Part shown: in pieces, positions 1 to 64,000 of the stretch
How positions within the stretch are numbered: the first letter of the stretch is position 1
Layout: the number at the start of each line of letters is the position of its first letter
Source of the DNA: Pyrobaculum neutrophilum V24Sta
GTDB lineage: Archaea > Thermoproteota > Thermoprotei > Thermoproteales > Thermoproteaceae
Direction of reading: 5' to 3'
Length of the DNA stretch: 64,000 nucleotides
Assembly: GCF_000019805.1 (NCBI RefSeq)
Contig: NC_010525.1
Span: 186,001-250,000 of the forward strand
Program-made: the position numbers and the translations under genes
The notes under the pieces: generated by a model
Databases searched by the model: none
Told to the model about the DNA's origin: nothing
The model's input: the letters and a program-made list of their open reading frames with translations, nothing else

Positions 1-43
1 AGTTTTTCCCTCCAACAATATATGTCACAGACGAGGCGAGCCC

Positions 44-448
44 ATGGCTGTAAGGTTCAAGGTGGAACGGAAAACCGAAAGCCCGGACTCGGCTTGGGCA
101 AAGATGTCGGACGTGGAAAATATGCCGAGGTACTGGGGAGGACACAGGGAGGTGAAGATCTTAGAGAGGCGGGGAAGCCTGCTTCTGGCGCAGGTCAGAT
201 TCGCCTTCCCAGGCCCCCTCAACAAGGCCATGGCCGAGGTCTATATAGACGGCGGCAGAAGGGAGGTGGTCATGCGGTATTTGAAAGGTCCATTCACAGG
301 CACCGTGGTGAACTACGTGAGAAACAACGTAGTCGGTAGCATCTGGGACGTCCGCCTCCACCCCCTCTTCAGAATTGCAAAGCCGTGGATAGAAAACCAT
401 TTTAGAAAGGGGGTAGAACACGCGGTGGAGCAACTGACGCAGACATAA
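44..448 (+). CDS. SRPBCC-fold (polyketide cyclase/START-like) protein
   Basis: A 134-residue protein with the SRPBCC helix-grip pattern. It opens with a strand ending in a W-x-KMSDVENMPRYW segment, has beta strands around 'REVKILER' and 'LLLAQVRFAFPGP', and ends in a long helix from about residue 115 to the C-terminus. These folds bind hydrophobic ligands in a cavity; no ligand can be read here. The ATG at 44 lies about 24 bp after an 'aatatatg' TATA-like element at 17-24, which fits a leaderless transcript. The assignment is from fold pattern only; the specific function is unknown. Confidence 0.65.
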   Translation: MAVRFKVERKTESPDSAWAKMSDVENMPRYWGGHREVKILERRGSLLLAQVRFAFPGPLNKAMAEVYIDGGRREVVMRYLKGPFTGTVVNYVRNNVVGSIWDVRLHPLFRIAKPWIENHFRKGVEHAVEQLTQT

Positions 449-553
449 AACCAACGCGGCCGGGGCCTCCAGGCGGCGTATGTACACAGGGCGGTTAGGA
501 CAGCGCCCCCGGGGGACCCCGCCCGTGGGCGTACTGTAGGGGACACCGCCGCT
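449..553. other. Convergent intergenic gap
   Basis: GC-rich spacer between two convergent genes. It contains a short C-run/G-run inverted repeat around 505-520 (cgcccccggggg) that could act in transcript 3' ends. I see no gene here. Confidence 0.4.
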
Positions 554-943
554 TTATGTTACGAGGTCTAGGGCAAATTTTGTGATTTTCCAGGGGTCGA
601 AGGGGCCTTCGGGGTAGTGCGGCTCTCCTTGCCGGGTTTGCTCCAAGGCCTCCTTGGGGCCGAGCGTGGCGCAGACGGCCTCTCCCGAGGCCGCTGAGAT
701 GGTCAGCGCCTCTCTTATCTGGTCCCTTCTGCTGAGGAACATCAAGGCGGATATGTTGGGGTTCCTCGCGGGGCCTCTCCAGTGGTAGGCGTAGTACATC
801 GCCTGCGCCAGCTCAAGCCAGTGGGCGAAGGCATCGGGTTTTACGCAGATGGTTAAGGCCCCGCCGGGGGACTCGAAGGAGGGGGTCTGCGTCTTCTCCA
901 CCCGGAGGCAGAGCTCCTCCCCGCAACGCATCAGAAGTTCCAT
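554..943 (-). CDS. Cgi121-like KEOPS complex subunit (probable)
   Basis: A 129-residue protein. The central segment 'ISALMFLSRRDQIREAL' followed by 'GEAVCATLGP' matches the Cgi121/TPRKB pattern (strand, then an R/G-QI-x-x-AL helix, then strand). Cgi121 binds tRNA in the KEOPS complex that makes t6A37. The start at 943 is preferred over the longer frame beginning at 1045. A TATA-like 'catataaa' on the minus strand lies near 966-973, about 26 bp upstream, and the extra 34 residues of the longer frame look non-coding. It is short for the family and the identification is by motif only; another small alpha/beta protein is possible. Confidence 0.5.
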   Translation of the reverse strand: MELLMRCGEELCLRVEKTQTPSFESPGGALTICVKPDAFAHWLELAQAMYYAYHWRGPARNPNISALMFLSRRDQIREALTISAASGEAVCATLGPKEALEQTRQGEPHYPEGPFDPWKITKFALDLVT

Positions 944-1076
944 ATTCGGTGTCCGGTATACTTGGTTTATATGCGTAAAGGGCGTAGGGGAGAAATGCTG
1001 GTTGGGGAGGGCGTACTGAGATTCTCTCGTGTCGTTGTGAAGCAAGTAGAGGCCAAGAGAAAGATGGGGGGACGTA

Positions 1077-2480
1077 TCAGAGCTTTATGCTTTCGAAGAT
1101 GTGTCTACGGTAGAACTTCTGGGTGATCTGCGGCCTGGCGTTGGTTAGCTCGTCCTCCGGCAGTATGGACATGACGTCCCACCCGATGTCCAGCGTCTCC
1201 TCGAAGGATCTCCTCTCGTAGTAGCCCTGCTTGATAAACCTCTGCTCGAAGGCGTCGGCGAAGCGGAGGTACCTCCTCTCTCTCCAGCCGAGGTTGCGCT
1301 CCCCAACTAGGGTGGCTAGGTTTCTCAGCTCCAGGGCCTTGGAGTAGGCGGATATGAGCGTGTTGGCCACGTCCTTGTGATCCTCCCTGGTCTTGCCCTC
1401 GCCGATGGCGTCCTTGGCTAGGCGGGAAAGCGACATGATGACGTCGAAGGGCGGGTAGATGCCCTTGCCCCACATGGAGCGGCTGAGGACAAGCTGGCCC
1501 TCGGTGATGTATCCCGTGAGGTCGGGGATTGGGTGGGTTATGTCGTCGTGGGGCATCGTGAGGATGGGGAACTGCGTCACCGAGCCCTTCTTGCCGCGGG
1601 CCTTGCCGGCACGCTCGTAGATCGTGGCCAGGTCGGTGTACATATAGCCTGGGTAGCCGCGTCTGCCCGGGAGCTCGCCTCTCCCCGAGGAGAGCTCCCT
1701 CAGCCCCTCGCAGTAGTTGGTCATGTCTGTGATGACCACCAGCACGTGGTAGCCCAGCTGCCAGGCGAGGTACTCGGCGATGGTTAAGCCGACGCGGGGC
1801 GCCAGGATACGCTCCGCCACGGGGTCGGAGGCGAGGTTCAGCACCGCCACGGCTCTCCTGAGGGCGCCGGTCTTTCTAAACTCGTCCATGAAGAAGATGG
1901 CCTCCTCCGTCTTGATGCCGACCCCCACGAAAACCACGGCGAAGCCCTCCTCTGACCCTCTCACGGTGGACTGCCTAACCACCTGGGCGGCCATGAGGTT
2001 GTGGGGTAGACCTGTGCCGGAGAATATCGGCAACTTCTGGCCCCTCACCAGGGTGTACAAGCCGTCGATGGCGGAGATGCCCGTCTCAATGGGCTCCTCC
2101 GGGTACTCCCTGGAGTAGGGGTTAAGCGGCTCGCCGTTTACGTCGCGGAAGTCCTCGGGCGGCGGAAGCGGCATGTGGTCCCTCGGCTGGCCCTTCCCGT
2201 CTAGAATCCTCCCGATGAGCTCCTCAGACACTGGGAGCTTCAGCGTTTTGCCGTAGAACCTCACCGTGGATCCCTTCGCCGGCAGGCCTAGGGTGCCCCC
2301 CAGCACCTGCGCCACCGCGTAGTCTGTGCCCACCTCGATCACCTGGACCCTCCTAGGCTCGCCGTCTGGCCCAACAACCTCGCCGATTTCGCCGTAGGCC
2401 ACGCCCCTCGTCCTCTCAATGACCAGGAGAGGGCCCTTCACCTCTTTTACGGTTGAGTAGGAAACTACGGGTGTTAGCAT
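1077..2480 (-). CDS. atpB: A-type ATP synthase subunit B
   Basis: The 467-residue non-catalytic B subunit of the membrane A1A0 ATP synthase, part of the A3B3 head. Family marks are the early strand '[19 protein letters not shown]', a degenerate nucleotide loop '[15 protein letters not shown]' in place of a Walker A, '[21 protein letters not shown]', and '[20 protein letters not shown]'. Length is normal for the family. The start at 2480 is chosen because a TATA at 2501-2507 is about 24 bp away; the longer open frame upstream runs through the promoter. No other ATPase subunit gene is adjacent. The gene shares its TATA with the divergent dehydrogenase gene. Confidence 0.97.
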
Positions 2481-2498
2481 GGGCCACTGTAAAAACAG

Positions 2499-2508
2499 AT
2501 TTATATAC
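2499..2508. promoter_or_regulatory. Symmetric TATA shared by atpB and the divergent dehydrogenase gene
   Basis: The only A/T-rich element between the two divergent starts is TTATATA at 2501-2507. Its centre (2504) is about 23 bp from both ATG 2480 (minus) and ATG 2526 (plus). Both genes would then be leaderless and would compete for a single TBP site. Confidence 0.7.
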
Positions 2509-2525
2509 ATTGGGGCGTGGGGGAC

Positions 2526-3380
2526 ATGAGAGTTGGCGTAGTGGGTCTGGGAATCATGGGGGCGCCCATGGCCATGCACCTCCACAAGGCCGGCCTCCTA
2601 GCGGCGGTCTACAACAGGACTAGGTCTAAGGCCGAGCCGTTCCAGAAACTCGGCGTATATGTGGCCGACTCGCCTGCCGACCTCGCCAGGAGGGTGGACG
2701 TGGCGATAATCATGGTGTCGGATGCGCCTGATGTTGAACAGGTGTTGTTTGGGCAGGGCGGGGTGGTGGAAGGCGCTAGGCCCGGCCTTGTCGTGGTGGA
2801 CATGTCGACGAACTCCCCCGATTGGGCGCGGAGGTTCGCCGAAAGGCTGGCGAAACACGGGATAAAGTTCCTCGACGCGCCGGTGACGGGCGGGCAGAAG
2901 GCGGCTGTGGAGGGCACCTTGACGATAATGGTCGGCGGAGACGAGGCCCTCTTCCGGCAGCTGGAGCCGGTATTTAAGGCATTTGGGAAAACGATAGTGT
3001 ACGCGGGGCCCGTGGGCTACGGCCAGGCTATGAAGCTGGTCAACCAGATCGTGATCGCGTTAAACACCGTGGCGATGGTGGAGGGGCTACGTCTCGCGAA
3101 AGCCCTTGGCCTAGACCTAGAGAAGGTGGCCCAGGTCCTGTCCAGCGGGTCGGCTAGATCCGGGTCGATAGAGCTTTACCTGCCGAAGCTCCTGCGGGGC
3201 GATATGTCTCCAGGCTTCAAGGCGGCCCATCTAAAGAAGGACCTGGCCTACGCCTTGGAGCTCGCCCACAGGATGAACCTCTTCGTGCCGGGCGCCTCCC
3301 TAGCCCTTGAGCTGTATAAAAAGATGGTGGAGAGGGGGCTGGGCGAGCTCGGCATACACGCGCTGGGAGAGATATACTAG
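2526..3380 (+). CDS. Beta-hydroxyacid dehydrogenase (3-hydroxyisobutyrate dehydrogenase family)
   Basis: A 284-residue NAD(P)-dependent dehydrogenase. The Rossmann glycine motif is '[10 protein letters not shown]' near the N-terminus. The substrate-binding signature '[16 protein letters not shown]' lies near residue 115 and the catalytic-lysine segment 'AMKLVNQ' near residue 165. Members oxidise 3-hydroxyisobutyrate, tartronate semialdehyde, or reduce succinic/glyoxylic semialdehydes; the substrate cannot be decided. The ATG at 2526 fits the shared TATA at 2501-2507 better than the in-frame GTG at 2517. Confidence 0.9.
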
Positions 3381-3634
3381 GCGGGGCTGTCCTCTTCTGT
3401 GGTGTGGGAAAAGTTCTGCGTTTTGTGCAGGCGGAGGGCTTAAACGTATCTGTGGGGGCGAGGGGGTAGCTCCATGAGGTGCATCAACCGAGCCTGTCCC
3501 GAACGTTGGCGGAGGAGGCCGTGCCGTTGGCCCCCGTGCCCAACGCCCCCGCGCTGGAGGCACCTCAGGCGCCGGTGAAGGCGCGGGCGAGGAGAAAGCC
3601 CCTAGAGCGGCCAGCGGCAATCAACAACGACCGC
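3381..3634. other. 254-bp gap with a possible small zinc-binding ORF
   Basis: A TATA-like 'gcttaaacg' at 3438-3446 is followed by a G-rich, SD-like 'gggggt' (3462-3467) and ATG 3474. That ATG opens 34 codons to 3578, starting MRCINRACPERW (C-x4-C). A second frame from GTG 3479 continues as an Ala/Pro-rich stretch with normal high GC at third positions into the next gene. Neither frame alone is convincing. This could be a frameshifted small gene or an RNA. Confidence 0.25.
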
Positions 3635-3907
3635 CTAGGGATGAACGGAGAGGCGGTAGACCCCCTCCTCCACCTTTTTAAAAACGTAGGTCCCGCCCTC
3701 GGTCCTCACGGCGATTTGCCTAGGCCAGCTTGACGCGTCCACCTCCACCCGGCTGAACCCGGCCGCCCTAAAGACCTCCTCCACGTCCCGTCTCGGCAGA
3801 TCTTCGGGTATCAACACGGCGTAGCTGTAGACCCCCGCCTTGATGAGCTTGGCGAGCTCCGCCCTGTCCTCCTCCTCGGTTATGTCGTAGAAGGCCCGGG
3901 GCTCCAT
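3635..3907 (-). CDS. Small conserved-looking hypothetical protein
   Basis: A 90-residue soluble alpha/beta protein, 'MEPRAFYDITEEEDRAE' to 'YVFKKVEEGVYRLSVHP'. It contains a helix-strand segment 'DVEEVFRAAGFSRVEVDASS'. Function is not recognised. The start at 3907 is supported by a TATA-like 'cctataaa' (minus strand) at about 3928-3935, inside the last codons of the upstream GNAT gene. The longer open frame overlapping GNAT is rejected. It is co-directional with GNAT with a 20-bp gap. Confidence 0.6.
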   Translation of the reverse strand: MEPRAFYDITEEEDRAELAKLIKAGVYSYAVLIPEDLPRRDVEEVFRAAGFSRVEVDASSWPRQIAVRTEGGTYVFKKVEEGVYRLSVHP

Positions 3908-3927
3908 ATGGGCGTAGACCCAGCCCT

Positions 3928-4614
3928 TTATAGGTCTATCGAATAGAGGAGGTGCGCCGCGTACCTCTCCCTGTAGCCCTCGGGGCTTAGGGAGGTGGCG
4001 TCGGCCGAGGGGTCGCCTTGGGCTTTGCCGAAGGAGAAGCGGCCGATGTACAGCGCCTCGCCGAGGCAAGGCCGCCCCCTACTGAGGAGATCCCAGGGGG
4101 TGAGGGCGGTACACACCCAGGGGTCGTCCGGCAGACATGCGTAGCCTCTGCTCCGGCCCAGCGCCTCTGAGACAGCCTCGTAGGCCTCGACGCCGGAGAG
4201 GCACCTGCCGTTGCCCCCGGCGGGCCTCCCGCCGTATATGTAGAAGCGCTCCCTAAACCCGATCTTCCTCACAAGACGGTGGCTCGGGGCGTTCCACTCG
4301 GCCACCAGGGCGGTGGCGACGGCCGCTCCCCTACGCCTCGCCTCGTCCAGTAGAAACCTGGTGATAGCCTCGCCGATTCCCCTCCCCCTGAGCTCCGGCC
4401 TTACCCTAAGGCCGTGGAGGTAGGCCGACTTCCCCACGGTCAATAGGGCGGCCACTGCGGCCACCCGGCCGCTCCAGAGGGCGACGTAGGCCCTCCCCTC
4501 CCTCACCCACCTCCCTATCACCTGGGGGATATAGTCGCCCCAGTCCCACGTGTCCATGGTGAAGGACACTATCTCGGGGATGTCCTCCTCCGAGGCGGGC
4601 CTAAAGGTGAGCAT
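3928..4614 (-). CDS. GNAT-family N-acetyltransferase with C-terminal extension
   Basis: A 228-residue protein. The N-terminal half is a GNAT domain: 'LTFRPASEEDIPEIVSF' as strand/helix 1, then acetyl-CoA pyrophosphate-binding motif A 'VRPELRGRGIGEAI' near residue 75, then 'NAPSHRLVRKIGFRE'. About 90 residues after the GNAT core are not typical and may bind substrate. The acceptor is unknown. The start at 4614 is supported by a minus-strand TATA overlapping the truA start codon; the M six codons upstream would lie too close to it. Confidence 0.85.
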   Translation of the reverse strand: MLTFRPASEEDIPEIVSFTMDTWDWGDYIPQVIGRWVREGRAYVALWSGRVAAVAALLTVGKSAYLHGLRVRPELRGRGIGEAITRFLLDEARRRGAAVATALVAEWNAPSHRLVRKIGFRERFYIYGGRPAGGNGRCLSGVEAYEAVSEALGRSRGYACLPDDPWVCTALTPWDLLSRGRPCLGEALYIGRFSFGKAQGDPSADATSLSPEGYRERYAAHLLYSIDL

Positions 4615-4641
4615 AAAAGCCGGTTTTTCCACCTCTATATG
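4612..4641. promoter_or_regulatory. Interlocked divergent leaderless promoters (GNAT / truA)
   Basis: The starts are only 24 bp apart. The TATA-like 'cataaaag' serving truA (4612-4619) contains the GNAT start codon. The 'catatag' (minus strand) serving GNAT (about 4635-4641) contains the truA ATG at 4639. Each gene's first codon therefore sits in the other gene's TBP site. Confidence 0.6.
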
Positions 4642-5406
4642 CCTTACCTATACCGCATCGCCTACGACGGCACCCTCTTCTACGGCTTCACGGGGCACCC
4701 GCGGTCGCTGGAGCCCCACCTGAGGCGCGCCCTTGGCGATGTGTTGGGCCGTGGGAGTAGGACGGACCCCGGGGTGTCGGCCGTGGGAAACGTGGTGATG
4801 ACGTCGGCGAAGGTGCAACCAGCCGCGGCCAACTCCAAGCTTCCGCGCGGCGTTTGGGTCTGGGCGGCGGCGGAGGTGCCGGAGGGGTTCAACCCCAGGA
4901 GGGCCAGGAGCAGACATTACCTCTACGTCGCCCCCCACTGGGGGGAGGACCTCGACTCTATGCGGGAGGCGGCGGAGCTGCTGGCTGGGACGCACGACTA
5001 TGCCTCCTTCGTCCAGAGGCGTGGCGAGCCGGCGTCCACGGTGACGACCATATTCAGCATAACGGTGGAGACCAGGGGCGACCTGGTGTTTCTACACTTC
5101 GTGGGGAGGGGCTTCAGAAACAAGATGATTAGGAAGCTGGCGTGGGCTATTCTCGCGGCCGGCAGAGGGGTCTTGAGGAAAAGGGACATCGCCGATCTGC
5201 TAGAGAGGCCCAAGCCGGGGGCCGTACCCAGCGCCCCCGCCGAAGGCCTAGTGCTCCTCGACATAGACTACGGCGTGGAGTTCCAAGTGGATTACCCATC
5301 GCTTAGGAAGGCCTACCGCTACTTCCTCTGGAGGTATAGATACGCCGCGGCCCACGCCGCGGTTTTCAAAGCCGCGGGGGAGGCTCTAGCCGCTTGGGAG
5401 GAGTAA
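4639..5406 (+). CDS. truA: tRNA pseudouridine synthase A
   Basis: A 255-residue TruA-family enzyme that isomerises uridines in the tRNA anticodon arm. The catalytic aspartate is D43 in 'SRTDPGVSA'. Downstream family blocks are 'HYLYVAP', 'GTHDYASFVQRRGEP' and 'FLHFVGRGFRNKMIRKL'. The enzyme acts on tRNA in the cytoplasm without cofactor. Length is normal for archaeal TruA. The TATA is about 22 bp upstream and overlaps the neighbouring start codon. Confidence 0.95.
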   Translation: MPYLYRIAYDGTLFYGFTGHPRSLEPHLRRALGDVLGRGSRTDPGVSAVGNVVMTSAKVQPAAANSKLPRGVWVWAAAEVPEGFNPRRARSRHYLYVAPHWGEDLDSMREAAELLAGTHDYASFVQRRGEPASTVTTIFSITVETRGDLVFLHFVGRGFRNKMIRKLAWAILAAGRGVLRKRDIADLLERPKPGAVPSAPAEGLVLLDIDYGVEFQVDYPSLRKAYRYFLWRYRYAAAHAAVFKAAGEALAAWEE

Positions 5407-5435
5407 GTCTTTAAATATGGATCGGGTATCTTACT

Positions 5436-6083
5436 ATGGAGCCCTACTGCGATTTCGACGCGGCGGCGGCCGCCATAGACAACATGTTGGGAGAGCTGAT
5501 AAGGGAGCACTTCGGCGATATGCCGCGGAGGGAGCTCGACACCATCAGGGAGTTCGTCTTCAGAGACTTCATGCACTACCTAGCCACGAGGGCGGGTATA
5601 TACTCGTGGAGGAGGTTCTCGGAGGCTAAGGCGCGGCAGAGGCTCTGCATATACGTGGAGAAGATGTGGGCGAGGCTGTGGGATGTAGCCTCCGAGTGGT
5701 TCGCCCTGTGGAAGATAAAGTGGAACCAGCGGGTTAGGCTGGTCTTCTCCGAGGAGGAGTTCAAGAGGGCTACCCAGTCGGTCAAGTGGTCCAGCCAGCT
5801 GGACAAGGCGCTGAAAAACATCGACGTTACGGAGCTTAAGCTCTTCGTCATATCGAATCTGGTTAGAAACGGCGAGGTGGCGGGGGTTGAGCAGATATCT
5901 GAATACCTCATCAGAGATGAGCTAAATGCCGTTGTGGAGAGGCACGGCCCCGAGAGGGCTGTGGAGATGTACAAGACGGGGGCTCTCACGGCTAGGTTGC
6001 TGGAGAGGATAAACTCCCTTAGGGCCAACACAGACCCGCTTCTGCTCCTCAAGGTAGACTTCGGCAGAACCCAGCTCCCCTAG
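5436..6083 (+). CDS. Hypothetical mostly helical protein
   Basis: A 215-residue soluble protein, rich in Glu/Arg/Trp/Phe and predicted to be largely helical. Examples are 'IREFVFRDFMHYLATRAGIY' and 'LDKALKNIDVTELKLFVISN'. No motif is recognised. It begins 23 bp after a clear TATA (tttaaatat, 5410-5418), so it has its own promoter despite following truA by 29 bp. It is convergent with the next gene, with a 4-bp gap. Confidence 0.75.
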   Translation: MEPYCDFDAAAAAIDNMLGELIREHFGDMPRRELDTIREFVFRDFMHYLATRAGIYSWRRFSEAKARQRLCIYVEKMWARLWDVASEWFALWKIKWNQRVRLVFSEEEFKRATQSVKWSSQLDKALKNIDVTELKLFVISNLVRNGEVAGVEQISEYLIRDELNAVVERHGPERAVEMYKTGALTARLLERINSLRANTDPLLLLKVDFGRTQLP

Positions 6084-6087
6084 GGCC

Positions 6088-6561
6088 TCACCTCACGTGG
6101 ATCTTCGTCTCCCTGGAGAGGTAGGCCGGCTCCCTAGGCGAAACCTCCTTTATAGAAATGCGTATCCACCTCCCCCCGGCGCCTTGGACGTAGCCCATGA
6201 AGTTTGTAAAGACGGGGACGCGGTACGCTATAAGCACGTTGACGAGCTCCGCCAGTTGCTCCACGTCTATCGGCTGGGCAACGCCGAGGGACACGGCGTG
6301 TGCTTCGAAGGCCCGGCTCAGCTTCTTGAGCAGAACCGTCCTGAAGCCCGCCACGGCCATGTATACGTCGATGGAGAGCACCACGCCTGCTTTTACGTCG
6401 TCGCGCACCTCCGCGATACGAGCGGAGGAGGCCCCGCTCTTGGTCTCAACCCTAATCCCGTCGCCTACCCGCAGCCCCAGGGCGGTGGCTAGATCCCGGC
6501 CTACCCACGCCTTGAACCCCGCCTCCTCTGAATAGCCGTACAGCCTAGCAACGGCGTACAT
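6088..6561 (-). CDS. Stand-alone VAT/Cdc48 N-domain-like (double-psi barrel) protein
   Basis: A 157-residue protein. The first 75 residues resemble the Cdc48/VAT N-terminal double-psi beta-barrel. They read 'VGRDLATALGLRVGDGIRVE' and then an A-R-I-A-EV strand, a connector and 'VVLSIDVYMAVAGF', like the 'mkkLGlkvGDvVei...iriDgy.R.nag' pattern of the family. The remainder is a small alpha/beta tail ending in basic strands. There is no AAA+ domain. It could be an adaptor or substrate-recognition module; the partner is unknown. It starts at ATG 6561 from an A/T element shared with dphB. Confidence 0.5.
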   Translation of the reverse strand: MYAVARLYGYSEEAGFKAWVGRDLATALGLRVGDGIRVETKSGASSARIAEVRDDVKAGVVLSIDVYMAVAGFRTVLLKKLSRAFEAHAVSLGVAQPIDVEQLAELVNVLIAYRVPVFTNFMGYVQGAGGRWIRISIKEVSPREPAYLSRETKIHVR

Positions 6562-6575
6562 CCACCGCGGCCACC

Positions 6576-6591
6576 TATTTATAATAAATAC
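6576..6591. promoter_or_regulatory. Symmetric A/T element shared by the VAT-N-like gene and dphB
   Basis: 'tatttataataaatac' is the only TATA candidate between divergent starts 6561 (minus) and 6603 (plus). Its centre is 20-23 bp from both. This is the same geometry as at 2499-2508. Confidence 0.65.
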
Positions 6592-6602
6592 TTTGCCCCC
6601 AT

Positions 6603-7364
6603 GTGTTCTACATAATCGGCGTTGGGCCAGCCCCGGGCTTTATAACCGAGAAGGCGGCGCAGATACTGCGCGAGGCAGACTGCGTATTCTACGAGGACTA
6701 CACCGGCCCCATAGACGTCGAGACCCTCCGCAGATACGCCAGGTCGCCGCCGACGCGGCTCACCAGGAGAGATCTGGAGGACGAGTCGGGGCGTAGAGTG
6801 CTGGAGTGCCTCAGCCGCGGAAAGACGGCGGTTCTCGCCACGGCCGGGGACCCCATGTTGGCCACGTCCCACGCCGCCTTGATCTCCATAGCTAGATCCA
6901 GGGGCTACAGCGTTGAGGTGGTGCCGGGGGTTTCGATAGTCTGCGCGGCCTTCTCGGCGAGTTGCCTATCTATATACAAGCTCGGCGGCGTGGCCACAGT
7001 CACCTATCCAAGGGGGGGAGTGTACTCGGCCAGGCCCTACGAGCTTGTCGAACAGAACCTGGCGAGGGGGCTCCACACCCTCCTACTCCTCGACGTTAGA
7101 GAAGACGGCGTTTTCATGCCGCCTAGAGACGCCGCCGAAATCATGCTGAAGTTGGAGGAGCGGGAGAAACGCGGCGTTTTCGACAAGGGGAGGCCGGTGG
7201 TCGTGGTGCCTAAGCTCGGCTGGGGCGGCAGACCCGCCTACCTGCCCCTCGGCGAATTGCTAGGTAGCGATCTGGAGGGGCCGGCTGTGTTTATCGTGCC
7301 AGGTGGGCTAAGCCCCGTGGAGAGGGAGTGCATTGAAGCGCTATCGGTTTTAAAAAGCAGGTAG
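6603..7364 (+). CDS. dphB: Diphthine synthase
   Basis: A 253-residue SAM-dependent tetrapyrrole-methylase-fold enzyme that methylates the aminocarboxypropyl-histidine of elongation factor 2 during diphthamide synthesis. Visible are the N-terminal 'YIIGVGPAPGFIT' loop, the 'ADCVFYEDYTGP' segment, the SAM-site motif 'GDPMLATSHAAL', and 'VPGVSIVCAAFSASCLSIYK', all typical of Dph5/DphB. The start is GTG 6603; the overlapping ATG at 6601 is out of frame. It is probably followed by two small co-directional genes, each with its own TATA. Confidence 0.93.
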   Translation: MFYIIGVGPAPGFITEKAAQILREADCVFYEDYTGPIDVETLRRYARSPPTRLTRRDLEDESGRRVLECLSRGKTAVLATAGDPMLATSHAALISIARSRGYSVEVVPGVSIVCAAFSASCLSIYKLGGVATVTYPRGGVYSARPYELVEQNLARGLHTLLLLDVREDGVFMPPRDAAEIMLKLEEREKRGVFDKGRPVVVVPKLGWGGRPAYLPLGELLGSDLEGPAVFIVPGGLSPVERECIEALSVLKSR

Positions 7365-7372
7365 GTAGAGAC

Positions 7373-7900
7373 GTGGGAGAGAGCGATGTGGTCCCGGTAT
7401 ACGCACAGGGCTTCTATGTCGTAAGCCCAGGGGTGGTCAACATGGTGATAATCTTCGACTACCTAGACAGGGGGCAGTACTACCACAAGCTCCTACGGAG
7501 GGGGGGAGAGGAGCTTTCTAGGGAGATTTCGACCGTCTGGGAAAACATGCAGAAGTTCATGGACGAAGAGGTGGTGCGGATCAACGGGGAGAGGGTTAGG
7601 CCGACGATAAGCGACGTCTACATCGGCCTCAGGGGCTCCCCCACCAGGCCCTACATCGTCTTCATAGGCTCCTTCCCAGCGCCGCTTAGAAGCGGCGAGA
7701 ACATCTACGAGAACTTCTACGACGAGGAAGTCGCCGAGTACGACTACGAGGCCGTCTGGATATTTCCAAAAAACGCCGAGGTTTTCGAGTGGCGCTTCGG
7801 CGGCGCCGTGGAGACCCCGGAGCCGAACATACTAAGGGTGGCCGTGGCGAAGGGGGTGGAGGTGGGCGGTTGGGAATATATAAAATTCAGAATACGCTGA
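7373..7900 (+). CDS. Hypothetical protein downstream of dphB
   Basis: A 175-residue soluble protein rich in Tyr/Glu/Val, for example 'VVNMVIIFDYLDRGQYYHK' and 'RPYIVFIGSFPAPLRSGENI'. It looks like an alpha/beta sandwich with no catalytic motif I recognise. GTG 7373 is 22 bp after 'gttttaaaaag' (7346-7356), which overlaps the dphB 3' end, so it can be transcribed independently and leaderless. Confidence 0.7.
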   Translation: MGESDVVPVYAQGFYVVSPGVVNMVIIFDYLDRGQYYHKLLRRGGEELSREISTVWENMQKFMDEEVVRINGERVRPTISDVYIGLRGSPTRPYIVFIGSFPAPLRSGENIYENFYDEEVAEYDYEAVWIFPKNAEVFEWRFGGAVETPEPNILRVAVAKGVEVGGWEYIKFRIR

Positions 7901-7941
7901 AAGCCGGAGGAACCTTTTTAAGACGCGGCCTCTCTACACCT

Positions 7942-8298
7942 GTGGAGGAGCTCACGAGGCTTCGCTACATGTGGGCGCACCTCACCTTCAGAAACAAGCC
8001 CGTGATAAAGAAGGCCAGGAGGGAGGAGGGGGATCCGCTGGAGGAGGTGCTGAAGCTGTGCCCAAGGCCTTACAGGATGCTCTGCTATATGGCCATGAAG
8101 GAGCTGAAGCTGAGCCTATCGGCCGTGGCTGAGGCGGGCCGAGATATCCCCACGGCCGCCGCTTTGGCCCTAGAGGACGCGACCTCGGGCAGGCCGGACC
8201 TCCCCCGCCTCCGGCGCTACTTGGCCACGGGGGACCCGGGGCCAGACGTGAGAGAGGTGATAGACAAGTGGAGGAGGGCAGCCCGCCAGATGTACTAG
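7942..8298 (+). CDS. Small helical hypothetical protein
   Basis: A 118-residue, Arg/Lys-rich helical protein with two Cys (KLCPRPYRMLCYMAMKEL). It ends 'VREVIDKWRRAARQMY'. No family is recognised. GTG 7942 lies about 24 bp after 'cctttttaag' (7913-7922), so the 50-residue upstream extension of the open frame, which overlaps the previous gene, is not used. It overlaps the convergent KaiC-like gene by 4 bp. Confidence 0.6.
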   Translation: MEELTRLRYMWAHLTFRNKPVIKKARREEGDPLEEVLKLCPRPYRMLCYMAMKELKLSLSAVAEAGRDIPTAAALALEDATSGRPDLPRLRRYLATGDPGPDVREVIDKWRRAARQMY

Positions 8299-9098
8299 GC
8301 CTCATCAAGCACCATCCCCCTCCCCGGCTCTATCTTAACCCTGTAGGCTCTCGCCGAGTGGGCCGTCATCCTCATCTTCTTGATTATAAGCCAGCGCCTG
8401 ATCTCCTTCGCCGTCTCCACGTCGTCCATCCACATGTGGATGACGCCGTCTGCTATATGCTCAAGGCCGAAGCCGTAGGCCTGTCTCGTCGTCGGCGCGT
8501 ACTGGCTGGTGAGCATAGCCGTCACGTTCTCCCTGTGTGTGGCGATCTTGAGCTGGTACGAGTACTTACGCGCCATCACCGGTTTATCCACCCAGAAGGC
8601 GGACATGGAGTCGATGACGAGGCGGACGTGGCGCTCGGGGGACCCCCTCTCCTTAGCCACGGCCAAGATCTCGTAGGCCTCGTTGATGGCCTCGATTAAG
8701 GTGTCTATGGAGAGGGCGGCGTAGCGCCGCACCTTGTCTGGGCTTTCCTCCCTGGCCTTCTCCGTCAGCTGGCGGGCCACCTTTAGAAGCCCAAAGATGT
8801 CGATGACGACGATCTCCGGAAGCTCCTCAGGCTCCTTCTTCCACGCTATGTTGTATACGGAGAACTGGGAGAAGTCCATCCCAAGCTGCCTCGCCTGCTC
8901 CATAACGTCCCTAAACTCCTGCTCTGTGGTTACATACACAACGGGATCGCCTGACCTCAGCCCGGCGTAGGCGAAGTGTATACAGAGTATAGACTTGCCC
9001 ACGCCAGGCTCGCCTGTGACCACGACCCAGGAGCCCTGGGGGACGCCGCCCTCCAGCGCCTTGTCTAAAACCTCGATGCCGGTGGGGATCCTCCTCAC
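8295..9098 (-). CDS. KaiC/RadA-like single-domain ATPase
   Basis: A 267-residue RecA-fold ATPase. It begins 'RIPTGIEVLDKALEGGVPQG', has Walker A 'GEPGVGKS' (residues 29-36), a TTEQE segment after strand 2, Walker B-like 'RLVIDSMSAFW', and 'LTSQYAPTTRQAYGFGLEHIADGVIHMW' typical of archaeal KaiC-domain proteins. The role may be signalling or recombination accessory; it is too short for RadA and lacks the HhH domain. It starts at GTG 9098, about 22 bp from a TATA shared with the divergent gene. Confidence 0.85.
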   Translation of the reverse strand: MRRIPTGIEVLDKALEGGVPQGSWVVVTGEPGVGKSILCIHFAYAGLRSGDPVVYVTTEQEFRDVMEQARQLGMDFSQFSVYNIAWKKEPEELPEIVVIDIFGLLKVARQLTEKAREESPDKVRRYAALSIDTLIEAINEAYEILAVAKERGSPERHVRLVIDSMSAFWVDKPVMARKYSYQLKIATHRENVTAMLTSQYAPTTRQAYGFGLEHIADGVIHMWMDDVETAKEIRRWLIIKKMRMTAHSARAYRVKIEPGRGMVLDEA

Positions 9099-9114
9099 GC
9101 CTCAGACGGCGTAG

Positions 9115-9125
9115 AGCTTAAAAAA
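9115..9125. promoter_or_regulatory. Symmetric TATA shared by KaiC-like and MTH1187-family genes
   Basis: 'gcttaaaaaa' (9115-9124) is the only TATA-like element between starts 9098 (minus) and 9143 (plus). It lies about 22 bp from each. This is a third case of one element serving two leaderless genes. Confidence 0.65.
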
Positions 9126-9142
9126 TGTGTCCATCTGGAGCC

Positions 9143-9445
9143 ATGGCTAAGATGGTGGTGAGCCTCTCGGTGGTGCCCCTGGGGACCGGCTCGCCCAGCG
9201 TGTCGGAGTACGTGAAAAAGGCCACCGCGGTCATTAGAGAGTCCGGGCTTAGGTATAGGACAGGCGCTGGGTTTACAGACGTCGAGTTGGACTCGTACCA
9301 GCAGCTCGCCGAGCTTCTGGAAAAGATGGAGAAGGCGCTCGCAGAGATGGGGGTCCAGAGGATACTATATACGATTAAGATAGATAGGAGGATGGACAAG
9401 GAGCTCTATATAGAACACAAGATAGCGAAGGCGGAAGGAATATAA
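9143..9445 (+). CDS. MTH1187-family thiamine-binding-like protein
   Basis: A 100-residue ferredoxin-fold protein of the MTH1187/YqgV family (DUF77). Marks are 'SLSVVPLGTGSPSVSEYVKKA', 'GLRYRTGAGFTDVE' and 'ILYTIKIDRRMDKE'. Family members bind thiamine-like ligands as small tetramers. ATG 9143 is chosen over the in-frame ATG 9125, which overlaps the TATA. A single-gene unit. Confidence 0.85.
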   Translation: MAKMVVSLSVVPLGTGSPSVSEYVKKATAVIRESGLRYRTGAGFTDVELDSYQQLAELLEKMEKALAEMGVQRILYTIKIDRRMDKELYIEHKIAKAEGI

Positions 9446-9519
9446 ACTCGGTCATCTCTAGAAGCGGCAGGATCGGCCTCGGAGTGGGCCGGCGGCCCCC
9501 TATGAGAGAGGCCCCGGAT

Positions 9520-10494
9520 CTAAGCGAAAAACGCTTCGAAGTGCCACCTAGCGACAAAGGCCGTCAGCGCTAGAGCCGCCGGGATGTATAGAGAGGGGGA
9601 GACCCGTCGGGCGTAGGGGGAGAGGGCGGGGAAGGCGGCGAGCATAAACCTCGGCGCTGAGATGGCGGGCGTGCCGACGGTGAAGAGGTGGGGGAGGATC
9701 TGGACGAGGGCGTAGCGGCGGTGGAGACCCCTCAGCGATACCGCGCCGGCGAGGAAAAACGTAGCGATGGCCCAATTCCTCGCGAGCCACATCCAGGGCT
9801 CTAGCCTCTGCCCAAACAAAGTCCAGCTCTGGGCGGTGAGCCAGCCCTCCAGAATCCACTGGGCTTGCTGCAGAGGCGTCGCCGGGGCGGCTCCCCAGAT
9901 CTGCCGCTGTATTTCGAAATACGCCAGCGGAGAGCCCAACGCGGCCGTGTGCCACAGGGCAACGGCAGAAACCGCGGCGGCCGGCGGGAGGTAGTGCCGG
10001 AGCCGCCACGTCTTTACGAAGGCCGGCAGGGCGAGAGCCATCTGGTACTTGGCCAACACCGCCAGCGCGAAAAAGGTCGACGAGAGGGCCGGCCTCCTCT
10101 CGGCGTATAGCAACGCCGCTGAGGCGAAGAACAGCGCAACGCCCTCCGCGTAAGGCGCCGTGGTGTAGAGCACATACGTGGGGAAGAGCGCGAGGAAGAG
10201 CGCCGTCTTGAAGCCGTATAGCCCCCCCACCACGAGGGGCGTGAGGTAGCTGAAGAAGTTGGCGACAATTATAGACGCCGCCACGGCGTCGCACCCCGCC
10301 GTCTTAGAAAGCAGAGCTGTGAGAAGGGGGAAGAGGGGCGGAAACGCGTAGTCGGCGGGGTCTCTGTAGCCGAGAGCCGCGATGCGCTGGAAGTGTTGGG
10401 CGTCCCACGCGGTTGCCCAACCCTGGTGGAGAACCACGAGGGATTTCGCCCCGGTGAGGAGGAGGGCTAAGACGGCGTATTCCCTAGGGCCCAT
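9520..10494 (-). CDS. PIG-V-like polytopic mannosyltransferase
   Basis: A 324-residue membrane protein with roughly 8 hydrophobic segments. The N-terminal luminal motif 'WDAQHFQRIAALGY...YAFPPLFPLL' matches the PIG-V/GPI-mannosyltransferase II pattern (WD...Ha-GY...FPLyP), where the Asp is catalytic and the donor is a polyprenyl-phosphate sugar. In archaea this probably acts in glycosylation or glycolipid synthesis. It overlaps the mqnE stop by 11 bp, suggesting co-transcription, though a functional link is not obvious. Confidence 0.75.
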   Translation of the reverse strand: MGPREYAVLALLLTGAKSLVVLHQGWATAWDAQHFQRIAALGYRDPADYAFPPLFPLLTALLSKTAGCDAVAASIIVANFFSYLTPLVVGGLYGFKTALFLALFPTYVLYTTAPYAEGVALFFASAALLYAERRPALSSTFFALAVLAKYQMALALPAFVKTWRLRHYLPPAAAVSAVALWHTAALGSPLAYFEIQRQIWGAAPATPLQQAQWILEGWLTAQSWTLFGQRLEPWMWLARNWAIATFFLAGAVSLRGLHRRYALVQILPHLFTVGTPAISAPRFMLAAFPALSPYARRVSPSLYIPAALALTAFVARWHFEAFFA

Positions 10495-11569
10495 CTAGGG
10501 GCTTTATCCTGCGGTGGAAGGTGTCGCGTAGAGCCGGCGTCTTCCCGGCCTCCCTGGCGATGGCTGCGAGCTCCTCCACGGTAGCGCTGTGTTTTGCCCC
10601 AGCCGACGTCAAAACAGCCTCGTTGTACATGGTGCCCACCAAGTCGTTTGCCCCCGCCAGCAGGAGGGTAGAGGCCAGCTTCTTGCCGACCGACAGCCAG
10701 TAGGCGGCTACCTTAAGCCTATCCAGCAGGATCAGCCTAGCCAACGCCACCACCTTCACGTCGTAGGTGGAGGGCGCTGGGGCCTTTACCACCCCCCTTC
10801 TGTGGAGCTCCGTATTTAGGGGGTTGAACTTGACGGGTATAAAGAGGAGGAGGCCCCCCGTCTTCTCCTGGAGCTCCCTCACCCTGAAGATGTGGTCTAC
10901 CAGATGCTCCACTGCCTCTACGTGGCCGTAGAGAACTGTGGCGTTGCTCGGTATGCCCAGCTCGTGGGCCACCTCAGCTACCCTGAGCCACTCCTCGCCG
11001 GAGATCTTGTGGGGAGCCACTACTTTTCTCACCTCATCGGCGAATATCTCGGCGCCGCCTCCCGAGATGGCGTCGAGGCCCGCCTCTTTCCACCTGGAGA
11101 GCACCTCCCTCACGCTCATCTTCCACAGCCCGGCGTAGTAGGCGGCCTCGGCCATGGTGGGGCCCTTAACCACGACGTGGGGCACGCGGCGTTTAACGGC
11201 CTTGAACAGCTCGTCGAAGTACTCCGGCGGGAGGAGGGGGTTGAAGCCCCCGTTGATGTGTAGCTCAGTAACGCCGTATTCGACGGCGAACCGCTCCACG
11301 AGAGCCGCCACCTCCTCAGCCTTACGGGTGTAGGCCTCGGGGTGGCCCGGGGATCTGTAGAAGGCGCATATGGGGCACTTGGCGACGCAGATATTCGTAT
11401 AGTTTATCACCACGTTGTTGACAAACGTCACGACGTCGCCATAGAACTTCTGCGTCACGGCGTGGGCCGCCTCCGCAAGAGTGAAGAGGTCAACCTCACG
11501 CATTAAATAAACGGCGTCGTTCCTGGAAAGCCCCCTCGCCGTCATTTCAAGGATATCAACAACCTTCAC
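10484..11569 (-). CDS. mqnE: Aminofutalosine synthase (radical SAM)
   Basis: A 361-residue radical SAM enzyme of the menaquinone futalosine pathway, joining the chorismate-derived enolpyruvyl benzoate to SAM-derived adenosine. The cluster motif CxxxCxxC is at C61/C65/C68 (CVAKCPICAF). 'HINGGFNPLLPPEYF', 'ISGGGAEIFADEVR', 'YGHVEAVEHLVDH' and 'LLFIPVKFNPLNTEL' match MqnE rather than MqnC. CofH is less likely given the MqnC/MqnA neighbours. It starts at GTG 11569, 23 bp from 'cttaataagg' on the minus strand. Confidence 0.85.
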   Translation of the reverse strand: MKVVDILEMTARGLSRNDAVYLMREVDLFTLAEAAHAVTQKFYGDVVTFVNNVVINYTNICVAKCPICAFYRSPGHPEAYTRKAEEVAALVERFAVEYGVTELHINGGFNPLLPPEYFDELFKAVKRRVPHVVVKGPTMAEAAYYAGLWKMSVREVLSRWKEAGLDAISGGGAEIFADEVRKVVAPHKISGEEWLRVAEVAHELGIPSNATVLYGHVEAVEHLVDHIFRVRELQEKTGGLLLFIPVKFNPLNTELHRRGVVKAPAPSTYDVKVVALARLILLDRLKVAAYWLSVGKKLASTLLLAGANDLVGTMYNEAVLTSAGAKHSATVEELAAIAREAGKTPALRDTFHRRIKPLDGP

Positions 11570-11854
11570 TAAAGGTGAGAAGTACCACCCTTATTAAGTT
11601 GCCGGGCGCCGCTTTAAAACCTCGACGACATAGCCCAGACCCCACGGCACCTGGAAACACAGCTAGCCAAATCCCCCGCCACCGCCTTCAGAAACGCGGC
11701 GGGGGCAAGCTCAAGTATTACGCAGGCTGTAGGGACAGCCGAGCTCTGCCGCGAAATAAGTCATGAAGCCCGGCGCCGCATTCCTCAGCCGCGGATGAAA
11801 ACAGTAAAACTTAAAAAAAGGGATTTGTGGCCTTCATGAGGATGGGCGTTGGCC
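11570..11854. other. Gap between mqnE and the AT-rich insertion
   Basis: Holds the mqnE promoter (11586-11596) and a C-rich/G-rich hairpin candidate (cccccgcc near 11674, ggcggggg near 11697). A TATA-like 'cttaaaaaaag' lies at 11810-11820. No convincing gene is seen. Confidence 0.35.
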
Positions 11855-11995
11855 ATGTCGGCGGTCGCCGTGTCTGTCTTCGGCCAGGTGGACAACGTCG
11901 TGAACTCCACGCTGGCGGCGTTCTCACTATTCGACATGCCGCCGGACTTGCAACATAGAGATGAACTTATACCTCATGTTACAGGTTTCTGTTAG
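11855..11995 (+). pseudogene. N-terminal gene fragment
   Basis: An open frame of 46 codons starting 'MSAVAVSVFGQVDNVV' and continuing 'AAFSLFDMPPDL' has normal codon use for this genome as far as about residue 35. It then runs into the AT-rich segment and stops at 11995. It looks like the truncated 5' end of a gene whose remainder was replaced by the AT-rich DNA that follows. The family is not recognised. Confidence 0.3.
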
Positions 11996-12299
11996 AAAAA
12001 TAGCATACTTTTTACTACCTATTATTCCAATTTCAATTTTCTCTTATGATGTCATTACTGGCAAGTTTGATATGCTCATGTTTCTGCTTCACACAGCCAT
12101 TTTCCTAGCGCTATATTATGCAGTTCTAGCATACTGCGGACCTGACGGCGCTTGGTTAATATTTATAGCTTACGGTTATGGGAGGCCTTTTGATCTCGAT
12201 ATAATTAATGTATTGTTAATCTTGTTACTTTACCTTATAACGCTTGGCCTAGTCTACTTTGACAGGCGCAATCTCTGTAGAGCCGCGCGTGAGGTGTAA
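11961..12299 (+). CDS. AT-rich predicted membrane protein
   Basis: A 112-residue protein with three or four hydrophobic helices (YFLLPIIPISIF; LLHTAIFLALYYAVLAY; VLLILLLYLITLGLVYF) and a basic C-terminus 'DRRNLCRAAREV'. Codons are A/T-ending (tta, ata, ctt) through most of the gene, unlike all neighbours, and the last 15 codons return to GC-rich usage. This points to horizontal acquisition or a fusion at the edge of an insertion. No TATA at the expected distance from ATG 11961 is obvious, so the start or the gene itself is uncertain. Confidence 0.4.
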   Translation: MNLYLMLQVSVRKIAYFLLPIIPISIFSYDVITGKFDMLMFLLHTAIFLALYYAVLAYCGPDGAWLIFIAYGYGRPFDLDIINVLLILLLYLITLGLVYFDRRNLCRAAREV

Positions 12300-12512
12300 C
12301 GCCGATTTGCCGCGGGGCTCAACGAAGGCGGCTCTGCCAGTGGCCAAAACTCAGCGGCGGTTTTCGGCGTGCACGGGGCTGGGCTTAAAATGCCGAGGTA
12401 ATTAATGGCCGGCCTGGGGCGGCGTAGCTTTGGGCTTTAGAAGCGCGGCTCTATTTCTCGATGGCGCTCGGCGCGCTGAGGGGTGTTAATACTTATAAGA
12501 CGGATACGGCAG
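12300..12512. other. Gap before mqnC
   Basis: Contains a TATA-like 'ggcttaaaatg' at 12382-12392 with no clear downstream ORF, and the mqnC TATA 'acttataag' at 12491-12499. No gene is seen. Confidence 0.4.
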
Positions 12513-13577
12513 GTGGCTGTGGAGTATAAGAGGGGGGATATCGAGCGTCTCTTGAAGGAGGATTTGTGGGTTTTGGGGAGGAGGGCCTACGAGATCAGGC
12601 GGAGGCTGTACGGGGATAGGACGACCTTCATCTCCAACATGGTGCTCAACTACACAAACGTCTGCGTAATCGGCTGCTCCTTCTGCGCCTTCTACCGGCC
12701 GCCTGGACACCCGGAGGCCTACGGCTATACGCCGGAGGAGGCCGCGAAGCGTGTGTTAGCCGTAGACGCTAGATACGGCATTAGGCAGGTCCTGATCCAG
12801 GGCGGGATTAACCCGGAGATCGGCATTGAGTACTTCGAGGAGCTCTTCCGCGCGATAAAGAGGAGGGTCCCCCACGTGGCTATCCACGCGCTATCGCCCC
12901 TGGAGGTGGACTACCTCTCGCGGAGGGAGCGCGCCACCTACAGGGAGGTGCTGGAGCGCCTGAGGGAGGCCGGCATGGAGTCCATGCCGGGGGGCGGCGG
13001 AGAGATACTGGTGGATAGGGTGAGGAGGGAGCTGGCGCCGCGGAAGATAGACAGCGCCACTTGGCTCAGAATTATGGAGGAGGCGCATAAGCTCGGCATC
13101 CCTACGTCGGCTACCATGATGTACGGCCACGTGGAGACCCTCAGCGATATCGCGGAGCACCTCTACAAAATCGCAGAGCTGCAGGAAAAGACGAGGGGCT
13201 TCATGGCGTTTATAGCCTGGAACTTCGACCCCGGCACCAGCGAGCTTGGCAAGCGCGTTAGGTACCCAAAGACCTCGGCCTCGCTTCTGAGGATGGTCGC
13301 CGTGGCGAGGATAGTGTTCAGGGAGTTGATCCCCCACATCCAGAGCGGTTGGCTCACCACGGGGCCCGAGACCGCCCAGCTGGCCATGTACTTCGGGGCG
13401 GACGACTTCGGGGGGACCCTATACGAGGAGAAGGTGCTTGAATGGAAGCGCGCCGAGGCGCAGATAGACAGGAGGGAGGACGTGGTAGATATCATAAGGT
13501 CGGCGGGCTTCACCCCAGCGGAGCGGGACAACATGTACAACGTCGTGAAGGTATATGGCCAAGGTGGTCAGGATTAG
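12513..13577 (+). CDS. mqnC: Cyclic dehypoxanthine futalosine synthase (radical SAM)
   Basis: A 354-residue radical SAM enzyme that cyclises dehypoxanthine futalosine in menaquinone synthesis. The cluster is C51/C55/C58 (CVIGCSFCAF). 'VLIQGGINPEIGIEYFEELF', 'MESMPGGGGEILVDRVR', 'TSATMMYGHVET' and 'MAFIAWNFDPGTSELG' are diagnostic of MqnC. It is paralogous to MqnE next door. GTG 12513 fits the TATA at 12491-12499; the longer frame begins inside the promoter. Its last 23 bp overlap mqnA. Confidence 0.88.
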   Translation: MAVEYKRGDIERLLKEDLWVLGRRAYEIRRRLYGDRTTFISNMVLNYTNVCVIGCSFCAFYRPPGHPEAYGYTPEEAAKRVLAVDARYGIRQVLIQGGINPEIGIEYFEELFRAIKRRVPHVAIHALSPLEVDYLSRRERATYREVLERLREAGMESMPGGGGEILVDRVRRELAPRKIDSATWLRIMEEAHKLGIPTSATMMYGHVETLSDIAEHLYKIAELQEKTRGFMAFIAWNFDPGTSELGKRVRYPKTSASLLRMVAVARIVFRELIPHIQSGWLTTGPETAQLAMYFGADDFGGTLYEEKVLEWKRAEAQIDRREDVVDIIRSAGFTPAERDNMYNVVKVYGQGGQD

Positions 13578-14274
13578 GTACGCCCACAGCGACCCCCTCT
13601 TCTGGCGGGCGAAGCTCGACGTTGTGGAGGCCGGCAACCTAGAGGCGGCCCGCCTCTTGAGGGAGGGCGCCGCCGATATAGGCTTTGTCCCAATAACCAT
13701 GGCCGCCGAGCTTGGCCTCCCCATTGTGCCGAGGCTGGCCATATATAGCACGGGCCCTATACTGTCGGCCAGAGTCTTCAAGGGACGCGGGGCTGGGGGG
13801 CTCTGCGCGGTGAGCGAGACGACGGTAAGCGCCAGGGTGGTGAACAGGTTGCTCGGCGCTTCGCTAGAGACCGTGGAGGACCCCTGGGCCGCTCTAGACT
13901 CGTGCTCCGAGGTTTTGGCGGTCGGCGACGAGGCCCTGCGGATGATCGACAGAGGGGTCCCCACCCTGCTAGACGTCGGCGAGCTCTGGCAGACGCGGGT
14001 GGGCACGCCGCTGTTTTTTGCCGTCTTGGTCGCGAAGCCGGGGGCCGAGGGTCTGGAGGAGGCGGTGGCCGAGATGGAGAACTCCCTCGCCCACTTCTAC
14101 GAAAACCCCGCCCCGCTTGTTGAATCCACGGCGAGGCGCCTCGGCGTAAGCCGAAGGCTCGTCGAGGAGTACTTCCAGCGATCCCGCTATCTGCTAAACG
14201 GCGGATATATACAGTACATGGTTAAGGAGGCGGAGGTGTTGGGCCTCCCCCGCCCGCGCTTCCTAGAGCTCTGA
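13555..14274 (+). CDS. mqnA: Chorismate dehydratase
   Basis: A 239-residue periplasmic-binding-protein-fold enzyme that dehydrates chorismate to 3-enolpyruvyl benzoate, the first futalosine-pathway step. Family features are 'RIRYAHSDPLFW', 'ARLLREGAADIGFVPIT', 'LCAVSETTVSARVVNRLL', 'LAVGDEALRM', and 'LLDVGELWQTRVGTPLFFAV'. Placement directly overlapping mqnC supports it; MqnD is the alternative paralogue. It converges with the ABC ATPase gene, and the two overlap by 53 bp antisense. Confidence 0.85.
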   Translation: MAKVVRIRYAHSDPLFWRAKLDVVEAGNLEAARLLREGAADIGFVPITMAAELGLPIVPRLAIYSTGPILSARVFKGRGAGGLCAVSETTVSARVVNRLLGASLETVEDPWAALDSCSEVLAVGDEALRMIDRGVPTLLDVGELWQTRVGTPLFFAVLVAKPGAEGLEEAVAEMENSLAHFYENPAPLVESTARRLGVSRRLVEEYFQRSRYLLNGGYIQYMVKEAEVLGLPRPRFLEL

Positions 14275-14959
14275 CGAATGCCTCCTCCAGGTCGGACGCC
14301 CCGTATAGCTCCATGAGTTGCTTGGGCGTGCCGCGCGCTATCACGACCCCCTTGTCTATGAAGTACACACGGTCGCAGACGGACTCCACCTCAAGCATGT
14401 TGTGGCTTGAGTACACCACGGCGGCCCCCCTCGACTTTGCGTAGTCCTTCACCAGCCTCCTCATCTCGACGGCGTGTACCACGTCGACGCCAGCCGTCGG
14501 CTCGTCTAGGAGTAGCGCCAGCGCCTCCACTGTAAGCAGGGCGGCTACGACGAGCCTACGCCTCATGCCCTTTGAGTAGGTCTTGACCTTGTCGTCTACG
14601 CGGGGGCCCAAGGCGGAGATCTCCACGGCCTCCCGCACGTTGTCGACGCCGTATAGGCCGTGTATAAACTCTATAAACTGCCTCCCTGTGAGGTTGTCGT
14701 AGGGGAGAACCTCCTCCGGCAGATACGCGAGATACCTCCGCCTCTTCTGAAACTCCGGCGAGTCGGTCCTAACGCCTAGAACCTCGGCGTAGCCTCCGTC
14801 GGGCTTAAGAAGGCCCGCGAGGATGCGCAAGGTGGTGGTTTTCCCAGCGCCGTTGGGCCCCACAAGCCCAACGACCTCCCCCGCCCGCGCCTCAAGGTCC
14901 ACCCCTCTGAGGACGTCCAGGCGGCCGAACCTCTTCCTAACCCCAACCGCCCTGATCAT
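14222..14959 (-). CDS. ABC transporter ATP-binding protein (ABC-2 exporter type)
   Basis: A 245-residue ATPase with Walker A 'GPNGAGKTT' (34-42), Q-loop region 'LAYLPEEVLPYDNLTG', signature 'YSKGMRRRL' and Walker B 'LALLLDEPTAG'. The C-terminal GGGG/PPPP tail is low-complexity. It overlaps the 3' end of the upstream permease by 4 bp (ATGA), so the two form one exporter of the Na+/drug/lipid ABC-2 class; the substrate is unknown. Confidence 0.9.
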   Translation of the reverse strand: MIRAVGVRKRFGRLDVLRGVDLEARAGEVVGLVGPNGAGKTTTLRILAGLLKPDGGYAEVLGVRTDSPEFQKRRRYLAYLPEEVLPYDNLTGRQFIEFIHGLYGVDNVREAVEISALGPRVDDKVKTYSKGMRRRLVVAALLTVEALALLLDEPTAGVDVVHAVEMRRLVKDYAKSRGAAVVYSSHNMLEVESVCDRVYFIDKGVVIARGTPKQLMELYGASDLEEAFVRALGSAGGGGPTPPPP

Positions 14960-16107
14960 CTCCTCCGCCTGCCGGCGATGAGGTACTCCGCGGTGACGAT
15001 CCTAGACACGATGTAGAGTGCTACGGCCGCAAGCGCCCAGTCCGCCGTTAGCAATAGAAGCGCCTCGCCCCATCTGCCGAAGAGGGCGGCCAAGGCGATA
15101 TATAGGGGGTGTAGAAGGGGGTCCAGCTTAAGCCAATCAGTTGGGGCGAAAAACACCGCAACCGCGGGCGCTGCGAAGAAAAACACGGCGGTGGTTGCAA
15201 CGCTCTGCGCGGTTTTGATATCCTCGGCGCGGCTGGCCAAGGCGAAGGACACGGCCACGACGAAGATCGACATCGCCAGGATGGATAACGCCGAGAGGGC
15301 CAGCGCCCCCGGCGGTATAGACACATGTAGGCCGGGCCGAGGGAGCTCGGGCGGAGGCGCCCCTCCGACGAAGTTGGGCAGATTGGCCAAGTTGGCGAAG
15401 TAGACCCCGTAGCCGGCCAGGAAAACGGCGAACTGTATCAACATGAGGAGTATAGAGCTGACTAGCTTGGAGAGAACCAGCGCGCTCGGCGTAGCGGGTG
15501 TGGCGAGTATGAGCTCAAAAGTCCTCTTCTCCTTCTCCACGCCGACTGCTATGGCGGCGGTCGCCGCCACGAGCAGAGGCACCATCAAGGTGGCCACGAA
15601 GGAGACCATGTAGAGGCTCAGCAGGGCGCCGGCTTCGGCCTCCCCCAGCCACGCCCCGTCGAAGTACAGGCGGAGGGTGACGTTAACCAGCGCGGGTGGG
15701 ACGCCCGCCCTCTTCGCCAGCTCCTCCGCCGCGGTTCTCAAAACGGCTGGGGCGACCAGCGAGGGGAAGCCGCTGTATCTCCTGTACACCTCCAGCCTCG
15801 CTGGGAAGGTGAAGTTCCTTGGCACCACAACGACGTAGCTGTACTTCTCAAGCAACTCAGGCGTAAACTCGCCGTATACCACGCCTCCGAGCTCCCTCAG
15901 CTTCTCCACGTACAGACGCCCAAGCTCGTTTGTATCGTTCGCCACCACGGCGAACTTCTGCGCCGCCGCGGCTCCGCGGATGGAGGCCCCCATCAGGAGG
16001 CCCATGAAAACCAGGGCGGCGAAGCCCCCCACGAGGGAGAGGATGAAGTAGCGCGAGGCTAGTATCTCCCTTAAGTCCTTCACCACGAGTGCGGTCAAGA
16101 CGCCCAC
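14956..16107 (-). CDS. ABC-2 type permease (NatB-like)
   Basis: A 383-residue membrane subunit. It has one N-terminal TM (FILSLVGGFAALVFMGLL), a large extracytoplasmic domain of about 140 residues, then five or more TM helices beginning 'VSFVATLMVPLLVAATAAI'. The family motif 'GVEKEKRTFELILATPATP' precedes a helix, as in NatB/ABC-2 permeases. It starts at GTG 16107, 28 bp from the divergent gene, with its TATA candidate at about 16127-16133. Confidence 0.88.
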   Translation of the reverse strand: MGVLTALVVKDLREILASRYFILSLVGGFAALVFMGLLMGASIRGAAAAQKFAVVANDTNELGRLYVEKLRELGGVVYGEFTPELLEKYSYVVVVPRNFTFPARLEVYRRYSGFPSLVAPAVLRTAAEELAKRAGVPPALVNVTLRLYFDGAWLGEAEAGALLSLYMVSFVATLMVPLLVAATAAIAVGVEKEKRTFELILATPATPSALVLSKLVSSILLMLIQFAVFLAGYGVYFANLANLPNFVGGAPPPELPRPGLHVSIPPGALALSALSILAMSIFVVAVSFALASRAEDIKTAQSVATTAVFFFAAPAVAVFFAPTDWLKLDPLLHPLYIALAALFGRWGEALLLLTADWALAAVALYIVSRIVTAEYLIAGRRRR

Positions 16108-16108
16108 G

Positions 16109-16133
16109 TTTTTATAGAGGGTGGTTCATAAAT
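16109..16133. promoter_or_regulatory. Two closely spaced divergent TATA elements
   Basis: 'tttttatag' at 16109-16117 is about 23 bp before plus-strand GTG 16136. 'cataaat' at 16127-16133 is about 23 bp from minus-strand GTG 16107. The starts are 28 bp apart and the elements interlock. Confidence 0.55.
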
Positions 16134-16135
16134 CT

Positions 16136-17263
16136 GTGGCCTATCTCCTGACCTCGGCCGTACACGGCGCCGACTTCATCGCCGAGGTGGAGAGATACGT
16201 CGCAAAGTACATCTCCCTCAAAGACCCGGCGAGGCCTGAGCCGGAGAGGTTCCCCGTCATAATCCACGGCACCGGCGGGACAACCGCCCAGGCGCTGGAG
16301 CTCGTGGAGAGGGCTGGCGCACGCGGCGCCGTTCTAGTGGGCTTCGGCGAACACAACAGCTTCGCCAGCGCGCTACACGCCAAGGCCGAGCTGGAGGCCG
16401 CCGGCCGCACGGCCGTCGTCTACCACTGCCCCACCTACGCCGAGTGCGGCCCCGCTTTAGCCAAGGCGGCTAGGGTCTCTGCCGCCGCCTCCTCCCTCAT
16501 CGGCGCAAAGGCCGTGTTGATCGGTTCCAAGACCAAGCAGGCCGACTTGGTTAGCGAGAGGTTCGGATGGTCGGTGGAGGTCGTGCCTCTTGCCGACTTC
16601 GAATCGACCGTCGCGAACTCGGAGCCCGACAGCGAAGCCCTCTCTTTGTTCGGAGATGAGAGGGTGGCGAAGGTCGCCTCTGCCCTCCGCAGGCTGGCAG
16701 CGGGGAGCCACCTCGTCGCCATACAGTGCTTCCCCTTCCTTATGAAGGCCGGATACACCCCATGTCCAGCGCTCGCGTTGTTAAACGCCAGGGGCCTCAC
16801 GGCGGCGTGCGAGGGGGACCTCTCGGCTGGCTTCGCCATGTTGTTGCTGAGGAGGCTCGCCGGGGGGAGCAGCTGGATAGCCAACGTTGTGGAGAGCCGC
16901 GGCGAGATGGCCACCTTCGCCCACTGCACGGTCTCGCTGGACCTAGTGGAGCGGTGGTGGTCCATGCCCCACTTCGAGTCGGGCCTGCCCTATGGAATCG
17001 CCGGGGAGCTGAGGAGAGGCGTCTACACGGCCGTGTCTATCTCGCCGAGGTTTGAAAAGGCGGCTGTGGGCCGGGTATACGTCGAGCGGAGCGGCAACTA
17101 CCTACAGAGCGCATGCCGCACCCAAGCCACGGTTAGGTTCGGGAGGCCGGTCCGCTTAGAGGAGGAGGCGCCCGCGAACCACCACGTCTTTGCCCCTGGC
17201 GACGTGGCCGCCGAGGCCGCAGCCGTCTTAAAGCTCCTCTCCTTCTCAACCGTTATATACTAA
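16136..17263 (+). CDS. L-fucose/arabinose-isomerase-like protein
   Basis: A 375-residue sugar-isomerase-fold protein. The N-terminal half has a Rossmann-like 'VIIHGTGGTTAQALELVERA' and 'AVLVGFGEHNSFASALHAKA'. The C-terminal half has metal-site-like 'CFPFLMKAGYTPCPALALLN', 'ACEGDLSAGFAMLLL' and 'MATFAHCTVSLDLVERW', the E..D..H arrangement of the FucI/AraA C-terminal domain. It is shorter than true FucI, so the substrate is unclear. GTG 16136 fits the TATA at 16109-16117. The next gene was ancestrally a hydroxyacid dehydrogenase, now decayed. Confidence 0.7.
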   Translation: MAYLLTSAVHGADFIAEVERYVAKYISLKDPARPEPERFPVIIHGTGGTTAQALELVERAGARGAVLVGFGEHNSFASALHAKAELEAAGRTAVVYHCPTYAECGPALAKAARVSAAASSLIGAKAVLIGSKTKQADLVSERFGWSVEVVPLADFESTVANSEPDSEALSLFGDERVAKVASALRRLAAGSHLVAIQCFPFLMKAGYTPCPALALLNARGLTAACEGDLSAGFAMLLLRRLAGGSSWIANVVESRGEMATFAHCTVSLDLVERWWSMPHFESGLPYGIAGELRRGVYTAVSISPRFEKAAVGRVYVERSGNYLQSACRTQATVRFGRPVRLEEEAPANHHVFAPGDVAAEAAAVLKLLSFSTVIY

Positions 17264-17284
17264 GGCTTTCTTCAACATACAAAA

Positions 17285-17500
17285 CTCTATATAAATTTAG
17301 AAATTCCGCATGAACTCGAGAAGGAGCTCAGTAGGAGGTTTAAGGTTGTAAAAGGCGGCGATTTAAGCAACGTGGAGGTTGCTCTTGTCTCTAGGCTCAC
17401 GCCAGAGGAATTGGCAAAGATGCTTAGGTCAAGTGGTGACGGCTGGTTTAGATCATCTGCCGTGGGAGCATATTCCTCCGCAACCCCCTTTGTAGAACCG
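17285..17500 (+). pseudogene. Decayed 5' fragment of a 2-hydroxyacid dehydrogenase
   Basis: The translation reads 'LEIPHELEKELSRRFKVVKG' and '...LVSRLTPEELAKM', colinear with the intact dehydrogenase at 20408. About three-quarters of bases are identical by eye over the best 120 bp. After codon AKM, some 13 bases are missing relative to the intact gene (frameshift). 'GLDHLPWEHIPP' then continues in another frame, after which homology ends. No full-length frame survives. It lies directly after an intact isomerase gene, mirroring the arrangement at 20327-20408. Confidence 0.8.
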
Positions 17501-17583
17501 GCCTTCCCCGGGGGGCTCGGGGCGCGCCGCCTCTTTTTAACTAGCGGGGATGTGTTCATAGGCGTATTGACAGATTCAGGATA

Positions 17584-17661
17584 GTGTTGGACGAGTCCCT
17601 TCAAAAGGCCGAGGAGCTAGAGGAGGGGCATCAAACCGCTTTCCCCCTCAACGAAGATTAA
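17584..17661 (+). pseudogene. Short coding-like remnant
   Basis: An open stretch of about 25 codons, 'VLDESLQKAEELEEG' to a TAA at 17659, has charged helical character like the C-terminus of a small regulatory or antitoxin protein. There is no start region or partner. A T-run at 17533-17537 just upstream could be a transcript end. Unidentified. Confidence 0.25.
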
Positions 17662-17664
17662 GAT

Positions 17665-17787
17665 CTATAGGCAGTCGCCTCTTAGGTCTTCTAGTTTTGT
17701 AAGAGCTCTGTATACAGTTTCTCGGTCGTAAAGGCGTAGTGTGCCTCTGGCGTTTGTCTCTATTAGGAGGATTTGGCCGAGATCCCG
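17665..17787 (-). pseudogene. C-terminal gene fragment (minus strand)
   Basis: The minus-strand frame 'RDLGQILLIETNARGTLRL' then 'YDRETVYRALTKLEDLRGD' ends at a TAG (17665-17667). A stop lies immediately upstream, so no start exists. It has good coding character and resembles the C-terminal helix of a small DNA-binding or antitoxin protein. The family is unknown. Confidence 0.35.
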
Positions 17788-17922
17788 CTATGGTTATATA
17801 CATGGCGTATCCCCCTGGAACTTGTCGAGAAACTTTTACGGAGTTTCATCTACGTCATTATGTTCTGTTTTTAAACAAAAGCTCAACGTCCCACACAGTC
17901 CCGGGGGTGATTAGAGGGGGGT

Positions 17923-18147
17923 ATGAGTAGGTCGGTGGGGGAGCTACTGAGGACGTCTGTGGGAGATAGGTGGAGCTTTTTCGATGCAGAGGGCTACCTC
18001 AACGGGCACCCCGCCGTGCTGTAGGCCGACGTATGTTGTAAAGACTGCGTCAGCACCCTCGCCGGAATCGAGTCCAGCATAGTCAGGTGCGACGTTGTTA
18101 CCTGGAGAATTGACAGGCTGTACCAAAGGCCGCAGGCATGTGGCTAA
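17923..18147 (+). pseudogene. Small gene interrupted by one in-frame TAG
   Basis: ATG 17923 opens 'MSRSVGELLRTSVGDRWSFF', continues to 'NGHPAVL', hits TAG at 18022-18024, and the same frame continues coding-like ('ADVCCKDCVSTLAGIESS', 'CDVVTWRIDRLYQRP') to TAA at 18145. No frameshift is needed, only the one stop. The product would be about 74 residues and Cys-rich in its second half. The family is not recognised; it may belong to a lineage-specific repeat family. No TATA sits at leaderless distance. Confidence 0.45.
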
Positions 18148-18352
18148 CCCCCATTGTCTCCTGTGGAGTTGCCGCTGGGATAGCTAGGGTAATGGATAGT
18201 TGAAAGACCACGCTTAAGGCGCCTATGCCTATAGCCGCACACCGGTGATAGATGAGATACGAGGCGCCTCTGCTTGGTAGCAGGCGCCGCGTATTTATCT
18301 CCGCCGTGCCTCAGCCCGGAGCGTGGTCTGTTGGTTAACGCCTTGTATGACT
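18148..18352. other. Gap inside the accessory island
   Basis: No gene is recognised. It contains a gcgcc-rich inverted repeat around 18266-18290 (gaggcgcctctgc, gcaggcgccgc) that may fold. Confidence 0.3.
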
Positions 18353-18901
18353 TTAGGCTACCTCCTTCTTCAACGTCTGGAGCGTTTTTTCAAGCTCTGG
18401 GCTCCACCTCACTCTGTTTCTTATCGCCTCGACCCTCTCCACAAGCTCTCTCAATAGTAAGATCACGTCTTTTGCGGCTTCTTCTCTTGTGCGGTATTTT
18501 GATAGAGCCATGTCGGGATCTGGGCCGTGGTACTGGTAGTCGTGTAGCTTAAGCGCCATCGCTGTCCACGCAGATACGCCTACATGGCCCACGTCCTCCA
18601 ACGTCTGCGACAGTGAAGTCATTCTGCTGGTGGGCACCCTAGGCACCGCGGTGGACTCAAGCCACCTCCTTTCCTCGCCAGTCTTGGCGATGTTCTTAAG
18701 CTTATCCAGCTCAAGCCTTAGCAGAGCCGCCATCAGCGCTTTCCAAGCTTGAAAAGCCTTCCCCGCGGCGTTTCTGACGAGGCCTCGTCTTAGGTACTCA
18801 AGGGCAAGGCCCGCCTCCACAAGCGCCTCAAGGAGCCGGACATTCACATAGTCCTCGGCGGAGGGTTTGGGTAAGGGCCTCTCTAATACTTCCATATCCA
18901 T
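18353..18901 (-). CDS. PaREP1/HEPN-like family protein
   Basis: A 182-residue, mostly helical protein of a type repeated in Pyrobaculum genomes: 'LLEALVEAGLALEYLRRGLV' and 'RNAAGKAFQAWKALMAALLR', then 'LKLHDYQYHGPDPDMALSKY' and 'REEAAKDVILLL'. The helical-bundle organisation is HEPN-like. HEPN proteins often act as toxins or RNases with MNT partners, but the R-x4-6-H catalytic motif is not evident. ATG 18901 (or the M two codons in) lies about 24 bp from 'gattttaaacc' on the minus strand. It is the only intact large gene in the island besides VapBC. Confidence 0.65.
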   Translation of the reverse strand: MDMEVLERPLPKPSAEDYVNVRLLEALVEAGLALEYLRRGLVRNAAGKAFQAWKALMAALLRLELDKLKNIAKTGEERRWLESTAVPRVPTSRMTSLSQTLEDVGHVGVSAWTAMALKLHDYQYHGPDPDMALSKYRTREEAAKDVILLLRELVERVEAIRNRVRWSPELEKTLQTLKKEVA

Positions 18902-18965
18902 GTACGTATGGCTGGTTTAAAATCTTCTGTGTGGACGTGTAGGGCGCCTCCTGCATCGCTGTCTG

Positions 18966-19675
<710 letters not shown>

Positions 19676-19853
19676 GTACACACGTATATACGTAATATAT
19701 AAACTTTTCGAGGTGACCGGCCGCCACTGGGTTGCTGAGGGGGCGTCTGGCGACAGCCACGTCTCATGGCCGGCAGCGGCTCTTGGGGCTACCTCTTTCA
19801 GCCTCATCTAGACAATATACCAAGAGCACAAGACGGTGGAGGAGACGGGATAG

Positions 19854-20171
19854 GGGACATATGAGATAGATACTCGCAGTAGGGAGAGACATGGCATCTA
19901 CGCAGAGGTGAAGTGGTCCGATGACGTGGACTGCGCGGCGGAGCGCGAGAGATTACAGAAAAAAGCTCTGCCGGAGACGCCTCCCGAGGCCCTCCAAAGC
20001 CGGGACCGCCCGTGGTAGTGGCCGCCCAGCAACGCCCGCATCTGCCGCCACGCAGTCTTCGACCCAAAGACAGAGCCGCTTTACGTCGCGCCTAATGCGC
20101 CCAAGGAGAAGCTAGGCGTCGAGACATACCCAATTGGAGAAAACGAGGGATGGATCGAGGTAGGCGTCTAA
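19854..20171 (+). pseudogene. Remnant of an archaeal AAA+ ATPase C-terminal nuclease-like domain
   Basis: A 106-codon frame without start: 'HGIYAEVKWSDDVDCAAER' then 'LQKKALPETPPEAL', TAG at 20016-20018, then 'HAVFDPKTEPLYVAPNAPKE' and 'YPIGENEGWIEVGV' to TAA. The E-V-K core after a short strand is like the PD-(D/E)XK-type tail of archaeal ATPases of the DUF234/DUF4143 kind. The start and ATPase domain are missing. One in-frame TAG is the only interior lesion. Confidence 0.45.
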
Positions 20172-20326
20172 CCCCCCCACGGCTTACCTGGCTATCTGGT
20201 GGGCTGAAGCGGTGCAAGGCCTTGTGGCTCCCATTTACTCGTATCTCGCCGCTCCGGGGAATTTGCTGGTAGGCGCGCTTGGTGAGGAGAACCTACGACG
20301 AGCTAATCGCGTTGCTAGAAGCGTTA
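20172..20326. other. Unassigned stretch before the isomerase remnant
   Basis: A coding-like fragment 'RRTYDELIALLEAL' (from 20283) runs in frame into the isomerase remnant, possibly another fusion scar. No gene is otherwise recognised. Confidence 0.25.
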
Positions 20327-20392
20327 GTGGAGAGCCGCGGCGAGATGGCCGCCTTCGCCCACTGCACGGTGTTCTCAACCGTTATATATTGA
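20327..20392 (+). pseudogene. Internally deleted remnant of the isomerase-like gene
   Basis: Bases 20327-20371 match the intact isomerase gene at 16889-16933 with a single difference (encoding VESRGEMAAFAHCTV). They are joined directly to a copy of that gene's 3' end (FSTVIY plus stop, matching 17246-17263). Roughly 300 bp between the two segments are deleted. It sits immediately upstream of the intact hydroxyacid dehydrogenase. Confidence 0.85.
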
Positions 20393-20407
20393 GGCGTTTC
20401 TGCGCCC

Positions 20408-21313
20408 GTGGAGCTCTACGTAAACTTCGAAATTCCACGGGAACTCGAGGAGGAGCTGGGGAGGCACTTCCGCGTCGTTAAAGGAGGCGACTTAAGCAGG
20501 GTGGAGGCAGCCCTTGTCTCTAAGCTAACGCCGGAGGAGCTGGCGAAGATGCCCAGGCTGAGGTTTATACAGGTGGTGACAGCCGGCCTGGACCATCTGC
20601 CCTGGGAGCACATCCCCCCACACGTGGCCGTGGCAGGCAACGCCGGGTCAAACGCCGACGCCGTCGTCGAATTCGCCCTGGGGATGTTGTTGGCCGCCTT
20701 CAAGAGGGTGTTCTACTACAGCGAGAAGATGAGGAGGGGCGACTACGGGAAGGACATCCCCGTCCCCGTCCTGGCGGGGAAGAAGGTCGCCGTTCTCGGC
20801 CTCGGCGAGATAGGCTCCAGAGCGGCTAGGGCGTTGGCGGCTCTGGGGGCGGAGGTGTGGGGCTTCGCCCGCACGCCGAGGGACGGGCCGTGGCGTTTTA
20901 CAGACAGGCTGGAGGAGGCGCTACGCGGCGCCTACGCCGCCGTCTGCGCTCTGCCGCTCACTAAACACACCAGGGGGCTTGTGAGATACGAGCACCTCGC
21001 CCTCATGAGGGAAGACGCGGTGTTTGTAAACGTGGGGAGGGCGGAGGTGGTGGATAGGGAGGGCGCACTCAGGATAGTGAAGGAGAGACCCCGCTTCGTC
21101 TTTGCCAGCGACGTGTGGTGGAGCCGTCACGATTTTTCCAAAGACGCCGAGTTCTTCGCCCTGCCCAACGTCATCGCGACGCCTTGGGTGGCTGGGGGGT
21201 ACGGGAGCGAGGAGGTGTGGAGGAGGATGGTGGAGGAAGCCGTGAGAAACCTCATAACTTGGGCCTCCGGGGGCAGGCCCAGAAACGTAGCCAGGCGTGA
21301 AGATTATATATAG
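20408..21313 (+). CDS. D-isomer-specific 2-hydroxyacid dehydrogenase
   Basis: A 301-residue NAD(P)-dependent dehydrogenase. The N-terminal substrate domain includes 'VVTAGLDHLPWEHIPP' and 'NAGSNADAVVEFALGMLLA'. The nucleotide-binding loop is 'VAVLGLGEIGSRAARALAAL'. Catalytic Arg/Glu/His regions correspond to 'AVCALPLTKHTRGLV', 'VFVNVGRAEVVDREGAL' and 'NVIATPWVAGG'. It probably reduces glyoxylate, hydroxypyruvate or a sugar-derived 2-keto acid; the pairing with a sugar-isomerase-like gene suggests sugar-acid metabolism, but this is inference. It begins 16 bp after the isomerase remnant stop. Confidence 0.92.
   Translation: MELYVNFEIPRELEEELGRHFRVVKGGDLSRVEAALVSKLTPEELAKMPRLRFIQVVTAGLDHLPWEHIPPHVAVAGNAGSNADAVVEFALGMLLAAFKRVFYYSEKMRRGDYGKDIPVPVLAGKKVAVLGLGEIGSRAARALAALGAEVWGFARTPRDGPWRFTDRLEEALRGAYAAVCALPLTKHTRGLVRYEHLALMREDAVFVNVGRAEVVDREGALRIVKERPRFVFASDVWWSRHDFSKDAEFFALPNVIATPWVAGGYGSEEVWRRMVEEAVRNLITWASGGRPRNVARREDYI
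21303..21312 (+). promoter_or_regulatory. Internal TATA within the dehydrogenase 3' end
   Basis: 'attatatata' spans the dehydrogenase stop codon and lies about 22 bp before ATG 21330. It gives the small downstream gene its own leaderless promoter. Confidence 0.6.
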
Positions 21314-21329
21314 GGAGCCGCCGGAGGCC

Positions 21330-21572
21330 ATGGAGCCGGACGTCACAACGGCGATGGCTAAACGCGTGGAGGAGCTACAGCGGCTCGCCGACAGCATTGC
21401 GGAGCACCACCCCTACTGGCCTGCGCTACATTTCACCCTCCAGCTACTTGGTAGGCTGGTGGAGAAGTGGCATGAGGACTTCACGGGGGAGGAGAAGGAG
21501 GAGCTCCTCTGGCTCGCCGAAAAAATAAGGGAATCTATAGAGAAGATACAGACGGAGTCAGCCGGAGGTTAG
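21330..21572 (+). CDS. Small helical hypothetical protein
   Basis: An 80-residue, charged helical protein, 'MAKRVEELQRLADSIAEHHP', then 'LLGRLVEKWHEDFTGEEKEE' and 'EKIRESIEKIQ'. No family is recognised; it may be a two- or three-helix bundle. ATG 21330 is preferred over the upstream in-frame GTG 21297, which precedes the TATA at 21303-21312. Confidence 0.6.
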   Translation: MEPDVTTAMAKRVEELQRLADSIAEHHPYWPALHFTLQLLGRLVEKWHEDFTGEEKEELLWLAEKIRESIEKIQTESAGG

Positions 21573-21644
21573 TCGTCACAGGTCAGATGCGGCACACCCC
21601 ATCACCGAGGCAGAGGGGGTGGTTGGTAATGAGCTTTTCGTCCC

Positions 21645-23084
21645 TCAGCGCCCGTAGATCCTTGCAAGGCGCCTGAGCCGCGCCGCCACAGCCCGGGGCG
21701 GGTCTCCGGCCATCCTCCACTTCCAGTTGCCCCTCGCGGTGCCGGGCTTGTTCATCCGAGCCTCACTACCTAGCCCGAGGGCGTCCTGCATCGGGACTAC
21801 GGCCACGTCGGCCACGGTGGAGAAGAGGAGGCGTATGAAGCACCAGCTCACACCGCCTCTGCAGCCGCCCATGTAGGCGAGGGCCTCGCGCCTCGACCTC
21901 GGCGTTGTCTCCTCCCTCCACCAGCCTAGGGTGGTGTTGTTGTCGTGTGTTCCGGTGTACGCCACAAGGTTCCTCTCGTAGTTGTGCGGCTTGTGCTCGT
22001 TGGCGGGGTTGCCGTCCCATGCGAACTGGAGCACGCGCATGCCGGGTATGCCCAGCCTATACCTGAGCTCCACAACGTCTGGGGTGATGAAGCCCAGGTC
22101 CTCCGCGATGAGCCTGGGGAGGGCATCTTCGGCGGCTCTGAAAAGCTCCTCGCCGGGCCCCGGCGCCCACCTCCCCCTTACGGCCGTGGGCTCCCCGTAG
22201 GGCACCTCCCAATACGCCGCATATCCTCTGAAGTGGTCGAGGCGTATGTAGTCGAATATGGAGAGTAGCCTCGTAAGGCGCCGGGTCCACCAGACGTAGC
22301 GGTCTCTCCTCAGCTCCGCCCAGTTGTAGACCGGCGTCCCCCATAGTTGTCCGGTGGGTGAATAGTAGTCAGGCGGAACCCCGGAGACGTAGAGGGGGGC
22401 GCCGTCGGGCGCCAGCTTGAAGTACCTCTGCCCCTCCCACACGTCGGCGCTGTCTAACGCCGGGTATATGGGGAGGTCGCCTATGATAAATACGCCGAGG
22501 CTGTTGACGTATCTCTTCAGCTCCTCCCACTGTAGCCAGAAGTGGAACTGGACGTATCTGTAGAAATCCGCCCTCCTTTCTAGGCGTGGCGGCAGATCGG
22601 CGTTGGGTCTCCTCGCCCAGGCGGGCCAGGCGGTCCACGGCCCCCCGAAGGCCTCCCTTAGCGCCATGTATCTACCGTAGGGCTCCAGCCACCAGCTATT
22701 TCGGGCGGCGAACTCCTCGTAATCCCGCCAGCCCAGCCTTCCCTCGAAGGCCTCCTCAAGATACCGCCTCTTGAGCTCCCAAGCCTCTGCGAAACGCGCC
22801 CTCTCGGCGGGCGGACAGCTGGGCGGCGCCCTCTTCGCCAACCCCAGCTGGGCCATCTTCTCCAGGCTGACGAGGGCCGGGTTTCCAGCCAGCAGCGAGG
22901 CTGCGCTGTAGGGGGAGTCGTCGTATTCAGGTAGCGTGTGGCTCAGCGGCAGGATCTGCCAGTAGGTGGCCTCGGCTTCGGATAGGAAGTCGGCGAATCT
23001 ATAGGCGGAGGGCCCCAGGTCGCCGACTAGGCAACCCCCGGGGAGGCTAGATATGTGGAGAAGTACTCCAAAGCCCCGAAGCAC
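21645..23084 (-). CDS. malQ: 4-alpha-glucanotransferase (GH77)
   Basis: A 479-residue GH77 amylomaltase that transfers alpha-1,4-glucan segments in glycogen/maltodextrin metabolism. Visible are 'GVLLHISSLPGG' and 'YWQILPLSHT...DDSPYS', the nucleophile region 'FDYIRLDHFRGYAAYWEVP', the acid region 'LIAEDLGFITPDV', and 'AYTGTHDNNTTLGWW'. Length is normal. GTG 23084 immediately follows the stop of the upstream gene (TAG-GTG), so it is read in the same operon. Confidence 0.95.
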   Translation of the reverse strand: MLRGFGVLLHISSLPGGCLVGDLGPSAYRFADFLSEAEATYWQILPLSHTLPEYDDSPYSAASLLAGNPALVSLEKMAQLGLAKRAPPSCPPAERARFAEAWELKRRYLEEAFEGRLGWRDYEEFAARNSWWLEPYGRYMALREAFGGPWTAWPAWARRPNADLPPRLERRADFYRYVQFHFWLQWEELKRYVNSLGVFIIGDLPIYPALDSADVWEGQRYFKLAPDGAPLYVSGVPPDYYSPTGQLWGTPVYNWAELRRDRYVWWTRRLTRLLSIFDYIRLDHFRGYAAYWEVPYGEPTAVRGRWAPGPGEELFRAAEDALPRLIAEDLGFITPDVVELRYRLGIPGMRVLQFAWDGNPANEHKPHNYERNLVAYTGTHDNNTTLGWWREETTPRSRREALAYMGGCRGGVSWCFIRLLFSTVADVAVVPMQDALGLGSEARMNKPGTARGNWKWRMAGDPPRAVAARLRRLARIYGR

Positions 23085-23516
23085 CTATAAGCTGAACTCC
23101 ACCATCCCGCTTGTGGTGGACTCGGCCAGAACCTGTTCATCTATCTCGATGTAGTACTCCACCTCGGCCTTGTAGACGTAGTTGTTCCCCTCCTCCCCAG
23201 CGGGGGTCTTGGGTATAGCCGCCTCCATGACGGCTCTCCCCTTCGCCTCGCCGGCCTTCAAGAGCGGTATCTCCAACCTCGCCCTCACGGCGTCTCCCTC
23301 CGTTTTTATATCCCATTTCTTCTCCCCGACCTCCAGCCCGTAGTCTGCGGCGTAGATCTGGACCAGCTTCCCGAAGTTGGAGCCGGATTCGTCTAAGACC
23401 ACGGAGGTGCCGGCCTCCCTAGGCCACCTCTCTAGCTTCCTAATTCTCGCCTGCTCGTCGGCGCCTTTGGAGATCCTTATGGGTATCTCAACCCGCCTCT
23501 CGTAGACCCTATGCAT
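23085..23516 (-). CDS. Hypothetical protein upstream of malQ
   Basis: A 143-residue beta-rich soluble protein. Strands such as 'RRVEIPIRISKG', 'WDIKTEGDAVRARLEIPLLK' and 'YVYKAEVEYYIEIDEQVL' suggest a beta-sandwich or START-like fold. No motif is recognised. Its stop abuts malQ, so a role alongside glucan metabolism is possible but unproven. ATG 23516 is 24 bp from a TATA at 23536-23543. Confidence 0.7.
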   Translation of the reverse strand: MHRVYERRVEIPIRISKGADEQARIRKLERWPREAGTSVVLDESGSNFGKLVQIYAADYGLEVGEKKWDIKTEGDAVRARLEIPLLKAGEAKGRAVMEAAIPKTPAGEEGNNYVYKAEVEYYIEIDEQVLAESTTSGMVEFSL

Positions 23517-23534
23517 AGGGTGGACTCTTTGGCG

Positions 23535-23554
23535 CTTTATAAACTTTTATAAAC
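23535..23554. promoter_or_regulatory. Tandem TATA elements for divergent operons
   Basis: 'ctttataaac' (23535-23544) and 'ttttataaac' (23545-23554) lie side by side. The first is 24 bp from minus-strand ATG 23516 and the second 24 bp from plus-strand GTG 23574. The near-repeat suggests duplication of one core promoter to serve both directions. Confidence 0.6.
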
Positions 23555-23573
23555 TTGTGAGGGGGAGGGTGGG

Positions 23574-24287
23574 GTGAGCCTTGAGAGGGTTCTGTCGGCG
23601 GTGAGGGCCCTATTGGCGCGGGAGCTGGTGGAGAGGGGCTTAAGCGTGAACGAAACCGCTAGGCTCCTCGGCCTCACCCCCGCGGCGGTTTCCATGTACC
23701 TCTCAGGCAAGAGAGGGGGGGAGCTCGTGGGGGTGTTGGCGAGCGACGAAAGAGTCATGGCGCTTGTTAGGAGCCATGCGGAGCTGTTCGTAGACGCGGC
23801 TAAGCGCGGGGCGAGGGGGCCCATCGATTTGACGGAGCTAGCCAAGGTGATATCCAACATCTTGGCGCAGAAGACGCCGGGAGTGGAGCTTGAGGAGCTC
23901 ATCAGGGAGCGGATCCGCCTCGAGCAGGAGACGGCAACTAGGGCGATGGCGTATTCCTACAGGATGAGGAACCCGCTGGTGAGAGCGCTGTTTATGCAGA
24001 TCGCCACGGACAGCCTCCGCCACGCCGAGATCTTAACCATGATACTGGACCACCTCACGGGTAGGCTTAAGGCGGATGGGCTGGACATCTCAGAGGAGGA
24101 GCTCGAGGCGCTTGCTCAAGAGGAGGCCTCCATGAGGGAGAGCATAGCGGATCTCTACAAGGTAGGCGACCCGGTCCTGAGGGCGTTGATTCTCTCCATC
24201 GAGCTCGACGAGCAGAAGCACTTCCAGCTGATCAAGGCCCTCCAGCTGGCGCCCCGCCTACCGCGCGGCAACCCCGGGCCTAGCTAG
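23574..24287 (+). CDS. HTH domain fused to a ferritin-like domain
   Basis: A 237-residue protein. Residues 1-60 form a helix-turn-helix (LSVNETARLLGLTPAAVSMY, followed by LSGKRG). Residues 100-225 look like a four-helix ferritin/rubrerythrin-like bundle with E/D-x-x-R/K-H pairs: 'RLEQETATRA', 'ATDSLRHAEIL', 'EEASMRESI' and 'ELDEQKHFQLI'. These could bind a di-iron centre. The combination suggests an iron- or oxidant-responsive transcription regulator. It overlaps the convergent coaBC gene by 30 bp. Metal binding is inference. Confidence 0.7.
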   Translation: MSLERVLSAVRALLARELVERGLSVNETARLLGLTPAAVSMYLSGKRGGELVGVLASDERVMALVRSHAELFVDAAKRGARGPIDLTELAKVISNILAQKTPGVELEELIRERIRLEQETATRAMAYSYRMRNPLVRALFMQIATDSLRHAEILTMILDHLTGRLKADGLDISEEELEALAQEEASMRESIADLYKVGDPVLRALILSIELDEQKHFQLIKALQLAPRLPRGNPGPS

Positions 24288-25463
24288 CGTTAGGACGGCC
24301 CTCGCCAGCTCCCGCTTGTGGGCAGGCCCCAGCTTCTCAACCCTGTCTTTCGTGAGGAGGAGGTACTCGTCCTTTAGAGTTCCGAAGCCCATCTTGGACA
24401 CGTCGTGGGCGAGGGCGATGTCCCACCCCCCCGACTCCATCCTCGACCTGGCCTTCCTCAGCAGCTCGGCCTCCTCTACGCCGTGTTCAGCCTTAAAACC
24501 TATTACGTAGGCCCGGGGGTTGTGCCGTTTGACGTCCTGCGCGATCTTCGGCGCCTGGCGGAGCACAACGGTGTACTGTTGCAGAGAGCTGTCGATCTTG
24601 CCGCTGGCTCTACCGTCGACGTAGAAGTCGAGGGGGGCGGCCGCGAATATGAACATGTCGTTTTCCCCGGCTCTCTCCAAGACGGCGCGGTACATCTCCA
24701 GAACCGAGGTGACCTTGACCAGCTCCACACCTGGGGGCGGCCTTAGCTCGGCGGGGCCGGCCACCAGCGTTACCCTCGCCCCCCTGGCCGCCGCCTCCCT
24801 TGCGAAGTAGTACCCAGTCAAGCCGCTGCTGGGGGTGGTTATGTATTTCACGTCGTCGATGTGCTCGTGGGTGGGGCCCGCCGTGACCAAAACCCTAACT
24901 CCTCCGTAGTCCTGGGGGGCGGTGGCGTCTATCACGTACTCCGCCACCTCCTCTGGAGGTGGGTACTTGGCCTTGCCCTCCTCAAAAACCGGCGGTACAA
25001 CGACCGCATGTTTTCTAAGCCTTTCAACGGCCTCCTGCACTTGCGGCGTGTTCCACATGGCGATGTTCATGGCTGGAACGACCACCTTCCTAGCCCTGGA
25101 GGCGGCCAAGGCGCAGGTGAGCGCCGCGTTGTCCGCTATGCCTAACGAGAGCTTAACCAGGGTGTTGGCTGTGGCCGGGGCGGCCAGCACCACGTCTGCG
25201 TTGCTACAAATCTCTATGTGTTCGGTAGCTCCCGTCAGCTCCACAACGGGTCTGCGGCCGGTTGCCCACCAGAAGAGGTGTGGGGATACAAGCCGGGCTG
25301 CCTTTGGCGTCATGAAGACGTGTACGTCTGCCCCATGTCTAATAAGGAGGCGGGCGGTGTCTATGGACTTATATAGGGAGACGCCGGACGATACCAGCAG
25401 AGCAATTCTGACGCCTCTTAGGAGGTTGCTGTAGGTCCCCCTTATTGCCTCTACCTCAGACAC
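24258..25463 (-). CDS. coaBC: Bifunctional phosphopantothenoylcysteine decarboxylase/synthase
   Basis: A 401-residue CoA-biosynthesis enzyme. The N-terminal flavoprotein CoaC domain has 'ALLVSSGVSLYKSIDTARLL', the active-site His in 'ATEHIEICSNADVVLAAPAT' and 'VVPAMNIAMWNTP'. The C-terminal CoaB domain starts near residue 190 with 'VLVTAGPTHEHIDDVKYIT', and has 'PSSGLTGYYFAREAAARGA' and the Lys region 'RASGKIDSS'. It overlaps speE upstream by 8 bp, so the two are co-transcribed. Confidence 0.95.
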   Translation of the reverse strand: MSEVEAIRGTYSNLLRGVRIALLVSSGVSLYKSIDTARLLIRHGADVHVFMTPKAARLVSPHLFWWATGRRPVVELTGATEHIEICSNADVVLAAPATANTLVKLSLGIADNAALTCALAASRARKVVVPAMNIAMWNTPQVQEAVERLRKHAVVVPPVFEEGKAKYPPPEEVAEYVIDATAPQDYGGVRVLVTAGPTHEHIDDVKYITTPSSGLTGYYFAREAAARGARVTLVAGPAELRPPPGVELVKVTSVLEMYRAVLERAGENDMFIFAAAPLDFYVDGRASGKIDSSLQQYTVVLRQAPKIAQDVKRHNPRAYVIGFKAEHGVEEAELLRKARSRMESGGWDIALAHDVSKMGFGTLKDEYLLLTKDRVEKLGPAHKRELARAVLTLARPGVAAR

Positions 25464-26331
25464 GGCGTATCTTCCTGTGTATGGGGAGAGACATGAGCCC
25501 CAGGTGGGTTCTGCCGGAGTAGAAGTGGGTTTGGACGCCGCGTTCCCTAAGCCTTCTATCGACCTCCTCCGGCGTTAACGCGGTGGGGTTGTACTTGAGC
25601 GACCCGAGGATGTAGTTCACGGCGTATCCGAAGGAGGGGATCCAGACGCTGTATTCAGCCACCGTGGGGAAACTGGATCTCACCCCATGGAGCACCATGT
25701 CGTAGGCCTCGGGGAAGAAGAAGCTGTTCCCAGCCTGGGTAACCACCAACCCGTCCTCCCTCAGCAAGCCCCTCACCTTCTTGAAGAAACCCGGCGCGTA
25801 GAGCTGCTTCGCGATGTCTGAGCTGTAGGGGTCGGTCAGATCCATGATGACGACGTCGAATTTGTCCCCCGCGGCCAGCGCCCTCTCCACGTAGACAAAG
25901 CCGTCTTCGATCACGACCTGGGCCCGCGGGTCGTCGAAGGCGCCTTGATGCATCTGTGGGAGGTACCTCCTGGCCACCTCAACCACGTCGCCGTCTATGT
26001 CCACCATGACTGCCCTCTTGACGGTGCGGTGTTTCAGAACCTCTCTCAGGGTTGCGCCCTCGCCTCCGCCTAGTATCAAGACGTCGGCGGGGGATGGGTG
26101 TGTAGACATGGCGGGGTGCACCAAGCTCTCGTGGTAGTACACCTCGTCGTAGTAGGACGACTGGATGTAGTCGTCTAGGATGAGGGCTCTCCCGAAGTCC
26201 TCTGTGTCTGCGACCACGATCTCCTGGTACCTAGACCGCTTCACCACATACACAGCGTTTATCTTTACGAGGAGGGCGGAGTTGCCGCTCAAGGGCTCAA
26301 TCAGGGAGATGGGGCCCGGCGTCTTCGCCAT
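25456..26331 (-). CDS. speE: Aminopropyltransferase (spermidine synthase family)
   Basis: A 291-residue polyamine aminopropyltransferase. It has the decarboxy-SAM site 'LILGGGEGATLREVLKH', 'VMVDIDGDVVEVARRYLP', the acidic loop 'DVVIMDLTDPYSS' and 'QAGNSFFFPEAY'. Crenarchaeal members aminopropylate agmatine, spermidine or longer polyamines that stabilise nucleic acids at high temperature. ATG 26331 has its own TATA (26350-26359) overlapping the stop of the upstream peptidase gene. Confidence 0.93.
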   Translation of the reverse strand: MAKTPGPISLIEPLSGNSALLVKINAVYVVKRSRYQEIVVADTEDFGRALILDDYIQSSYYDEVYYHESLVHPAMSTHPSPADVLILGGGEGATLREVLKHRTVKRAVMVDIDGDVVEVARRYLPQMHQGAFDDPRAQVVIEDGFVYVERALAAGDKFDVVIMDLTDPYSSDIAKQLYAPGFFKKVRGLLREDGLVVTQAGNSFFFPEAYDMVLHGVRSSFPTVAEYSVWIPSFGYAVNYILGSLKYNPTALTPEEVDRRLRERGVQTHFYSGRTHLGLMSLPIHRKIRRV

Positions 26332-26350
26332 GGCCGACGTTAGGGACGAG

Positions 26351-28069
26351 TTAATAAACCTGGTGCCGTTCTACGAACTTCAAAACCTCCGTGTAGACCT
26401 TGACCCGGTTTTCCACCTTTGTAATGACGTGGCCCTCGTCGGGGAGCACCAAGAGTTTAACCTCTCTCCCCAGCTCCCCCAGCCTCTTGGCCAGCTGCTC
26501 GGCTTCGTGGATGGGCACGCGTATGTCGTTTGCGCCGTGGACGGCTAGGAGGGGGGCCGTGATTTTGTCCACGTACGTCGCTGGGCTCAGCTGGAGCAAG
26601 AGATCGCGATGTCTGTCGAGAGATCCGTATTCCGCCTCTCTGTACCTCCTCCTCCAAGGCGCGGTCCTCTCCAGAAACGTCACCAGGTTGAAGATGCCGG
26701 CTATCTCCACGCCGCATGCCCAGAGGTCGGGGGCTGTGGCGAGGGCCATCAACGTGAGGTAGCCGCCGTAGGACCCCCCCATTACGCAGGGCTTCGCCTT
26801 AGCGATGCCCTCAGCGGTGAGCCACCTGGCGAAGGCTTCGACGTCCTTTATCGCGTCCCACCTCTTGTCTAAGTCGTCGAGGCGGAGGAAGCTTTTTCCG
26901 AAGCCGGCGCTCCCTCTGTAGTTAGGCGCCGCCACGACGAAGCCCGACATGAGCAAGGCCAGCACCAGCGGCTTGAGCTCCGGCCTATCTTGGCTCTCGG
27001 GGCCTCCGTGGAGGTAGACGACGACTCCCCTAGCCGCGCCCGGCGGCTTGTAGATGTTAGCCTGGATCTTCCTACCGTCGTGGCTCACGTACCACACGGA
27101 CTCCGGGTCGGGTAGGGACTCCAGCTGTAGGCCGAACCTGGGGGATCTCGTGAGTTGCCTCAGTGCCCCTCCCTGGTGGATGTAGACCTCATGGCCTCTG
27201 TTTATGCTGGAGAGGGAGAAAAGGATGAGCCCCTCTCTGTACTGTAGAGATGTCACGACGCCCCTCGGCGTAGCTATCTTGTGGGTTAGGCCCGAGGGCA
27301 TGTGCATCATGTAGAGACCCGACGACCCCTCCTCGTTTAGAGAAAAGACGAGGTAGCTCCCCCACACGTCGAAGAACTCGACGTCTCTGTCCAGCTGAAT
27401 TAGGTATTTCCAGGAGCCGGTCGTCAGATCCATCTGGGCCACCCCCATGTGTTCCCACCCCTCGTTTGTTAGATAGAGTAGCTTCCCCCCTCCGATGTAT
27501 CTAGGGGAGAGGCTCATGGTGTCCGGGCTCCTCTTGGTCAACTCCCGCACCTCCCCGCCTCTGTAGAGCAGTATGGCGCTTTCGAGGTTTGTCTCATAGT
27601 GCGTGACGAAGAGACCCACCTCCGACCACTCCTCCACGACGTTGATGCCGGGTATCTCGGCGAGCTTGGCGATAGACCTCGTAGCTCTGTCGTAGAGGTA
27701 TAGGTGGAAGTTCTGCTGGTCATCCCTGGTGGAGGTGAAAGCCAGCTTCTGCGAGTCGGGCGACCAAGCCCCCAGGCTGTTAACCCCCTCAGCGGAGACG
27801 GGCGCCGCCTCCTCGCCCTCAAGCACGTAGAGACGCCACCTTTCGTCGCCCGCCACGTCGCTGGTGAACGCGAGAGTGCCGTCATCTGCAACCCGGTACT
27901 CCGACACCCTTTCCTCCCAGGGGAGCACCATGTCGTGGACATGTCCATCAAACCTCCAGAGCTGGGGAACGCCGGTAATATCGCTGATGTAGTAGATCTC
28001 CCTGCGGGGCCCCAGGCGGGGCGCATAGGCGGATCTTACCGAGAGAGCCCTTTTCGCAAGAAGGCTCAT
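26351..28069 (-). CDS. S9-family serine peptidase (acylaminoacyl/prolyl oligopeptidase)
   Basis: A 572-residue peptidase. The N-terminal beta-propeller (to about residue 330) has repeats such as 'AWSPDSQKLAFTSTRDDQ'. The C-terminal alpha/beta-hydrolase has an oxyanion region 'VVYLHGGPESQDRPEL', nucleophile Ser in 'GGSYGGYLTL', Asp in 'GANDIRVP' and His in 'PDEGHVI'. Intracellular oligopeptide turnover is likely. The start at 28069 is 24 bp from 'tttataaaaac' at 28087-28097; the upstream ATG precedes the promoter. Confidence 0.93.
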   Translation of the reverse strand: MSLLAKRALSVRSAYAPRLGPRREIYYISDITGVPQLWRFDGHVHDMVLPWEERVSEYRVADDGTLAFTSDVAGDERWRLYVLEGEEAAPVSAEGVNSLGAWSPDSQKLAFTSTRDDQQNFHLYLYDRATRSIAKLAEIPGINVVEEWSEVGLFVTHYETNLESAILLYRGGEVRELTKRSPDTMSLSPRYIGGGKLLYLTNEGWEHMGVAQMDLTTGSWKYLIQLDRDVEFFDVWGSYLVFSLNEEGSSGLYMMHMPSGLTHKIATPRGVVTSLQYREGLILFSLSSINRGHEVYIHQGGALRQLTRSPRFGLQLESLPDPESVWYVSHDGRKIQANIYKPPGAARGVVVYLHGGPESQDRPELKPLVLALLMSGFVVAAPNYRGSAGFGKSFLRLDDLDKRWDAIKDVEAFARWLTAEGIAKAKPCVMGGSYGGYLTLMALATAPDLWACGVEIAGIFNLVTFLERTAPWRRRYREAEYGSLDRHRDLLLQLSPATYVDKITAPLLAVHGANDIRVPIHEAEQLAKRLGELGREVKLLVLPDEGHVITKVENRVKVYTEVLKFVERHQVY

Positions 28070-28117
28070 GACAGCGACAAACGGCAACAATTTATAAAAA
28101 CCTCGCCCCCTTGCCAC

Positions 28118-28263
28118 GCTGTTAACACTCCCGGGGGCGTGTTCTAGATAACCTGCGGCGTGGAGGTGCCATCGTCGGCGCGGATATGTGCTTTTTTGTG
28201 CGGCTACCGGGTGCCGCGGACGGTGGCGCCGGCCGTAGTTGCTTAAAAATGAGGGATATATAC
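28118..28263. other. Divergent intergenic region
   Basis: Carries 'gcttaaaaat' (28241-28250) as the likely TATA for the plus-strand gene. No ORF or obvious RNA is seen in the rest. Confidence 0.4.
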
Positions 28264-28512
28264 GTGAAACGCGGCCTCTACCTCTCGGCCCTTATCTACT
28301 ACCTAGCCGGAAAGAGGCGCGAGAAGGGGGCCGTAGTTGTCGTCAGAACGCGGGAGATATGTGGTACTGACAGGAGATGCGGCTGGGAGCTGAGGCGGCT
28401 TATGCTCTTCCTCGTCACGAGGGGGTTGGCCCGTCGCCACAGGCGGGGGATTTACATCATGGAGCGGGCCGCGGTAGAGAGGGCCCTCCACGCGTTAAGT
28501 GAACAGATTTAA
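28264..28512 (+). CDS. Small winged-helix-like hypothetical protein
   Basis: About 82 residues, basic, 'YLSALIYYLAGKRREKG', 'TREICGTDRRCGWELRRLM', 'LVTRGLARRHRRGIYIMER'. The helix-helix-wing arrangement is like a winged-helix DNA-binding domain. The start is uncertain. ATG 28249 overlaps the only TATA (28241-28248), so GTG 28264, about 19 bp past its centre, is preferred. The next gene follows after 20 bp. Confidence 0.55.
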   Translation: MKRGLYLSALIYYLAGKRREKGAVVVVRTREICGTDRRCGWELRRLMLFLVTRGLARRHRRGIYIMERAAVERALHALSEQI

Positions 28513-28532
28513 ATGGGAGAAAGTGGCGCCAC

Positions 28533-29138
28533 GTGTATCACGAGCTCAGGAAAAGGGAGCTTGTGGATCTCGCGGTCGCCTTTGCAACTCTCACAGTTGG
28601 TTTCTCAATCGCCATCGCGGGAGGCGGAATAGTCGGCGGAATAAACTGGAGGAGGGTTCTTGAGGCTGTGCCCATCGTCGCCTTCGTGCTCCTCTTCGCC
28701 TTTGTAGGCCACGAGATGGCGCATAGGCAAGTGGCTAGGAGGCTGGGCTACATAGCGATGTTTCAAGCGGACTACAACCTACTCCCCCTGGCGGTTATAC
28801 TGCCGTTGCTCTTTGGCGTAGTCTTCGCAGCCCCCGGCGCAGTGGTGGTGCTCCCCTTTAGACCCCCCGGCGGTGGAAACGAGAGAAGAGATCTGTTCTA
28901 CATAGCGGCGGCGGGCCCCATAACCAACATCGCCTTCGGCGCCGCCGGCTTAGCTATAGCAACCTACACCAATTCGCCCATCTGGTGGTTCTTCGCCTAC
29001 ACAAACGCCTGGCTTGCCTTCTTCAACCTCCTCCCTATACCGCCGCTAGACGGCAACAAGATGCTTAGGACAAACCTGCCGATGTGGCTCGCCATCACCG
29101 CAGTCGCGGGCCTACTGGTAGCAAAGCTGTGGCAATAG
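28533..29138 (+). CDS. Site-2-protease-family membrane metallopeptidase
   Basis: A 201-residue polytopic protein with about six TM segments. The zinc motif HExxH is in 'FVGHEMAHRQVARRLGY', and the third ligand lies in 'LAFFNLLPIPPLDGNKML' (the N-P-D-G motif of S2P/M50 proteases). 'IAAAGPITNIAFGAAG' matches the family NPxG-like segment. It would cleave transmembrane substrates, for example anti-regulators. GTG 28533; it is a compact member without a PDZ domain. Confidence 0.92.
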   Translation: MYHELRKRELVDLAVAFATLTVGFSIAIAGGGIVGGINWRRVLEAVPIVAFVLLFAFVGHEMAHRQVARRLGYIAMFQADYNLLPLAVILPLLFGVVFAAPGAVVVLPFRPPGGGNERRDLFYIAAAGPITNIAFGAAGLAIATYTNSPIWWFFAYTNAWLAFFNLLPIPPLDGNKMLRTNLPMWLAITAVAGLLVAKLWQ

Positions 29139-29186
29139 GCGCGGACCGCCAAGTTTTGAGTACTGTGATTCGACGCGAGCCCCGGC

Positions 29187-30338
29187 TTACGCGTTGAGGG
29201 CCTGGTCTAGGTCCTCGATTAAGTCGTCTACGTCTTCGAGGCCGACGGAAAGCCTCACAAGGTCCTCGGTTATGCCCAATATTTTTCTATCCTCCTCAGG
29301 TATAGGCGAGGCCGCGCTGGCCACGGGGTAGGTGGCGATGCTTTCCACCCCGCCTAGGCTCGGCCCAGGCGTCACCAGCTTGAGAGATTTGAAGAACTTA
29401 AACACGGCGTCTCTCCCGCCCTTAACCCTAAAGGATACAACTGCGCCGAACTTATCGCCGAAGAGCTTCTTGGCCACTCCATGATCTGGATGTGTGGGCA
29501 GACCTGGGTAGATGACCTCGGCGACCTTGCTGTGTTCGGCGAGAAACTCGGCGATGGCCTTCGCCGACTTGCACTGATACTCAAATCGCACAAACAACGT
29601 CTTCAAACCCCGAAGCGTCAGGAAGGCCTCGAAGGGCTGCATTATGCCCCCCAGCATCGCCCTCCAAACCCACAGCTCCTCCAGCATCGCCCTCGACGAA
29701 ACCACGGCCACGCCGCCGATGACGTCGTTGTGCCCCGCTATGTACTTCGACGTTGAGTGCACCACCACATCGGCGCCGTGGGATATCGGCTGGATGAGGA
29801 CAGGCGTGGCGAAGGTGTTATCCACCACAACCACAGACCCCAGATCTTTAGCCGTCTTCACCACCTCGGGAATATCTAAGACATGGAGAAGGGGATTAGT
29901 TATAGTCTCTACAAAAGCCACGGTAGGCCTCCCGCTTTTCAGCCCCTCTATATACGTCTCCGTACTTGGATACGTCTTTCGTAGCTTTACGCCAAATCTA
30001 CCAAGCGAGCTCAAAAGCCTAAGGGTAGTTCCATATGCCTCCATGGTGGTGAGGACGGTGGCGTCTGCGTTTAGAAGAGAGAAGAAGACCGAGGAGAGAG
30101 CCGCCATACCGCTGTTAAACACGAGGGCGTCCACGCCGTCCTCGAGCGTAGCCAGCGCCTCCTCCAGCGGCCTGAGGGTGGGGTTCTCCTCCCTACTATA
30201 CTTGAGGTCGAACCCCCTGTCGGACTTCAGCGCCTCCCCCTCCATCCTAAACAACGCCGTCTGATAAATGGGGGGCTGGAGCGAGCCGTAGGGGTCAAGA
30301 AGCCTGAACCCCCTCACGGCGGCCGTCCCCCTACGCAT
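29187..30338 (-). CDS. Cys/Met-metabolism PLP enzyme (cystathionine gamma-synthase/lyase family)
   Basis: A 383-residue fold-I PLP enzyme. The PLP Lys lies in 'DVVVHSTSKYIAGHNDVIGG'. 'YSREENPTLRPLEEALATLE' and 'ALVFNSGMAALSSVFFSLL' are family signatures, and the C-terminal 'TPGPSLGGVESIATYP' is conserved. Transsulfuration or O-acyl-homoserine sulfhydrylation are the possible reactions; sequence reading alone does not choose. ATG 30338 is 25 bp from a TATA at 30358-30368. Confidence 0.93.
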   Translation of the reverse strand: MRRGTAAVRGFRLLDPYGSLQPPIYQTALFRMEGEALKSDRGFDLKYSREENPTLRPLEEALATLEDGVDALVFNSGMAALSSVFFSLLNADATVLTTMEAYGTTLRLLSSLGRFGVKLRKTYPSTETYIEGLKSGRPTVAFVETITNPLLHVLDIPEVVKTAKDLGSVVVVDNTFATPVLIQPISHGADVVVHSTSKYIAGHNDVIGGVAVVSSRAMLEELWVWRAMLGGIMQPFEAFLTLRGLKTLFVRFEYQCKSAKAIAEFLAEHSKVAEVIYPGLPTHPDHGVAKKLFGDKFGAVVSFRVKGGRDAVFKFFKSLKLVTPGPSLGGVESIATYPVASAASPIPEEDRKILGITEDLVRLSVGLEDVDDLIEDLDQALNA

Positions 30339-30568
30339 TCGACAACAAACAACCTAACTATATAAATTTTTACACCCCTATAATATCAACATCAATATTT
30401 TTATAAATAACAATGATATAACTAAGGATATTTAATAAAAGTATTGAAATTAATATGGCAATATTGCTACATTCAATACCCTCTAAAGCGTAGAGGAGGC
30501 ATGACTCCCCTCTCCGCCCTAGGCGGGGTCTGCAGTGGTAATTTAAAAACTCGCTAGATGGGTCGTTC
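30339..30568. other. AT-rich divergent intergenic region with a hairpin
   Basis: Bases 30355-30485 are strikingly A/T-rich (many TATA-like runs) in a GC-rich genome and hold the promoter for the PLP-enzyme gene. Next to it is a perfect short inverted repeat 'ccgccctaggcgg' (30517-30529). 'aatttaaaaac' at 30540-30550 serves the TrkA-like gene. No ORF is evident. The extra A/T DNA exceeds what two promoters need. Confidence 0.5.
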
Positions 30569-31198
30569 GTGGTTAGAGAGGCCGTAGTTCTAGACAGCAA
30601 CGACGACCTAGGCCCTCTCCTCGCGAGGATGCTCGTCGACAACGGCTACGTTGTAAGAGTGCTCGCGAATCAGGAGCGGGCTAAGATGTACGAAAGAGAG
30701 GCTGTCTACATACACAACCTAGTTGAGAACTACGAGAGGGTCCTTAGAGGAATCGACTTCTCCCGCGTAGAAGTCGCCGTCTTCCCCTCGCCAAACGACA
30801 TGTTGAACCTCAGCTTTGCTAAATTTGCAAGATCGCAAGGCGTTCCCATCGTCGTCATCGTTGCAAGAGGCGAGGCCGTGGCGAGGGAGGCGGAGGAGCT
30901 CGGCATTATGGCCATAGTGTCCTACCACTGCGTACTCTCAAGGCTCACCAGAATCCTCAACCTAAGATTCACCAGGATCCTCCCGCTGAAAGCAGGCGTT
31001 GCTATGCTAGAGATGTTGGTGACCTCCGACTCCCCGCTCCTAGGAAAGACCATCGGAGAAGTGGAGGAAGAAACCGGCGCAAAGGTGGCAATAGTCAGGG
31101 GAGACGAATACCTAACCTCCAGCGACGTGGAGATACAAGATGGAGACTACCTCATAGCCGTCGGCCCCCAGGCAGACCTGCAGCAACTCACCAAGTAG
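30569..31198 (+). CDS. TrkA-type (RCK) potassium-channel regulatory protein
   Basis: A 209-residue protein. The N-terminal Rossmann-like RCK-N half has 'EAVVLDSNDDLGPLLARML' and 'GVPIVVIVARGEAVAREAEE'. The C-terminal RCK-C half (about 130-209) has 'SDSPLLGKTIGEVEEETGAK' and 'IQDGDYLIAVGP'. These proteins gate K+ channels or transporters by nucleotide binding. No channel gene is adjacent. The N-terminal glycine loop is atypical, so NAD binding is uncertain. Confidence 0.8.
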   Translation: MVREAVVLDSNDDLGPLLARMLVDNGYVVRVLANQERAKMYEREAVYIHNLVENYERVLRGIDFSRVEVAVFPSPNDMLNLSFAKFARSQGVPIVVIVARGEAVAREAEELGIMAIVSYHCVLSRLTRILNLRFTRILPLKAGVAMLEMLVTSDSPLLGKTIGEVEEETGAKVAIVRGDEYLTSSDVEIQDGDYLIAVGPQADLQQLTK

Positions 31199-31246
31199 CT
31201 GCCGTTTGTCCCTTGGCGTCTGCTGCCGGCGCTTGTCGACTCACGC

Positions 31247-31843
31247 CTAGGGGCTTTCCCCCCGGAGGGTCCGCCAACTCCACCTAACGCACTCCGGGGG
31301 TAGTCTTCCCCACTTGAGCCACTCCCTCGTGCGGGGGTCGGAGGGATATCCGCTACCGAAATCCCCCACCTCCTTCTTCAGAAGCGCCACAAGCCTATCT
31401 CTCACCACCTTAGCCACTATGCTGGCGGCGGCCACTTGCGGAACAGACTCGCCCTTGTGCATAGCCACCACGCGTCTGCCCGTGATAAACTCCAGCGCTG
31501 AGCCGTAGCGCCGGGGGTCGACGTCGGGGGAATCCACGTAGTACACGTCGGCGGGACACAGCTCGATCAGCTTAGCCGTGTAGTCGAGCTCCAACGCGTT
31601 TAGAAGCCCCCTCCACACGTATGTATCGACAACCGCGGGCTCAACCACCACGTAGTTAACGCAGTCCGCCGCCTCCAAGATCAGTTGGTACAGCCGCTCC
31701 CTCCTCTCCGGGCTCAGCCTCTTGGAATCCCTCACCCCCAGGCGGGCGAGAACGCCGCCGTCTCCAACAACGACGGCGATCACCATAGGCCCCACCACCG
31801 GCCCCCTGCCCGCCTCGTCGACACCGCCTTCCAAAAAAGACAT
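31247..31843 (-). CDS. rnhB: Ribonuclease HII
   Basis: A 198-residue RNase HII that removes ribonucleotides and RNA primers from DNA. Catalytic acids are in 'GGVDEAGRGPVVGPMVIAVV' (D, E) and 'DVYYVDSPDVD' (D), with the conserved 'AAASIVAKVVRDRL'. The C-terminus 'GSGYPSDPRTREWLKWG' is typical. Length is normal for archaea. ATG 31843 is adopted; a TATA at the usual distance is not obvious. Confidence 0.95.
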   Translation of the reverse strand: MSFLEGGVDEAGRGPVVGPMVIAVVVGDGGVLARLGVRDSKRLSPERRERLYQLILEAADCVNYVVVEPAVVDTYVWRGLLNALELDYTAKLIELCPADVYYVDSPDVDPRRYGSALEFITGRRVVAMHKGESVPQVAAASIVAKVVRDRLVALLKKEVGDFGSGYPSDPRTREWLKWGRLPPECVRWSWRTLRGESP

Positions 31844-31865
31844 AAACAGCCAAATCTACTGCGCT

Positions 31866-32054
31866 GTGGAGATCCCCCAGGAGCTTAAGTCGTACCTCGC
31901 AGTTGAGGCCGACCAGTGGGACGTCAAACACATCGTATGTCTTAAGTGTAGAAAGAAGTTCTTCACAGTGAGAGACGCCGCTCTGCACCTACACGCCGTA
32001 CATGGCCTAAAGGCGGCCCAGAAGTACATCAGCGCCTCGCACGGGCAAGCCTAG
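31866..32054 (+). CDS. Small single C2H2 zinc-finger protein
   Basis: A 62-residue protein whose core is a C-x2-C-x12-H-x4-H finger (CLKCRKKFFTVRDAALHLHAVH spans the region at roughly residues 28-49). It likely binds nucleic acid or mediates protein contacts. GTG 31866 lies about 22 bp after 'gacataaac' (31840-31848). The longer open frame overlapping rnhB is rejected. Its 3' end overlaps padR antisense by 26 bp. Confidence 0.7.
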   Translation: MEIPQELKSYLAVEADQWDVKHIVCLKCRKKFFTVRDAALHLHAVHGLKAAQKYISASHGQA

Positions 32055-32502
32055 CCTGTGTCTTGTCCTCAAGCCTCTTAAGGATGGCGAGTATCTCCTC
32101 CAACACGGCGGTGTCGCCTCCCTCAACCTCGTCAAACACCTCGTCGATGTACACGAGCTCGTCGCGGATCGCGGTGAGGAGATCCGGCGAGGCGCCGCCC
32201 TCTATCTGTTGGACAAGCGCCTTGAATTCCTCGTCCTCCAGTAGCTGCTCCAGCAGCTCCCTACCCCGATCCGTCAGTTGGTAGATCTTCTTCCTCCTCC
32301 TCCCGACGTAGCTCTCCCTCGACTCGATAAGCCCCTCTGCCTCTAGGTAAGACAGGAGGGGGTACAGAGTGCCGGGGGACGGTACGAACCTCCCCGCCGT
32401 GAGCCTCCCCAGCTCCTTAAGAATCTCGTACCCACTTAAAGCCCTAGATCTGAGGATGTAGAGCACAACCCCCTTGAAGACCCCGCGGCGGCGTTTATAC
32501 AT
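32029..32502 (-). CDS. PadR-family transcription regulator
   Basis: A 157-residue winged-helix regulator. The DNA-binding core is 'VVLYILRSRALSGYEILKEL', 'VPSPGTLYPLLSYLEAEGLI' and 'GRRRKKIYQLTDRGRELL', followed by a C-terminal dimerisation coiled region (about 110-157). It overlaps nadE by 8 bp as the last gene of thiolase-nadE-padR. It could control its own operon; the ligand is unknown. Confidence 0.9.
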   Translation of the reverse strand: MYKRRRGVFKGVVLYILRSRALSGYEILKELGRLTAGRFVPSPGTLYPLLSYLEAEGLIESRESYVGRRRKKIYQLTDRGRELLEQLLEDEEFKALVQQIEGGASPDLLTAIRDELVYIDEVFDEVEGGDTAVLEEILAILKRLEDKTQARLARARR

Positions 32503-33307
32503 CCCTCCGCGCCTGTGAGAGATCCGGCGAGGGGGGCGGCCTCAGCTTGTGGGCGTTTGCCCTCGCCCTAGCGACCACGAGGTCAACGACGCTTCCGAAG
32601 GCCCTCTTGGCCTCCTCCAGAGGCATCTTCCTGTCGTATATGGCGTAGAGAACCACGTCTAGCACCTCGTAGGGCGCGCCCAGCTCCCCCTCTGCTGTGT
32701 GGCCCTGCCACAGCCTTGGGCTACTTGGCTTCTCGGCGATGCGTCTAAACCCCAGCCTCCTCGCCATCTCTCTAACCTGCACCTTGTAGAGCGACCCAAT
32801 TGGGAGTATGTCGACGCCGCCGTCGCCGTATTTGGTGAAGTAGCCGAGCAACAGCTCGCTTCTATCCCCGCTACCCGCCACCAGGAGGTTATCCCTATTA
32901 GCGTAGTAGTACAGGATCGTCATCCTCACCCTGGCCATGATGTTGCCCACCGCCACCCTCTCAGACTCCGAGTACCCAGGCAGAGCCTTGGCGAAGCTCT
33001 CCACGATGGGCGTGATATCTACGGTGATCAGCCTAATCCCCAAGGCCTTGGCCACCTCGGCGACGTCGGCGGCGTCCTCTGGCGGCGTGTGGCGGGAGGG
33101 CATAAAGAGGCCGAGCACCCTCTCGGGGCCCAGAGCCTCCACGGCCAAAGCCGCAGTGACGGTGGAGTCCACCCCGCCGCTTAGCCCAACCACAACCCCC
33201 CTAGCCCCGGCCCCCTCTACGTAGCTTCTGACGAAGGAGGAGATGATCTCACGCGCCCTCTGGTAATCCAGGGCGTTTATGACTGTCTGGAGGTCAAACG
33301 GGGCCAC
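32495..33307 (-). CDS. nadE: NAD+ synthetase (ammonia-type)
   Basis: A 270-residue NadE that amidates deamido-NAD with ATP. It has the PP-loop 'VVGLSGGVDSTVTAALAVEA', 'GLFMPSRHTPPEDAADVAEV', 'NIMARVRMTILYYYANRDNL', 'VAGSGDRSELLLGYFTKYGD' and 'EKPSSPRLWQGHTAEGELG'. There is no glutaminase domain. GTG 33307 is 3 bp past the thiolase stop. Confidence 0.96.
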   Translation of the reverse strand: MAPFDLQTVINALDYQRAREIISSFVRSYVEGAGARGVVVGLSGGVDSTVTAALAVEALGPERVLGLFMPSRHTPPEDAADVAEVAKALGIRLITVDITPIVESFAKALPGYSESERVAVGNIMARVRMTILYYYANRDNLLVAGSGDRSELLLGYFTKYGDGGVDILPIGSLYKVQVREMARRLGFRRIAEKPSSPRLWQGHTAEGELGAPYEVLDVVLYAIYDRKMPLEEAKRAFGSVVDLVVARARANAHKLRPPPSPDLSQARRDV

Positions 33308-33309
33308 GG

Positions 33310-34488
33310 CTAGATAAGCTCAAGCGCCACCGCCGTGCCGCCGCCCGTCCCGTGGCAGAGAGCCGCCACCCCCCGCCGCCCGCCCATCCTCCTCAACACT
33401 GAAATCAGGGTCGTGACTATGCGCGTGCCCGATGCGCCGAGCGGGTGGCCGAGGGCAATGGCGCCTCCGAAGACGTTCATCCTATCGTAGGGAACGCCGA
33501 GCACCCTGTTGACAAGGACGTTCACTACCGCGAAGGCCTCGTTGGCCTCGTAGTAGTCGAAGTAGTCCACCGAGACGCCGAGCTTCCTAAGTAGCTTCTG
33601 TATCGCATAGACAGGCGCCTCTGTGAAACGCCACGGCTCCAGCATGTGCCAGCTGTAGCCGAGGATCCTGGCGATGGGCTTAACCCCCAACTCCCTGGCC
33701 TTCTCCTCGGACATCAGGAGAAGCGCGGCCGCGCCGTCGGAAAGCTGGCTGGAGTTGCCGGCGGTGTGTAGGCCGTCGGGCTTAAAGGCGGGCTTCAGCT
33801 TCGCCAGCTTCTCCAGAGACGTGTCCGGCCTAATGCCCTCGTCTCTATCCAGCTTGACCCCGCCGAACTCACCCTCCACGGGCTCCATGTCGTCGAACCA
33901 CTTGTTCTCCGTGGCGCGCCAAGCCCTCATGTGGCTCTCGTAGGCGACCTTGTCCAGCTCCTCCCTGGCGATCTTGTGCTCCTTGGCCACCATGTCTGCC
34001 TCCTCGCCCATCAACATCCCAGTCGCTGGGTCCGTAAGCCCGTCGAAAACCATGAGGTCGGTCAGCTCAAACCTCCTGCCTATGGAATGCCTCAGCCCCC
34101 ACCTTGCCTCGTGCGAGACGCAGATGGGCTGCGTAGACATCGACTCCACGCCGCCCGCTATAACCACCGACGCGTCCCCCAGCGCTATCTCCCTATATGC
34201 CTCGATGATCGCCTGCATCCCCGAGGAACACACCCTGTTGACCGTAAAAGCGCTGACGTCCACCGGCAGACCAGCCAGAAGAGCGGCGTAGCGGGCCACG
34301 TTCTGCCCAACCCCGCCCTGAAGCGTAGAGCCGAATATCACCTCCTCCACCAACTTCCCGTCGACCCCGGTCCTCTCCAGGAGCTTCTTAATGGTGAAAG
34401 CCGCCAGGTGGGGCGGCTTCACGTCTTTAAAAGCCCCCCCGAACTTGCCGATGGGAGTCCTCACGTAGCCCACGACCACGACGTCCAT
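33310..34488 (-). CDS. Acetyl-CoA acetyltransferase (thiolase)
   Basis: A 392-residue thiolase. The nucleophilic Cys is in 'NRVCSSGMQAIIEAY', the NEAF motif in 'YYEANEAFAVVNVLV', His in 'GHPLGASGTRIVT', and the second Cys in 'ALCHGTGGGTAV' (His-Gly-Thr instead of the usual Ile/Gly-Gly-Gly neighbours). It condenses or cleaves acyl-CoAs; in Thermoproteales it may serve the dicarboxylate/4-hydroxybutyrate cycle or fatty-acid degradation. No HMG-CoA synthase neighbour is present. TATA at 34508-34515. Confidence 0.93.
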   Translation of the reverse strand: MDVVVVGYVRTPIGKFGGAFKDVKPPHLAAFTIKKLLERTGVDGKLVEEVIFGSTLQGGVGQNVARYAALLAGLPVDVSAFTVNRVCSSGMQAIIEAYREIALGDASVVIAGGVESMSTQPICVSHEARWGLRHSIGRRFELTDLMVFDGLTDPATGMLMGEEADMVAKEHKIAREELDKVAYESHMRAWRATENKWFDDMEPVEGEFGGVKLDRDEGIRPDTSLEKLAKLKPAFKPDGLHTAGNSSQLSDGAAALLLMSEEKARELGVKPIARILGYSWHMLEPWRFTEAPVYAIQKLLRKLGVSVDYFDYYEANEAFAVVNVLVNRVLGVPYDRMNVFGGAIALGHPLGASGTRIVTTLISVLRRMGGRRGVAALCHGTGGGTAVALELI

Positions 34489-34551
34489 GTGGGAGTGACA
34501 TTGGGAGTATTTAAGCAGTTAAACTTAAATTATAAAAGCCGTGGCTACGCC

Positions 34552-35676
34552 GTGGTCTCTTGGATAGACGACGTTAGGAAGGCGGCGGAGGTGGTCAAGA
34601 GGGGCGCCTTCAAGGCTGTTACCCACGGAGGCGTGGCGCACATGGACGACGTCCTAGCCGCCGCGCTCCTCCATAAACACGGGGCGGAGGCCGTATATAG
34701 GCTAAACGCGGCCGAGGAAATCGCAAAGCTGGACGGCGACGTCATTCTGTTCGACATAGGAGACGCCTTCAGAGACGCCCTGCCCCAGAGGTTTGTCGTC
34801 TTGGACCACCACGGCGTTGCCGACCCCTCCGAGGAGCCCTCCACGATCGTGCAGGTGGCGGCGGCGGTAGACCTAAAGCCGAGGCCGCTAGTCGCTACGC
34901 TTCTACACTACGTCGACCTCTACGACCGCTTCGGCCCAGCGGTGAAGCGTTGGTCGGGCCCCTACGGCAACTCCTTAAACAACGGCGTGGCTAAGTACCT
35001 AGCCGAGGCAACCCCCACGGGTCTCGTCAAGGAGACGAAGTTCCTAGAGCTACTGGCGGAGGCCCTATACTCCAGGCTGGAGCTCGACATCCCGAGCTTC
35101 GCCGAGGCGTTTAAGCTCGCGGAGAAACTCCCCTTCGCGGACCTCGCCGAGAAGTTCCCCAGGACCTTCAACACCCTAAGGCTCATGCTGGCCGCCGCAA
35201 AAGACGTCCAGACGGCGGCAACCGGAAAAGAAGCCCTGGAGACCGGCTTCGGGGTCGACTTCGGGTGCTACGCCGTATTGGCCGTGCCGGAGCTTGAGCA
35301 GTACGTGGCGAAAGGCCTGGAGAGGCACTATTTGGAGGCCAGGAGGGCGGCCGAGGCGGCGGCCTCAGGCCGCTACACAATAGTGAAGGGGCACATCGCC
35401 GCGGTGGCCGTGGAGGACTACCTGCCCCCAGGCCCCATATGGAACGCCCTCCAAGACCTCGGCGTTTTGTCGACAGAGCCCGTCTTCATCGTGGTGAAAG
35501 ACAGGAGGAACCCAGGGGCCTACACCCTCTGGCGCCCCGACAGACACGCAAACGTCATCGACTTCAGAAGGCTCCAGGGGCCAGAGGTGGTGTTTAAACA
35601 CGCCTCGGGCTTCCTCGCCGTGGTGAAGGCCGAAAACGCAGAACAAGCCGCCAGATACGCCCAGGCGCAGCTGTGA
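34552..35676 (+). CDS. MYG1/DHH-like metal-dependent phosphoesterase
   Basis: A 374-residue protein. The N-terminal 'KAVTHGGVAHMDDVLAAALL', 'DVILFDIGDAF' and 'VVLDHHGVADPSEEP' give the H/D metal-site pattern (H-x-DD, D-x-GD, DHH) of the MYG1/DHH superfamily. MYG1 homologues act as nucleases or phosphoesterases. The C-terminal half shows 'YRLEARRAAEAAASGRYT'-like helix then strands. The true start is GTG 34552; the 200-residue upstream open frame antisense to the thiolase is not coding. Confidence 0.7.
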   Translation: MVSWIDDVRKAAEVVKRGAFKAVTHGGVAHMDDVLAAALLHKHGAEAVYRLNAAEEIAKLDGDVILFDIGDAFRDALPQRFVVLDHHGVADPSEEPSTIVQVAAAVDLKPRPLVATLLHYVDLYDRFGPAVKRWSGPYGNSLNNGVAKYLAEATPTGLVKETKFLELLAEALYSRLELDIPSFAEAFKLAEKLPFADLAEKFPRTFNTLRLMLAAAKDVQTAATGKEALETGFGVDFGCYAVLAVPELEQYVAKGLERHYLEARRAAEAAASGRYTIVKGHIAAVAVEDYLPPGPIWNALQDLGVLSTEPVFIVVKDRRNPGAYTLWRPDRHANVIDFRRLQGPEVVFKHASGFLAVVKAENAEQAARYAQAQL

Positions 35677-36170
35677 TTGAGGAAATCGCGAGAGACCTCG
35701 AAGCCTTCGACCTAGGCGAGTCCGTCCTAGAGGTCGGGGCAGGCTACGGCAGCACCACGGCCCTCCTCCTGAGGCGGGGGCTGAGGGTGTGCGCTGTGGA
35801 TATAGACCCGGGAGCCATCTCCTACCTAAGATCGGCCTTTAAAGACTACGCCGAGGCGGGCCTCCTAAGGGCCGTCTTGGCCCCCGGTGAGTCGTTGCCA
35901 TTTAAAGACGGCGAGTGCGACTCGGCGGTTTCAGTCGCCGCCCTACACCACATTAGAGACATAGCCGCCGCGCTGAGGGAGATGTTGCGTGTGGCAAGGC
36001 GGCTCGTGGTCGTATACGACTGGACCCCCGAGTCAGCCGGCGTCACAAACCCCCACAGCGCTCAGGAGCTTGATAAAAAGATGCGTGAGGCCGCCGCAGC
36101 CGCGGAAGCCCTAGGCTACGACCTGGCGAAAAAAGGCCTCTGGTACAGGTTGACAAAACGCAAAACCTAA
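35673..36170 (+). CDS. Class I SAM-dependent methyltransferase
   Basis: A 165-residue methyltransferase. Motif I is 'VLEVGAGYGSTTALLL', motif II 'VCAVDIDPGAISYL', and then 'ESLPFKDGECDSAVSVAALH' and 'EMLRVARRLVVVYDW'. The substrate is unknown. It overlaps the upstream gene by 4 bp (GTGA), so it is co-translated with the MYG1-like protein. It lacks an obvious substrate-recognition extension. Confidence 0.88.
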   Translation: MIEEIARDLEAFDLGESVLEVGAGYGSTTALLLRRGLRVCAVDIDPGAISYLRSAFKDYAEAGLLRAVLAPGESLPFKDGECDSAVSVAALHHIRDIAAALREMLRVARRLVVVYDWTPESAGVTNPHSAQELDKKMREAAAAAEALGYDLAKKGLWYRLTKRKT

Positions 36171-36192
36171 AAAGGAGGATTTAGGAAGACCT

Positions 36193-37263
36193 ATGCGTGT
36201 GTTGGCTCTGGCGCTCCTACTTGCCCTACTGGCGCTGGCGGTATCGCCTATTAGGCTGGAGGTCCAGAGCGTCCTCGTCTCGCCCATAAACACCACCAAG
36301 ATAGTGGACTACGTGAAGGCGGCTAAGAAGTCGGTGTACGTGGAGGTTTACGTCCTCACCTATAGGGAGCTGGCGGAGGCCCTCGCGTCCGCGGCTAAAA
36401 GAGGCGTGGAGGTTTACGTGGTCCTATCGGCGAGGGTATACGGCGGGGTGCCGCCTCAGGCCAAGGAGCTGGCTAAGTACATGGAGGAAAACGGCGTAAA
36501 GGTGGCGTGGAACAACGACTTCCCCAACGTCCACACCAAGCTGTATGTAATCGACAACGAGACGGTCATAATAGGCAATATAAACCCGACCGTCTCAGGC
36601 TTCCAGAGGAATAAGGGCGTCATGTTGGTCATCAGAAACGCCACCTTGGCTAGGCAGCTAGCCACAATAGTGCTAAACGACTACAGGAGGGTCTACCCCA
36701 AGTACAACTACGCCGGCGTCTTGGTGTCGCCGATAAACTCGGAGGAGGGCCTCCTCTGGATCCTCCAGCAGAAGGGCGACCTCTACATAGCCATGGAGCA
36801 GATATACATGGACTCGGGCCTTGTGCAGTATATAGTTCAGCACCCCACCTACTACGCCGTAGTCGCCAGGACGGATGCGGACATAAGGGTTGCCGTAGAC
36901 GAGGACCTCGTCGCAAAGATAATCGTAGTGGGGGACCACGTCTACGTCGGCTCCATAAACATAGGCCACTACTCCATCCAGAGAAACAGGGAGGTGGGGC
37001 TCCTCATAGAGAACCCCCAGCTGGCCCAGCGGCTCAAGGCCCTGGTGTTGCAGTGGTATAGTGAGGCCGGAGGCCAGACACACGCGGGGGCCACCACCAC
37101 AGAGGCCACACGCACGACCGTACATCGGACCACCACGACGTCGCACACAGCCACGCACCAGCCCACACCCTCTAGAGGCGTACCCTGGGATGTGATCTTC
37201 TGGCTCGTAGTTATAATACTCGCGGCGCTCTTCGTCCTCTGGATGAACCGCAGAAGGCCGTGA
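36193..37263 (+). CDS. Membrane-anchored phospholipase D-like protein
   Basis: A 356-residue protein. It has a signal or anchor helix (LALALLLALLALAV), two PLD domains, a Thr-rich stalk (about 290-330; TTTEATRTTVHRTTTTSHTA) and a C-terminal TM 'VIFWLVVIILAALFVLW' plus a basic tail. The first HKD motif is intact, 'HTKLYVIDNETVIIGN'. The second has lost the His ('LVAKIIVVGDHVYVGSINI'). It is probably displayed outside the membrane. Its TGA overlaps the GTG of a broken wHTH gene. TATA about 23 bp upstream. Confidence 0.85.
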   Translation: MRVLALALLLALLALAVSPIRLEVQSVLVSPINTTKIVDYVKAAKKSVYVEVYVLTYRELAEALASAAKRGVEVYVVLSARVYGGVPPQAKELAKYMEENGVKVAWNNDFPNVHTKLYVIDNETVIIGNINPTVSGFQRNKGVMLVIRNATLARQLATIVLNDYRRVYPKYNYAGVLVSPINSEEGLLWILQQKGDLYIAMEQIYMDSGLVQYIVQHPTYYAVVARTDADIRVAVDEDLVAKIIVVGDHVYVGSINIGHYSIQRNREVGLLIENPQLAQRLKALVLQWYSEAGGQTHAGATTTEATRTTVHRTTTTSHTATHQPTPSRGVPWDVIFWLVVIILAALFVLWMNRRRP

Positions 37264-37579
37264 ACGAGATCCAGAGGCGCGTCCTAGAGGCCCTGGCGCG
37301 CGGCGATGCTGGACCTCCAGAGGCACGACCTACAAGCCCTCCTGGAGTCGCTGGAGGCCGGGGGCTACGTGAAGAGGGTGGCGACCCCCTCGGCGTGCTC
37401 CCCACAGAGGAGGGTCTAAAACCGGTGGACGGAGGCGAAACGCCGACAGCCAAAGCCCCAACGTCTTTCCCAGCCCTCGTGGGAGCTGGACTTCTGGCCC
37501 TGGTGGTCTGGGCTTGGAGAGCACCTCGGGGGGCGAACGGGCGCCGTTTCCGCGAACCTCCCGCCGTCTGCCTAGGGGA
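37260..37579 (+). pseudogene. Winged-helix gene with membrane tail, two compensating frameshifts
   Basis: GTG 37260 overlaps the PLD stop. Frame 1 encodes 'NEIQRRVLEALARGD'. Near 37305 the coding sense moves to the +1 frame, 'MLDLQRHDLQALLESLEAGG' then 'YVKRV'. Near 37384 it returns to frame 1, 'GGDPLGVLPTEEGLKPV', followed by a TM 'FPALVGAGLLALVVWAWRA'. Stitched together this is a MarR/ArsR-type winged helix with a C-terminal anchor. As it stands, frame 1 alone gives a nonsense middle. It is either a pseudogene, recoding, or two sequencing indels. Confidence 0.65.
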
Positions 37580-38269
37580 TCATCCAAGTGTCCTCAGCGC
37601 CTCCGGCGTAGAGGTCCCCAGCCTGACCTTGGTGGGGTCTGTCCCGAAGCCTATTGCGTCTATGATGGCCTTAGCCTGCTCGGCGGTTCTGATCCCACCC
37701 GCCATCTTCACGCCCAGCCTGAAACCCCTCTCCCTGATGTACCTCGCGATGGCGGCGGCCCTCTCCGGCGTGGAGTATGTGGGGTTTCCGAGTTGCCTCG
37801 CGTAGGCCTCCTCGGCGAATCCCGTGGAGCTTTTGATAAAGTGCGCCCCTGACTCGGCCACGATGTCGTAGAGCCTGTGCCTCTCCTCGTCGGTAAGGTA
37901 GGGCTCCTCCACGATAACCTTAACCACTCTGCCCCCGGCGGCCCCCACCACGGAGAGGAGATCCCGCCTGACCTCCCCCCACATGTGGGATTTCACAAGC
38001 CCTATCGGCGCCACCACGTCGATCTCCTCGGCGTACTCCGCTATCCTGGCGACGAGGGCTGCCCTCGCCGCCGTGGGCATCGCGCCGAAGGGGAAGTCCG
38101 CCACTACACAGAGCTTCACCCTACTCAACAGCTCTCTCACATACGGCGCATAGAGCGGGTTTACGCAGTAGGCCGCGACCCCCAGCTCCTCCGCCCTCCG
38201 GGCACCCCTAGCCACCTCCTCCAGCGTGAGGTACGGCTTGAGGAGGGCGTAGTCCACGAGGTGGAGCAT
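37580..38269 (-). CDS. deoC: Deoxyribose-phosphate aldolase
   Basis: A 229-residue class I aldolase cleaving 2-deoxyribose-5-phosphate. It begins '[19 protein letters not shown]' (the usual D-h-T-x-L-x-P slot), has '[18 protein letters not shown]' and '[14 protein letters not shown]', the Schiff-base Lys in 'HFIKSSTGF', and '[14 protein letters not shown]'. Length and order are normal. ATG 38269 is 24 bp from its TATA. Confidence 0.96.
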
Positions 38270-38287
38270 GTAAGCCGCTACATACGT

Positions 38288-38305
38288 CTTTAAAACTTAT
38301 AAGGC
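38288..38305. promoter_or_regulatory. Adjacent TATA elements of deoC and acyP
   Basis: 'tctttaaaac' (38288-38297) is 24 bp from deoC ATG 38269. 'acttataagg' (38296-38305) is about 23 bp from acyP ATG 38323. The elements abut or overlap by a base or two, so both promoters cannot be bound independently. Confidence 0.6.
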
Positions 38306-38322
38306 GGCGGCGCCCCCGGGGC

Positions 38323-38610
38323 ATGGACCACGTCCGCGCCCACCTCTACATCAGGGGCAAGGTACAGGGCGTCTTCTTCCGCCAGTCCATGAGGGAGGTC
38401 GCCGCCCGAAACGGCGTGAGGGGGTGGGTGAGGAACAGGTCAGACGGGAGGACCGTGGAGGCCGTGCTGGAGGGCCCCCGCGACGCTGTGGCGAAGGTCA
38501 TCGAGTGGGCGAAGGTAGGCCCTCCAGGCGCCAGGGTGGAAGACGTGGAGGTCACGTGGGAGGAGTACAGAGGAGAGTTTACAGACTTCCGCATCCTGCC
38601 GACGGAATAG
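38323..38610 (+). CDS. acyP: Acylphosphatase
   Basis: A 95-residue enzyme hydrolysing acyl phosphates. Catalytic Arg is in '[16 protein letters not shown]' and Asn in '[18 protein letters not shown]'; '[15 protein letters not shown]' completes the ferredoxin-like fold. Length is standard. Confidence 0.97.
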
Positions 38611-38636
38611 CTTATATAGAGGAGAATAAAAGGAAA

Positions 38637-38685
38637 CGGGCTCGACCGCCGCGTCTGCGGCAGTATGACAGGCCCGCCCGCGGCC
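38637..38685 (+). ncRNA. Candidate small structured RNA
   Basis: A good TATA, 'cttatataga' (38611-38620), lies just past acyP with no ORF after it. About 25 bp downstream begins a foldable segment with an outer 'cgggc'/'gcccg' pairing, internal loops 'tcgacc' and 'agtatgacag', and an inner perfect stem gccgc-gtct-gcggc. The two-stem, internal-pocket layout resembles an H/ACA-type guide hairpin; no ACA box is confirmed. It runs into the 3' end of a minus-strand gene. Speculative. Confidence 0.25.
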
Positions 38686-38689
38686 GAGT

Positions 38690-38908
38690 CTACACCTCTG
38701 CCACCGCCAAGACGCCCTCCTCAGACCTCGCCGAGAGGTACATGGTATACAGCACCTCCGCTATGTGGGGACCCGCCGCCCTCGCCACCGCCTCGAACAG
38801 CCGCTCCTCGTCAAGCTCCTCCAGGTCGTAGCCAGCCCTCCTCAGGCGATAGATAAGAAAACACGAGATAGTGGGATCCAGCGATTGTATAAACCTCTTC
38901 AACGACAT
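38690..38908 (-). CDS. Small helical hypothetical protein
   Basis: A 72-residue protein, 'MSLKRFIQSLDPTISCFLIY' then 'DLEELDEERLFEAVARAAG', helical and acidic. Function is not recognised. The start at 38908 is 26 bp from 'tatatttaaa' (minus strand; 38931-38940), which rules out the longer frame. Confidence 0.65.
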   Translation of the reverse strand: MSLKRFIQSLDPTISCFLIYRLRRAGYDLEELDEERLFEAVARAAGPHIAEVLYTMYLSARSEEGVLAVAEV

Positions 38909-38942
38909 AGATATACAACTCAGAACATTTTTTAAATATATC

Positions 38943-39092
38943 GTGCAGGTTGAACCGTTTGTCCCTGTTGCGCCTAGGGATCTCCTCCTCGCCTTCATGG
39001 GTGGCCAAGCTAGCTCGGGCGTGGGGTCACCGGGCCGGGCGGCCCTCCTTGAGCCCCAGGGCATGCCTTTCGATGCTTACGACGGCTACTAA
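38943..39092 (+). CDS. Possible 49-residue protein
   Basis: GTG 38943 opens 'VQVEPFVPVAPRDLLLAFMG', then Gly/Ser-rich, ending 'EPQGMPFDAYDGY'. It has good codon composition and a TATA-like 'agatatacaa' (38909-38918) about 29 bp upstream, interlocked with the divergent gene's promoter. It could be a true small protein or a C-terminal remnant. Confidence 0.3.
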   Translation: MQVEPFVPVAPRDLLLAFMGGQASSGVGSPGRAALLEPQGMPFDAYDGY

Positions 39093-39253
39093 GCCTTCTG
39101 TGCCAACGTTGAAGAACCTTCCCAACTGTCGTGAAGAGGAAACAGCCCCCAGCCGGTAAAGAGCGCCGCGGCTTCCTCTATATGCCCTCGCATCGGCGCC
39201 TCCCAGCTAGCGCCCAGTGTCCCCGGCGTGTGTTGGCGGCCGCCGTCGCTACC
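39093..39253. other. Convergent gap
   Basis: No gene or RNA is recognised in this 161-bp stretch. Confidence 0.4.
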
Positions 39254-39508
39254 TTATTCTCTTCTATACCGCGTGTCCTCGGCGTGGGTGTAAACGCTGG
39301 TCCCCGCCTCTTCTGCCTCCTCGCTGCGGAACCTCTTGATTAGGAAGGGGGCGGCTATGCCCAGGACGATGGCGAGGATTGACGTGACGAGGTCCCTCGC
39401 GAAGATTGTGGTGTCAAGCGAGGGGGCTGAGATGGTGCTGATGAGGAAGAGAAGCCCCAGCACGACGGCGACGGCGCTTAAGACGTAGACAAGCGGCTTT
39501 GTGTTCAT
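39254..39508 (-). CDS. Two-TM protein, paralogue A
   Basis: An 84-residue protein with two hydrophobic helices: 'YVLSAVAVVLGLLFLISTI' and 'LVTSILAIVLGIAAPFLI'. They are separated by the motif 'APSLDTTIFARDL', and a charged tail follows. It is clearly paralogous to the next gene (identical layout, S-x-PSLD-x-x-IxARDL). Function is unknown; possibly a small channel subunit or membrane adaptor. ATG 39508 lies 24-26 bp from 'catttaaaa' (minus strand, 39530-39538). Confidence 0.7.
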   Translation of the reverse strand: MNTKPLVYVLSAVAVVLGLLFLISTISAPSLDTTIFARDLVTSILAIVLGIAAPFLIKRFRSEEAEEAGTSVYTHAEDTRYRRE

Positions 39509-39599
39509 GGCGGGGTGAAGGAGGTGCCTTTTAAATGTTTGCAATGCCGTGAGGTGGGGTGCCCAAGGCGCAGTCCCGCGCGTTCTCCTGAGGGCTTTT

Positions 39600-39803
39600 C
39601 TACTCTGTGCCCTCTGGGTTTTCCGTGAACTTGCGGTGTAGCACAGGTGCGGCGATGCCGGTGGCTAGGGAGGCTATGGAGATGCCGAGGTCCCTCGCGA
39701 GGATGGCGGGATCTAGAGAGGGGTTGCTGAGGGTGGACACCAGGTAGAGGCCGCCTAGGACAACCGCCGCGAGGCTTAAGGCGACGACCAAGCCCGTCTT
39801 CAT
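39600..39803 (-). CDS. Two-TM protein, paralogue B
   Basis: A 67-residue protein: 'MKTGLVVALSLAAVVLGGLY' helix 1, motif 'NPSLDPAILARDLG', helix 2 'ISIASLATGIAAPVL', short charged tail. It aligns end to end with the neighbouring 84-residue paralogue. ATG 39803 is near 'cttatataca' (minus strand, 39818-39827). The much longer open frame upstream is antisense to lysX and rejected. Confidence 0.7.
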   Translation of the reverse strand: MKTGLVVALSLAAVVLGGLYLVSTLSNPSLDPAILARDLGISIASLATGIAAPVLHRKFTENPEGTE

Positions 39804-39879
39804 GTGTACAGCTGCGTCTCTGTATATAAGGGCGGTGGGGAATATACAGGTATGACGCGGCGAGGCGGTAGATTTATAT

Positions 39880-40731
39880 ATGTGGCTCTTCTTGACGCGC
39901 CATGGGGAAATCGACTTCGTGTACGACGTTGCTCGCCTAGATGAGAGGCTGTTGCTTGACGCTTTGAAGAGGCGGGGGGCCGCGGTGCGGCTTGTCAAAG
40001 CCGAGGAGGTTCTAGCGCCAGAGGGCTTCGGCAACGTTGGCGTGATTAGGCTGGCGGCGCGCTCGAGGGTTATACCGGCGGCCTTCACCTATGAGGCAAA
40101 CGGGGGGCTCTCCATAAACTCCGCCCAGTCGCTCGTCCTCTCCCACGACAAATACCTAACCTACCTCCGCCTGAGGGAGTACGGGGTCCCCACTCCCAGG
40201 ACCTACCTGGCCTTCGGCCTGGAGGCGGCCCGGGCCGCCGCCGAGAAGCTGTCGTACCCCGTCATCGTGAAGCCGACGGATGGCTCCTGGGGGAGGTACG
40301 TCAGCATGGTGAAATCCGCCGAGGATCTGGAGACTGTGGTTATGCACAGGCAGGCTATGGAGAGCGACCTCCACATATACCTCGTGCAGGAATACGTGGA
40401 GAAGCCCGGGCGGGACATCAGGGTGACGGTGGTGGGCGATAGGGCGGTGGCGGCGATTTATAGAATCGCCTCGGCCGACTGGCGGACAAACACGGCGCGG
40501 GGGGGCAGGGCGGAGCCCGTGAAGATAGACCCCGAGCTGGAGGAGGTCGCGGTGAGGGCGAGCAAGGCGGTGGGGACGTACTACTCGGGGGTAGACGTGG
40601 TGGAGACGCCCCGGGGCTACCTGGTGCTGGAGGTCAACGGCGTACCCGAGTTCAAAAACGTCCAGAGGGTAACCGGCGTGGATGTGGCGGGGGAGATCGC
40701 CGGCCTTATAATAGACGTCGTAAGGAGGTAG
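39880..40731 (+). CDS. lysX: LysX/ArgX-type ATP-grasp ligase
   Basis: A 283-residue RimK-like ATP-grasp enzyme that attaches the LysW carrier to 2-aminoadipate (or glutamate) in lysine/ornithine synthesis. It has 'SHDKYLTYLRLREYGVPTPR', 'YPVIVKPTDGSWGRYVSMVK', 'VQEYVEKPGRDIRVTVVGD', the family motif 'WRTNTARGGRAEPV', and 'VLEVNGVPEFKNVQRVTGVD'. No LysW or other lys genes are adjacent. The start is uncertain: a TATA-like element lies only about 8 bp before ATG 39880. An element at 39841-39849 or a slightly later start (TTG 39892) is possible. Confidence 0.88.
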   Translation: MWLFLTRHGEIDFVYDVARLDERLLLDALKRRGAAVRLVKAEEVLAPEGFGNVGVIRLAARSRVIPAAFTYEANGGLSINSAQSLVLSHDKYLTYLRLREYGVPTPRTYLAFGLEAARAAAEKLSYPVIVKPTDGSWGRYVSMVKSAEDLETVVMHRQAMESDLHIYLVQEYVEKPGRDIRVTVVGDRAVAAIYRIASADWRTNTARGGRAEPVKIDPELEEVAVRASKAVGTYYSGVDVVETPRGYLVLEVNGVPEFKNVQRVTGVDVAGEIAGLIIDVVRR

Positions 40732-41011
40732 CCGCCTTGAGGTACTCCCTAAGGGCCACCTTCGCCCTCACGATGTGTTTACAGGGCCCTCCCCTGTATC
40801 TGAAGTCTGGGCACTCGCAGCGGCCCGTGAAGTACCTCGTCCCCAGCTTGAGCTTCAGCACCACCTGGTAGCACTCCTCCCTCCTGCTCTGGGATCGCAC
40901 ATAGCAGAGGGCGACTAGCCAGAGTCCCCTCCTCTCCACGCTCCTTATGTAGACCTCCTCGTTCAGTTTGTAGACGGCGCCTTTCGCCGCCTCTTTACAA
41001 AGCACGTCCAA
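40706..41011 (-). CDS. SWIM zinc-finger protein
   Basis: A 101-residue protein with the SWIM pattern C-x-C-x(n)-C-x-H: 'CECPDFRYRGGPCKHIV' near residue 65. SWIM fingers bind DNA/RNA or proteins; archaeal small SWIM proteins often partner recombination factors (family knowledge). The last 26 bp overlap the lysX 3' end antisense. Its start at 41011 has a TATA about 20 bp upstream. Confidence 0.82.
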   Translation of the reverse strand: MDVLCKEAAKGAVYKLNEEVYIRSVERRGLWLVALCYVRSQSRREECYQVVLKLKLGTRYFTGRCECPDFRYRGGPCKHIVRAKVALREYLKAATSLRRLL

Positions 41012-41021
41012 CAGGGCGGAG

Positions 41022-41798
41022 CTACATAAAAACCTTTTCCAGAGCCAACCTGTAGAGGCGGAGGGGCTCCGCCTCCGTGAAGAGACCCAGGTCTGTCACA
41101 TAGACATCGATTAGGCCGTGCGGCACTCTGTCGAAGAGAGGCACCTCCACGGCGTGTCCCGCCACCTCAGCCGCAACGCGCATCGGAGGCGGCGACATCA
41201 GAGGCACGGCCTTGTAGCTCTCGAAGACGGCGATGGTCAAGGCGCCTACCCACCTCGCGGCGGCCAGAAGTGGGAGCGTCCCCACCTTGTTCACAGCGGC
41301 GTCTAGGTAGAGCCCGTCGAGGCCCACCACAGCGGCGTCGTAGTCGAAGGCCCCAACCGCCGCGTCCGGGATAGGCACCACCTGGGCGTAGCGGGAATAA
41401 GCCGCGTAGGCCTCGGCAAACTCCGCCCCCGGCCTGCTCTCGGCCAGGTAGACCACATCTACACATCCCAGACCCCGGAGGAGCCTCTCCACGGCGGAGC
41501 TGAAGCTGACGGTGGCGACCCGCCGCATGCACCGAAGCGACTGCACGCCGCGGCTCAGCCTATCCCTAGCCTCCTTGGCGTAGGCGGCGACCCTAGCCGC
41601 CGCGGCCCTGGCGTCAACCCCCCTGGAGACCGCCTCCCTAAGCACGAGGTAGAGGAAGTCGAGAGGCGCCATCCCGGGCCTCACGCCTCGAAGGCGCTCC
41701 GCCGTAGGCAAGGGATCCGCAACCTTTGAGACAATGTCCACGGCCCTCTCTAGGTACCAGCTCGCCCCCCTCACCCACTCCCTCGCCAGCTCCTCCAC
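41022..41798 (-). CDS. eIF2B/ribose-1,5-bisphosphate isomerase-like protein
   Basis: A 258-residue member of the eIF2B-alpha/R15P-isomerase/MtnA superfamily. 'VATVSFSSAVERLLRGLG', 'VVYLAESRPGAEFAEAYAA', 'VGLDGLYLDAAVNKVGTLPL' and 'DRVPHGLIDVYVTDLG' match the C-terminal Rossmann-like half. The metabolic or regulatory role is undecided. GTG 41798 is about 19 bp from 'gtatatatag' (41812-41821). The annotated-length frame from 41873 would begin inside the neighbouring promoter. Confidence 0.75.
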   Translation of the reverse strand: MEELAREWVRGASWYLERAVDIVSKVADPLPTAERLRGVRPGMAPLDFLYLVLREAVSRGVDARAAAARVAAYAKEARDRLSRGVQSLRCMRRVATVSFSSAVERLLRGLGCVDVVYLAESRPGAEFAEAYAAYSRYAQVVPIPDAAVGAFDYDAAVVGLDGLYLDAAVNKVGTLPLLAAARWVGALTIAVFESYKAVPLMSPPPMRVAAEVAGHAVEVPLFDRVPHGLIDVYVTDLGLFTEAEPLRLYRLALEKVFM

Positions 41799-41898
41799 GT
41801 AGTATATGAGGCGTATATATAGCTGTGCACTGGGCCTCCGTAGCGCCGCCGGGGGCGACGCGGTTGTGTGCATTTAAATACAGGTCGCGGCCTCCCCC

Positions 41899-42630
41899 AT
41901 GTCTCTGGTGGTTAAGAACGTGACAGTCCTCCGCGGGGGGAGGCCCGCGGTGGAGGACATCTCCTTCTCTGCGGAGAGGGAGTTCGTCCTGGTGGCGGGG
42001 CCCAACGGCGCCGGCAAAACGACGCTCTACATGGCCATCCTCGGCCTGCTCCCCCACCGGGGGGAGATATGCGTCGAGGGGGTCTGCGGGGCGGAGCGGG
42101 CCAGAAAGATAGGCTATGTGCCTCAAGTCATCAGGGTGGAGGCGCAGGCCACCGTGTGGGAGTACGTGTACCTCCCGGCGAGGTTTAGAGGGGTTAAGGA
42201 GGCGAAGAGGGCGGCTGAGGAGGCCCTAGCCGCCGTGGGCCTCACGCACCTGCGCGATAGGCCGCTGGGATCGCTCTCGGGCGGCCAGCTCCAGAGGGCG
42301 GCCATTGCGAGAGCTCTGGCGGTGGGGGGAGACGTGCTTCTCCTGGATGAGCCCCTGGCCAACGTGGATCCGCAGGGCCGTATCGAGCTCCTCGCCCTAC
42401 TTAGGGAGCTGAAGAGGGGTAGAACGGTGTTGATGACCTCCCACGAGCTGACCCTCCCCACCAACCTCGCCGACAAGATACTGCTCCTCAACCGGAGGCT
42501 TATCGCCTACGGCCCGCCGGAGGAGGTGCTTAGGGAGGAGGTGCTCTCGAGGGTGTATCGCTACGTCCGCATCGCGAAAACGCCCGCGGGCTACATCTGC
42601 GTCACGGAGGACTATGCCCATCCTCATTGA
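41899..42630 (+). CDS. Metal-type ABC transporter ATP-binding protein
   Basis: A 243-residue ATPase with Walker A 'GPNGAGKTTL', Q-loop 'IGYVPQV', signature 'LSGGQLQRAAIARAL' and Walker B 'LLLDEPLANVD', then switch His in 'MTSHEL'. It is of the ZnuC/MntB class by partner. It overlaps the permease gene by 17 bp. TATA 'tttaaata' at 41874-41881. No substrate-binding protein gene is nearby. Confidence 0.92.
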   Translation: MSLVVKNVTVLRGGRPAVEDISFSAEREFVLVAGPNGAGKTTLYMAILGLLPHRGEICVEGVCGAERARKIGYVPQVIRVEAQATVWEYVYLPARFRGVKEAKRAAEEALAAVGLTHLRDRPLGSLSGGQLQRAAIARALAVGGDVLLLDEPLANVDPQGRIELLALLRELKRGRTVLMTSHELTLPTNLADKILLLNRRLIAYGPPEEVLREEVLSRVYRYVRIAKTPAGYICVTEDYAHPH

Positions 42631-43489
42631 GGCGGCGGCCGCGGCGCTGGCGGCGGGGGCGCTTCTCCACGCGTATTTCTACGCCCCGCTCCTCTTCTGG
42701 CCTCTCGCCTCTCTGCTTTTATCATCCGTGGTGTTGGCGGCTTACAGCCCTCTGGCGGTCAGCAGGAGGATGACCTTCCTCGCCCACGCCCAAGGCCACA
42801 GCATACTGACGGCCGCCCTAGCCGCGGCGGTGCCCACAGCACTGCTGGGGCAGACGCCTGCCTCACCCGCCTTCTACCTCTTCACAGTGCTTTTCGTTAT
42901 GTTGCTGAACTTCGCGGTTTTGGCAACGGAGCGTCTGGGCTATAGAAAAGACGTGGCGACAGGAGTAGTAATGTCATTCCAGCTAACGGCCGCCATCGCC
43001 CTGCTATACCTAATACGCAAGCTCTACGCCACTACTCTAGATCCCCTAGCGCTCATAACCGGAGAATACGTGCTCATCGGGCCGGGGGACCTCCAGACGC
43101 AGCTCCCCATGTTGGCCGCCGCACTTGTCTTCCCAGCCCTCTACGGGACTAGGTACCTATACGCCGCGGTGGACGAGCTCTTTGCGGAATCTATCGGCAT
43201 GAAAACACGGCGTCTAGATCACCTATTCCTCACGTCGATGTCTCTAGCCGTCTCCGCCACGGTGTACACACTGGGGTCGCTCATGCCGGCGGTGTTGCTC
43301 GTCCTGCCGGGGGCGATCGCCGCCAGATACAGCAACAAGCTGACGGAGCAGATCCCGCTAGCCGTATCTCTAGCCGTGGCGGCGGCCGCGGCTGCCCACT
43401 TCATCTATACGGCTGTGCCGTGGCTTTGGCCAAGCGCCGCGCTCGGCGCTGTCATGCTGGCGCTCCTCCTGGCGAAAAGGTATAAATAG
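42614..43489 (+). CDS. Metal-type ABC transporter permease (ABC-3 family)
   Basis: A 291-residue integral membrane protein with about eight TM helices. 'LAVSRRMTFLAHAQGHSILT' and 'YRKDVATGVVMSFQLTAAIA' fit ZnuB/MntC permeases (the S/G-x-x-F-GHAisH segment), followed by 'ESIGMKTRRLDHLFLTSMSL' and 'LLVLPGAIAARYSNKLTEQI'. Zn2+ or Mn2+ are likely substrates by family; not proven. Confidence 0.88.
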   Translation: MPILIEAAAAALAAGALLHAYFYAPLLFWPLASLLLSSVVLAAYSPLAVSRRMTFLAHAQGHSILTAALAAAVPTALLGQTPASPAFYLFTVLFVMLLNFAVLATERLGYRKDVATGVVMSFQLTAAIALLYLIRKLYATTLDPLALITGEYVLIGPGDLQTQLPMLAAALVFPALYGTRYLYAAVDELFAESIGMKTRRLDHLFLTSMSLAVSATVYTLGSLMPAVLLVLPGAIAARYSNKLTEQIPLAVSLAVAAAAAAHFIYTAVPWLWPSAALGAVMLALLLAKRYK

Positions 43490-43508
43490 GCTGTAGCTAA
43501 GTTAGGAC

Positions 43509-44660
43509 ATGTGGCGGATCCTGCCGCTACTGCTGGCGGCGCTTGCGGCCGCCGGCACGTTGACAGACCACTTCTCCTCTCCCCCCATCGAGGTGCTCGT
43601 CATTAGGACAGACCAGTGGCTCTTCTGCCAAGACTACGGCGTGACCATCCAGATAAAGGCCACACAGCCCGTCACGGTTAACAAGGTAACTGTAACGGCG
43701 AAGTTTTTCCCCGAGGGGACCCTGGTCCCCACAGTCCAGTCCAAGACCTACAACGGCTTTACGCTAGCCGCCGGCCAGATATGGCAGGAGTCTGCCACCT
43801 TCAACTACTGCCCCCAGAGGCGAATAGACCCCCTCATCCTCCTGGAGATCGCGGTGTATCTTCCCAACTACACTCTGACGTATAACTACTACATAGGCCG
43901 TGTGTTGCCCACCACCTACGAGGACCTGGCCAGCTACGCCGCATCGCTAGAGCAGAGGGTTAGGGACCTCGCCGGCCAGGTGGAGCAGCTGAGGCGGCAG
44001 GCGGCCGACCTCCAGACGCGCTTGGCGAACCTCAGCACCCTACTCGCGGTGGCTAGGGCGGACAACGACAGACTCGCAGCGGCTCTTGCCCAAGCCAAGG
44101 CGGAGCGCGACGCCCTCAAGACCCAGCTGGACCAGCTACAAGCCCAGCTCAACGGCGTGAGCCAGGCCCGGGCCTCGCTGGAGGCGCAGCTGGCGGACGC
44201 CAGAAGGCAGTTGGACGAGGCGAGGGCCGCCTACGACAAGCTGTCAAGCCAGTACTCAGACGCGCAGAGGACCATCGCGGAGCTACAGACGAGGCTGGCG
44301 GATCTACAGAGGCAGTACGACGAGCTGAAGAAGTCGGAGCAACAGCTGAGGGAAAGCTACTACGCCCTATCGGCCAAATACAGCGAGCTCTCCGGCAGAT
44401 ACGACGAGTTAAACAGGGCCTATAGGCAGGCGGTGGAGGAGAAGGCCCTCCTCCAGAACAGATACAGCGAGTTAAACACGGGCTTCACCTGGGCCATCAA
44501 CGCCGCCACGGCGCTGGCGGTGGCCCTACTCTTCCTAATAGCCCTCGTCATCACGAGGAGGAGGCAGACCCCGCCCCCGCCGCCGCAGGTAAAAACCGCC
44601 GCGGTGATACAGGAGGAGCCTAAGGAGACGCTGGTAAAGTGGCCAGCCACAAGAGAATAA
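43509..44660 (+). CDS. Surface-anchored coiled-coil protein
   Basis: A 383-residue protein with an N-terminal signal helix (ILPLLLAALAAAGTL). A beta-rich ectodomain (30-130) with two Cys (FCQDY and NYCPQ) could form a disulfide. A long coiled coil (about 145-330) repeats AQLEQL/LDQLQAQL-type heptads, then come a TM 'WAINAATALAVALLFLIALV', RRR and a proline-rich cytosolic tail. It follows the metal permease by 19 bp and occupies the position where a substrate-binding protein would be expected, but shows no binding-protein fold. The role is unknown. Confidence 0.75.
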   Translation: MWRILPLLLAALAAAGTLTDHFSSPPIEVLVIRTDQWLFCQDYGVTIQIKATQPVTVNKVTVTAKFFPEGTLVPTVQSKTYNGFTLAAGQIWQESATFNYCPQRRIDPLILLEIAVYLPNYTLTYNYYIGRVLPTTYEDLASYAASLEQRVRDLAGQVEQLRRQAADLQTRLANLSTLLAVARADNDRLAAALAQAKAERDALKTQLDQLQAQLNGVSQARASLEAQLADARRQLDEARAAYDKLSSQYSDAQRTIAELQTRLADLQRQYDELKKSEQQLRESYYALSAKYSELSGRYDELNRAYRQAVEEKALLQNRYSELNTGFTWAINAATALAVALLFLIALVITRRRQTPPPPPQVKTAAVIQEEPKETLVKWPATRE

Positions 44661-44760
44661 ATACAATTTACTTTTCTACGGTGAGGTCTGCTTGAGACTC
44701 CGACCGGGTGAAGAGACGGCGGATTGCCGAAAGTATATAACCGAGTGAAATCCTCTTGGC
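44661..44760. other. Gap with MHS promoter
   Basis: Holds 'agtatataacc' (44732-44742) for the downstream symporter gene and an A/T-rich stretch just after the coiled-coil gene; nothing else is seen. Confidence 0.4.
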
Positions 44761-46026
44761 ATGATCAGGTTGGTCACGGCGGCTTCCACGGTGGGGAGCT
44801 TGATCGAGTGGTACGAGGTTTTTGCCTACGTCTCCCTCTCCTCCTATATATCTAAGAACTTCTTCCCCCAGCAGGACCCCGTTGCGGCCACAATCCTCAC
44901 ATGGCTCGTGTTCGCCACGACCTTCGTGGTTAGGCCAGTTGGGGCGGTTCTCTTTGGGCACCTCGGCGATAGGGTTGGGAGAAAGGCGACGTTCCTCGCG
45001 ACTCTACTCCTCATGGGTGTCGCGACCTTCCTCATAGGCCTCCTCCCCACCTACGGCCAGATCGGCGTTGCCGCGCCGGTGCTTTTGACGGTGCTGAGGA
45101 TCCTCCAGGGCTTGTCTCTAGGCGGCGAGTTGGGAGGAGCAGTGACTTACGTCCTAGAACACGCGCCTAGCCGGAGCAGGGCGTTCTACGTGGGGTTCAT
45201 CGCGGCGACGCCGCCGCTCGGCCTCGGCCTTTCTTCCTTCACCCTTGTCGCCACTGCCGCCTTGATGCCTCCCCAGGCGTTCCAAGACTACGGATGGCGC
45301 GTCCCCTTCCTGGTCTCCATAGTGCTGACGGTGCTGGGTCTAGTCCTCCGCTTGAAGCTCGCGGAGACCCCCCTCTTCGAGAAGATCAGAGGCGAGGGGG
45401 CCGTGTCCAAGATGCCGGTTGTCGAAGCCGTGGCCAGGTACCCCGGGTACATCCTCGTCGGCGTTGCGGTTGCCGCCGGGCACGCTGTTCTGGCCTACAC
45501 GTCCACCGGCTACATATTTCCATTTCTGACGCAGGTCGTCAAGCTCAGCCCCGTCGAGGCCAACCTCGCGGTGGGCCTAGCCACGGTTGCCCAGCTACCC
45601 TTCTACATAATCAACGCTTGGCTCGCAGACAGAGTCGGTAGAAGGGTTATATATTCGGCGGGCGTGGCGCTGGCCCTCGCCACGTACTACCCCATCTTCA
45701 GCTGGCTTGTCGGGGTGAAAGACGTGGGCTCGGTGGCGCTGGGGGTTTTTGTGCTCGTGTTGGCCACGGCCTTCACCTTCAGCGTGTTGGGCACCGCCCT
45801 CGCCGAGATGTTCCCCACCCGGGTGAGGTATACCGGCATGTCGCTGGCCATAAACCTGGGCATCGGCCTATTCGGCGGCTTCACGCCGTCGATAGTGCAA
45901 GCCATATCCCTCTGGCTCAAAAACCCGCTGGCCGGCGTCCTGCTGTATACATACGTCGTCGCCGGCTTCGCCCTAGCCGTGGCCTTGTTGCTCATGCCGG
46001 AGACAAAGGACAAGCCTCTAGACTAG
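44761..46026 (+). CDS. MFS metabolite:H+ symporter (MHS family)
   Basis: A 421-residue, 12-TM transporter. The MHS opening 'AASTVGSLIEWYEVFAYVSL', MFS loop 2-3 motif 'GHLGDRVGRKATFL', 'LRILQGLSLGGELGGAVTYV' and the second half loop 'NAWLADRVGRRVIYSAG' are visible. Family members import citrate, shikimate, proline/betaine, alpha-ketoglutarate or other organic acids; the substrate is undetermined. A single-gene unit, TATA 24 bp upstream. Confidence 0.93.
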   Translation: MIRLVTAASTVGSLIEWYEVFAYVSLSSYISKNFFPQQDPVAATILTWLVFATTFVVRPVGAVLFGHLGDRVGRKATFLATLLLMGVATFLIGLLPTYGQIGVAAPVLLTVLRILQGLSLGGELGGAVTYVLEHAPSRSRAFYVGFIAATPPLGLGLSSFTLVATAALMPPQAFQDYGWRVPFLVSIVLTVLGLVLRLKLAETPLFEKIRGEGAVSKMPVVEAVARYPGYILVGVAVAAGHAVLAYTSTGYIFPFLTQVVKLSPVEANLAVGLATVAQLPFYIINAWLADRVGRRVIYSAGVALALATYYPIFSWLVGVKDVGSVALGVFVLVLATAFTFSVLGTALAEMFPTRVRYTGMSLAINLGIGLFGGFTPSIVQAISLWLKNPLAGVLLYTYVVAGFALAVALLLMPETKDKPLD

Positions 46027-46083
46027 CGTTTTCCGCCCCTCTTTCGACGGGCTCACTATAAATAAGGGCAATTCGAAACCCAC

Positions 46084-47157
46084 GTGCTCTGGTTTGTATT
46101 AACCACGGGCGCCTGCAACCTACAATGCAGATACTGCGGTGGGTCCTTCGACGAGAGGCACTCGCCCTGGAGGCCCAAAGTCGCCGCGGGGGAGGTCGCC
46201 CGCTTCATAGCCCAGAGAGACGGGAAGCCGGTCGTGTTCTTCTACGGGGGGGAGCCCCTCCTAAACCCCCACTACGTCGTGGAGGTCATGGAGGCGCTTC
46301 CCAACGCCCGCTTCGGCATCCAGACCAACGGGACGCTGGTGAGGAGGCTCCCGCCCGAGGTCTGGCGGAGGTTCTCCACCGTCCTCCTCTCAATAGACGG
46401 GCCCCAGGAGGTGACGGACTACTACAGGGGGCCGGGGGTCTACAGGAGGGTCGTGGAGGCCCTCCGGTGGCTAAAAGACGAGGTTGGGTGCGGGTGCAAG
46501 ACCGTGGCGAGGATGGCCGTCGGCAGGAGGTCGGACATATACAGAGATGTGACCCACCTCCTCGGCCTGGGCTTCGACGCGGTGCACTGGCAGCTGAACG
46601 TCATCTGGACAGACGAGTGGGGCCCCCGGGAGTTCCTGAGGTGGGCCGAGGAGAGCTACCTCCCCGGCGTTAGAGGGCTGAGGGACCTCTTCCTCTCGGA
46701 GGCGGAGCGGGGAAGGGCTCTGGAGGTGATCCCCATCCTAGGCATATACCGGGCCCTCCTCGTGAGGCCCTACGACTGGGTCCCGTGCGGGGCGGGGAGA
46801 CACGCCTTCGCCATAAACACAGACGGGAGGATCCTACACTGCCCCATCGCCGTTTCGGAGAAGTGGGCCACAGCCGGCCACATAAGGATCGGGCTAAACG
46901 GGGCGGCGCCCCGCCTAAGGGACAGGTGCCTCGTCTGCGAATATAGACACGTCTGCGGCGGCCGATGCCTCTACACCCAATACGAGGACTACTGGGGCGA
47001 GGAGGGCTTCGACGCCGTCTGCCAAGTCACCAAGAGGACTATAAAGATCCTCGAGGAGGAGGCCCCCAGGCTTAGGAAGCTCATAGACGCGGGCGTGTTA
47101 GACCCGAGACGGCTCGACTACGACCCCCTCCTCGACTCCACAGAGGTGATCCCGTAA
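46084..47157 (+). CDS. Radical SAM/SPASM enzyme, probable peptide or protein modifier
   Basis: A 357-residue enzyme. The radical SAM cluster is in 'GACNLQCRYCGGSFDE' (CxxxCxxC), with 'VVFFYGGEPLLNPHYV' and 'GIQTNGTLV'. The SPASM domain carries a C-terminal Cys set: 'ILHCPIAVSEKW', then 'RCLVCEYRHVCGGRCLYTQY' and a last Cys about 17 residues on, for auxiliary Fe-S clusters. SPASM enzymes typically install thioethers or modify peptides. GTG 46084 is 22 bp from 'actataaata'. A tiny lysine-rich ORF follows 55 bp downstream. Confidence 0.9.
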   Translation: MLWFVLTTGACNLQCRYCGGSFDERHSPWRPKVAAGEVARFIAQRDGKPVVFFYGGEPLLNPHYVVEVMEALPNARFGIQTNGTLVRRLPPEVWRRFSTVLLSIDGPQEVTDYYRGPGVYRRVVEALRWLKDEVGCGCKTVARMAVGRRSDIYRDVTHLLGLGFDAVHWQLNVIWTDEWGPREFLRWAEESYLPGVRGLRDLFLSEAERGRALEVIPILGIYRALLVRPYDWVPCGAGRHAFAINTDGRILHCPIAVSEKWATAGHIRIGLNGAAPRLRDRCLVCEYRHVCGGRCLYTQYEDYWGEEGFDAVCQVTKRTIKILEEEAPRLRKLIDAGVLDPRRLDYDPLLDSTEVIP

Positions 47158-47212
47158 TCCCTAATACGGCTGTAATACCAAGCGACAGTTAATTCCCCCA
47201 TGCACTCTGCTA

Positions 47213-47260
47213 CATGCCCTGCAAGAAGAAGAAGGCCGAGGCCAAGAACGAGGCCAAGTA
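47213..47260 (+). CDS. Possible 15-residue peptide (candidate radical SAM substrate)
   Basis: ATG 47213 encodes MPCKKKKAEAKNEAK then TAG. 'gttaattcc' (47188-47196) lies about 21 bp upstream, the leaderless spacing used across this window. A pyrimidine-rich run (ccccccttttcccc) soon after the stop could end the transcript. It has one Cys, seven Lys and four Ala, directly after a SPASM-type radical SAM gene. It is too short for statistical support; the overlapping ATG 47199 frame is less coding-like. Confidence 0.35.
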
Positions 47261-47375
47261 GCCCCCTCCGGAAAACCCCCCTTTTCCCCTACACGGCGGC
47301 CCGCGTTTTAGCCCGCGCTGCCGGGCTTCTCGCGGGCGCTGGAAAAATTTATTATGGAGATGCGATTTCCCTCTG

Positions 47376-48392
47376 ATGATCGGGGAAGTGTACGCACACC
47401 TGGAGAAGATCAGGGACTTCTTCTACGGCCTTGCCGAGGTGAGAGATAGGCTTAGGGAGTCGGGGGTTACCTGGCCCAAGCCTCTCCCCGAGGCCGAGGT
47501 GGGGACCGTAAGAGTTAAGATAGGCCTCCCGGCGATGCTCAGGCGGGGGGTCATCATGGACGTCACCAGCGTGGAGCAGGCGCAGATAGCTGAGGAAGCG
47601 GGCGCCGTGGGCGTCATGGTGTTGGATAAGCTTCCCTACGACGTTAGAAAGGCCGGGGGCGTCGCAAGGATGGCGGACGTGAAGGTGATAGAGGAGGTCA
47701 TGAGCCACATCACCATCCCCGTCTCGGCTAAGGTGAGGATCGGCCACTACTACGAGGCCGTGATCCTACAGGAGATCGGGGTGGACCTCATAGACGAGTC
47801 CGAGGTCCTCACGCCTGTGGACGAACAACACCACATAAACAAGTGGGCCTTCGCGGTGCCCTTCGTCAACGGGTGCCGCGAGCTGTGCGAGGCGCTGAGG
47901 AGGATCTCCGAGGGAGCCTCGATGATTAGATCCAAGGGCGAGGCGGGTACTGGCAACGTAAGCGAGGCCGTGAAACACTTCAAGGCCCTATATGGGGCGA
48001 TAGAGGAGCTGTCGGCCGCGCTGAGGACGGGGGACGAGGAGAGGATAAGGGACTACGCCAGGAGGTGCCAAGCCCCCATAGAGCTGGCCGCGCTTACGGC
48101 TAGGCTGGGCAGGCTCCCCGTGGTGACCTTCGCCGCCGGCGGCATAGCGACGCCGGCAGACGCGGCCTTGATGATGTGGCTGGGGGCAGACGGCATATTC
48201 GTCGGCAGCGGCATATTCAAGAGCCAGGACCCCAGGGAGAGGGCGGAGGCCATCGTGCTGGCGGCGGCCTACTGGGACGACCCGGAGAAGGTGGTGGAGG
48301 CCCAGAGGATGGTCAGCGAGAAAAGCGCCATGATGGGCATAGACGTCAAAACGCTGAAGCCCGAGGAGCTGCTCCAGACCAGGGGGGTATGA
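47376..48392 (+). CDS. pdxS: Pyridoxal 5'-phosphate synthase, lyase subunit PdxS
   Basis: A 338-residue (beta/alpha)8 subunit that builds PLP from ribose-5-P, glyceraldehyde-3-P and ammonia. It has '[20 protein letters not shown]' with active-site Asp, '[20 protein letters not shown]' with the first Lys, '[20 protein letters not shown]' and '[13 protein letters not shown]'-like '[17 protein letters not shown]'. The N-terminus has about 30 residues more than bacterial enzymes. ATGA overlap with pdxT; TATA 'atttattatgg' about 24 bp upstream. Confidence 0.98.
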
Positions 48393-48997
48393 AGGCCGGC
48401 GTCCTAGCACTCCAGGGCGATGTAGAGGAGCACATACAGGCGTTCAGGAAGGCGGCCCAGGAGCTGGGCAGATCTGTCGAGGTAGTTCAGGTGAAGAGGC
48501 CTCAGGACCTCCGGGAAATCGCGGTCTTAGCCATACCCGGCGGCGAGTCGACGACAATCGGGGCCCTCGCCAGGCGGACCGGCCTCCTAGACGCCCTAAG
48601 AGACGCCATCAAGGGGGGCCTCCCGACGCTGGGCACCTGCGCCGGCGCCATCTTCCTAGCCAAGGAGGTGAGAGACTCCGTGGTGGGCGAAACAAAGCAG
48701 CCGATCCTCGGGCTTATGGACATAGCTGTTGTGAGAAACGCCTTCGGCCGCCAGAGGGAGTCCTTCGAGGTTGACCTACGGGAGGAGGGCATCGGCGCTT
48801 TGAAGGCCGTCTTCATCAGAGCCCCGGCTTTCACAAAGGCGTGGGGAAGCGCAAGGCTCGCCGCGCCCCTTAAACACCCAGAGCTGGGACAGATATACGC
48901 CGCCGCCTTCCAAGGCCACATGGTGGCCACGGCCTTCCACCCGGAGCTCTCCACCACCGCGGTACACCGCTACATGCTGAACCTGGCAAAAACATAG
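48389..48997 (+). CDS. pdxT: Pyridoxal 5'-phosphate synthase, glutaminase subunit PdxT
   Basis: A 202-residue class I amidotransferase supplying ammonia to PdxS. It begins '[18 protein letters not shown]', has '[16 protein letters not shown]', nucleophile Cys in '[14 protein letters not shown]' and His-x-Glu in '[12 protein letters not shown]'. The start at 48389 gives the 4-bp overlap with pdxS; the longer frame is antisense noise. Confidence 0.98.
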
Positions 48998-49092
48998 CCA
49001 CGCCCAGTCCCCCACCGGAGGCGGCCTCAGATTTCTAATGGGGACGCGGCGGTTTCGCCTACACTTATTAAGGACGATCGCGGTAATGGACT

Positions 49093-49425
49093 ATGTCGGT
49101 GGTCGAGGAATTGGCTAAGTACCAGAGGGTGGTGATTGACCAAGACACGTGCATCAGTTGCGGCGCGTGCGTCGCGGCGTGTCCCTACCAAGCTCTTGAG
49201 CTCGACGACAACGGCAAGTCGAGGCTCATCTGGGAGAAATGCAGAGACGACTACTCCTGCGTCGCCGTCTGCCCCGTCAAGTGCATATACAAGGCGAGTG
49301 AGGCCCCCGCCGAGTACAAGAGCAAGAAGGGCTGGTACAGGCTGGGCAAAACGCTGACGCCAGAGGAGAAAACCGCTTTCGACCAGTGGAGAGCCAAATA
49401 CAACATCACAGCGGAGCCGGCGTAG
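49093..49425 (+). CDS. Ferredoxin with two cluster motifs
   Basis: A 110-residue protein. The first cluster is 'CISCGACVAACPYQALEL'. The second, 'CRDDYSCVAVCPVKCIYKAS', has a widened first spacing (C-x5-C-x3-C-x3-C), typical of archaeal ferredoxins. Helical extensions at the N-terminus (VVEELAKYQRVV) and C-terminus. It is a likely electron carrier for oxidoreductases or radical SAM enzymes. TATA 'acttattaag' 24-26 bp upstream. Confidence 0.9.
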   Translation: MSVVEELAKYQRVVIDQDTCISCGACVAACPYQALELDDNGKSRLIWEKCRDDYSCVAVCPVKCIYKASEAPAEYKSKKGWYRLGKTLTPEEKTAFDQWRAKYNITAEPA

Positions 49426-49558
49426 CTAAGGCGGAGGCTAAAACAACCTCGGAGGCTCAGAAGCCAACTTAGTTCCACTAAACGCTTTTTCCAATTATTA
49501 CAACAGGAAGCTCCGCTCTTAGGGAGGGGGATGGATTTAATCTATTTTCATGGGAGTG
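49426..49558. other. Gap after the ferredoxin gene, with a promoter
   Basis: A T-run 'gctttttcc' (49482-49490) fits a ferredoxin transcript end. 'ggatttaatct' (49533-49543) is a TATA candidate pointing into the GC-rich segment beyond. Confidence 0.4.
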
Positions 49559-49720
49559 GTGAAGAGGGCTGAGAAGGGCTTAGCAGTTCGCTCCATACGG
49601 CGGGTCGACGGCGGATGGCCCCGGCGGGGGGACATCCCCGCCGCGATACCCGCCCCGACGCGGCCCACCAACCCCGGCAACGGCCGAAACCCCGGGAAAC
49701 CCCGCCTCAGGGGAGGGGGT
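49559..49720 (+). ncRNA. Candidate structured non-coding RNA
   Basis: About 25 bp after a TATA (49533-49543) starts a very GC-rich block without a plausible ORF. It contains a perfect 8-bp stem cggcgggg...ccccgccg (49622-49643) with loop 'ggacat'. A pocket of unpaired bases and a lower stem ggcgg/ccgcc flank it, and further C-rich/G-rich pairing continues to about 49715. The layout suits a guide or other stable RNA. I could not match it to RNase P, SRP or rRNA cores. Confidence 0.35.
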
Positions 49721-49953
49721 CACTAGCCATTGCCCCGTGCCTCTGGAGGTCTAGCGTTCTGTGTGGATCCTTGTCTTCATCTACACGTGCGAGAGCTCTG
49801 CTTAATTGGCTTATGTGGGCGTGTATCATCTCAATACCAGTTCAAGGGGAATTGTTCGATAGAACGCCGCACCGCGCCAGAAAACCGGCAACAACTTGTC
49901 CTTAGCCAACGCTGCTCTGTTGGGGATTTATAAACCTCGGCCGGGGTGTTGCC
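49721..49953. other. Unassigned stretch upstream of nre
   Basis: Lower GC than its surroundings. The plus-strand frames are open but unlike protein. 'ggatttataaac' (49925-49936) is the nre TATA. It may be a decayed gene. Confidence 0.3.
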
Positions 49954-51162
49954 GTGAGGTCTGACCTCTGCGTTAGGTGCAGAGGGGGTAGATACCTCTG
50001 TGGCTTGTCTTACTGCCCTCTTCTTGTGAGGCAGATGGCGGCGCCTTCTAGGGCGGCTAGAGAGCTCCTCGGCTCGAGCCCTCCCTCTGTCTTCGTGGGG
50101 AGGGTTGGGTACCCAAAGGTGAGGATCTACCCCTCCGCCCCGCCCGAGCTGGGCGACACATCGCTATATGAAGACGCGGGGAGGTGGCTTGAGATCCCTC
50201 TGGAAAAGTTCATAGCCATGCGCCTCTCCCTGTATCGAGGCGGCTTGGAGATCCGCGTAGACAACGCGGCTGACCCCCCGAGGCCTCTCCAGGAGATCCA
50301 GCTCATCGCCCTCTCCGAGAGGCCTGTAGACGTCGATCTACGTTTTAGGAGGGAGCCGAGGGGGGTATATCTAAGCGAGTACGCCCCGCCGATGGGGCCC
50401 TCCGCGCCTCTCGCCGAATTTAAAACAGAGGGGTCGCCGAGGTTGCCGAAGCTGGCAGAGAGGGCCTATGGCGACTTCGACCTAGACGCTAGGGAGGCGG
50501 TTTTGACGCTGTATAGGTCTGGTCTTGACGTGGGGTACATATCTAGAGCCCTCAGCGTGGGGGCCCTGGGGGCCCGGCGGCGGAGGAGGCTAGTGCCGAC
50601 GAGGTGGGCAATCACGGCGGTGGACAAGATAGTGTCTGACCACCTAGTGGAGGAGATCAAGAGGTTCGACACGGTGGACGGCTACTACCTTTACCTGAGG
50701 AGAGCCCCCGGCAACCTATTCCTCGTGATTCTGGCCCCCTCCAGGTGGGCCTACGAGTGGGGAGAGGCCTTTGAGCCGGGCACCGTGTGGAACCCCGGCC
50801 CCGGCCTCGCGGTTGAGGCAGACCACGAGCTGTACAGAGGCAGAGACGTCTACCCGGAGATCGGCGGTTGCTACTACGCAGCTAGGCTCGCGGCGGCCGA
50901 GGCGCTGTACCGCATGAGGAGACAGGCGGCGGTGGTGGCGTGGAGGGAGGTGTACAGGGGCTTCACCGCCCCAGTGGGGGTGTGGTGGGTGAGGGAAAAC
51001 GTCCGGGCGGCCCTCCGCGGCGAGCCAGCCCGCTTCGACAGCCTAGAGGACGCCCTCTACGCCGCCTCTCTACTGCTTAAGGTGCCGCTGGAGAGGTGGC
51101 TATCAGCCTCAAGACTGATCCACATATTAAGATCTAGGCTTCCTGGCGTAGGCCAGGAGTAG
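49954..51162 (+). CDS. nreA: Archaeal DNA repair protein Nre
   Basis: A 402-residue Nre-family protein. The N-terminal zinc-binding motif is 'CVRCRGGRYLCGLSYCPLLV', followed by 'PSVFVGRVGYPKVRIYPSAP' and 'PLQEIQLIALSERPVDVDLR'. The second conserved domain has 'GARRRRRLVPTRWAITAVDK' and 'GNLFLVILAPSRWAYEW'. Nre proteins act in DNA-damage responses and some carry a C-terminal PCNA-binding peptide; none is clear here. GTG 49954 is 23 bp from the TATA. It overlaps the convergent methyltransferase by 36 bp. Confidence 0.88.
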   Translation: MRSDLCVRCRGGRYLCGLSYCPLLVRQMAAPSRAARELLGSSPPSVFVGRVGYPKVRIYPSAPPELGDTSLYEDAGRWLEIPLEKFIAMRLSLYRGGLEIRVDNAADPPRPLQEIQLIALSERPVDVDLRFRREPRGVYLSEYAPPMGPSAPLAEFKTEGSPRLPKLAERAYGDFDLDAREAVLTLYRSGLDVGYISRALSVGALGARRRRRLVPTRWAITAVDKIVSDHLVEEIKRFDTVDGYYLYLRRAPGNLFLVILAPSRWAYEWGEAFEPGTVWNPGPGLAVEADHELYRGRDVYPEIGGCYYAARLAAAEALYRMRRQAAVVAWREVYRGFTAPVGVWWVRENVRAALRGEPARFDSLEDALYAASLLLKVPLERWLSASRLIHILRSRLPGVGQE

Positions 51163-51675
51163 GGGGAACCTCCTCTCCACCGCCGCCTCAAACTCCGCGC
51201 TGAGGACGTCCCGCAGACAGCGGGAGGTGCAGCCGTGGCTCCCCACGAGGGGGAGCCTCGCCTGATCTGCCTCCACCGCGATGAAGACCCCGCCGGGCTT
51301 AAGAACCCTCTTGACCTCGCGTAGAGAGGGGCCGTGGTCCCCCCAGTGGTGCAGGGTGAAGAGGGCCACCGCGGCGTCGAAGATCTCGTCCCTAAAGGGG
51401 AGGCGGAAGCTTACTCCGGCTACACTCACAGACTTGGCCCTAGACCGCTTGAGCATCTCGGGGGACGCGTCCACGCCCACTGCGTCGTAGCCGGTCTCCA
51501 CCAACCTCCTGAGGAGCGCGCCGACGCCCGGCCCCACCTCCAGCAACCTGCCCCCCCGTGGAACCGCCCGCTGGACCGCCCCGTAGGTGGCTCCGTATGC
51601 CCACTCGAAGACGCCCAGCGATACCAACAGGCTGTAGAACGCCGACGAGAAGGAGCCAAACCGCTCGAACTCCAC
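51127..51675 (-). CDS. Class I SAM-dependent methyltransferase
   Basis: A 182-residue methyltransferase. Motif I 'LLEVGPGVGALLRRL', motif II 'AVGVDASPEMLKRSRAK', 'SFRLPFRDEIFDAAVALF' and 'KRVLKPGGVFIAVEAD' are those of UbiE/ubiquinone-type small-molecule methyltransferases. The substrate is unknown. GTG 51675 is preferred to the TTG at 51714, which would lie upstream of the TATA (51694-51702). Confidence 0.87.
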   Translation of the reverse strand: MEFERFGSFSSAFYSLLVSLGVFEWAYGATYGAVQRAVPRGGRLLEVGPGVGALLRRLVETGYDAVGVDASPEMLKRSRAKSVSVAGVSFRLPFRDEIFDAAVALFTLHHWGDHGPSLREVKRVLKPGGVFIAVEADQARLPLVGSHGCTSRCLRDVLSAEFEAAVERRFPLLLAYARKPRS

Positions 51676-51692
51676 ACACCGGCGTAAAACCT

Positions 51693-51702
51693 TGATATAT
51701 AG
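51693..51702. promoter_or_regulatory. Symmetric TATA shared by the methyltransferase and tpsp
   Basis: 'tgatatatag' is the only TATA between GTG 51675 (minus) and GTG 51720 (plus). Its centre, 51697.5, is equidistant (about 22 bp) from both starts. Fourth case of this geometry. Confidence 0.7.
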
Positions 51703-51719
51703 CTTTTGCCCCAATCACC

Positions 51720-53933
51720 GTGAAGCTTGTTGTCGCATCCAACCGCCTGCCAGTCACAGCGATCTATAGAGATGGCAGAGTGGAGTTTAGAGAGGCCGTG
51801 GGGGGTCTCGCCACGGCTATAAACTCTTTTCTAAGAGCGACGGAGAGGGGACGGGGGCTCGGCTTCACGAAGGTCCTGTGGGTGGGATGGTCCGGAGTTA
51901 AGGCTGAGCTGGAGACCGACGAGGTGAGGTCCAAGCTGAGGGAAAGGGGACTCGTCCCGGTGCCGCTCTCTGAGGAGGAGGTGGAGCTCTTCTACGAGGG
52001 GTTCTGCAACTCAACTCTCTGGCCTCTCTTCCACGGCTTTACGGTATATACGGCCTTCGAGAAGAGGTTCTGGGACGCCTATGTCAGAGTAAATAGGCGA
52101 TATGCGGAGGCCGTGGCGTCTGTGGCGGACCCGGGGGATTTCGTGTGGATTCACGACTACCACCTCATGCTTACGCCGGCGGTTCTGCGCCAGCTTCTGC
52201 CGGATCTAGCGGTGGGCTTCTTTCTGCACATCCCCTTCCCACCCGCGGAGGTCTACCAACTGATGCCGCCGACGTGGAGAAACGCGTTGTTGGAGGGGGT
52301 GCTGGCGGCCGACCTAGTGGGCTTCCACACCTACGAGTACGTTAGCAACTTCATTAGGGCCGTGGCTAAGTTCCTGGGCTACAGAGCTGAGTCCGGGGCT
52401 CTGCGAGTCGGCCGGAGGAGGGTGCGCGTTGGGGCGTATCCCATCAGCATCGACTACGCCTTCTTCCACGGCTCATCCCAGAGGGCCGAGGTCGCGGCGG
52501 AAATAGACGAGCTGAGGCAGAGGTTGCGTGGGCTGAAGATAGTGTTTTCGATCGACAGACTCGACTACACCAAGGGGGTACTCAACAGGTTGAAAGCGTG
52601 GGAGCGCTTCTTGAAGGAGCATCCGCGGTGGCGGGGGAGGGCCGTCTTTGTTCTCGTGGTTGTGCCGTCGAGAGTCGGCGTGCCTCAGTACGAGGCTATG
52701 AAGAGGGAGATAGAAAGAGAGGTTGGGCGTATAAACGGCGAGCTCGGCGAGGTGGACTGGACCCCCGTGGTCTATATATCGCGTTTTATCCCCACGCCGA
52801 CGCTTCTGGCGCTTTACAACATCGCCGACGTTGCCCTAATCACACCGCTTAGAGACGGCATGAACCTAGTGGCAAAGGAGTACGTCGCTTCGAGGAGGAG
52901 CTGTACGGGGGTTCTCATACTCAGCGAGACGGCGGGCGCCTCTCACGAGCTTCTAGAGGCGCTTATAGTAAACCCAAACGACGAAAGCGGCGTGGCTGAG
53001 GCCATCGCAAGGGCTCTGGAGATGGATCCCCAGGAGCAGTGCAGGAGGATAAAGACGATGCAGAAGAGGCTTAGCCAACACGACGTCGTTAAATGGGCAG
53101 CCGAGCTTATACACGCAACGGCTCTAGCCTACGCCGAAAACCGCGAAGCGGCCTACACGAAGACGCCGACGCCAGTCGATGAAAATACGGCTACGGAGAT
53201 AGCGGCGAGGTTCAGAGCCTCAAGCAGAAGGCTGCTGTTGCTTGATTACGATGGGACGCTTGTCCCCCACTACCCCTACGCATACCAAGCCGTGCCGGAC
53301 CCAGAGCTACTAGGCATCCTAAAGGCGCTATCCAACGTTCCAAACACCAGTGTCGCGGTCGTCAGCGGCCGCAACAGGGAGTTTTTAGAGAGCTGGCTCG
53401 GAGACCTCCCCGTCTACCTTGTGGCTGAGCACGGCGCTTTCATCAGAGACGTGGATAAAGACTGGACGCAACTTTTCCCGTTTGAGGTGAGCTGGAAAAC
53501 CGCTGTTAGAAAGGTGATGGAGGACGTAGTCGCGGCGACGCCTGGCTCCTACATAGAGGAGAAGGAGTCGGCAATAGCCTGGCACTATAGAAACGTGGAG
53601 TCTGAGCTGGGCGAGACCGTGGCGGCTAGACTCGTTGAAGCCCTAGAGAGTCTCCTAGGCGGTGCAACCTTCAGCGTAATTCGCGGGAGCAAGGTCGTCG
53701 AAGTTAGGCCAGCCGGCGTAAACAAAGGCGCGGCGGCCAAGCTACTTCTGGAGAAGATCGCCCCAGATTTCGTGCTAGCCGCAGGAGACGACGCCACAGA
53801 CGAGGACATGTTCAAAGCCTTGCCAGAAGAGGCATACACGATAAAGGTAGGCACAGGCGAAACCACAGCAAAATACAATCTTCCATCTCACCGAGAACTA
53901 AGAGAGCTGTTGAAGCGGCTGTCCAGCCTTTAA
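51720..53933 (+). CDS. tpsp: Fused trehalose-6-phosphate synthase/phosphatase
   Basis: A 737-residue two-domain enzyme. TPS (GT20, about 1-490) has '[12 protein letters not shown]', '[19 protein letters not shown]', '[20 protein letters not shown]' and '[20 protein letters not shown]'. TPP (HAD fold, about 500-737) has '[17 protein letters not shown]', '[19 protein letters not shown]' and '[18 protein letters not shown]'. It makes trehalose via trehalose-6-P, a compatible solute. In Thermoproteus tenax the fused TPSP works with a neighbouring glycosyltransferase and a mechanosensitive channel (established knowledge); homologues of both lie convergently downstream. Confidence 0.96.
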
Positions 53934-54044
53934 CCCCCCACCCGCGAGCCAACACACCGGCTCTCTGGGGACTCGGGCAACCACCCTTCGCAGATGGGGG
54001 GCTCGGGTCATTGGGGGCAGGCGGTGTCTCCAGAGGGCCGGGTG
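53934..54044. other. Convergent gap
   Basis: A 111-bp GC-rich spacer between tpsp and the glycosyltransferase gene; no gene is recognised. Confidence 0.4.
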
Positions 54045-55268
54045 CTACGAAGGAGTCGTGCGTCCTTCAGCCGCTTTTAGCAGAAGCTCGGCGAGTTTTA
54101 AAGCGTTGAGGCCCTCGGCCTTTTTCATAGCTTTGGCGGCCATCTCGTCCCTCAGCTCAGGTCTCTTCATCAACATGGAAACCCAACTCGTGAAGCCCTC
54201 AACATCGTCAGGGTGGCTCAGCTGGATGCCGTCTACGCCGTTGGATATATACCATGTAGCTCGTGAGGCCGGCGATGCGGCATATGGCACGCCCATGTAT
54301 AGGTAGTCCAATGCCCTAATTCCCATGGGCTCGTAGCGCGAGAAGTCGACGCCGACGAAGGAGTGTTTAATCACAGAGACGACAGTTTTTAAATCGGGGT
54401 TTTCAAGAACGACGAGGTTGTCCCGCCTCTTCGCCTCCTTCCTCGCTCTTTCCAGAGCGTCGCCGCCTCCCGCCGCCACCAAAGCTACATTGCCGATGCG
54501 AGAAAGCCTCTCCGCGGCTTTAATAAGCGTCTGGATGTTTCTCTCCTCATCTAAAGACCCCACGTATGACACATACAGATCGAAGCCCTCGGCGGCCTTA
54601 GGCCTCCCGACGTCCTTCACCTCTACGAAATCTGGGTCTACCCAGCTTTTCGACTCTACGACTTTCCCGGACGGTACGCCGTATTGTTTAAGCTCCTCGG
54701 CCTCAGCTTGGCAACAGACCAGAACTAGATCTGCCCGCCTCATTATATAGGGCATGTTAACCATAGACCACATAAGCTTCGCGGCGCTGTCCACAGGCCT
54801 AAGGGCCGTAAATTTCACGAAGTAGGCGGGTACGAAGACGAAGAGGGGTCTTCCGGGGGCCTCCCCCAGTTCGGCAAGCGACCTTCTTATTGAAATCCAC
54901 CTGGCGGCTTCCTCGGGGCCGTTCCAAAAGCTAGCTACGACCACCACCAAATCTAGGCTGTGTCTCTCCTGGAGGGCGCCGAGGATTTTCCCAAAGCTTC
55001 TTAGAACAACGCCGCCGGGCGGGGTGAGTGATTTCATGCTGAGTACTCTAATCGTGGGGACCCCGGCCACGTCTGCTTCAACCTCCACATATCCGTTTTC
55101 GCTTTTCTCCACGATCCTGGGGTCTACGACGGGCCGGCCCTCGTGGTATATGCTAGTTACAAGCCACGCCTTGTGGCCCAGTCTCCTAAACGACTTTACC
55201 AAGACCGTGGCGGCGCGGTGCAGATCTTCCCAGCGGGAGCTCTGTTGCGCCACAACGGCGATGTTCAT
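54045..55268 (-). CDS. GT4-type glycosyltransferase of the trehalose cluster
   Basis: A 407-residue GT-B glycosyltransferase. The N-terminal Rossmann half has 'RAATVLVKSFRRLGHKAWLV' and a G-rich 'LTPPGGVVLRSFGKILGAL'. The C-terminal half has 'LYVSYVGSLDEERNIQTLIK' and 'RYEPMGIRALDYLYMGVPYA', the E-P-x-G-x-x-x-L-E-like nucleotide-sugar site. By position it is the partner of TPSP described from Thermoproteus tenax, where it is needed for synthase activity. It overlaps the channel gene by 4 bp. Confidence 0.82.
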   Translation of the reverse strand: MNIAVVAQQSSRWEDLHRAATVLVKSFRRLGHKAWLVTSIYHEGRPVVDPRIVEKSENGYVEVEADVAGVPTIRVLSMKSLTPPGGVVLRSFGKILGALQERHSLDLVVVVASFWNGPEEAARWISIRRSLAELGEAPGRPLFVFVPAYFVKFTALRPVDSAAKLMWSMVNMPYIMRRADLVLVCCQAEAEELKQYGVPSGKVVESKSWVDPDFVEVKDVGRPKAAEGFDLYVSYVGSLDEERNIQTLIKAAERLSRIGNVALVAAGGGDALERARKEAKRRDNLVVLENPDLKTVVSVIKHSFVGVDFSRYEPMGIRALDYLYMGVPYAASPASRATWYISNGVDGIQLSHPDDVEGFTSWVSMLMKRPELRDEMAAKAMKKAEGLNALKLAELLLKAAEGRTTPS

Positions 55269-55858
55269 CTCTTTTTCAAAGCCTCAGCCACGAGCACAGC
55301 GACGACGGCGGCCGTGAGACCCCAGGTGATGGGGGTCAACATGGCGCTTAACGTGGCGACGTTTATACCGCCTTGCTCCAGCGCGAAGGTGATAACCACG
55401 AGGTACAGTATGACTCTAATGTACTCAGCCACGGGGCCGACCACCTCGCTTTTAGACAAGGCGCCCTTGTATATATACTCCACAAAGCCGTCGACGAGTA
55501 TAAAGCCTAGTATCGAAATGACGAAGAATTTAACAAAACCAAATAGATATACACCTATCACCGTGGCTATCAAGCCATATGCCTCTGTGTAGCCAAAATT
55601 CAGAGAGAGATACGCCGCAGCCAGCAGGATAGATAGGAGGTAGGTGAGCCACGCCGCCACTGAGCCGAAGAACTCGCCAGCCGTATAGCCAGAGCGCAAC
55701 AGCGCCCTACCGATGTTGAAGTTCCTAAACCAGTCGTCAAACCCTAGCCTCAGCAGTAGACGCACCAGAAGAAGCCGCAACAGCCGCCCGAGCACAAACC
55801 CCAGCACGGCGATTAGCAGAGACACCGCGACGTGGTACACAAAAAACCACACGGCCAT
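55265..55858 (-). CDS. Small mechanosensitive-channel-like membrane protein
   Basis: A 197-residue protein with four or five TM helices: 'VYHVAVSLLIAVLGFVLGRL', 'WLTYLLSILLAAAYLSL', 'FVKFFVISILGFILVDGF' and 'IRVILYLVVITFAL'. It has the conserved-TM-helix/MscS-related pattern (G/A-rich final helix, 'SKSEVVGPVAEYIR') without the large cytosolic MscS domain. It is in an operon with the trehalose glycosyltransferase, consistent with solute release on osmotic downshift. The start at 55858 is 24 bp from 'gtttaataac' (minus strand, 55877-55886). Confidence 0.78.
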   Translation of the reverse strand: MAVWFFVYHVAVSLLIAVLGFVLGRLLRLLLVRLLLRLGFDDWFRNFNIGRALLRSGYTAGEFFGSVAAWLTYLLSILLAAAYLSLNFGYTEAYGLIATVIGVYLFGFVKFFVISILGFILVDGFVEYIYKGALSKSEVVGPVAEYIRVILYLVVITFALEQGGINVATLSAMLTPITWGLTAAVVAVLVAEALKKR

Positions 55859-55920
55859 GGTCGCCCCCAGCCACAAGTTATTAAACGTTTGGGAAATAAA
55901 GACGGGCGCGCATGCTTTAG

Positions 55921-56139
55921 ATGAGGAAGCCGCTTAAGTTCTTCGACATAGCCGCGGGGAGGGCCTTCACGACGGCTGAGTACAGAGTCGTCGAGGTGGA
56001 GATAAGGTTTCCACACGGCGTTGAGAGGAGGCCCATGGCCGTGGCGGTCTCCCCCTACACCGGCCACCTCTGCTACAGCTTCGCCCCCAGGAGAAGCGAA
56101 ATCAAGGCGGCCCCCCTCACAACGTATTTTAAGGAGTAG
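55921..56139 (+). CDS. Small conserved-type hypothetical protein
   Basis: A 72-residue protein, 'KFFDIAAGRAFTTAEYRVVE' then 'VSPYTGHLCYSFAPRRSEIK'. It looks like an all-beta mini-domain with one Cys. Function is not recognised. ATG 55921 is about 25 bp after 'gaaataaag' (55890-55898). It precedes the LUD-domain gene by 14 bp, so the two are probably co-transcribed. Confidence 0.6.
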   Translation: MRKPLKFFDIAAGRAFTTAEYRVVEVEIRFPHGVERRPMAVAVSPYTGHLCYSFAPRRSEIKAAPLTTYFKE

Positions 56140-56152
56140 GCGGGGTGAAGAG

Positions 56153-57328
56153 GTGAGGCGGCAGGCGGCCGAGGGGGGCTGGGACGAGGCCTTTTCCAGG
56201 GCGTACAGCCACACGGCCCCTAGGGTGCGCGCAGTCTTGGAGCGCCACCCCGAGCTCGCGCGGCTGGCTGGGGAGGTGAGGAGGGCTCGGGAGGAGGTGG
56301 TGAGAAACCTCGATCGCTATGTGGAGGAGTTTGGGAGATCTGTGGAGAGGGTTGGGGGCCGGTTCTACCTGGCGGAGACGGCTGAGGAGGCGCGGGAGAC
56401 CGCGGCGAGGATCGTGGGTAGGGGGAAGGTGGTGGTGTTGGGTAAGAACAACGTGGCGATAGAGACCGGCCTTAGGCAGAGGCTTGAGGAGGAGGGCAAC
56501 GAGGTCTGGGAGACGGACCTAGGCGAGTTCTTGGTGCAGCTCAGCGGCGGCGAGCCTAGCCACATAATCGCGCCTGCTATACACATGACCAGGGAGGCGG
56601 CCGCCGACCTCCTCAGGCGGAGGCTCGGCGCGGCGGTGCCGCCTGAGCCGGCGGCTATTGCCCAGAGGGCGAGGGAGTTCCTGCGGGAGAAGATACTGAA
56701 GGCAGACGTGGGGATCACCGGCGCCAACGCCCTGGCGGCCGATACGGGGGCTGTGGTCCTTGTGGAAAACGAGGGAAACATCAGGCTCGTGTCTACGGCC
56801 CCGCCGGTCCACATAGTCTACGACGGGGTGGAGAAGATCGTCCCCACCCTCCTCCACGCCTTCATGGCCGCCGCCGTCCAAGCCGCCTACGCCGGCCTCT
56901 ACCCGCCCACCTATATCAACATGTCGGCAGGCCCCAGCTCCACAGCCGACGTGGAAAACCAGCGCGTCTCACCTGCGCAGGGCCCTAGGGAGTTCCACGT
57001 GGTGCTTGTGGACAACGGCCGTAGGAGGGCGGCCCGCGACCCGGTCCTCTGGGAGGCCCTCCTCTGCGTGAGGTGTGGGAGGTGCCACTTCCACTGCCCA
57101 GTATATAGGGCGTTGGGCCGGGAATTCGGCGTGCCGCCCTACACAGGACCGATGGGCGTCATGTGGACAGCCGTCACAAGGGGCCTAGACGCGGCGGGCC
57201 CCCACGCCCTAAAATGCGCCCACGCCGGCAACTGCAAAGAGGTCTGCCCCATGGGAATCGACATACCCAAGGTGATACACGAGATAAGGGCGAGGTACCT
57301 CAAAAGGGAGGTGGGCCCAAGCCGCTGA
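56153..57328 (+). CDS. LutB-like LUD-domain iron-sulfur protein
   Basis: A 391-residue protein. The LUD domain (to about 300) has 'VVVLGKNNVAIETGLRQRL', 'GANALAADTGAVVLVENEGN' and 'VHIVYDGVEKIVPTLLHAFM'. Two C-terminal cluster motifs are 'CVRCGRCHFHCPVYRAL' and 'CAHAGNCKEVCPMGIDIPK'. LutB homologues with LutA/LutC oxidise L-lactate; neither partner is adjacent, so the substrate is open. GTG 56153 is chosen because the longer frame overlaps the small upstream gene. Confidence 0.88.
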   Translation: MRRQAAEGGWDEAFSRAYSHTAPRVRAVLERHPELARLAGEVRRAREEVVRNLDRYVEEFGRSVERVGGRFYLAETAEEARETAARIVGRGKVVVLGKNNVAIETGLRQRLEEEGNEVWETDLGEFLVQLSGGEPSHIIAPAIHMTREAAADLLRRRLGAAVPPEPAAIAQRAREFLREKILKADVGITGANALAADTGAVVLVENEGNIRLVSTAPPVHIVYDGVEKIVPTLLHAFMAAAVQAAYAGLYPPTYINMSAGPSSTADVENQRVSPAQGPREFHVVLVDNGRRRAARDPVLWEALLCVRCGRCHFHCPVYRALGREFGVPPYTGPMGVMWTAVTRGLDAAGPHALKCAHAGNCKEVCPMGIDIPKVIHEIRARYLKREVGPSR

Positions 57329-57530
57329 GCATCCGCCTACCTCAGCGACCAGAAACCATCCCCACACATCGGCGCCCTGGACATCATCACAACATGAGGA
57401 GGAGACGCCTATTTATACACACCTCGGCGCCCGCCGCGGCGGCGGTCAGGAGGCTGACACGGCGCTCTGTGCGTCAAGGACGGCTTTTGTAAGAACCGCA
57501 ACTTTTAAATTGCGTAGCGTGGGGCCTCCA
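57329..57530. other. Gap after the LUD gene
   Basis: Contains the TATA-like 'acttttaaatt' (57500-57510) for the next gene; no other feature is recognised in this 202-bp stretch. Confidence 0.4.
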
Positions 57531-58199
57531 ATGCGGTGGTGGGTGATCGCAGGTGGGGTTGCCGCTGCGGCTGTGGTAGCGCTGTTTCTCCTGTCCTCCG
57601 CAGGTCCGCCCTTCGACTCACATAACTACGAAGTTAACTACACTATAAAGCTCACCTACACCGTGTTGGGGCAAACCACGACTGTGACTGGGTGGCTGTT
57701 GGTTGGGGAGGGGCCCAAGGGCAACTACACCGCCTACGTGCTACGGCTCCCCGGCGCCGGCGATGCCGTGTACTACACAGCCGCAGAGGGCGGCCGCGTA
57801 TACAGCGCCGTATGTTTCGGCAACCACTGTATCAAGGGCTCCGGCGGCTCTAACTGGCAGTGGGTTAGGTGGTGGCAACAGGCAATAGCCACGGTTGGGG
57901 AGAGAAAAACCGGCACATGTAGCCACTTGGGCTACACGGGCGAGTACATAGAAACGACGGGGAAGATGAACCTCGGCTCGTGGGTCCCCGGGCCGGTTGA
58001 GACATCCGGCACCTACCGCGCCGGCGTCTGCACCGTTAGGGGGGTGCCCCTTAAGTTGACCGTATGGGGCGGCGTCGGGACGCAGACGGGCGGCCAATCG
58101 GCGGTATACTCCGTGGAGCTTGATGTCTCCGCCGTCACTGTGGGGCCATTCAACGAGGCACACTACAGCGAAATACTGACAAAGGTAGGCGCAAAGTAG
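57531..58199 (+). CDS. Secreted or membrane-anchored beta-rich protein
   Basis: A 222-residue protein: an N-terminal TM anchor (WWVIAGGVAAAAVVALFLL) then a beta-rich ectodomain with N-x-T/S sequons (NYTIKLTYTV, GNYTAY) and four Cys (AVCFGNHCIKGS; TCSHLGY; VCTVRG) that may pair. Function is unknown; it was probably acquired for the cell exterior. ATG 57531 is 25 bp from the TATA at 57500-57510; the upstream M at 57510 is inside it. Confidence 0.7.
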   Translation: MRWWVIAGGVAAAAVVALFLLSSAGPPFDSHNYEVNYTIKLTYTVLGQTTTVTGWLLVGEGPKGNYTAYVLRLPGAGDAVYYTAAEGGRVYSAVCFGNHCIKGSGGSNWQWVRWWQQAIATVGERKTGTCSHLGYTGEYIETTGKMNLGSWVPGPVETSGTYRAGVCTVRGVPLKLTVWGGVGTQTGGQSAVYSVELDVSAVTVGPFNEAHYSEILTKVGAK

Positions 58200-58396
58200 G
58201 AGCAGAAGCGAGACACCCCGCCTTTTTCCACGACCCGCCTATCCCTCAGGAATCTCCGAGTCGGCGTGAAGATCTGGAACTCGGCAGTGTAGCCGCCGTA
58301 GATGCTTCGGCTCGGTGGCTAGATTACGGCTTTTGTTTCAGCATTTGTCAGCAGATGCGGGGCAGGAAGTCTTAAATTGCACATCCATGCCTTTTC
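58200..58396. pseudogene. Gap with a short PaREP1 fragment
   Basis: At about 58262-58290 'gaagatctggaactcgg' repeats exactly a stretch of the downstream PaREP1 gene (the EKIWNSV codons at about 58581-58597), then diverges and stops. It is a scrap of a second copy. 'gtcttaaattgc' (58369-58380) is the TATA for the downstream gene. Confidence 0.55.
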
Positions 58397-58954
58397 GTGG
58401 ATATCCCGGACTTGGAGATCCTTAGGGCGCGCGGGCTTGACCCGCTGGCCGTGTTGCACGACGCGGTAGCCCAGGGTCTAGATCCGCCGGAGCGCGTCGA
58501 GCTCTACCTGAGGGCCTCTGAGTACTTCTGGGAGGAGGGGCTTAGGCTTATCGACGCCGGAGATCTGAGGCAGGGCGGCGAGAAGATCTGGAACTCGGTG
58601 GTGCAACTTGTCAAGGCCGTGGCGGAGGCGCGGCGGTGGCCGCACGACACACATAGGCTTGTCTGGGCCGCCGTGAGGAGGATATCCCAGGAGCTGGGAG
58701 ATCGTGAGGTTGTGAAGCTCTTCGCGCAGGTGGAGCAGCTACATGTGAACTTCTACGAGGGGCATCTGGAGAGGTGGGACGTGGACGTCTTCGTCGAGGC
58801 GGCGAAGACGCTCCGGGAGAAGCTGGGGGCCGCTAGACCTCCTGCCACACCATCGATAAACCTCCTGTACCAGCTCTCGTACTCTTGGGGAATGGCCACG
58901 TGTATCTCAAAGGGGTGGGGCCCTCTGTCGACGGCATCCGCGGCCGCCTTGTAG
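58397..58954 (+). CDS. PaREP1-family HEPN-like protein
   Basis: A 185-residue protein of the Pyrobaculum PaREP1 family: 'RASEYFWEEGLRLIDAGDLR', 'GGEKIWNSVVQLVKAVAEAR', 'RWPHDTHRLVWAAVRRISQE' and 'LFAQVEQLHVNFYEGHLERW'. This is the HEPN-style helical bundle seen in two-component toxin pairs. The last 35 residues are atypical and lie antisense to a broken MNT nucleotidyltransferase gene, so the authentic C-terminus may be lost. TATA 23 bp before GTG 58397. Confidence 0.8.
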   Translation: MDIPDLEILRARGLDPLAVLHDAVAQGLDPPERVELYLRASEYFWEEGLRLIDAGDLRQGGEKIWNSVVQLVKAVAEARRWPHDTHRLVWAAVRRISQELGDREVVKLFAQVEQLHVNFYEGHLERWDVDVFVEAAKTLREKLGAARPPATPSINLLYQLSYSWGMATCISKGWGPLSTASAAAL

Positions 58955-59125
58955 ACGGTGAATTTATCCGCCGTCGTTACCACGAGGACGTCTATGTAGC
59001 TGTCCGGCCTAAAGCCCCCTTACGAAGCTCCCGAAGGCCAGAACCCGGGCGTTTGGATCAACCCTCCTGACGGCCTCCTTCATCGCCGTCAGATACCGCC
59101 ACGCATCAGCCACGTATCTATCCAC
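58753..59125 (-). pseudogene. Broken MNT-type nucleotidyltransferase (HEPN partner)
   Basis: The N-terminal part 'VDRYVADAWRYLTAMKEAVR', 'VLAFGSFVRG' ends at a stop at 59009. One base of frameshift restores 'FRPDSYIDVLVVTTADKFTV' and 'HPFEIHVAIPQEYESWYRRF'. The catalytic GS...DxD motif would read S-Y-I-D, so the first Asp is also mutated. The C-terminal frame then runs antisense through the PaREP1 3' end without a proper stop. MNT proteins antagonise HEPN toxins; here the partner looks dead. Confidence 0.75.
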
Positions 59126-59228
59126 AATGCTGATGGGCTTCGCGCCAGTGTTCCAGATGTGTGTCCGCCGTGTTGCCCGCCGGCAGTTCCGCATTCAGCT
59201 ACCTTCTCATGTTGTCAGTTTTCTGACA
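59126..59228. other. Gap upstream of the broken MNT gene
   Basis: An imperfect 'gttgtcagttttctgacaa' inverted repeat (59211-59229) lies just before the next remnant; nothing else is recognised. Confidence 0.35.
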
Positions 59229-59344
59229 ATGGAGGTAATGGATAGGGCGAACCCCTGGTGGTTCGAGACCGGCTGGGCAGGTGAGACCGCTATCTCCGGG
59301 CGTGGGAGGTGGAGAGGGTGCGTTGGGTCCCCCGCTGGATCTGA
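59229..59344 (+). pseudogene. N-terminal scrap of an archaeal AAA+ ATPase
   Basis: 'MEVMDRANPWWFETGW' in one frame and 'RAWEVERVRWVPRWI' after a frameshift near 59297 together give the N-terminus of archaeal DUF4143-type ATPases (NPWW...W-x-WVPR). A stop at 59342 ends it before any Walker A. No downstream domain is present. Confidence 0.55.
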
Positions 59345-59351
59345 GCGGTAG

Positions 59352-59441
59352 TTATTCCACATCGAATTCCACCTCCACGGTGCGGAGTTGCAGTAGTGGT
59401 GGCGAGGTTCTGCCCACCTCGGAGAAGTTGTTTAGTAATAT
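59352..59441 (-). pseudogene. C-terminal scrap of an unidentified gene
   Basis: The minus-strand frame 'LLNNFSEVGRTSPPLLQLR' then 'TVEVEFDVE' ends at TAA (59352-59354). It has coding-like amphipathic strands, with a stop just upstream, so no start remains. Unidentified. Confidence 0.35.
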
Positions 59442-59514
59442 CTACGGTATGTACTTAGAGATCTGGTTCTATGTTCTCGATTACGGCTGAAAGTCTCGCC
59501 CTATAGGGCGGCCC

Positions 59515-60351
59515 TCATGTTCTGCACCGGAGTTTTTTGGCGGCTGGCCTCGCCTTGGCGGCTGGGATTTGGGATATGTGCTTGCCGCGGTAGGTGTGCC
59601 AGGTGGTTTTGGGCGGGTAGAGCCTGCCTTCTAGGGCTCTCTGGACCACCTCCTCCCTGGGGATGTTTACGTCTACGGCCTGGTAGTCAAATAGGAGGGC
59701 TGGGGCAGACCCGTGTTTGAGCAGGGCCTTGAGCCTGTGGTGTCCGTCGAGGACTACGCCGGTTCTGTAGTCCACGGCGATGGGCGGTATCTCCCCTTGG
59801 GGCTCGAGGGCGGCGTCTAAGGTCTCCTCGTGGGGCTTGAGGCAGGCCACGTCGACGTAGAGGGGGTAGGCGGTTGGGCACCTCCTCTCGGCCTCCTCGA
59901 GGTCCTCTGGGGTGTCTACGTCTAGGAGGGAACCCACGTCTACCTCCACCCATCTGTCCATGTCGGCGCTGGGGAGGTAGGACAGCCCCACGTAGCCCCT
60001 CGGCGTGACCGCCGTGGCGAAGACGTCCTGCGTTGCGAGAAGCTGTATGTGCCGGGGCTCTAGGTCGGCTATGTCGCACGCCGCAACCACCGCGGGGGCT
60101 AGGCGGGCGGCCGTGGGGAAGTCCTGGGGGTAGCCGAGGCCGCTTCCGTAGATCACCTTCAGCCCCCACCTCTCCGCCGCTTGTGCCAGCTCCACATGGC
60201 CGGGGGTGGTCACCACGTAGATCTCGTCGGCCAGCTGGTGCAGGACCCCCGCCACTCTGAAGAGGAGCGGGATTCCGCAGACCGGCCTCAAGCACTTCTG
60301 GGGGTCCCCCATCCTGGTCCCCCTGCCCCCCGCCATTAAGACGGCTCTCAC
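59515..60351 (-). CDS. cobY: CobY-like guanylyltransferase fused to a ParB/SerK-like kinase domain
   Basis: A 278-residue protein. The N-terminal nucleotidyltransferase (1-165) has 'AVLMAGGRGTRMGDPQKCL' and 'PLLFRVAGVL', as in archaeal CobY (GTP:adenosylcobinamide-phosphate guanylyltransferase). The C-terminal domain (170-278) has 'LKPHEETLDAAL', 'VVLDGHHRLKALLKHG' and 'YPPKTTWHTYRG', the E...DGHHR pattern of ParB-like free-serine kinases (SerK). A kinase making L-threonine-phosphate, precursor of the cobalamin aminopropanol arm, would fit the neighbours (CbiB, adenosyltransferase). That role is inference. Confidence 0.8.
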   Translation of the reverse strand: MRAVLMAGGRGTRMGDPQKCLRPVCGIPLLFRVAGVLHQLADEIYVVTTPGHVELAQAAERWGLKVIYGSGLGYPQDFPTAARLAPAVVAACDIADLEPRHIQLLATQDVFATAVTPRGYVGLSYLPSADMDRWVEVDVGSLLDVDTPEDLEEAERRCPTAYPLYVDVACLKPHEETLDAALEPQGEIPPIAVDYRTGVVLDGHHRLKALLKHGSAPALLFDYQAVDVNIPREEVVQRALEGRLYPPKTTWHTYRGKHISQIPAAKARPAAKKLRCRT

Positions 60352-60362
60352 GTTGGAAACAA

Positions 60363-60375
60363 CTTATATATAAAT
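60363..60375. promoter_or_regulatory. Symmetric TATA shared by cobY fusion and cobalamin adenosyltransferase
   Basis: 'cttatatataaat' lies between ATG 60351 (minus) and GTG 60392 (plus), with its centre about 18-23 bp from each. Both corrinoid genes would respond to the same TBP site. Fifth case of this geometry. Confidence 0.7.
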
Positions 60376-60391
60376 AGCGGGTTGGCGGGGC

Positions 60392-60853
60392 GTGATACTG
60401 GCCTACGTCGGCGGGGGGAAGGGGAAGACCACCGCGGCGCTTGGCACCGCGCTGAGGGCGTGGGGCCACGGGATGAGGGTCCTGGCGGCCTTCGTCATGA
60501 AGACGCCCTTCTACATGGGCGAGGAGGTGGGCGAGTACAAAGCGCTTAGGAGGCTGGGCATAGACGTGCTCACCCTCTGGGACCTGAGGAGGCCCGAGGA
60601 GGTGCTTAGGGAGGCCCTGGCGAGGGCGGGGGACTACGACCTGGTCATCCTCGACGAGGTGAACTACGCCGTGAGGCAGGGCTTCGTCGACCCCAAGGTC
60701 CTGCTGGGCTTGGGCAGGGAGAGGCCGCACTTCATACTGACGGGCAACTTCGAATACCCAGAGCTATACCAGGTGGCGGACTTGATATCCAGGGTGGAGG
60801 CCGTTAGACACTACTACTCCAGGCAGGTGGGGGTAAAAGGGCTGGACTGGTGA
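60392..60853 (+). CDS. cobO: Cob(I)alamin/corrinoid adenosyltransferase (CobA/CobO type)
   Basis: A 153-residue P-loop enzyme adenosylating the corrinoid cobalt. It has Walker A 'YVGGGKGKTTAALGTALRAW', 'VLAAFVMKTPFYMGEEVGEY' and 'YDLVILDEVNYAVRQGFVD' (Walker B), then 'PHFILTGNFEYPELYQVADL' and 'KGLDW' as in the BtuR/CobO family. GTG 60392. It overlaps convergent cbiB by 50 bp. Confidence 0.93.
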   Translation: MILAYVGGGKGKTTAALGTALRAWGHGMRVLAAFVMKTPFYMGEEVGEYKALRRLGIDVLTLWDLRRPEEVLREALARAGDYDLVILDEVNYAVRQGFVDPKVLLGLGRERPHFILTGNFEYPELYQVADLISRVEAVRHYYSRQVGVKGLDW

Positions 60854-61694
60854 GGAGGACGAAGGCCGCCGCAGCCCTAGCCACGGCGGACAGCCCCCGC
60901 GCCACGTCTAGAGGAGTGGGCAGGCCGCCCTCTCCCACAGAGTAGCTCCCCGGCTTCTCCAAGACGACGCCAAGCGCCGAGGCTAGGGCGGCTATGGGCC
61001 AGCCGGCGTTTCTGCTGGCCATCCGCCGCCTGTGGGCGAGGAGGGGCGGCCTCCAGCCGTTGGACACGGCGAGTATACACAGGGCGGCCAGCCTAGCTGG
61101 GATGTAGTTGAGGGCCGTGTCTAGATACGCGGCGGGGGCCCCCGCTTTGCCGAAGCGCGGGAAGCCGACTAGCCCATCTAGCGTGTTTACAGCCCTCTGT
61201 AGCCACGCGCCTGGTAGGCCGAGGAGGATGTACCACATCAGCGGCGAGACGTAGGAATCGACGAGCGACTCCGCGGCGGCCTCTAGACAGGCTGACCGGA
61301 CGTGCCCCCCGGAGGCCGACGAGAGGTCCCTCCTCACGAACTGCTGAGCCACCCGCCGGAGATCGGCGTCTCGGCCGCAGGGATACACGATGTGTGCTAC
61401 GCCGAAGGAGAGCTTTAGGAGGTACCCCTCTACCAGCGGGCCTAGGAGGCCGAGATGCGGCTTAGCCCAGTGGGCCAGCAGGGCGGGGGCCAGCCCCACG
61501 GCGAGGCCCGCGGCCAAGACCGCGAGGCCTCTGCCCACGCCGCCGGGCTTGGCGAGGGGCGAGGCGGCTCTGTAGACAAGAGATACGGGGTGGAGAGCCG
61601 GGTGGATCAGCCTAGTGACTAGGTAGCCGCGCCACCACGCCGGCACGTCCAACGCCTCGAGAGCCAGGGCAAAGGCGAGGGCGGCGGCGTCCAC
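60804..61694 (-). CDS. cbiB: Adenosylcobinamide-phosphate synthase
   Basis: A 296-residue polytopic membrane enzyme joining aminopropanol-phosphate to adenosylcobyric acid. It has 'HPVSLVYRAASPL'-like opening, 'VRRDLSSASGGHVRSACLEA', 'AAESLVDSYVSPLMWYILLG' and 'LPGAWLQRAVNTLDGLVGF', the core CbiB/CobD signatures. The start is GTG 61694, about 21 bp from 'ctttttaacg' (minus strand, 61711-61720). The TTG at 61733 is upstream of that element. Confidence 0.92.
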   Translation of the reverse strand: MDAAALAFALALEALDVPAWWRGYLVTRLIHPALHPVSLVYRAASPLAKPGGVGRGLAVLAAGLAVGLAPALLAHWAKPHLGLLGPLVEGYLLKLSFGVAHIVYPCGRDADLRRVAQQFVRRDLSSASGGHVRSACLEAAAESLVDSYVSPLMWYILLGLPGAWLQRAVNTLDGLVGFPRFGKAGAPAAYLDTALNYIPARLAALCILAVSNGWRPPLLAHRRRMASRNAGWPIAALASALGVVLEKPGSYSVGEGGLPTPLDVARGLSAVARAAAAFVLLTSPALLPPPAWSSSV

Positions 61695-61713
61695 GGCCGA
61701 GGGAGTTGGGGCG

Positions 61714-62298
61714 TTAAAAAGCGTGTTGTACAACTAATGCGGCGACGAGCGACGCGAGGAGAAGGGCGTCCCACCTGGTGTAGAGAGGCGGCCTTTCGGC
61801 CAGACACTCGAAGCTCCTCTGCCTCAGCTGGACGTCTAAATACTCGGCGTAGTCGAAGACGAAGACCACCAGGGGGAGAGCCGACGCCAGGACGGCCCTC
61901 GGCCCCCTAGCGCCGCGGGCCTTAGCCACGGCCAACAACGTCTTCACCTCCCGCGAGATGACCGAGTAGGCCCTAAGGCTCATGGGCAACACGTAGGCCC
62001 ACCTCCCGCCCACCCCCGCCCTCCTAAGCGCCCAGGCCACCTCCCCCGGCGAAACCGCGTGGAAGAGGAGGCCGAGCACCACGAGGTTTTTGAAGAGGAC
62101 GAGGGAGGGGGTAAGGGCCTCCCCCGGCCCGACAAACAGGGCTAGGGATAGGTAGGAAGCCAGGGCGAAGCCGCCCGCCGCCGCCGCGACCCTCCGGTGG
62201 AGCGCCAGCAGAGGCGCCAGGCCCAAGACGGCCTCCCAGCCGGCGGGGAGCAGGAGGAGCAGAAGTAGCTTAGCCAAGCCGTATCTCGGCGTCGGCAT
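61714..62298 (-). CDS. ecfT: ECF transporter T component (CbiQ/EcfT)
   Basis: A 194-residue membrane protein with five or so TM helices and the coupling motif of EcfT, 'VAKARGARGPRAVLASALPL' (A-R-G boxes). 'FDYAEYLDVQLRQRSFE' matches CbiQ-type ends. It transmits ATPase movement to the S component. ATG 62298 overlaps the ecfA stop by 29 bp; TTG 62310 is less likely. Confidence 0.82.
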   Translation of the reverse strand: MPTPRYGLAKLLLLLLLPAGWEAVLGLAPLLALHRRVAAAAGGFALASYLSLALFVGPGEALTPSLVLFKNLVVLGLLFHAVSPGEVAWALRRAGVGGRWAYVLPMSLRAYSVISREVKTLLAVAKARGARGPRAVLASALPLVVFVFDYAEYLDVQLRQRSFECLAERPPLYTRWDALLLASLVAALVVQHAF

Positions 62299-63379
62299 AT
62301 CTTGAGACAAACACAGGATCGTGGCTTGCGAAAACCACCGTCCCCCCGTACGCCCTCACGACCTCCCCCACCCACTCCGCGTACCTCCTGTCTACCCCCG
62401 CCGTGGGCTCGTCCACGAGGAGCAGCCGGGGCCACCTGGAGATCTCCCAGAGAAGCGCGGCCAGCCTCGCCTCGCCGGCGGAGAGCGAGAAGGGGCTCCT
62501 CCACCTTTCCACGCCGAGCGCCTCAAGCACCAGAGGCGGCGCCCTTCTCAGGTCCGGCGCCGTGAAGTACATGTAGGGGTTCTGAGGCACGTAGCCCACG
62601 GGGGAGCACCCCCTAGTCCCCCTGAGCTTCACCACGCCGGCCAGCGCCAGCAACGTGTAGGTTTTGCCGGAGCCGACGGGCCCCGTCAGAGCCACCTTGG
62701 CGCCCGGCCGCACGGGGACCCCCCGAACCTCCGCCGGGCACCCCTCGACGCGGGGAAGGGGGTAGAGGGGCGGCCTGCGGCCTCTGACGAAGTAGGGCCC
62801 CCAGCCCCCCGCCGCGCTCCTGGCGATGAGGTCTTCCAGCTCCACCTCTGCGGCGCGGCCCCCCTCCACCAGGTAGAGCCTGTCGGCGTCGAGGAAGAGC
62901 TCCAGACGGTGTTCCACCACCAGGACAGCCCTGCCCTCCTCCGCCAGCGCAAAAATCCTGTCCCTCACAGCCCTAGCCGAGGCTGGGTCGAGGAAGGCGG
63001 TGGGCTCGTCGAGCACCACCGCCCCGGCCCGGGAAAGCGCCGCGAGCTCCACAGACAACAGCTGCCTCTGTCCGGGGGAGAGCCTCTCCAGGGGCGTGTC
63101 CGGGAGGCCCTCCCCGCCGCAGGACACCGTCCTCACCTCCTCCCGGACCGTGGTGGCGATGAGGTTAACGTCCACGTCTTGGAAGACGAAGTACGGCCTC
63201 TCCAGCCTCACCTCGCCCTTCCTAGGGAGGAGCCCCGCCATGGCCTTAACCAGAGCCGACTTGCCGCCCCCCGTTGGGCCAAACAAAAGGGCCACCTCCC
63301 CCCCAGCCACCTCCAGATCCGCACATCTGACGACGGGTCTACCGCCGGCGTATGCGGTGAGGCATCTGGCGTATATCAC
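62270..63379 (-). CDS. ecfA: Fused double ECF ATPase (EcfA-EcfA')
   Basis: A 369-residue protein holding two compact ABC domains in one chain. The first has 'LFGPTGGGKSALVKAMAGLL', 'LSPGQRQLLSVELAAL' and 'AVVLDEPTAFLDP'. The second (from about 220) has 'VALTGPVGSGKTYTLLALAG', 'LSAGEARLAALLWEI' and 'RLLLVDEPTAGVDRR'. Each half is trimmed to about 185 residues. GTGA overlap with the upstream P-loop gene. It energises import of a corrinoid or cobalt, inferred from neighbours. Confidence 0.9.
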   Translation of the reverse strand: MIYARCLTAYAGGRPVVRCADLEVAGGEVALLFGPTGGGKSALVKAMAGLLPRKGEVRLERPYFVFQDVDVNLIATTVREEVRTVSCGGEGLPDTPLERLSPGQRQLLSVELAALSRAGAVVLDEPTAFLDPASARAVRDRIFALAEEGRAVLVVEHRLELFLDADRLYLVEGGRAAEVELEDLIARSAAGGWGPYFVRGRRPPLYPLPRVEGCPAEVRGVPVRPGAKVALTGPVGSGKTYTLLALAGVVKLRGTRGCSPVGYVPQNPYMYFTAPDLRRAPPLVLEALGVERWRSPFSLSAGEARLAALLWEISRWPRLLLVDEPTAGVDRRYAEWVGEVVRAYGGTVVFASHDPVFVSRYADAEIRLG

Positions 63380-63882
63380 AGAGCCACCACGTGCGACAGG
63401 GCCTTCACCTCCTCCAGAAGCCTCCTCTCCCGCTCCGTAATGCCGCTGCCCCTATCCCTAAGAGAGACCCCCTCGTAGGCGGACGCCATGAAGAGGCGGG
63501 CGGCGTGGAAGACCTCCCAAAACAAGGCGGGGTCCCCCCTGTGGAAGTATATGGTGAGGTCGTTAACCGCAAGGACGGGCGTGGGGTCCTCCAGATACCT
63601 CCTAAAGAGGGCGGCGGCCCTCCCGGCGTTTTCCTCAGCCAGAGCCGCCTCCTCCCCCGGCGACGCCGCCTCAAGCCGGGGGGCTCTAAAGTCGTCGGTG
63701 AGGTACCGCACCCCCTCCCGGAGGTAACGCCGAAGCTTCGCCCCCACGCCCATCCGCTCCGGCGCGAGGTCGACGACGGTGACCGCCACCCCCAGCGAAG
63801 CCACCGCGTCCACGAGAGCCGCCAGAAGCCTCGACTTGCCCCTCCCCACCTCCCCCGTAATCAAGATGCTATATTTTGCCAA
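63376..63882 (-). CDS. P-loop NTPase of unknown role in the ECF operon
   Basis: A 168-residue protein with Walker A 'ILITGEVGRGKSRLLAALVD', a strand 'VAVTVVDLAPERMGVG' and a Walker B-like 'PVLAVNDLTIYFHRGD'. The remaining helices end 'TERERRLLEEVKALSHV'. It is a MinD/SRP-like rather than ABC-type P-loop, with no signature motif. TTG 63882 overlaps the stop of the upstream membrane gene and the 3' end overlaps ecfA, so it is translated within the transporter operon. It may be a chaperone, regulator or adenosyltransferase-like partner. Confidence 0.7.
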   Translation of the reverse strand: MAKYSILITGEVGRGKSRLLAALVDAVASLGVAVTVVDLAPERMGVGAKLRRYLREGVRYLTDDFRAPRLEAASPGEEAALAEENAGRAAALFRRYLEDPTPVLAVNDLTIYFHRGDPALFWEVFHAARLFMASAYEGVSLRDRGSGITERERRLLEEVKALSHVVAL

Positions 63883-64000
63883 GGCGCCTCAAGGCGAGGG
63901 CGGCGGCGTAGGCCCCAGCGGTGCCGATGCCCGTGGAGAGAGCCCAGCCAAGCGCCACGGGGATCAAAGCGGCGGCGAACCTCCCGCCGAGCCCCAGCGC
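63869..64000 (-). CDS. C-terminus of a membrane protein, probable ECF S component (partial)
   Basis: The last 43 codons of a minus-strand gene cut by the window edge: '...RFAAALIPVALGWALSTG', 'IGTAGAYAAALALRRLG'. It is hydrophobic with a final amphipathic helix, and stops at 63869-63871, overlapping the P-loop gene by 14 bp. Position as the first gene of the ECF operon suggests the substrate-binding S subunit. Confidence 0.4.
   Translation of the reverse strand, partial: ALGLGGRFAAALIPVALGWALSTGIGTAGAYAAALALRRLGKI

Follow-up and report, generated by a model that had tools for sequence, protein, structure and literature searches.

Crossed TATA boxes overlapping the opposing start codons at a divergent GNAT-truA junction in Pyrobaculum

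A close described counterpart of the arrangement reported here is a bidirectional promoter of Pyrococcus furiosus, in which, according to RNA-seq and in vitro transcription, one TATA box serves both directions from start sites 49–50 bp apart, TBP being able to bind in either direction (PMC6640164). It resembles our locus, the junction between a GNAT-family acetyltransferase gene and a truA-type gene, in giving two opposite transcripts from one short stretch. However, the P. furiosus promoter as described has a single TATA and its second transcript is mostly antisense RNA, whereas GNAT-truA has two crossed TATA boxes and both of its transcripts are predicted mRNAs (PMC6640164). Bidirectional bacterial promoters also have preferred start-site spacings, but these are attributed to the symmetry of the sigma-70 −10 and −35 elements, not to TATA and TBP, and, unlike at GNAT-truA, start codons are not promoter elements in the systems described there (Warman and colleagues, PMC12825309). 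The oppositely oriented gvpA and gvpD promoters of haloarchaea are, like ours, archaeal divergent promoters with shared regulatory bases. In the account given of them, however, the TATA-BRE units stand back to back 35 bp apart, only the activator sites overlap, and the gvpA transcript has a 20-nt leader (PMC4390858). Divergent promoters of S. solfataricus are described as often tightly spaced (PMC8448881).

Shared-TATA archaeal promoters are thus known. For the crossed kind, i.e., TATA boxes that share bases with opposing start codons, we found no description in the open-access literature searched, which is weak evidence of absence, as most subscription papers lie outside that literature. The geometry proposed below depends on leaderless transcription, which was reportedly described for Pyrobaculum aerophilum by Slupska et al. 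in 2001. A review places this species, from the same genus as ours, among the archaea with much leaderless mRNA; this reported abundance is the basis of the geometry, and the passages concerned are silent on divergent spacing or interlocked boxes (PMC7531240).

The window, i.e., the whole stretch of DNA analysed, is 64,000 nucleotides long and covers positions 186001–250000 of a single 1,769,823-base contig. The junction and its parts lie at the following positions of the window:

3928..4614, minus strand: gene for a GNAT-family acetyltransferase (Pfam PF00583, 2.5e-14), start ATG at 4614, from the coding-only caller
4639..5406, plus strand: gene for a truA-type tRNA pseudouridine synthase (Pfam PF01416, 3.5e-19), start ATG at 4639, start aligned in relatives
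4615..4638, no strand: intergenic gap of 24 bp (gaps of 24–26 bp in nine Pyrobaculum genomes)
4612..4619, plus strand: truA TATA 8-mer CATAAAAG at −27 to −20, 5.3 bits, its bases 1–3 being the complement of the GNAT start codon
4634..4641, minus strand: GNAT TATA 8-mer CATATAGA at −27 to −20, 4.0 bits, its bases 1–3 being the complement of the truA start codon

The name truA is taken from a first-pass annotation of this DNA, and the Pfam assignment is to the TruA-type pseudouridine synthases. That annotation put the two starts 24 bp apart; its coordinates are correct, and a gene caller which scores coding potential only and ignores upstream signals also chooses both starts (4614 on the minus strand, 4639 on the plus strand). 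A longer GNAT open reading frame, from a GTG at 4632, is present as well. This GTG is an unlikely start because a TAA lies directly 5' of the GNAT ATG in two relatives (G003 and G009) and because the open frame has 229 codons against a 228-residue match. The annotation further held that each TATA contains the other gene's ATG, and the best-scoring 8-mers do begin on the two ATG complements. For both genes the TATA centre falls about 23–24 bases before the gene's own start codon, as in a leaderless TATA-dependent archaeal promoter, and each 8-mer covers the opposing start codon, so core elements and start sites overlap in the manner of overlapping divergent promoters. The two box centres are 22 bp apart and crossed, so this is not one shared TATA midway between the genes. 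When an A-rich BRE was sought by eye at about −32 to −30, A was found at −31 and −30 on the GNAT side and not on the truA side.

We sampled 824 kb of the own genome (the window and 38 other stretches) and 400 kb each from three other Pyrobaculum and two sister-genus genomes, giving six sampled genomes (G000, G001, G002, G006, G014 and G016). Gene prediction in the samples relied on a coding model blind to upstream sequence, and all gene starts are our own calls. For training the TATA matrix we took the divergent pairs separated by 100 bp or more (252 pairs, 504 upstream regions); 306 of these regions entered the refined matrix, and the commonest 8-mer start among the matrix boxes is −27 (108/306). 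The proportion scoring at least 4 bits is 56.7% for independent upstreams, 13.3% for control windows lying further upstream and 2.6% for coding windows. Across the 504 regions, A/T content is 64–77% at −26 to −20, A is raised at −32 to −30 (0.35–0.44), where an A-rich BRE is expected, and 80% have C or T at −1. Such a profile is predicted for transcripts that begin with the start codon and agrees with the review of archaeal leaderless mRNA (PMC7531240). Within its own genome, the GNAT-truA junction has weak to modest boxes (5.3 and 4.0 bits).

The boxes could be due to chance, in which case the start codons would provide CAT, which alone fits the first three matrix places, and A/T-rich intergenic sequence would provide the rest. 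We consider this highly improbable, since two boxes of at least 4 bits appear in only 0.36% of 20,000 shuffles of the gap with the flanks, including both ATGs, held fixed (and in 0.02% of random gaps of genome composition), and since the arrangement recurs in nine genomes.

Our preferred explanation, which we consider probable, is that GNAT-truA consists of two divergent leaderless TATA-dependent promoters crossed at the smallest spacing that their geometry allows. Each TATA 8-mer would sit about 27 to 20 bases upstream of its own start codon, so with a gap of 24 bp the start codon, read as CAT on the other strand, would form the first three bases of the opposing TATA. CAT fits these first three places, the third of which is T in 95% of matrix boxes, and other codons rarely could. 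It is this fit that would allow the start codon to be shared, setting a floor of 27 − 3 = 24 bp. Since either TATA coincides with the start of the opposing gene, TBP and TFB assembled at one promoter would, given their footprint sizes, occupy the transcription start of the other gene, and polymerases for the two directions should exclude each other. The junction should thus accommodate a single initiation complex at any one time.

The junction is conserved within the genus. A family search of 19 genomes found truA in 18 and GNAT (E ≤ 1e-20) in 14. Of 11 Pyrobaculum genomes, nine have the divergent junction with both ATGs and a gap of 24–26 bp (24 in the own genome; 25 in G003, G004 and G009; 26 in G001, G002, G005, G006 and G008), and the other two (G007 and G010) gave no GNAT match. 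The nine junctions are related, with G003/G009 and G006/G008 nearly identical, so they amount to seven distinct sequences. All 18 of their boxes overlap the opposing ATG, 16 starting with the full CAT and two with its AT, which bears out the first-pass statement that coding and core-promoter signals overlap here. It named strict conservation of both ATGs and both TATA cores in relatives as evidence that would support it. The ATGs are kept in the nine genomes; the TATA cores are not strictly conserved, those on the truA side varying among CATAAAAG, CATTAAAA, ATTATAAA and CATTTAAG, and the cores are conserved only in kind and place.

Some of these loci differ in other ways. In G008, a draft genome, the GNAT gene is divided between contigs, and in G004 only GNAT codons 1–28 adjoin truA, the remainder lying about 6.5 kb away. 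Because the G004 gene is interrupted, its GNAT promoter may be functionless. The interruption, after about codon 28, spans roughly 6.5 kb (locus L148, G004:C1:1154500-1164500, about 1563–8074), and the insert encodes a TnpB-like protein (Cas12f1-like_TNB, Pfam 2.1e-09) and carries three copies of a 53-nt sequence. The truA loci of G007 and G010, the Pyrobaculum genomes without GNAT, are L023 and L024; in L023, truA is divergent to a 90-aa ORF about 100 bp away, and a protein resembling the product of that ORF was seen by eye downstream of GNAT in another locus (L041).

Outside Pyrobaculum, GNAT occurs in five of six genomes of a sister genus (g2), and truA is absent inside all five of those GNAT loci. 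Of these five GNAT genes, three lack a TATA upstream of the start, that of G011 carries one at −27 (7.3 bits), and the start of the G015 gene could not be placed.

Nine truA genes without a divergent GNAT, two from Pyrobaculum and seven from other genera of the family, provide a natural control. A GNAT-direction TATA lies over the truA ATG in 9/9 genomes with divergent GNAT (4.0 to 9.5 bits) and over the truA start in 0/9 genes without it (−3.4 to −21.5 bits), a contrast of limited weight because the nine genomes with the pair are related. The run just upstream of the truA ATG resembles a TATA solely in genomes with a divergent GNAT, so the GNAT promoter does shape that run. This contrast also bears on a different reading of the junction, in which one or both genes have a leader or a longer transcript from elsewhere and the A/T-rich runs are a translation signal or chance. 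The weak GNAT box in the own genome and the three sister-genus GNAT genes without a TATA would suit that reading, but the run is absent from all nine truA genes without divergent GNAT and is therefore not a translation signal of truA. Furthermore, truA still has a TATA of its own in the two Pyrobaculum genomes lacking GNAT (6.1 bits at −29 and 10.1 bits at −25), and the G011 GNAT gene has its TATA at −27. We therefore think a leader unlikely and infer that both transcripts are leaderless.

The same control limits what can be said of the start codons themselves. In the two Pyrobaculum genomes without GNAT, truA also starts with ATG, so its ATG needs no promoter explanation, and we dropped conservation of that codon as evidence. 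The first-pass claim that each start is fixed by the opposing promoter thus survives only in part: the GNAT promoter shapes the run upstream of truA (9/9 versus 0/9), but the truA ATG persists where GNAT is missing. We also dropped the idea that the GNAT BRE exerts selection on truA codon 2 (CCT), as CCT is common at that place: of 48 second codons for proline in the own sample, 12 are CCT. The simplest history would be that the leaderless truA promoter came first, that the GNAT start codon then came to lie on the truA TATA, and that a GNAT TATA evolved over the truA start.

Divergent gaps in the family have a characteristic distribution. Among 425 called divergent pairs in the six samples, none has a gap of 18–23 bp, 23 have 24–34 bp, eight have 35–40 bp, 40 have 41–48 bp and two have 49–53 bp. 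We compared these counts with a null obtained by smoothing the same data (207 pairs with gaps of 0–130 bp, bandwidth 10, 20,000 draws). The 41–48 bp class is enriched (40 vs 20.4 expected, P 0.0001) and the 18–23 bp (0 vs 6.4, P 0.0013) and 49–53 bp (2 vs 12.2, P 0.0004) classes are depleted, with the bins chosen post hoc and orthologous pairs possibly recurring between samples. At 24–34 bp there is no significant excess over the smooth curve (23 vs 18.5, P 0.16), so a separate statistical mode at that spacing was dropped. The own genome alone has 20 pairs at 41–48 bp against 9.0 expected (P 0.0004) and none at 18–23 bp against 2.9 (P 0.05). Only the 41–48 bp mode has an outside expectation, because at gaps of 44–48 bp a pair of 8-mers with starts between −26 and −28 will coincide. 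The start-site spacing of 49–50 bp reported from P. furiosus matches this class (PMC6640164).

The pattern depends to some extent on how starts are called. A second caller (450 pairs) gives 0, 31, 10, 45 and 5 pairs in the same bins, and longest-ORF starts give 0, 26, 8, 21 and 6, with 80 negative gaps. Longest-ORF starts weaken the pattern, with 21 instead of 40 pairs at 41–48 bp and 32 instead of 12 at 0–17 bp. No divergent gap of 18–23 bp occurs under any of the three start-calling methods, whereas the control orientations are populated at that spacing (convergent 5/455, codirectional 88/1539). Partly overlapping, out-of-register TATA boxes may be a partial cause of the avoidance of 49–53 bp.

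In the 41–48 bp class, two boxes are found in 38 of 40 pairs, never more than 4 bp apart (38/38), and in effect they are one shared TATA. No close arrangement is commoner in the sample, and one could suppose that a single bidirectional TATA drives GNAT and truA too. With a gap of 24 bp, however, a central box would be only about 12 bp from both starts, and the actual boxes are crossed with their centres 22 bp apart, so we judge a single TATA very unlikely at this junction. A member of the shared class in the window is:

9098..9143, no strand: divergent pair from the class with a shared TATA, gap 44 bp (gap 43–45 bp in 7 of 10 loci)

Its remaining loci have a gap of 31 bp (G010), a gap of 416 bp and, in one case, no partner. 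For the pair at 6561/6603 (gap 41 bp), orthologue gaps are 41–45 bp in six of 10 genomes and 35, 53, 165 and 172 bp in the other four (gaps derived by hand from coordinates, with missing first residues restored in three genomes). The window pairs 6561/6603, 9098/9143 and 51675/51720 all have gaps of 41–44 bp, and one TATA apparently serves both genes in each.

Crossed boxes characterise the 24–34 bp class, where two boxes are present in 13 of 23 pairs (0.59 expected by shuffling) and are crossed by 10 to 22 bp. Overlap with a start codon is rarer, occurring on six of 35 box-bearing sides and in five of the 23 pairs, and all six overlapped codons are ATG. Reciprocal overlap is seen in GNAT-truA only (1/23), so it is not a general device; the own sample has two further pairs with a 24-bp gap, each lacking a TATA on one side. 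Boxes that come close to a start codon tend to face ATG rather than GTG, but this is no more than a trend: at gaps of 24–27 bp, boxes are present on 7/9 sides facing ATG and 2/7 facing GTG (P 0.07), and at 28–34 bp box presence does not differ (15/18 vs 11/12).

The first-pass annotation named two other loci in the window as similar interlocks:

16107..16136, no strand: crossed TATA pair, gap 28 bp, boxes of 12.2 and 7.5 bits lying off the GTG starts
38908..38943, no strand: TATA for the minus-strand gene only (11.6 bits; plus side −4.4 bits), no interlock

Neither comparison holds. The pair at 16107/16136 has two good TATA boxes, neither overlapping a start codon, and both starts are GTG. At 38908/38943, the minus-strand gene has its TATA, and the plus-strand ORF (a putative gene of 49 codons, below the caller's minimum) has none. 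We therefore rejected the first as a case of start-codon overlap because of its box positions, and the second as an example of any kind because the plus ORF lacks a TATA. Among 13 loci read for 16107/16136, the gap is 28–29 bp in four including the own genome and 281 bp in one, and five have no partner; three (L197–L199) were set aside as partial or paralogous, of which L198 gave a gap of 37 bp.

What the overlap is for is a separate question from how it is built. It may be a by-product of compaction, i.e., two ordinary leaderless promoters brought as close as possible, with no regulatory meaning and with any exclusion simply tolerated. We lean slightly towards this view, and plain compaction without regulatory use stands at about an even chance. 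The pair lies at one extreme of a range of spacings, the family has many shared-TATA and crossed pairs, and this GNAT has no known functional connection with truA. Nine genomes retain a junction of 24–26 bp, which may seem to speak for a use, although promoter constraint alone would also give that. Compaction departs from the explanation by two crossed leaderless promoters only in denying that exclusion is put to use.

A broader proposal, which we offer as speculative and rather doubtful, is that the spacing of leaderless divergent genes in Thermoproteaceae is quantised by TBP geometry. Gaps of 18–23 bp would be forbidden, those of 24–34 bp would be crossed and mutually exclusive, those of 41–48 bp would have one shared TATA, and those of 49–53 bp would be avoided. 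At the 24-bp floor the start codon would lie within the opposing TATA, a change from ATG to GTG would weaken the neighbour, and GNAT-truA would be a built-in either/or pair.

If our reading of the junction is correct, the start codon of one gene doubles as part of the core promoter of the neighbouring gene, and coding and regulatory sequence are coupled in an unusually direct way. This would predict unchangeable start codons and a minimum spacing of divergent genes in compact leaderless genomes, and the spacing pattern would give gene-start annotation a testable physical rule. The family would also supply naturally occurring promoter pairs of the shared, crossed and independent kinds with which to test how archaeal initiation complexes compete.

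Follow-up and report, generated by a model that had tools for sequence, protein, structure and literature searches.

A probable 15-residue, single-cysteine microprotein gene in Pyrobaculum, adjacent to but apparently independent of a TIGR04084 radical SAM/SPASM enzyme

A 15-codon open reading frame located just downstream of a radical SAM/SPASM enzyme gene in a Pyrobaculum genome is very probably a real coding gene, to which, as far as could be checked, no annotation has been given and which we provisionally name MPCK. With moderate confidence, we regard it as a stand-alone microprotein gene driven by its own promoter, whose product would be a disordered, polycationic peptide with a single thiol, independent of the neighbouring enzyme and perhaps bound to RNA or to the ribosome. 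MPCK recurs across families of heat-loving archaea, at several unrelated loci of Thermoproteota and irrespective of TIGR04084, the family of the neighbouring enzyme, and we judge that this enzyme is not functionally tied to the micro-ORF. In our literature search, neither TIGR04084 nor MPCK peptides were treated in any paper found.

The window, by which we mean the whole 64-kb stretch of DNA analysed (G000:C1:186001-250000), belongs to a Pyrobaculum genome made of a single contig of 1,769,823 bases. Comparisons were carried out at the level of the genus (11 Pyrobaculum genomes, 8 with a TIGR04084 enzyme gene and 3 without), of the order (45 genomes) and of the phylum (398 Thermoproteota genomes), and the 268 ATG ORFs of 10–25 residues present in the window formed the background set for micro-ORFs. 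The MPCK ORF, whose ATG lies 56 nt after the stop codon of the enzyme gene, is unique among these 268 in having at least 33% Lys (table 1). A sequence-only reading of this DNA had proposed a real peptide gene at this place, of a length that gene callers pass over. Its size argument stands, and the gene itself is borne out by conservation, by codon changes that are exclusively synonymous over codons 1–7 and by a TATA box; the ORF is indeed present, although its start had been placed at 47213, one base off.

Table 1. Coordinates of the features discussed and the micro-ORFs detected in other genomes.
Feature	Position or genome	Strand	Basis or remark
MPCK micro-ORF MPCKKKKAEAKNEAK (15 aa + stop TAG)	47214..47261	+	sequence, orthologues, relatives
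TATA-like element TTAAT, inferred promoter	47189..47193	+	-25 from ATG 47214
Radical SAM/SPASM enzyme, TIGR04084; GTG start, 357 aa	46084..47157	+	profile match
Enzyme C-terminus, last seven residues DSTEVIP	47134..47154	+	conserved among TIGR04084 relatives
pdxS (PLP synthase lyase subunit)	47376..48392	+	next gene downstream; Pfam SOR_SNZ, 310 bits
Pyrobaculum MPCK products MPCKKKKAEAKNEAK, MPCKKKKSENKGETK, MPCKKKKSAKEEKA, MPCKKKKSGEKSTN, MPCKKKKNNEKSSK, MPCKKKKNVANAKTS	six Pyrobaculum genomes		
Thermoproteus-like copy MPCKTKKKAAEAKTS	G040 (sister genus)		one-mismatch scan
Thermoproteus-like copy MPCKSKSKKTAEAKSA	G041		stretch picked by synteny (position relative to enzyme)
Thermoproteus-like copy MPCKSKKKEGQAKQS	G042		stretch picked by synteny (position relative to enzyme)
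Copy outside the order, MPCKKKASGEKKKEEEKKQ	G214		
Copy outside the order, MPCKKKTSGEEKKKEGEKKQ	G260		
Copy outside the order, MPCKKKASEKKKEEKKQ	G209		
Copy outside the order, MPCKKKKKEEVKKKENEKN	G389		
Copy outside the order, MACKKKKESKQEQKQEEKKSK	G328		
Copy outside the order, MPCKRKKENKEKKEESKKESKN	G292		
Copy outside the order, MPCKRKSEGKKEEKKESKKEAKQ	G207		
Second type, MCAPPKKAEEKKKEAEKKQ	G003, L395 offset 6168	reverse	N-terminal Cys, K/E tail, TATA-like box
Second type, MCTPPSKVKKEEKKEKTN	G042, L297:3117		N-terminal Cys, K/E tail, TATA-like box

The motif MPCKKK occurs at one exact site per genome in 6 of the 11 Pyrobaculum genomes, with no site for its reversed control, and the seven-codon pattern ATGCCNTGYAARAARAARAAR matches 7 times in the 398 Thermoproteota genomes against 0 times for the reversed control, which is more than chance. 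The wider family was delineated by a one-mismatch scan of these 398 genomes followed by a reading of the candidate loci, with most of the further sites examined being attributed to chance and three being retained. In total, there are 16 stand-alone relatives, of which 6 are from Pyrobaculum, 3 are Thermoproteus-like and 7 come from genomes of three Thermoproteota families outside Thermoproteales (f15, f50 and f4). The stretches of G041 and G042 picked by synteny contained, besides their MPCK copies, a single other Lys-rich micro-ORF poor in hydrophobic residues (MCTPPSKVKKEEKKEKTN, in G042). All 16 members follow the pattern M[P/A]CK-x-K, then a tail of Lys, Glu, Ser and Ala, over 14–23 residues, with an invariant Cys3 as sole cysteine and 0–1 hydrophobic residues after Met1. 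Their net charge stays at +4 or +5 whatever the length, because the extra residues of the longer tails pair Lys with Glu. In the Thermoproteales members (14–16 residues), the invariant part lies at the very N-terminus and the C-terminal part is variable. As for the distant members (17–23 residues), homology between orders is not provable at such a size, and their Cys-Lys micro-ORFs may have arisen by convergence; a Pfam search with two members of 20–21 residues, queries so short that they have little power, gave no match.

Exact-pattern matches were also encountered 13 times on viral contigs, in ORFs devoid of a K/E tail that we took as chance. Several viral contigs (L308, L309, L311, L312, L315, L316 and L318) carry short MPCKKKK ORFs with basic tails, for example MPCKKKKRKPRY and MPCKKKKSKNKRKKK, which we regard as chance occurrences, although the former, found in two viral contigs, may be a real phage micro-ORF.

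The near absence of hydrophobic residues, the constant charge of +4 to +5 and a tail free of sequence constraint together predict a disordered product. As the initiator Met is generally cleaved off when Pro or Ala follows, the mature peptides would begin with P-C-K or A-C-K, and this Cys-Lys motif would be their working end. The Lys cluster could then dock on a polyanion, for which RNA, the ribosome or another ribonucleoprotein comes first to mind, while the single thiol would engage in one defined contact, bind a metal or form a covalent bond and the charged tail would act as a solubilising spacer. We infer this docking on RNA or another polyanion only weakly, and propose it as a tentative mechanism.

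The eL41 protein and other tiny ribosomal proteins are very short, positively charged and without a fold of their own. In one specific form, our preferred explanation would make MPCK a ribosomal or ribonucleoprotein microprotein, namely a lineage-specific counterpart of eL41 anchored in rRNA by its Lys cluster. Such a role is in our opinion unlikely. MPCK does resemble eL41 in being very short, positively charged and presumably foldless, its constant charge and lack of hydrophobic residues fit, and crenarchaeal ribosomes are known to host extra small proteins, such as aL45–aL47 in Sulfolobus (PMC10516650). However, its Cys3, its Glu-rich tails and its lack of Arg and of an aromatic pattern set it apart from eL41 and the known tiny ribosomal proteins, its presence is patchy even inside Pyrobaculum, and a PDB sequence search with members of 20–21 residues, in which short queries have low power and chains below 20 residues are outside the library, returned no match at E ≤ 10.

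About as improbable is a small soluble thiol or metal peptide, that is, a redox buffer or a carrier of persulfide or soft metal in which Lys and Glu would mainly ensure solubility. If the single Cys fixed in all members and the existence of a second micro-ORF type with an N-terminal Cys and a K/E tail are in line with this idea, one Cys makes a poor metal site and the fixed Lys4 and Lys6 would be left without explanation. The haloarchaeal zinc-finger microproteins (e.g., HVO_0758), which bind zinc and harbor two C(P)XCG motifs (PMC10716476), are likewise archaeal, Cys-containing and of an easily overlooked size, but the single Cys of all 16 MPCK members and the absence of a C(P)XCG motif distinguish the latter from them.

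That the peptide, rather than its transcript, is what matters is suggested by the comparison of the six Pyrobaculum copies, in which the pairwise codon differences over codons 1–7 amount to 46 synonymous and 0 nonsynonymous. Between pairs at comparable loci, 15–20 of the 21 bases of these codons are kept, against 16–26 of the 45 nt upstream (~35–58%). As read from these codons, the N-terminus M-P-C-K-x-K is shown to be under strong selection. A TATA at about -25 is the spacing required for leaderless mRNA in archaea, and in 9 of 9 Thermoproteales copies a TATA-like box starts between -23 and -28 relative to the ATG, against 18 of the 268 background micro-ORF starts. This recurrent position makes it most likely that the MPCK transcript is leaderless, in agreement with the leaderless layout and dedicated TATA proposed in the sequence-only reading. 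Conserved codons, less conserved flanks and a fixed TATA indicate that what is conserved is a brief coding sequence together with its short promoter. A regulatory short transcript (leader ORF or sRNA) could be suspected on the grounds that this unit is short and TATA-driven, that runs of T follow several copies and that the ORF is antisense to its neighbours in two genomes. Nonetheless, we find this quite improbable: selection acts on the amino acids and leaves synonymous sites free, the flanks are the less conserved part, the genes downstream vary between genomes, so that no common cis target appears for the transcript, and an Rfam scan around the ORF and ten relatives gave nothing above the gathering score except one tRNA.

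At least three unrelated genomic contexts surround the micro-ORF within Pyrobaculum alone: downstream of the radical SAM gene (G000, G004 and G006), antisense between a methyltransferase and an MqnA-like gene (G001 and G005), and adjoining a tRNA gene (G002). Among the copies read, pdxS follows the peptide in G000 and G004 only. MPCK was found neither in two enzyme-bearing genomes (G003, 81% of which was read directly, and G009, searched by pattern scans) nor in the three Pyrobaculum genomes without the enzyme, which implies that it is dispensable within the genus. The 2.0 of 2.47 Mb of G003 that were read for any Cys/Lys micro-ORF contained no MPCK copy and one MCAPPKK ORF, and three-mismatch matches in G003 and G009 were dropped since they correspond to the N-terminus of RadA (MSSKKKK...).

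From the adjacency in the window, it was tempting to see in the peptide a substrate of the SPASM enzyme, one of the two possibilities raised by the sequence-only reading (the other, a very small structural peptide, is still plausible), all the more so as the two genes stand side by side in the same direction in G000, G004 and G006, Cys3 is invariant in 16 of 16 members, the enzyme gene, although broken in G004, is found in all six peptide-bearing Pyrobaculum genomes and the closest structures to the enzyme are SPASM enzymes that modify peptide or protein cysteines (anSME, ChlB and CteB). Under this scenario, the peptide would be a RiPP-like precursor that the enzyme modifies, for instance by a thioether or an oxidation at Cys3. 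The comparative evidence, on which the same reading had staked the link by proposing to look for the ORF and its TATA beside orthologous enzymes, speaks largely against it. Indeed, the peptide adjoins the enzyme gene in only 3 of the 8 enzyme-bearing Pyrobaculum genomes and in 0 of 3 Thermoproteus genomes, where 81–125 kb separate the two. Order-wide, TIGR04084 is present in 38 of 45 genomes versus 6 for MPCKKK, and in other genera no conserved partner was found among the small ORFs near the enzyme. Conversely, the five peptide-bearing genomes of other families that were searched for the enzyme (G209, G214, G260, G389 and G328) have no TIGR04084 protein above the cut-off, and in three of these five the profile finds nothing even at E 1e-5. 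The enzyme gene of G004 is interrupted after residue 243 by ~2.3 kb of inserted DNA that carries a TnpB-like ORF (G004:C1:1207722-1210034) and is moreover frameshifted near its C-terminal end, yet neither the peptide nor its TATA box is damaged; in G003 and G009, the enzyme gene is intact and no peptide was found. In the enzyme tree, G000 pairs with G004 and G006 is not resolved, and thus the adjacency may have arisen only once, within a part of the genus.

SPASM-modified RiPP precursors such as SCIFF, ranthipeptides and ChlA share with MPCK a conserved Cys and, in some genomes, a short ORF beside a SPASM enzyme. Here, co-occurrence with the maturase breaks down in the five genomes mentioned above, adjacency to it is not conserved and, at 14–16 residues with the N-terminus as invariant part, no leader and core can be recognized; the enzyme, for its part, has no N-terminal domain ahead of its radical SAM core. 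We are therefore fairly confident that the peptide is not a dedicated substrate of TIGR04084, and a RiPP-like precursor is very unlikely. Finally, a chance ORF, which might be evoked because the frame is short and most micro-ORFs of any genome arise by chance, is extremely improbable in view of the conservation, the coding signature, the promoter position and the control patterns with zero matches.

The neighbouring enzyme is nevertheless a clear member of TIGR04084 (rSAM_AF0577), a family with which the peptide does not track. Its residues 5–357 align on the full profile (1–347 of 347) with 527.6 bits for a cut-off of 225, and both the CX3CX2C cysteines (C11, C15 and C18) and the SPASM cysteines (C235, C253, C282, C285, C291 and C295) are invariant in 30 relatives, in agreement with the initial identification of a SPASM radical SAM enzyme. 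In its AlphaFold model (pLDDT 90.9; best PDB matches anSMEcpe, ChlB and CteB), the radical SAM barrel begins at residue 2, which is why we consider it to be without an N-terminal recognition domain. Almost every TIGR04084 relative read has E-[IV]-[IV]-P as its last four residues, and these relatives range from Thermoproteota to bins bearing the labels Bathyarchaeota, Thorarchaeota, Pacearchaeota and Nanoarchaeota: 74 of 78 sequences (the enzyme of the window plus those of L001-L075, duplicates included), down to ~30% identity, end in IIP, VIP, IVP or AIP, and the 4 exceptions are remote relatives. Such a fixed extremity suggests that the carboxy-terminus takes part in the active site or in an interface. 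Elsewhere in the window, positions 43509-44657 encode a 383-aa coiled-coil protein with a signal-like N-terminal segment and a C-terminal membrane segment, which adjoins an ABC transporter pair.

Beyond MPCK, two genomes contain a second type of micro-ORF, MC(A/T)PPxK followed by a K/E tail. It has a TATA-like box at -23 to -28 in both cases and could be a second family, hinting at a class of microproteins with an N-terminal Cys and a K/E tail. It is conceivable, albeit speculative, that MPCK and MC(A/T)PP represent a wide class of leaderless microproteins with a single thiol and 14–23 residues, so far overlooked in Thermoproteota, which would serve a core complex as small fixed components or as thiol cofactors. 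If so, few conserved protein genes known would be as small as theirs, and a peptide that did belong to the ribosome or to some other core complex would rank with the smallest components of that kind. For the locus itself, an enzyme–substrate pairing that was tempting but wrong is removed. More generally, genes of 14–23 codons lie under the usual annotation thresholds, and a conserved family of this size accordingly marks a blind spot in archaeal annotation, for which M[PA]CKxK preceded by a TATA at -25 offers a concrete motif usable on existing RNA and proteomics data.
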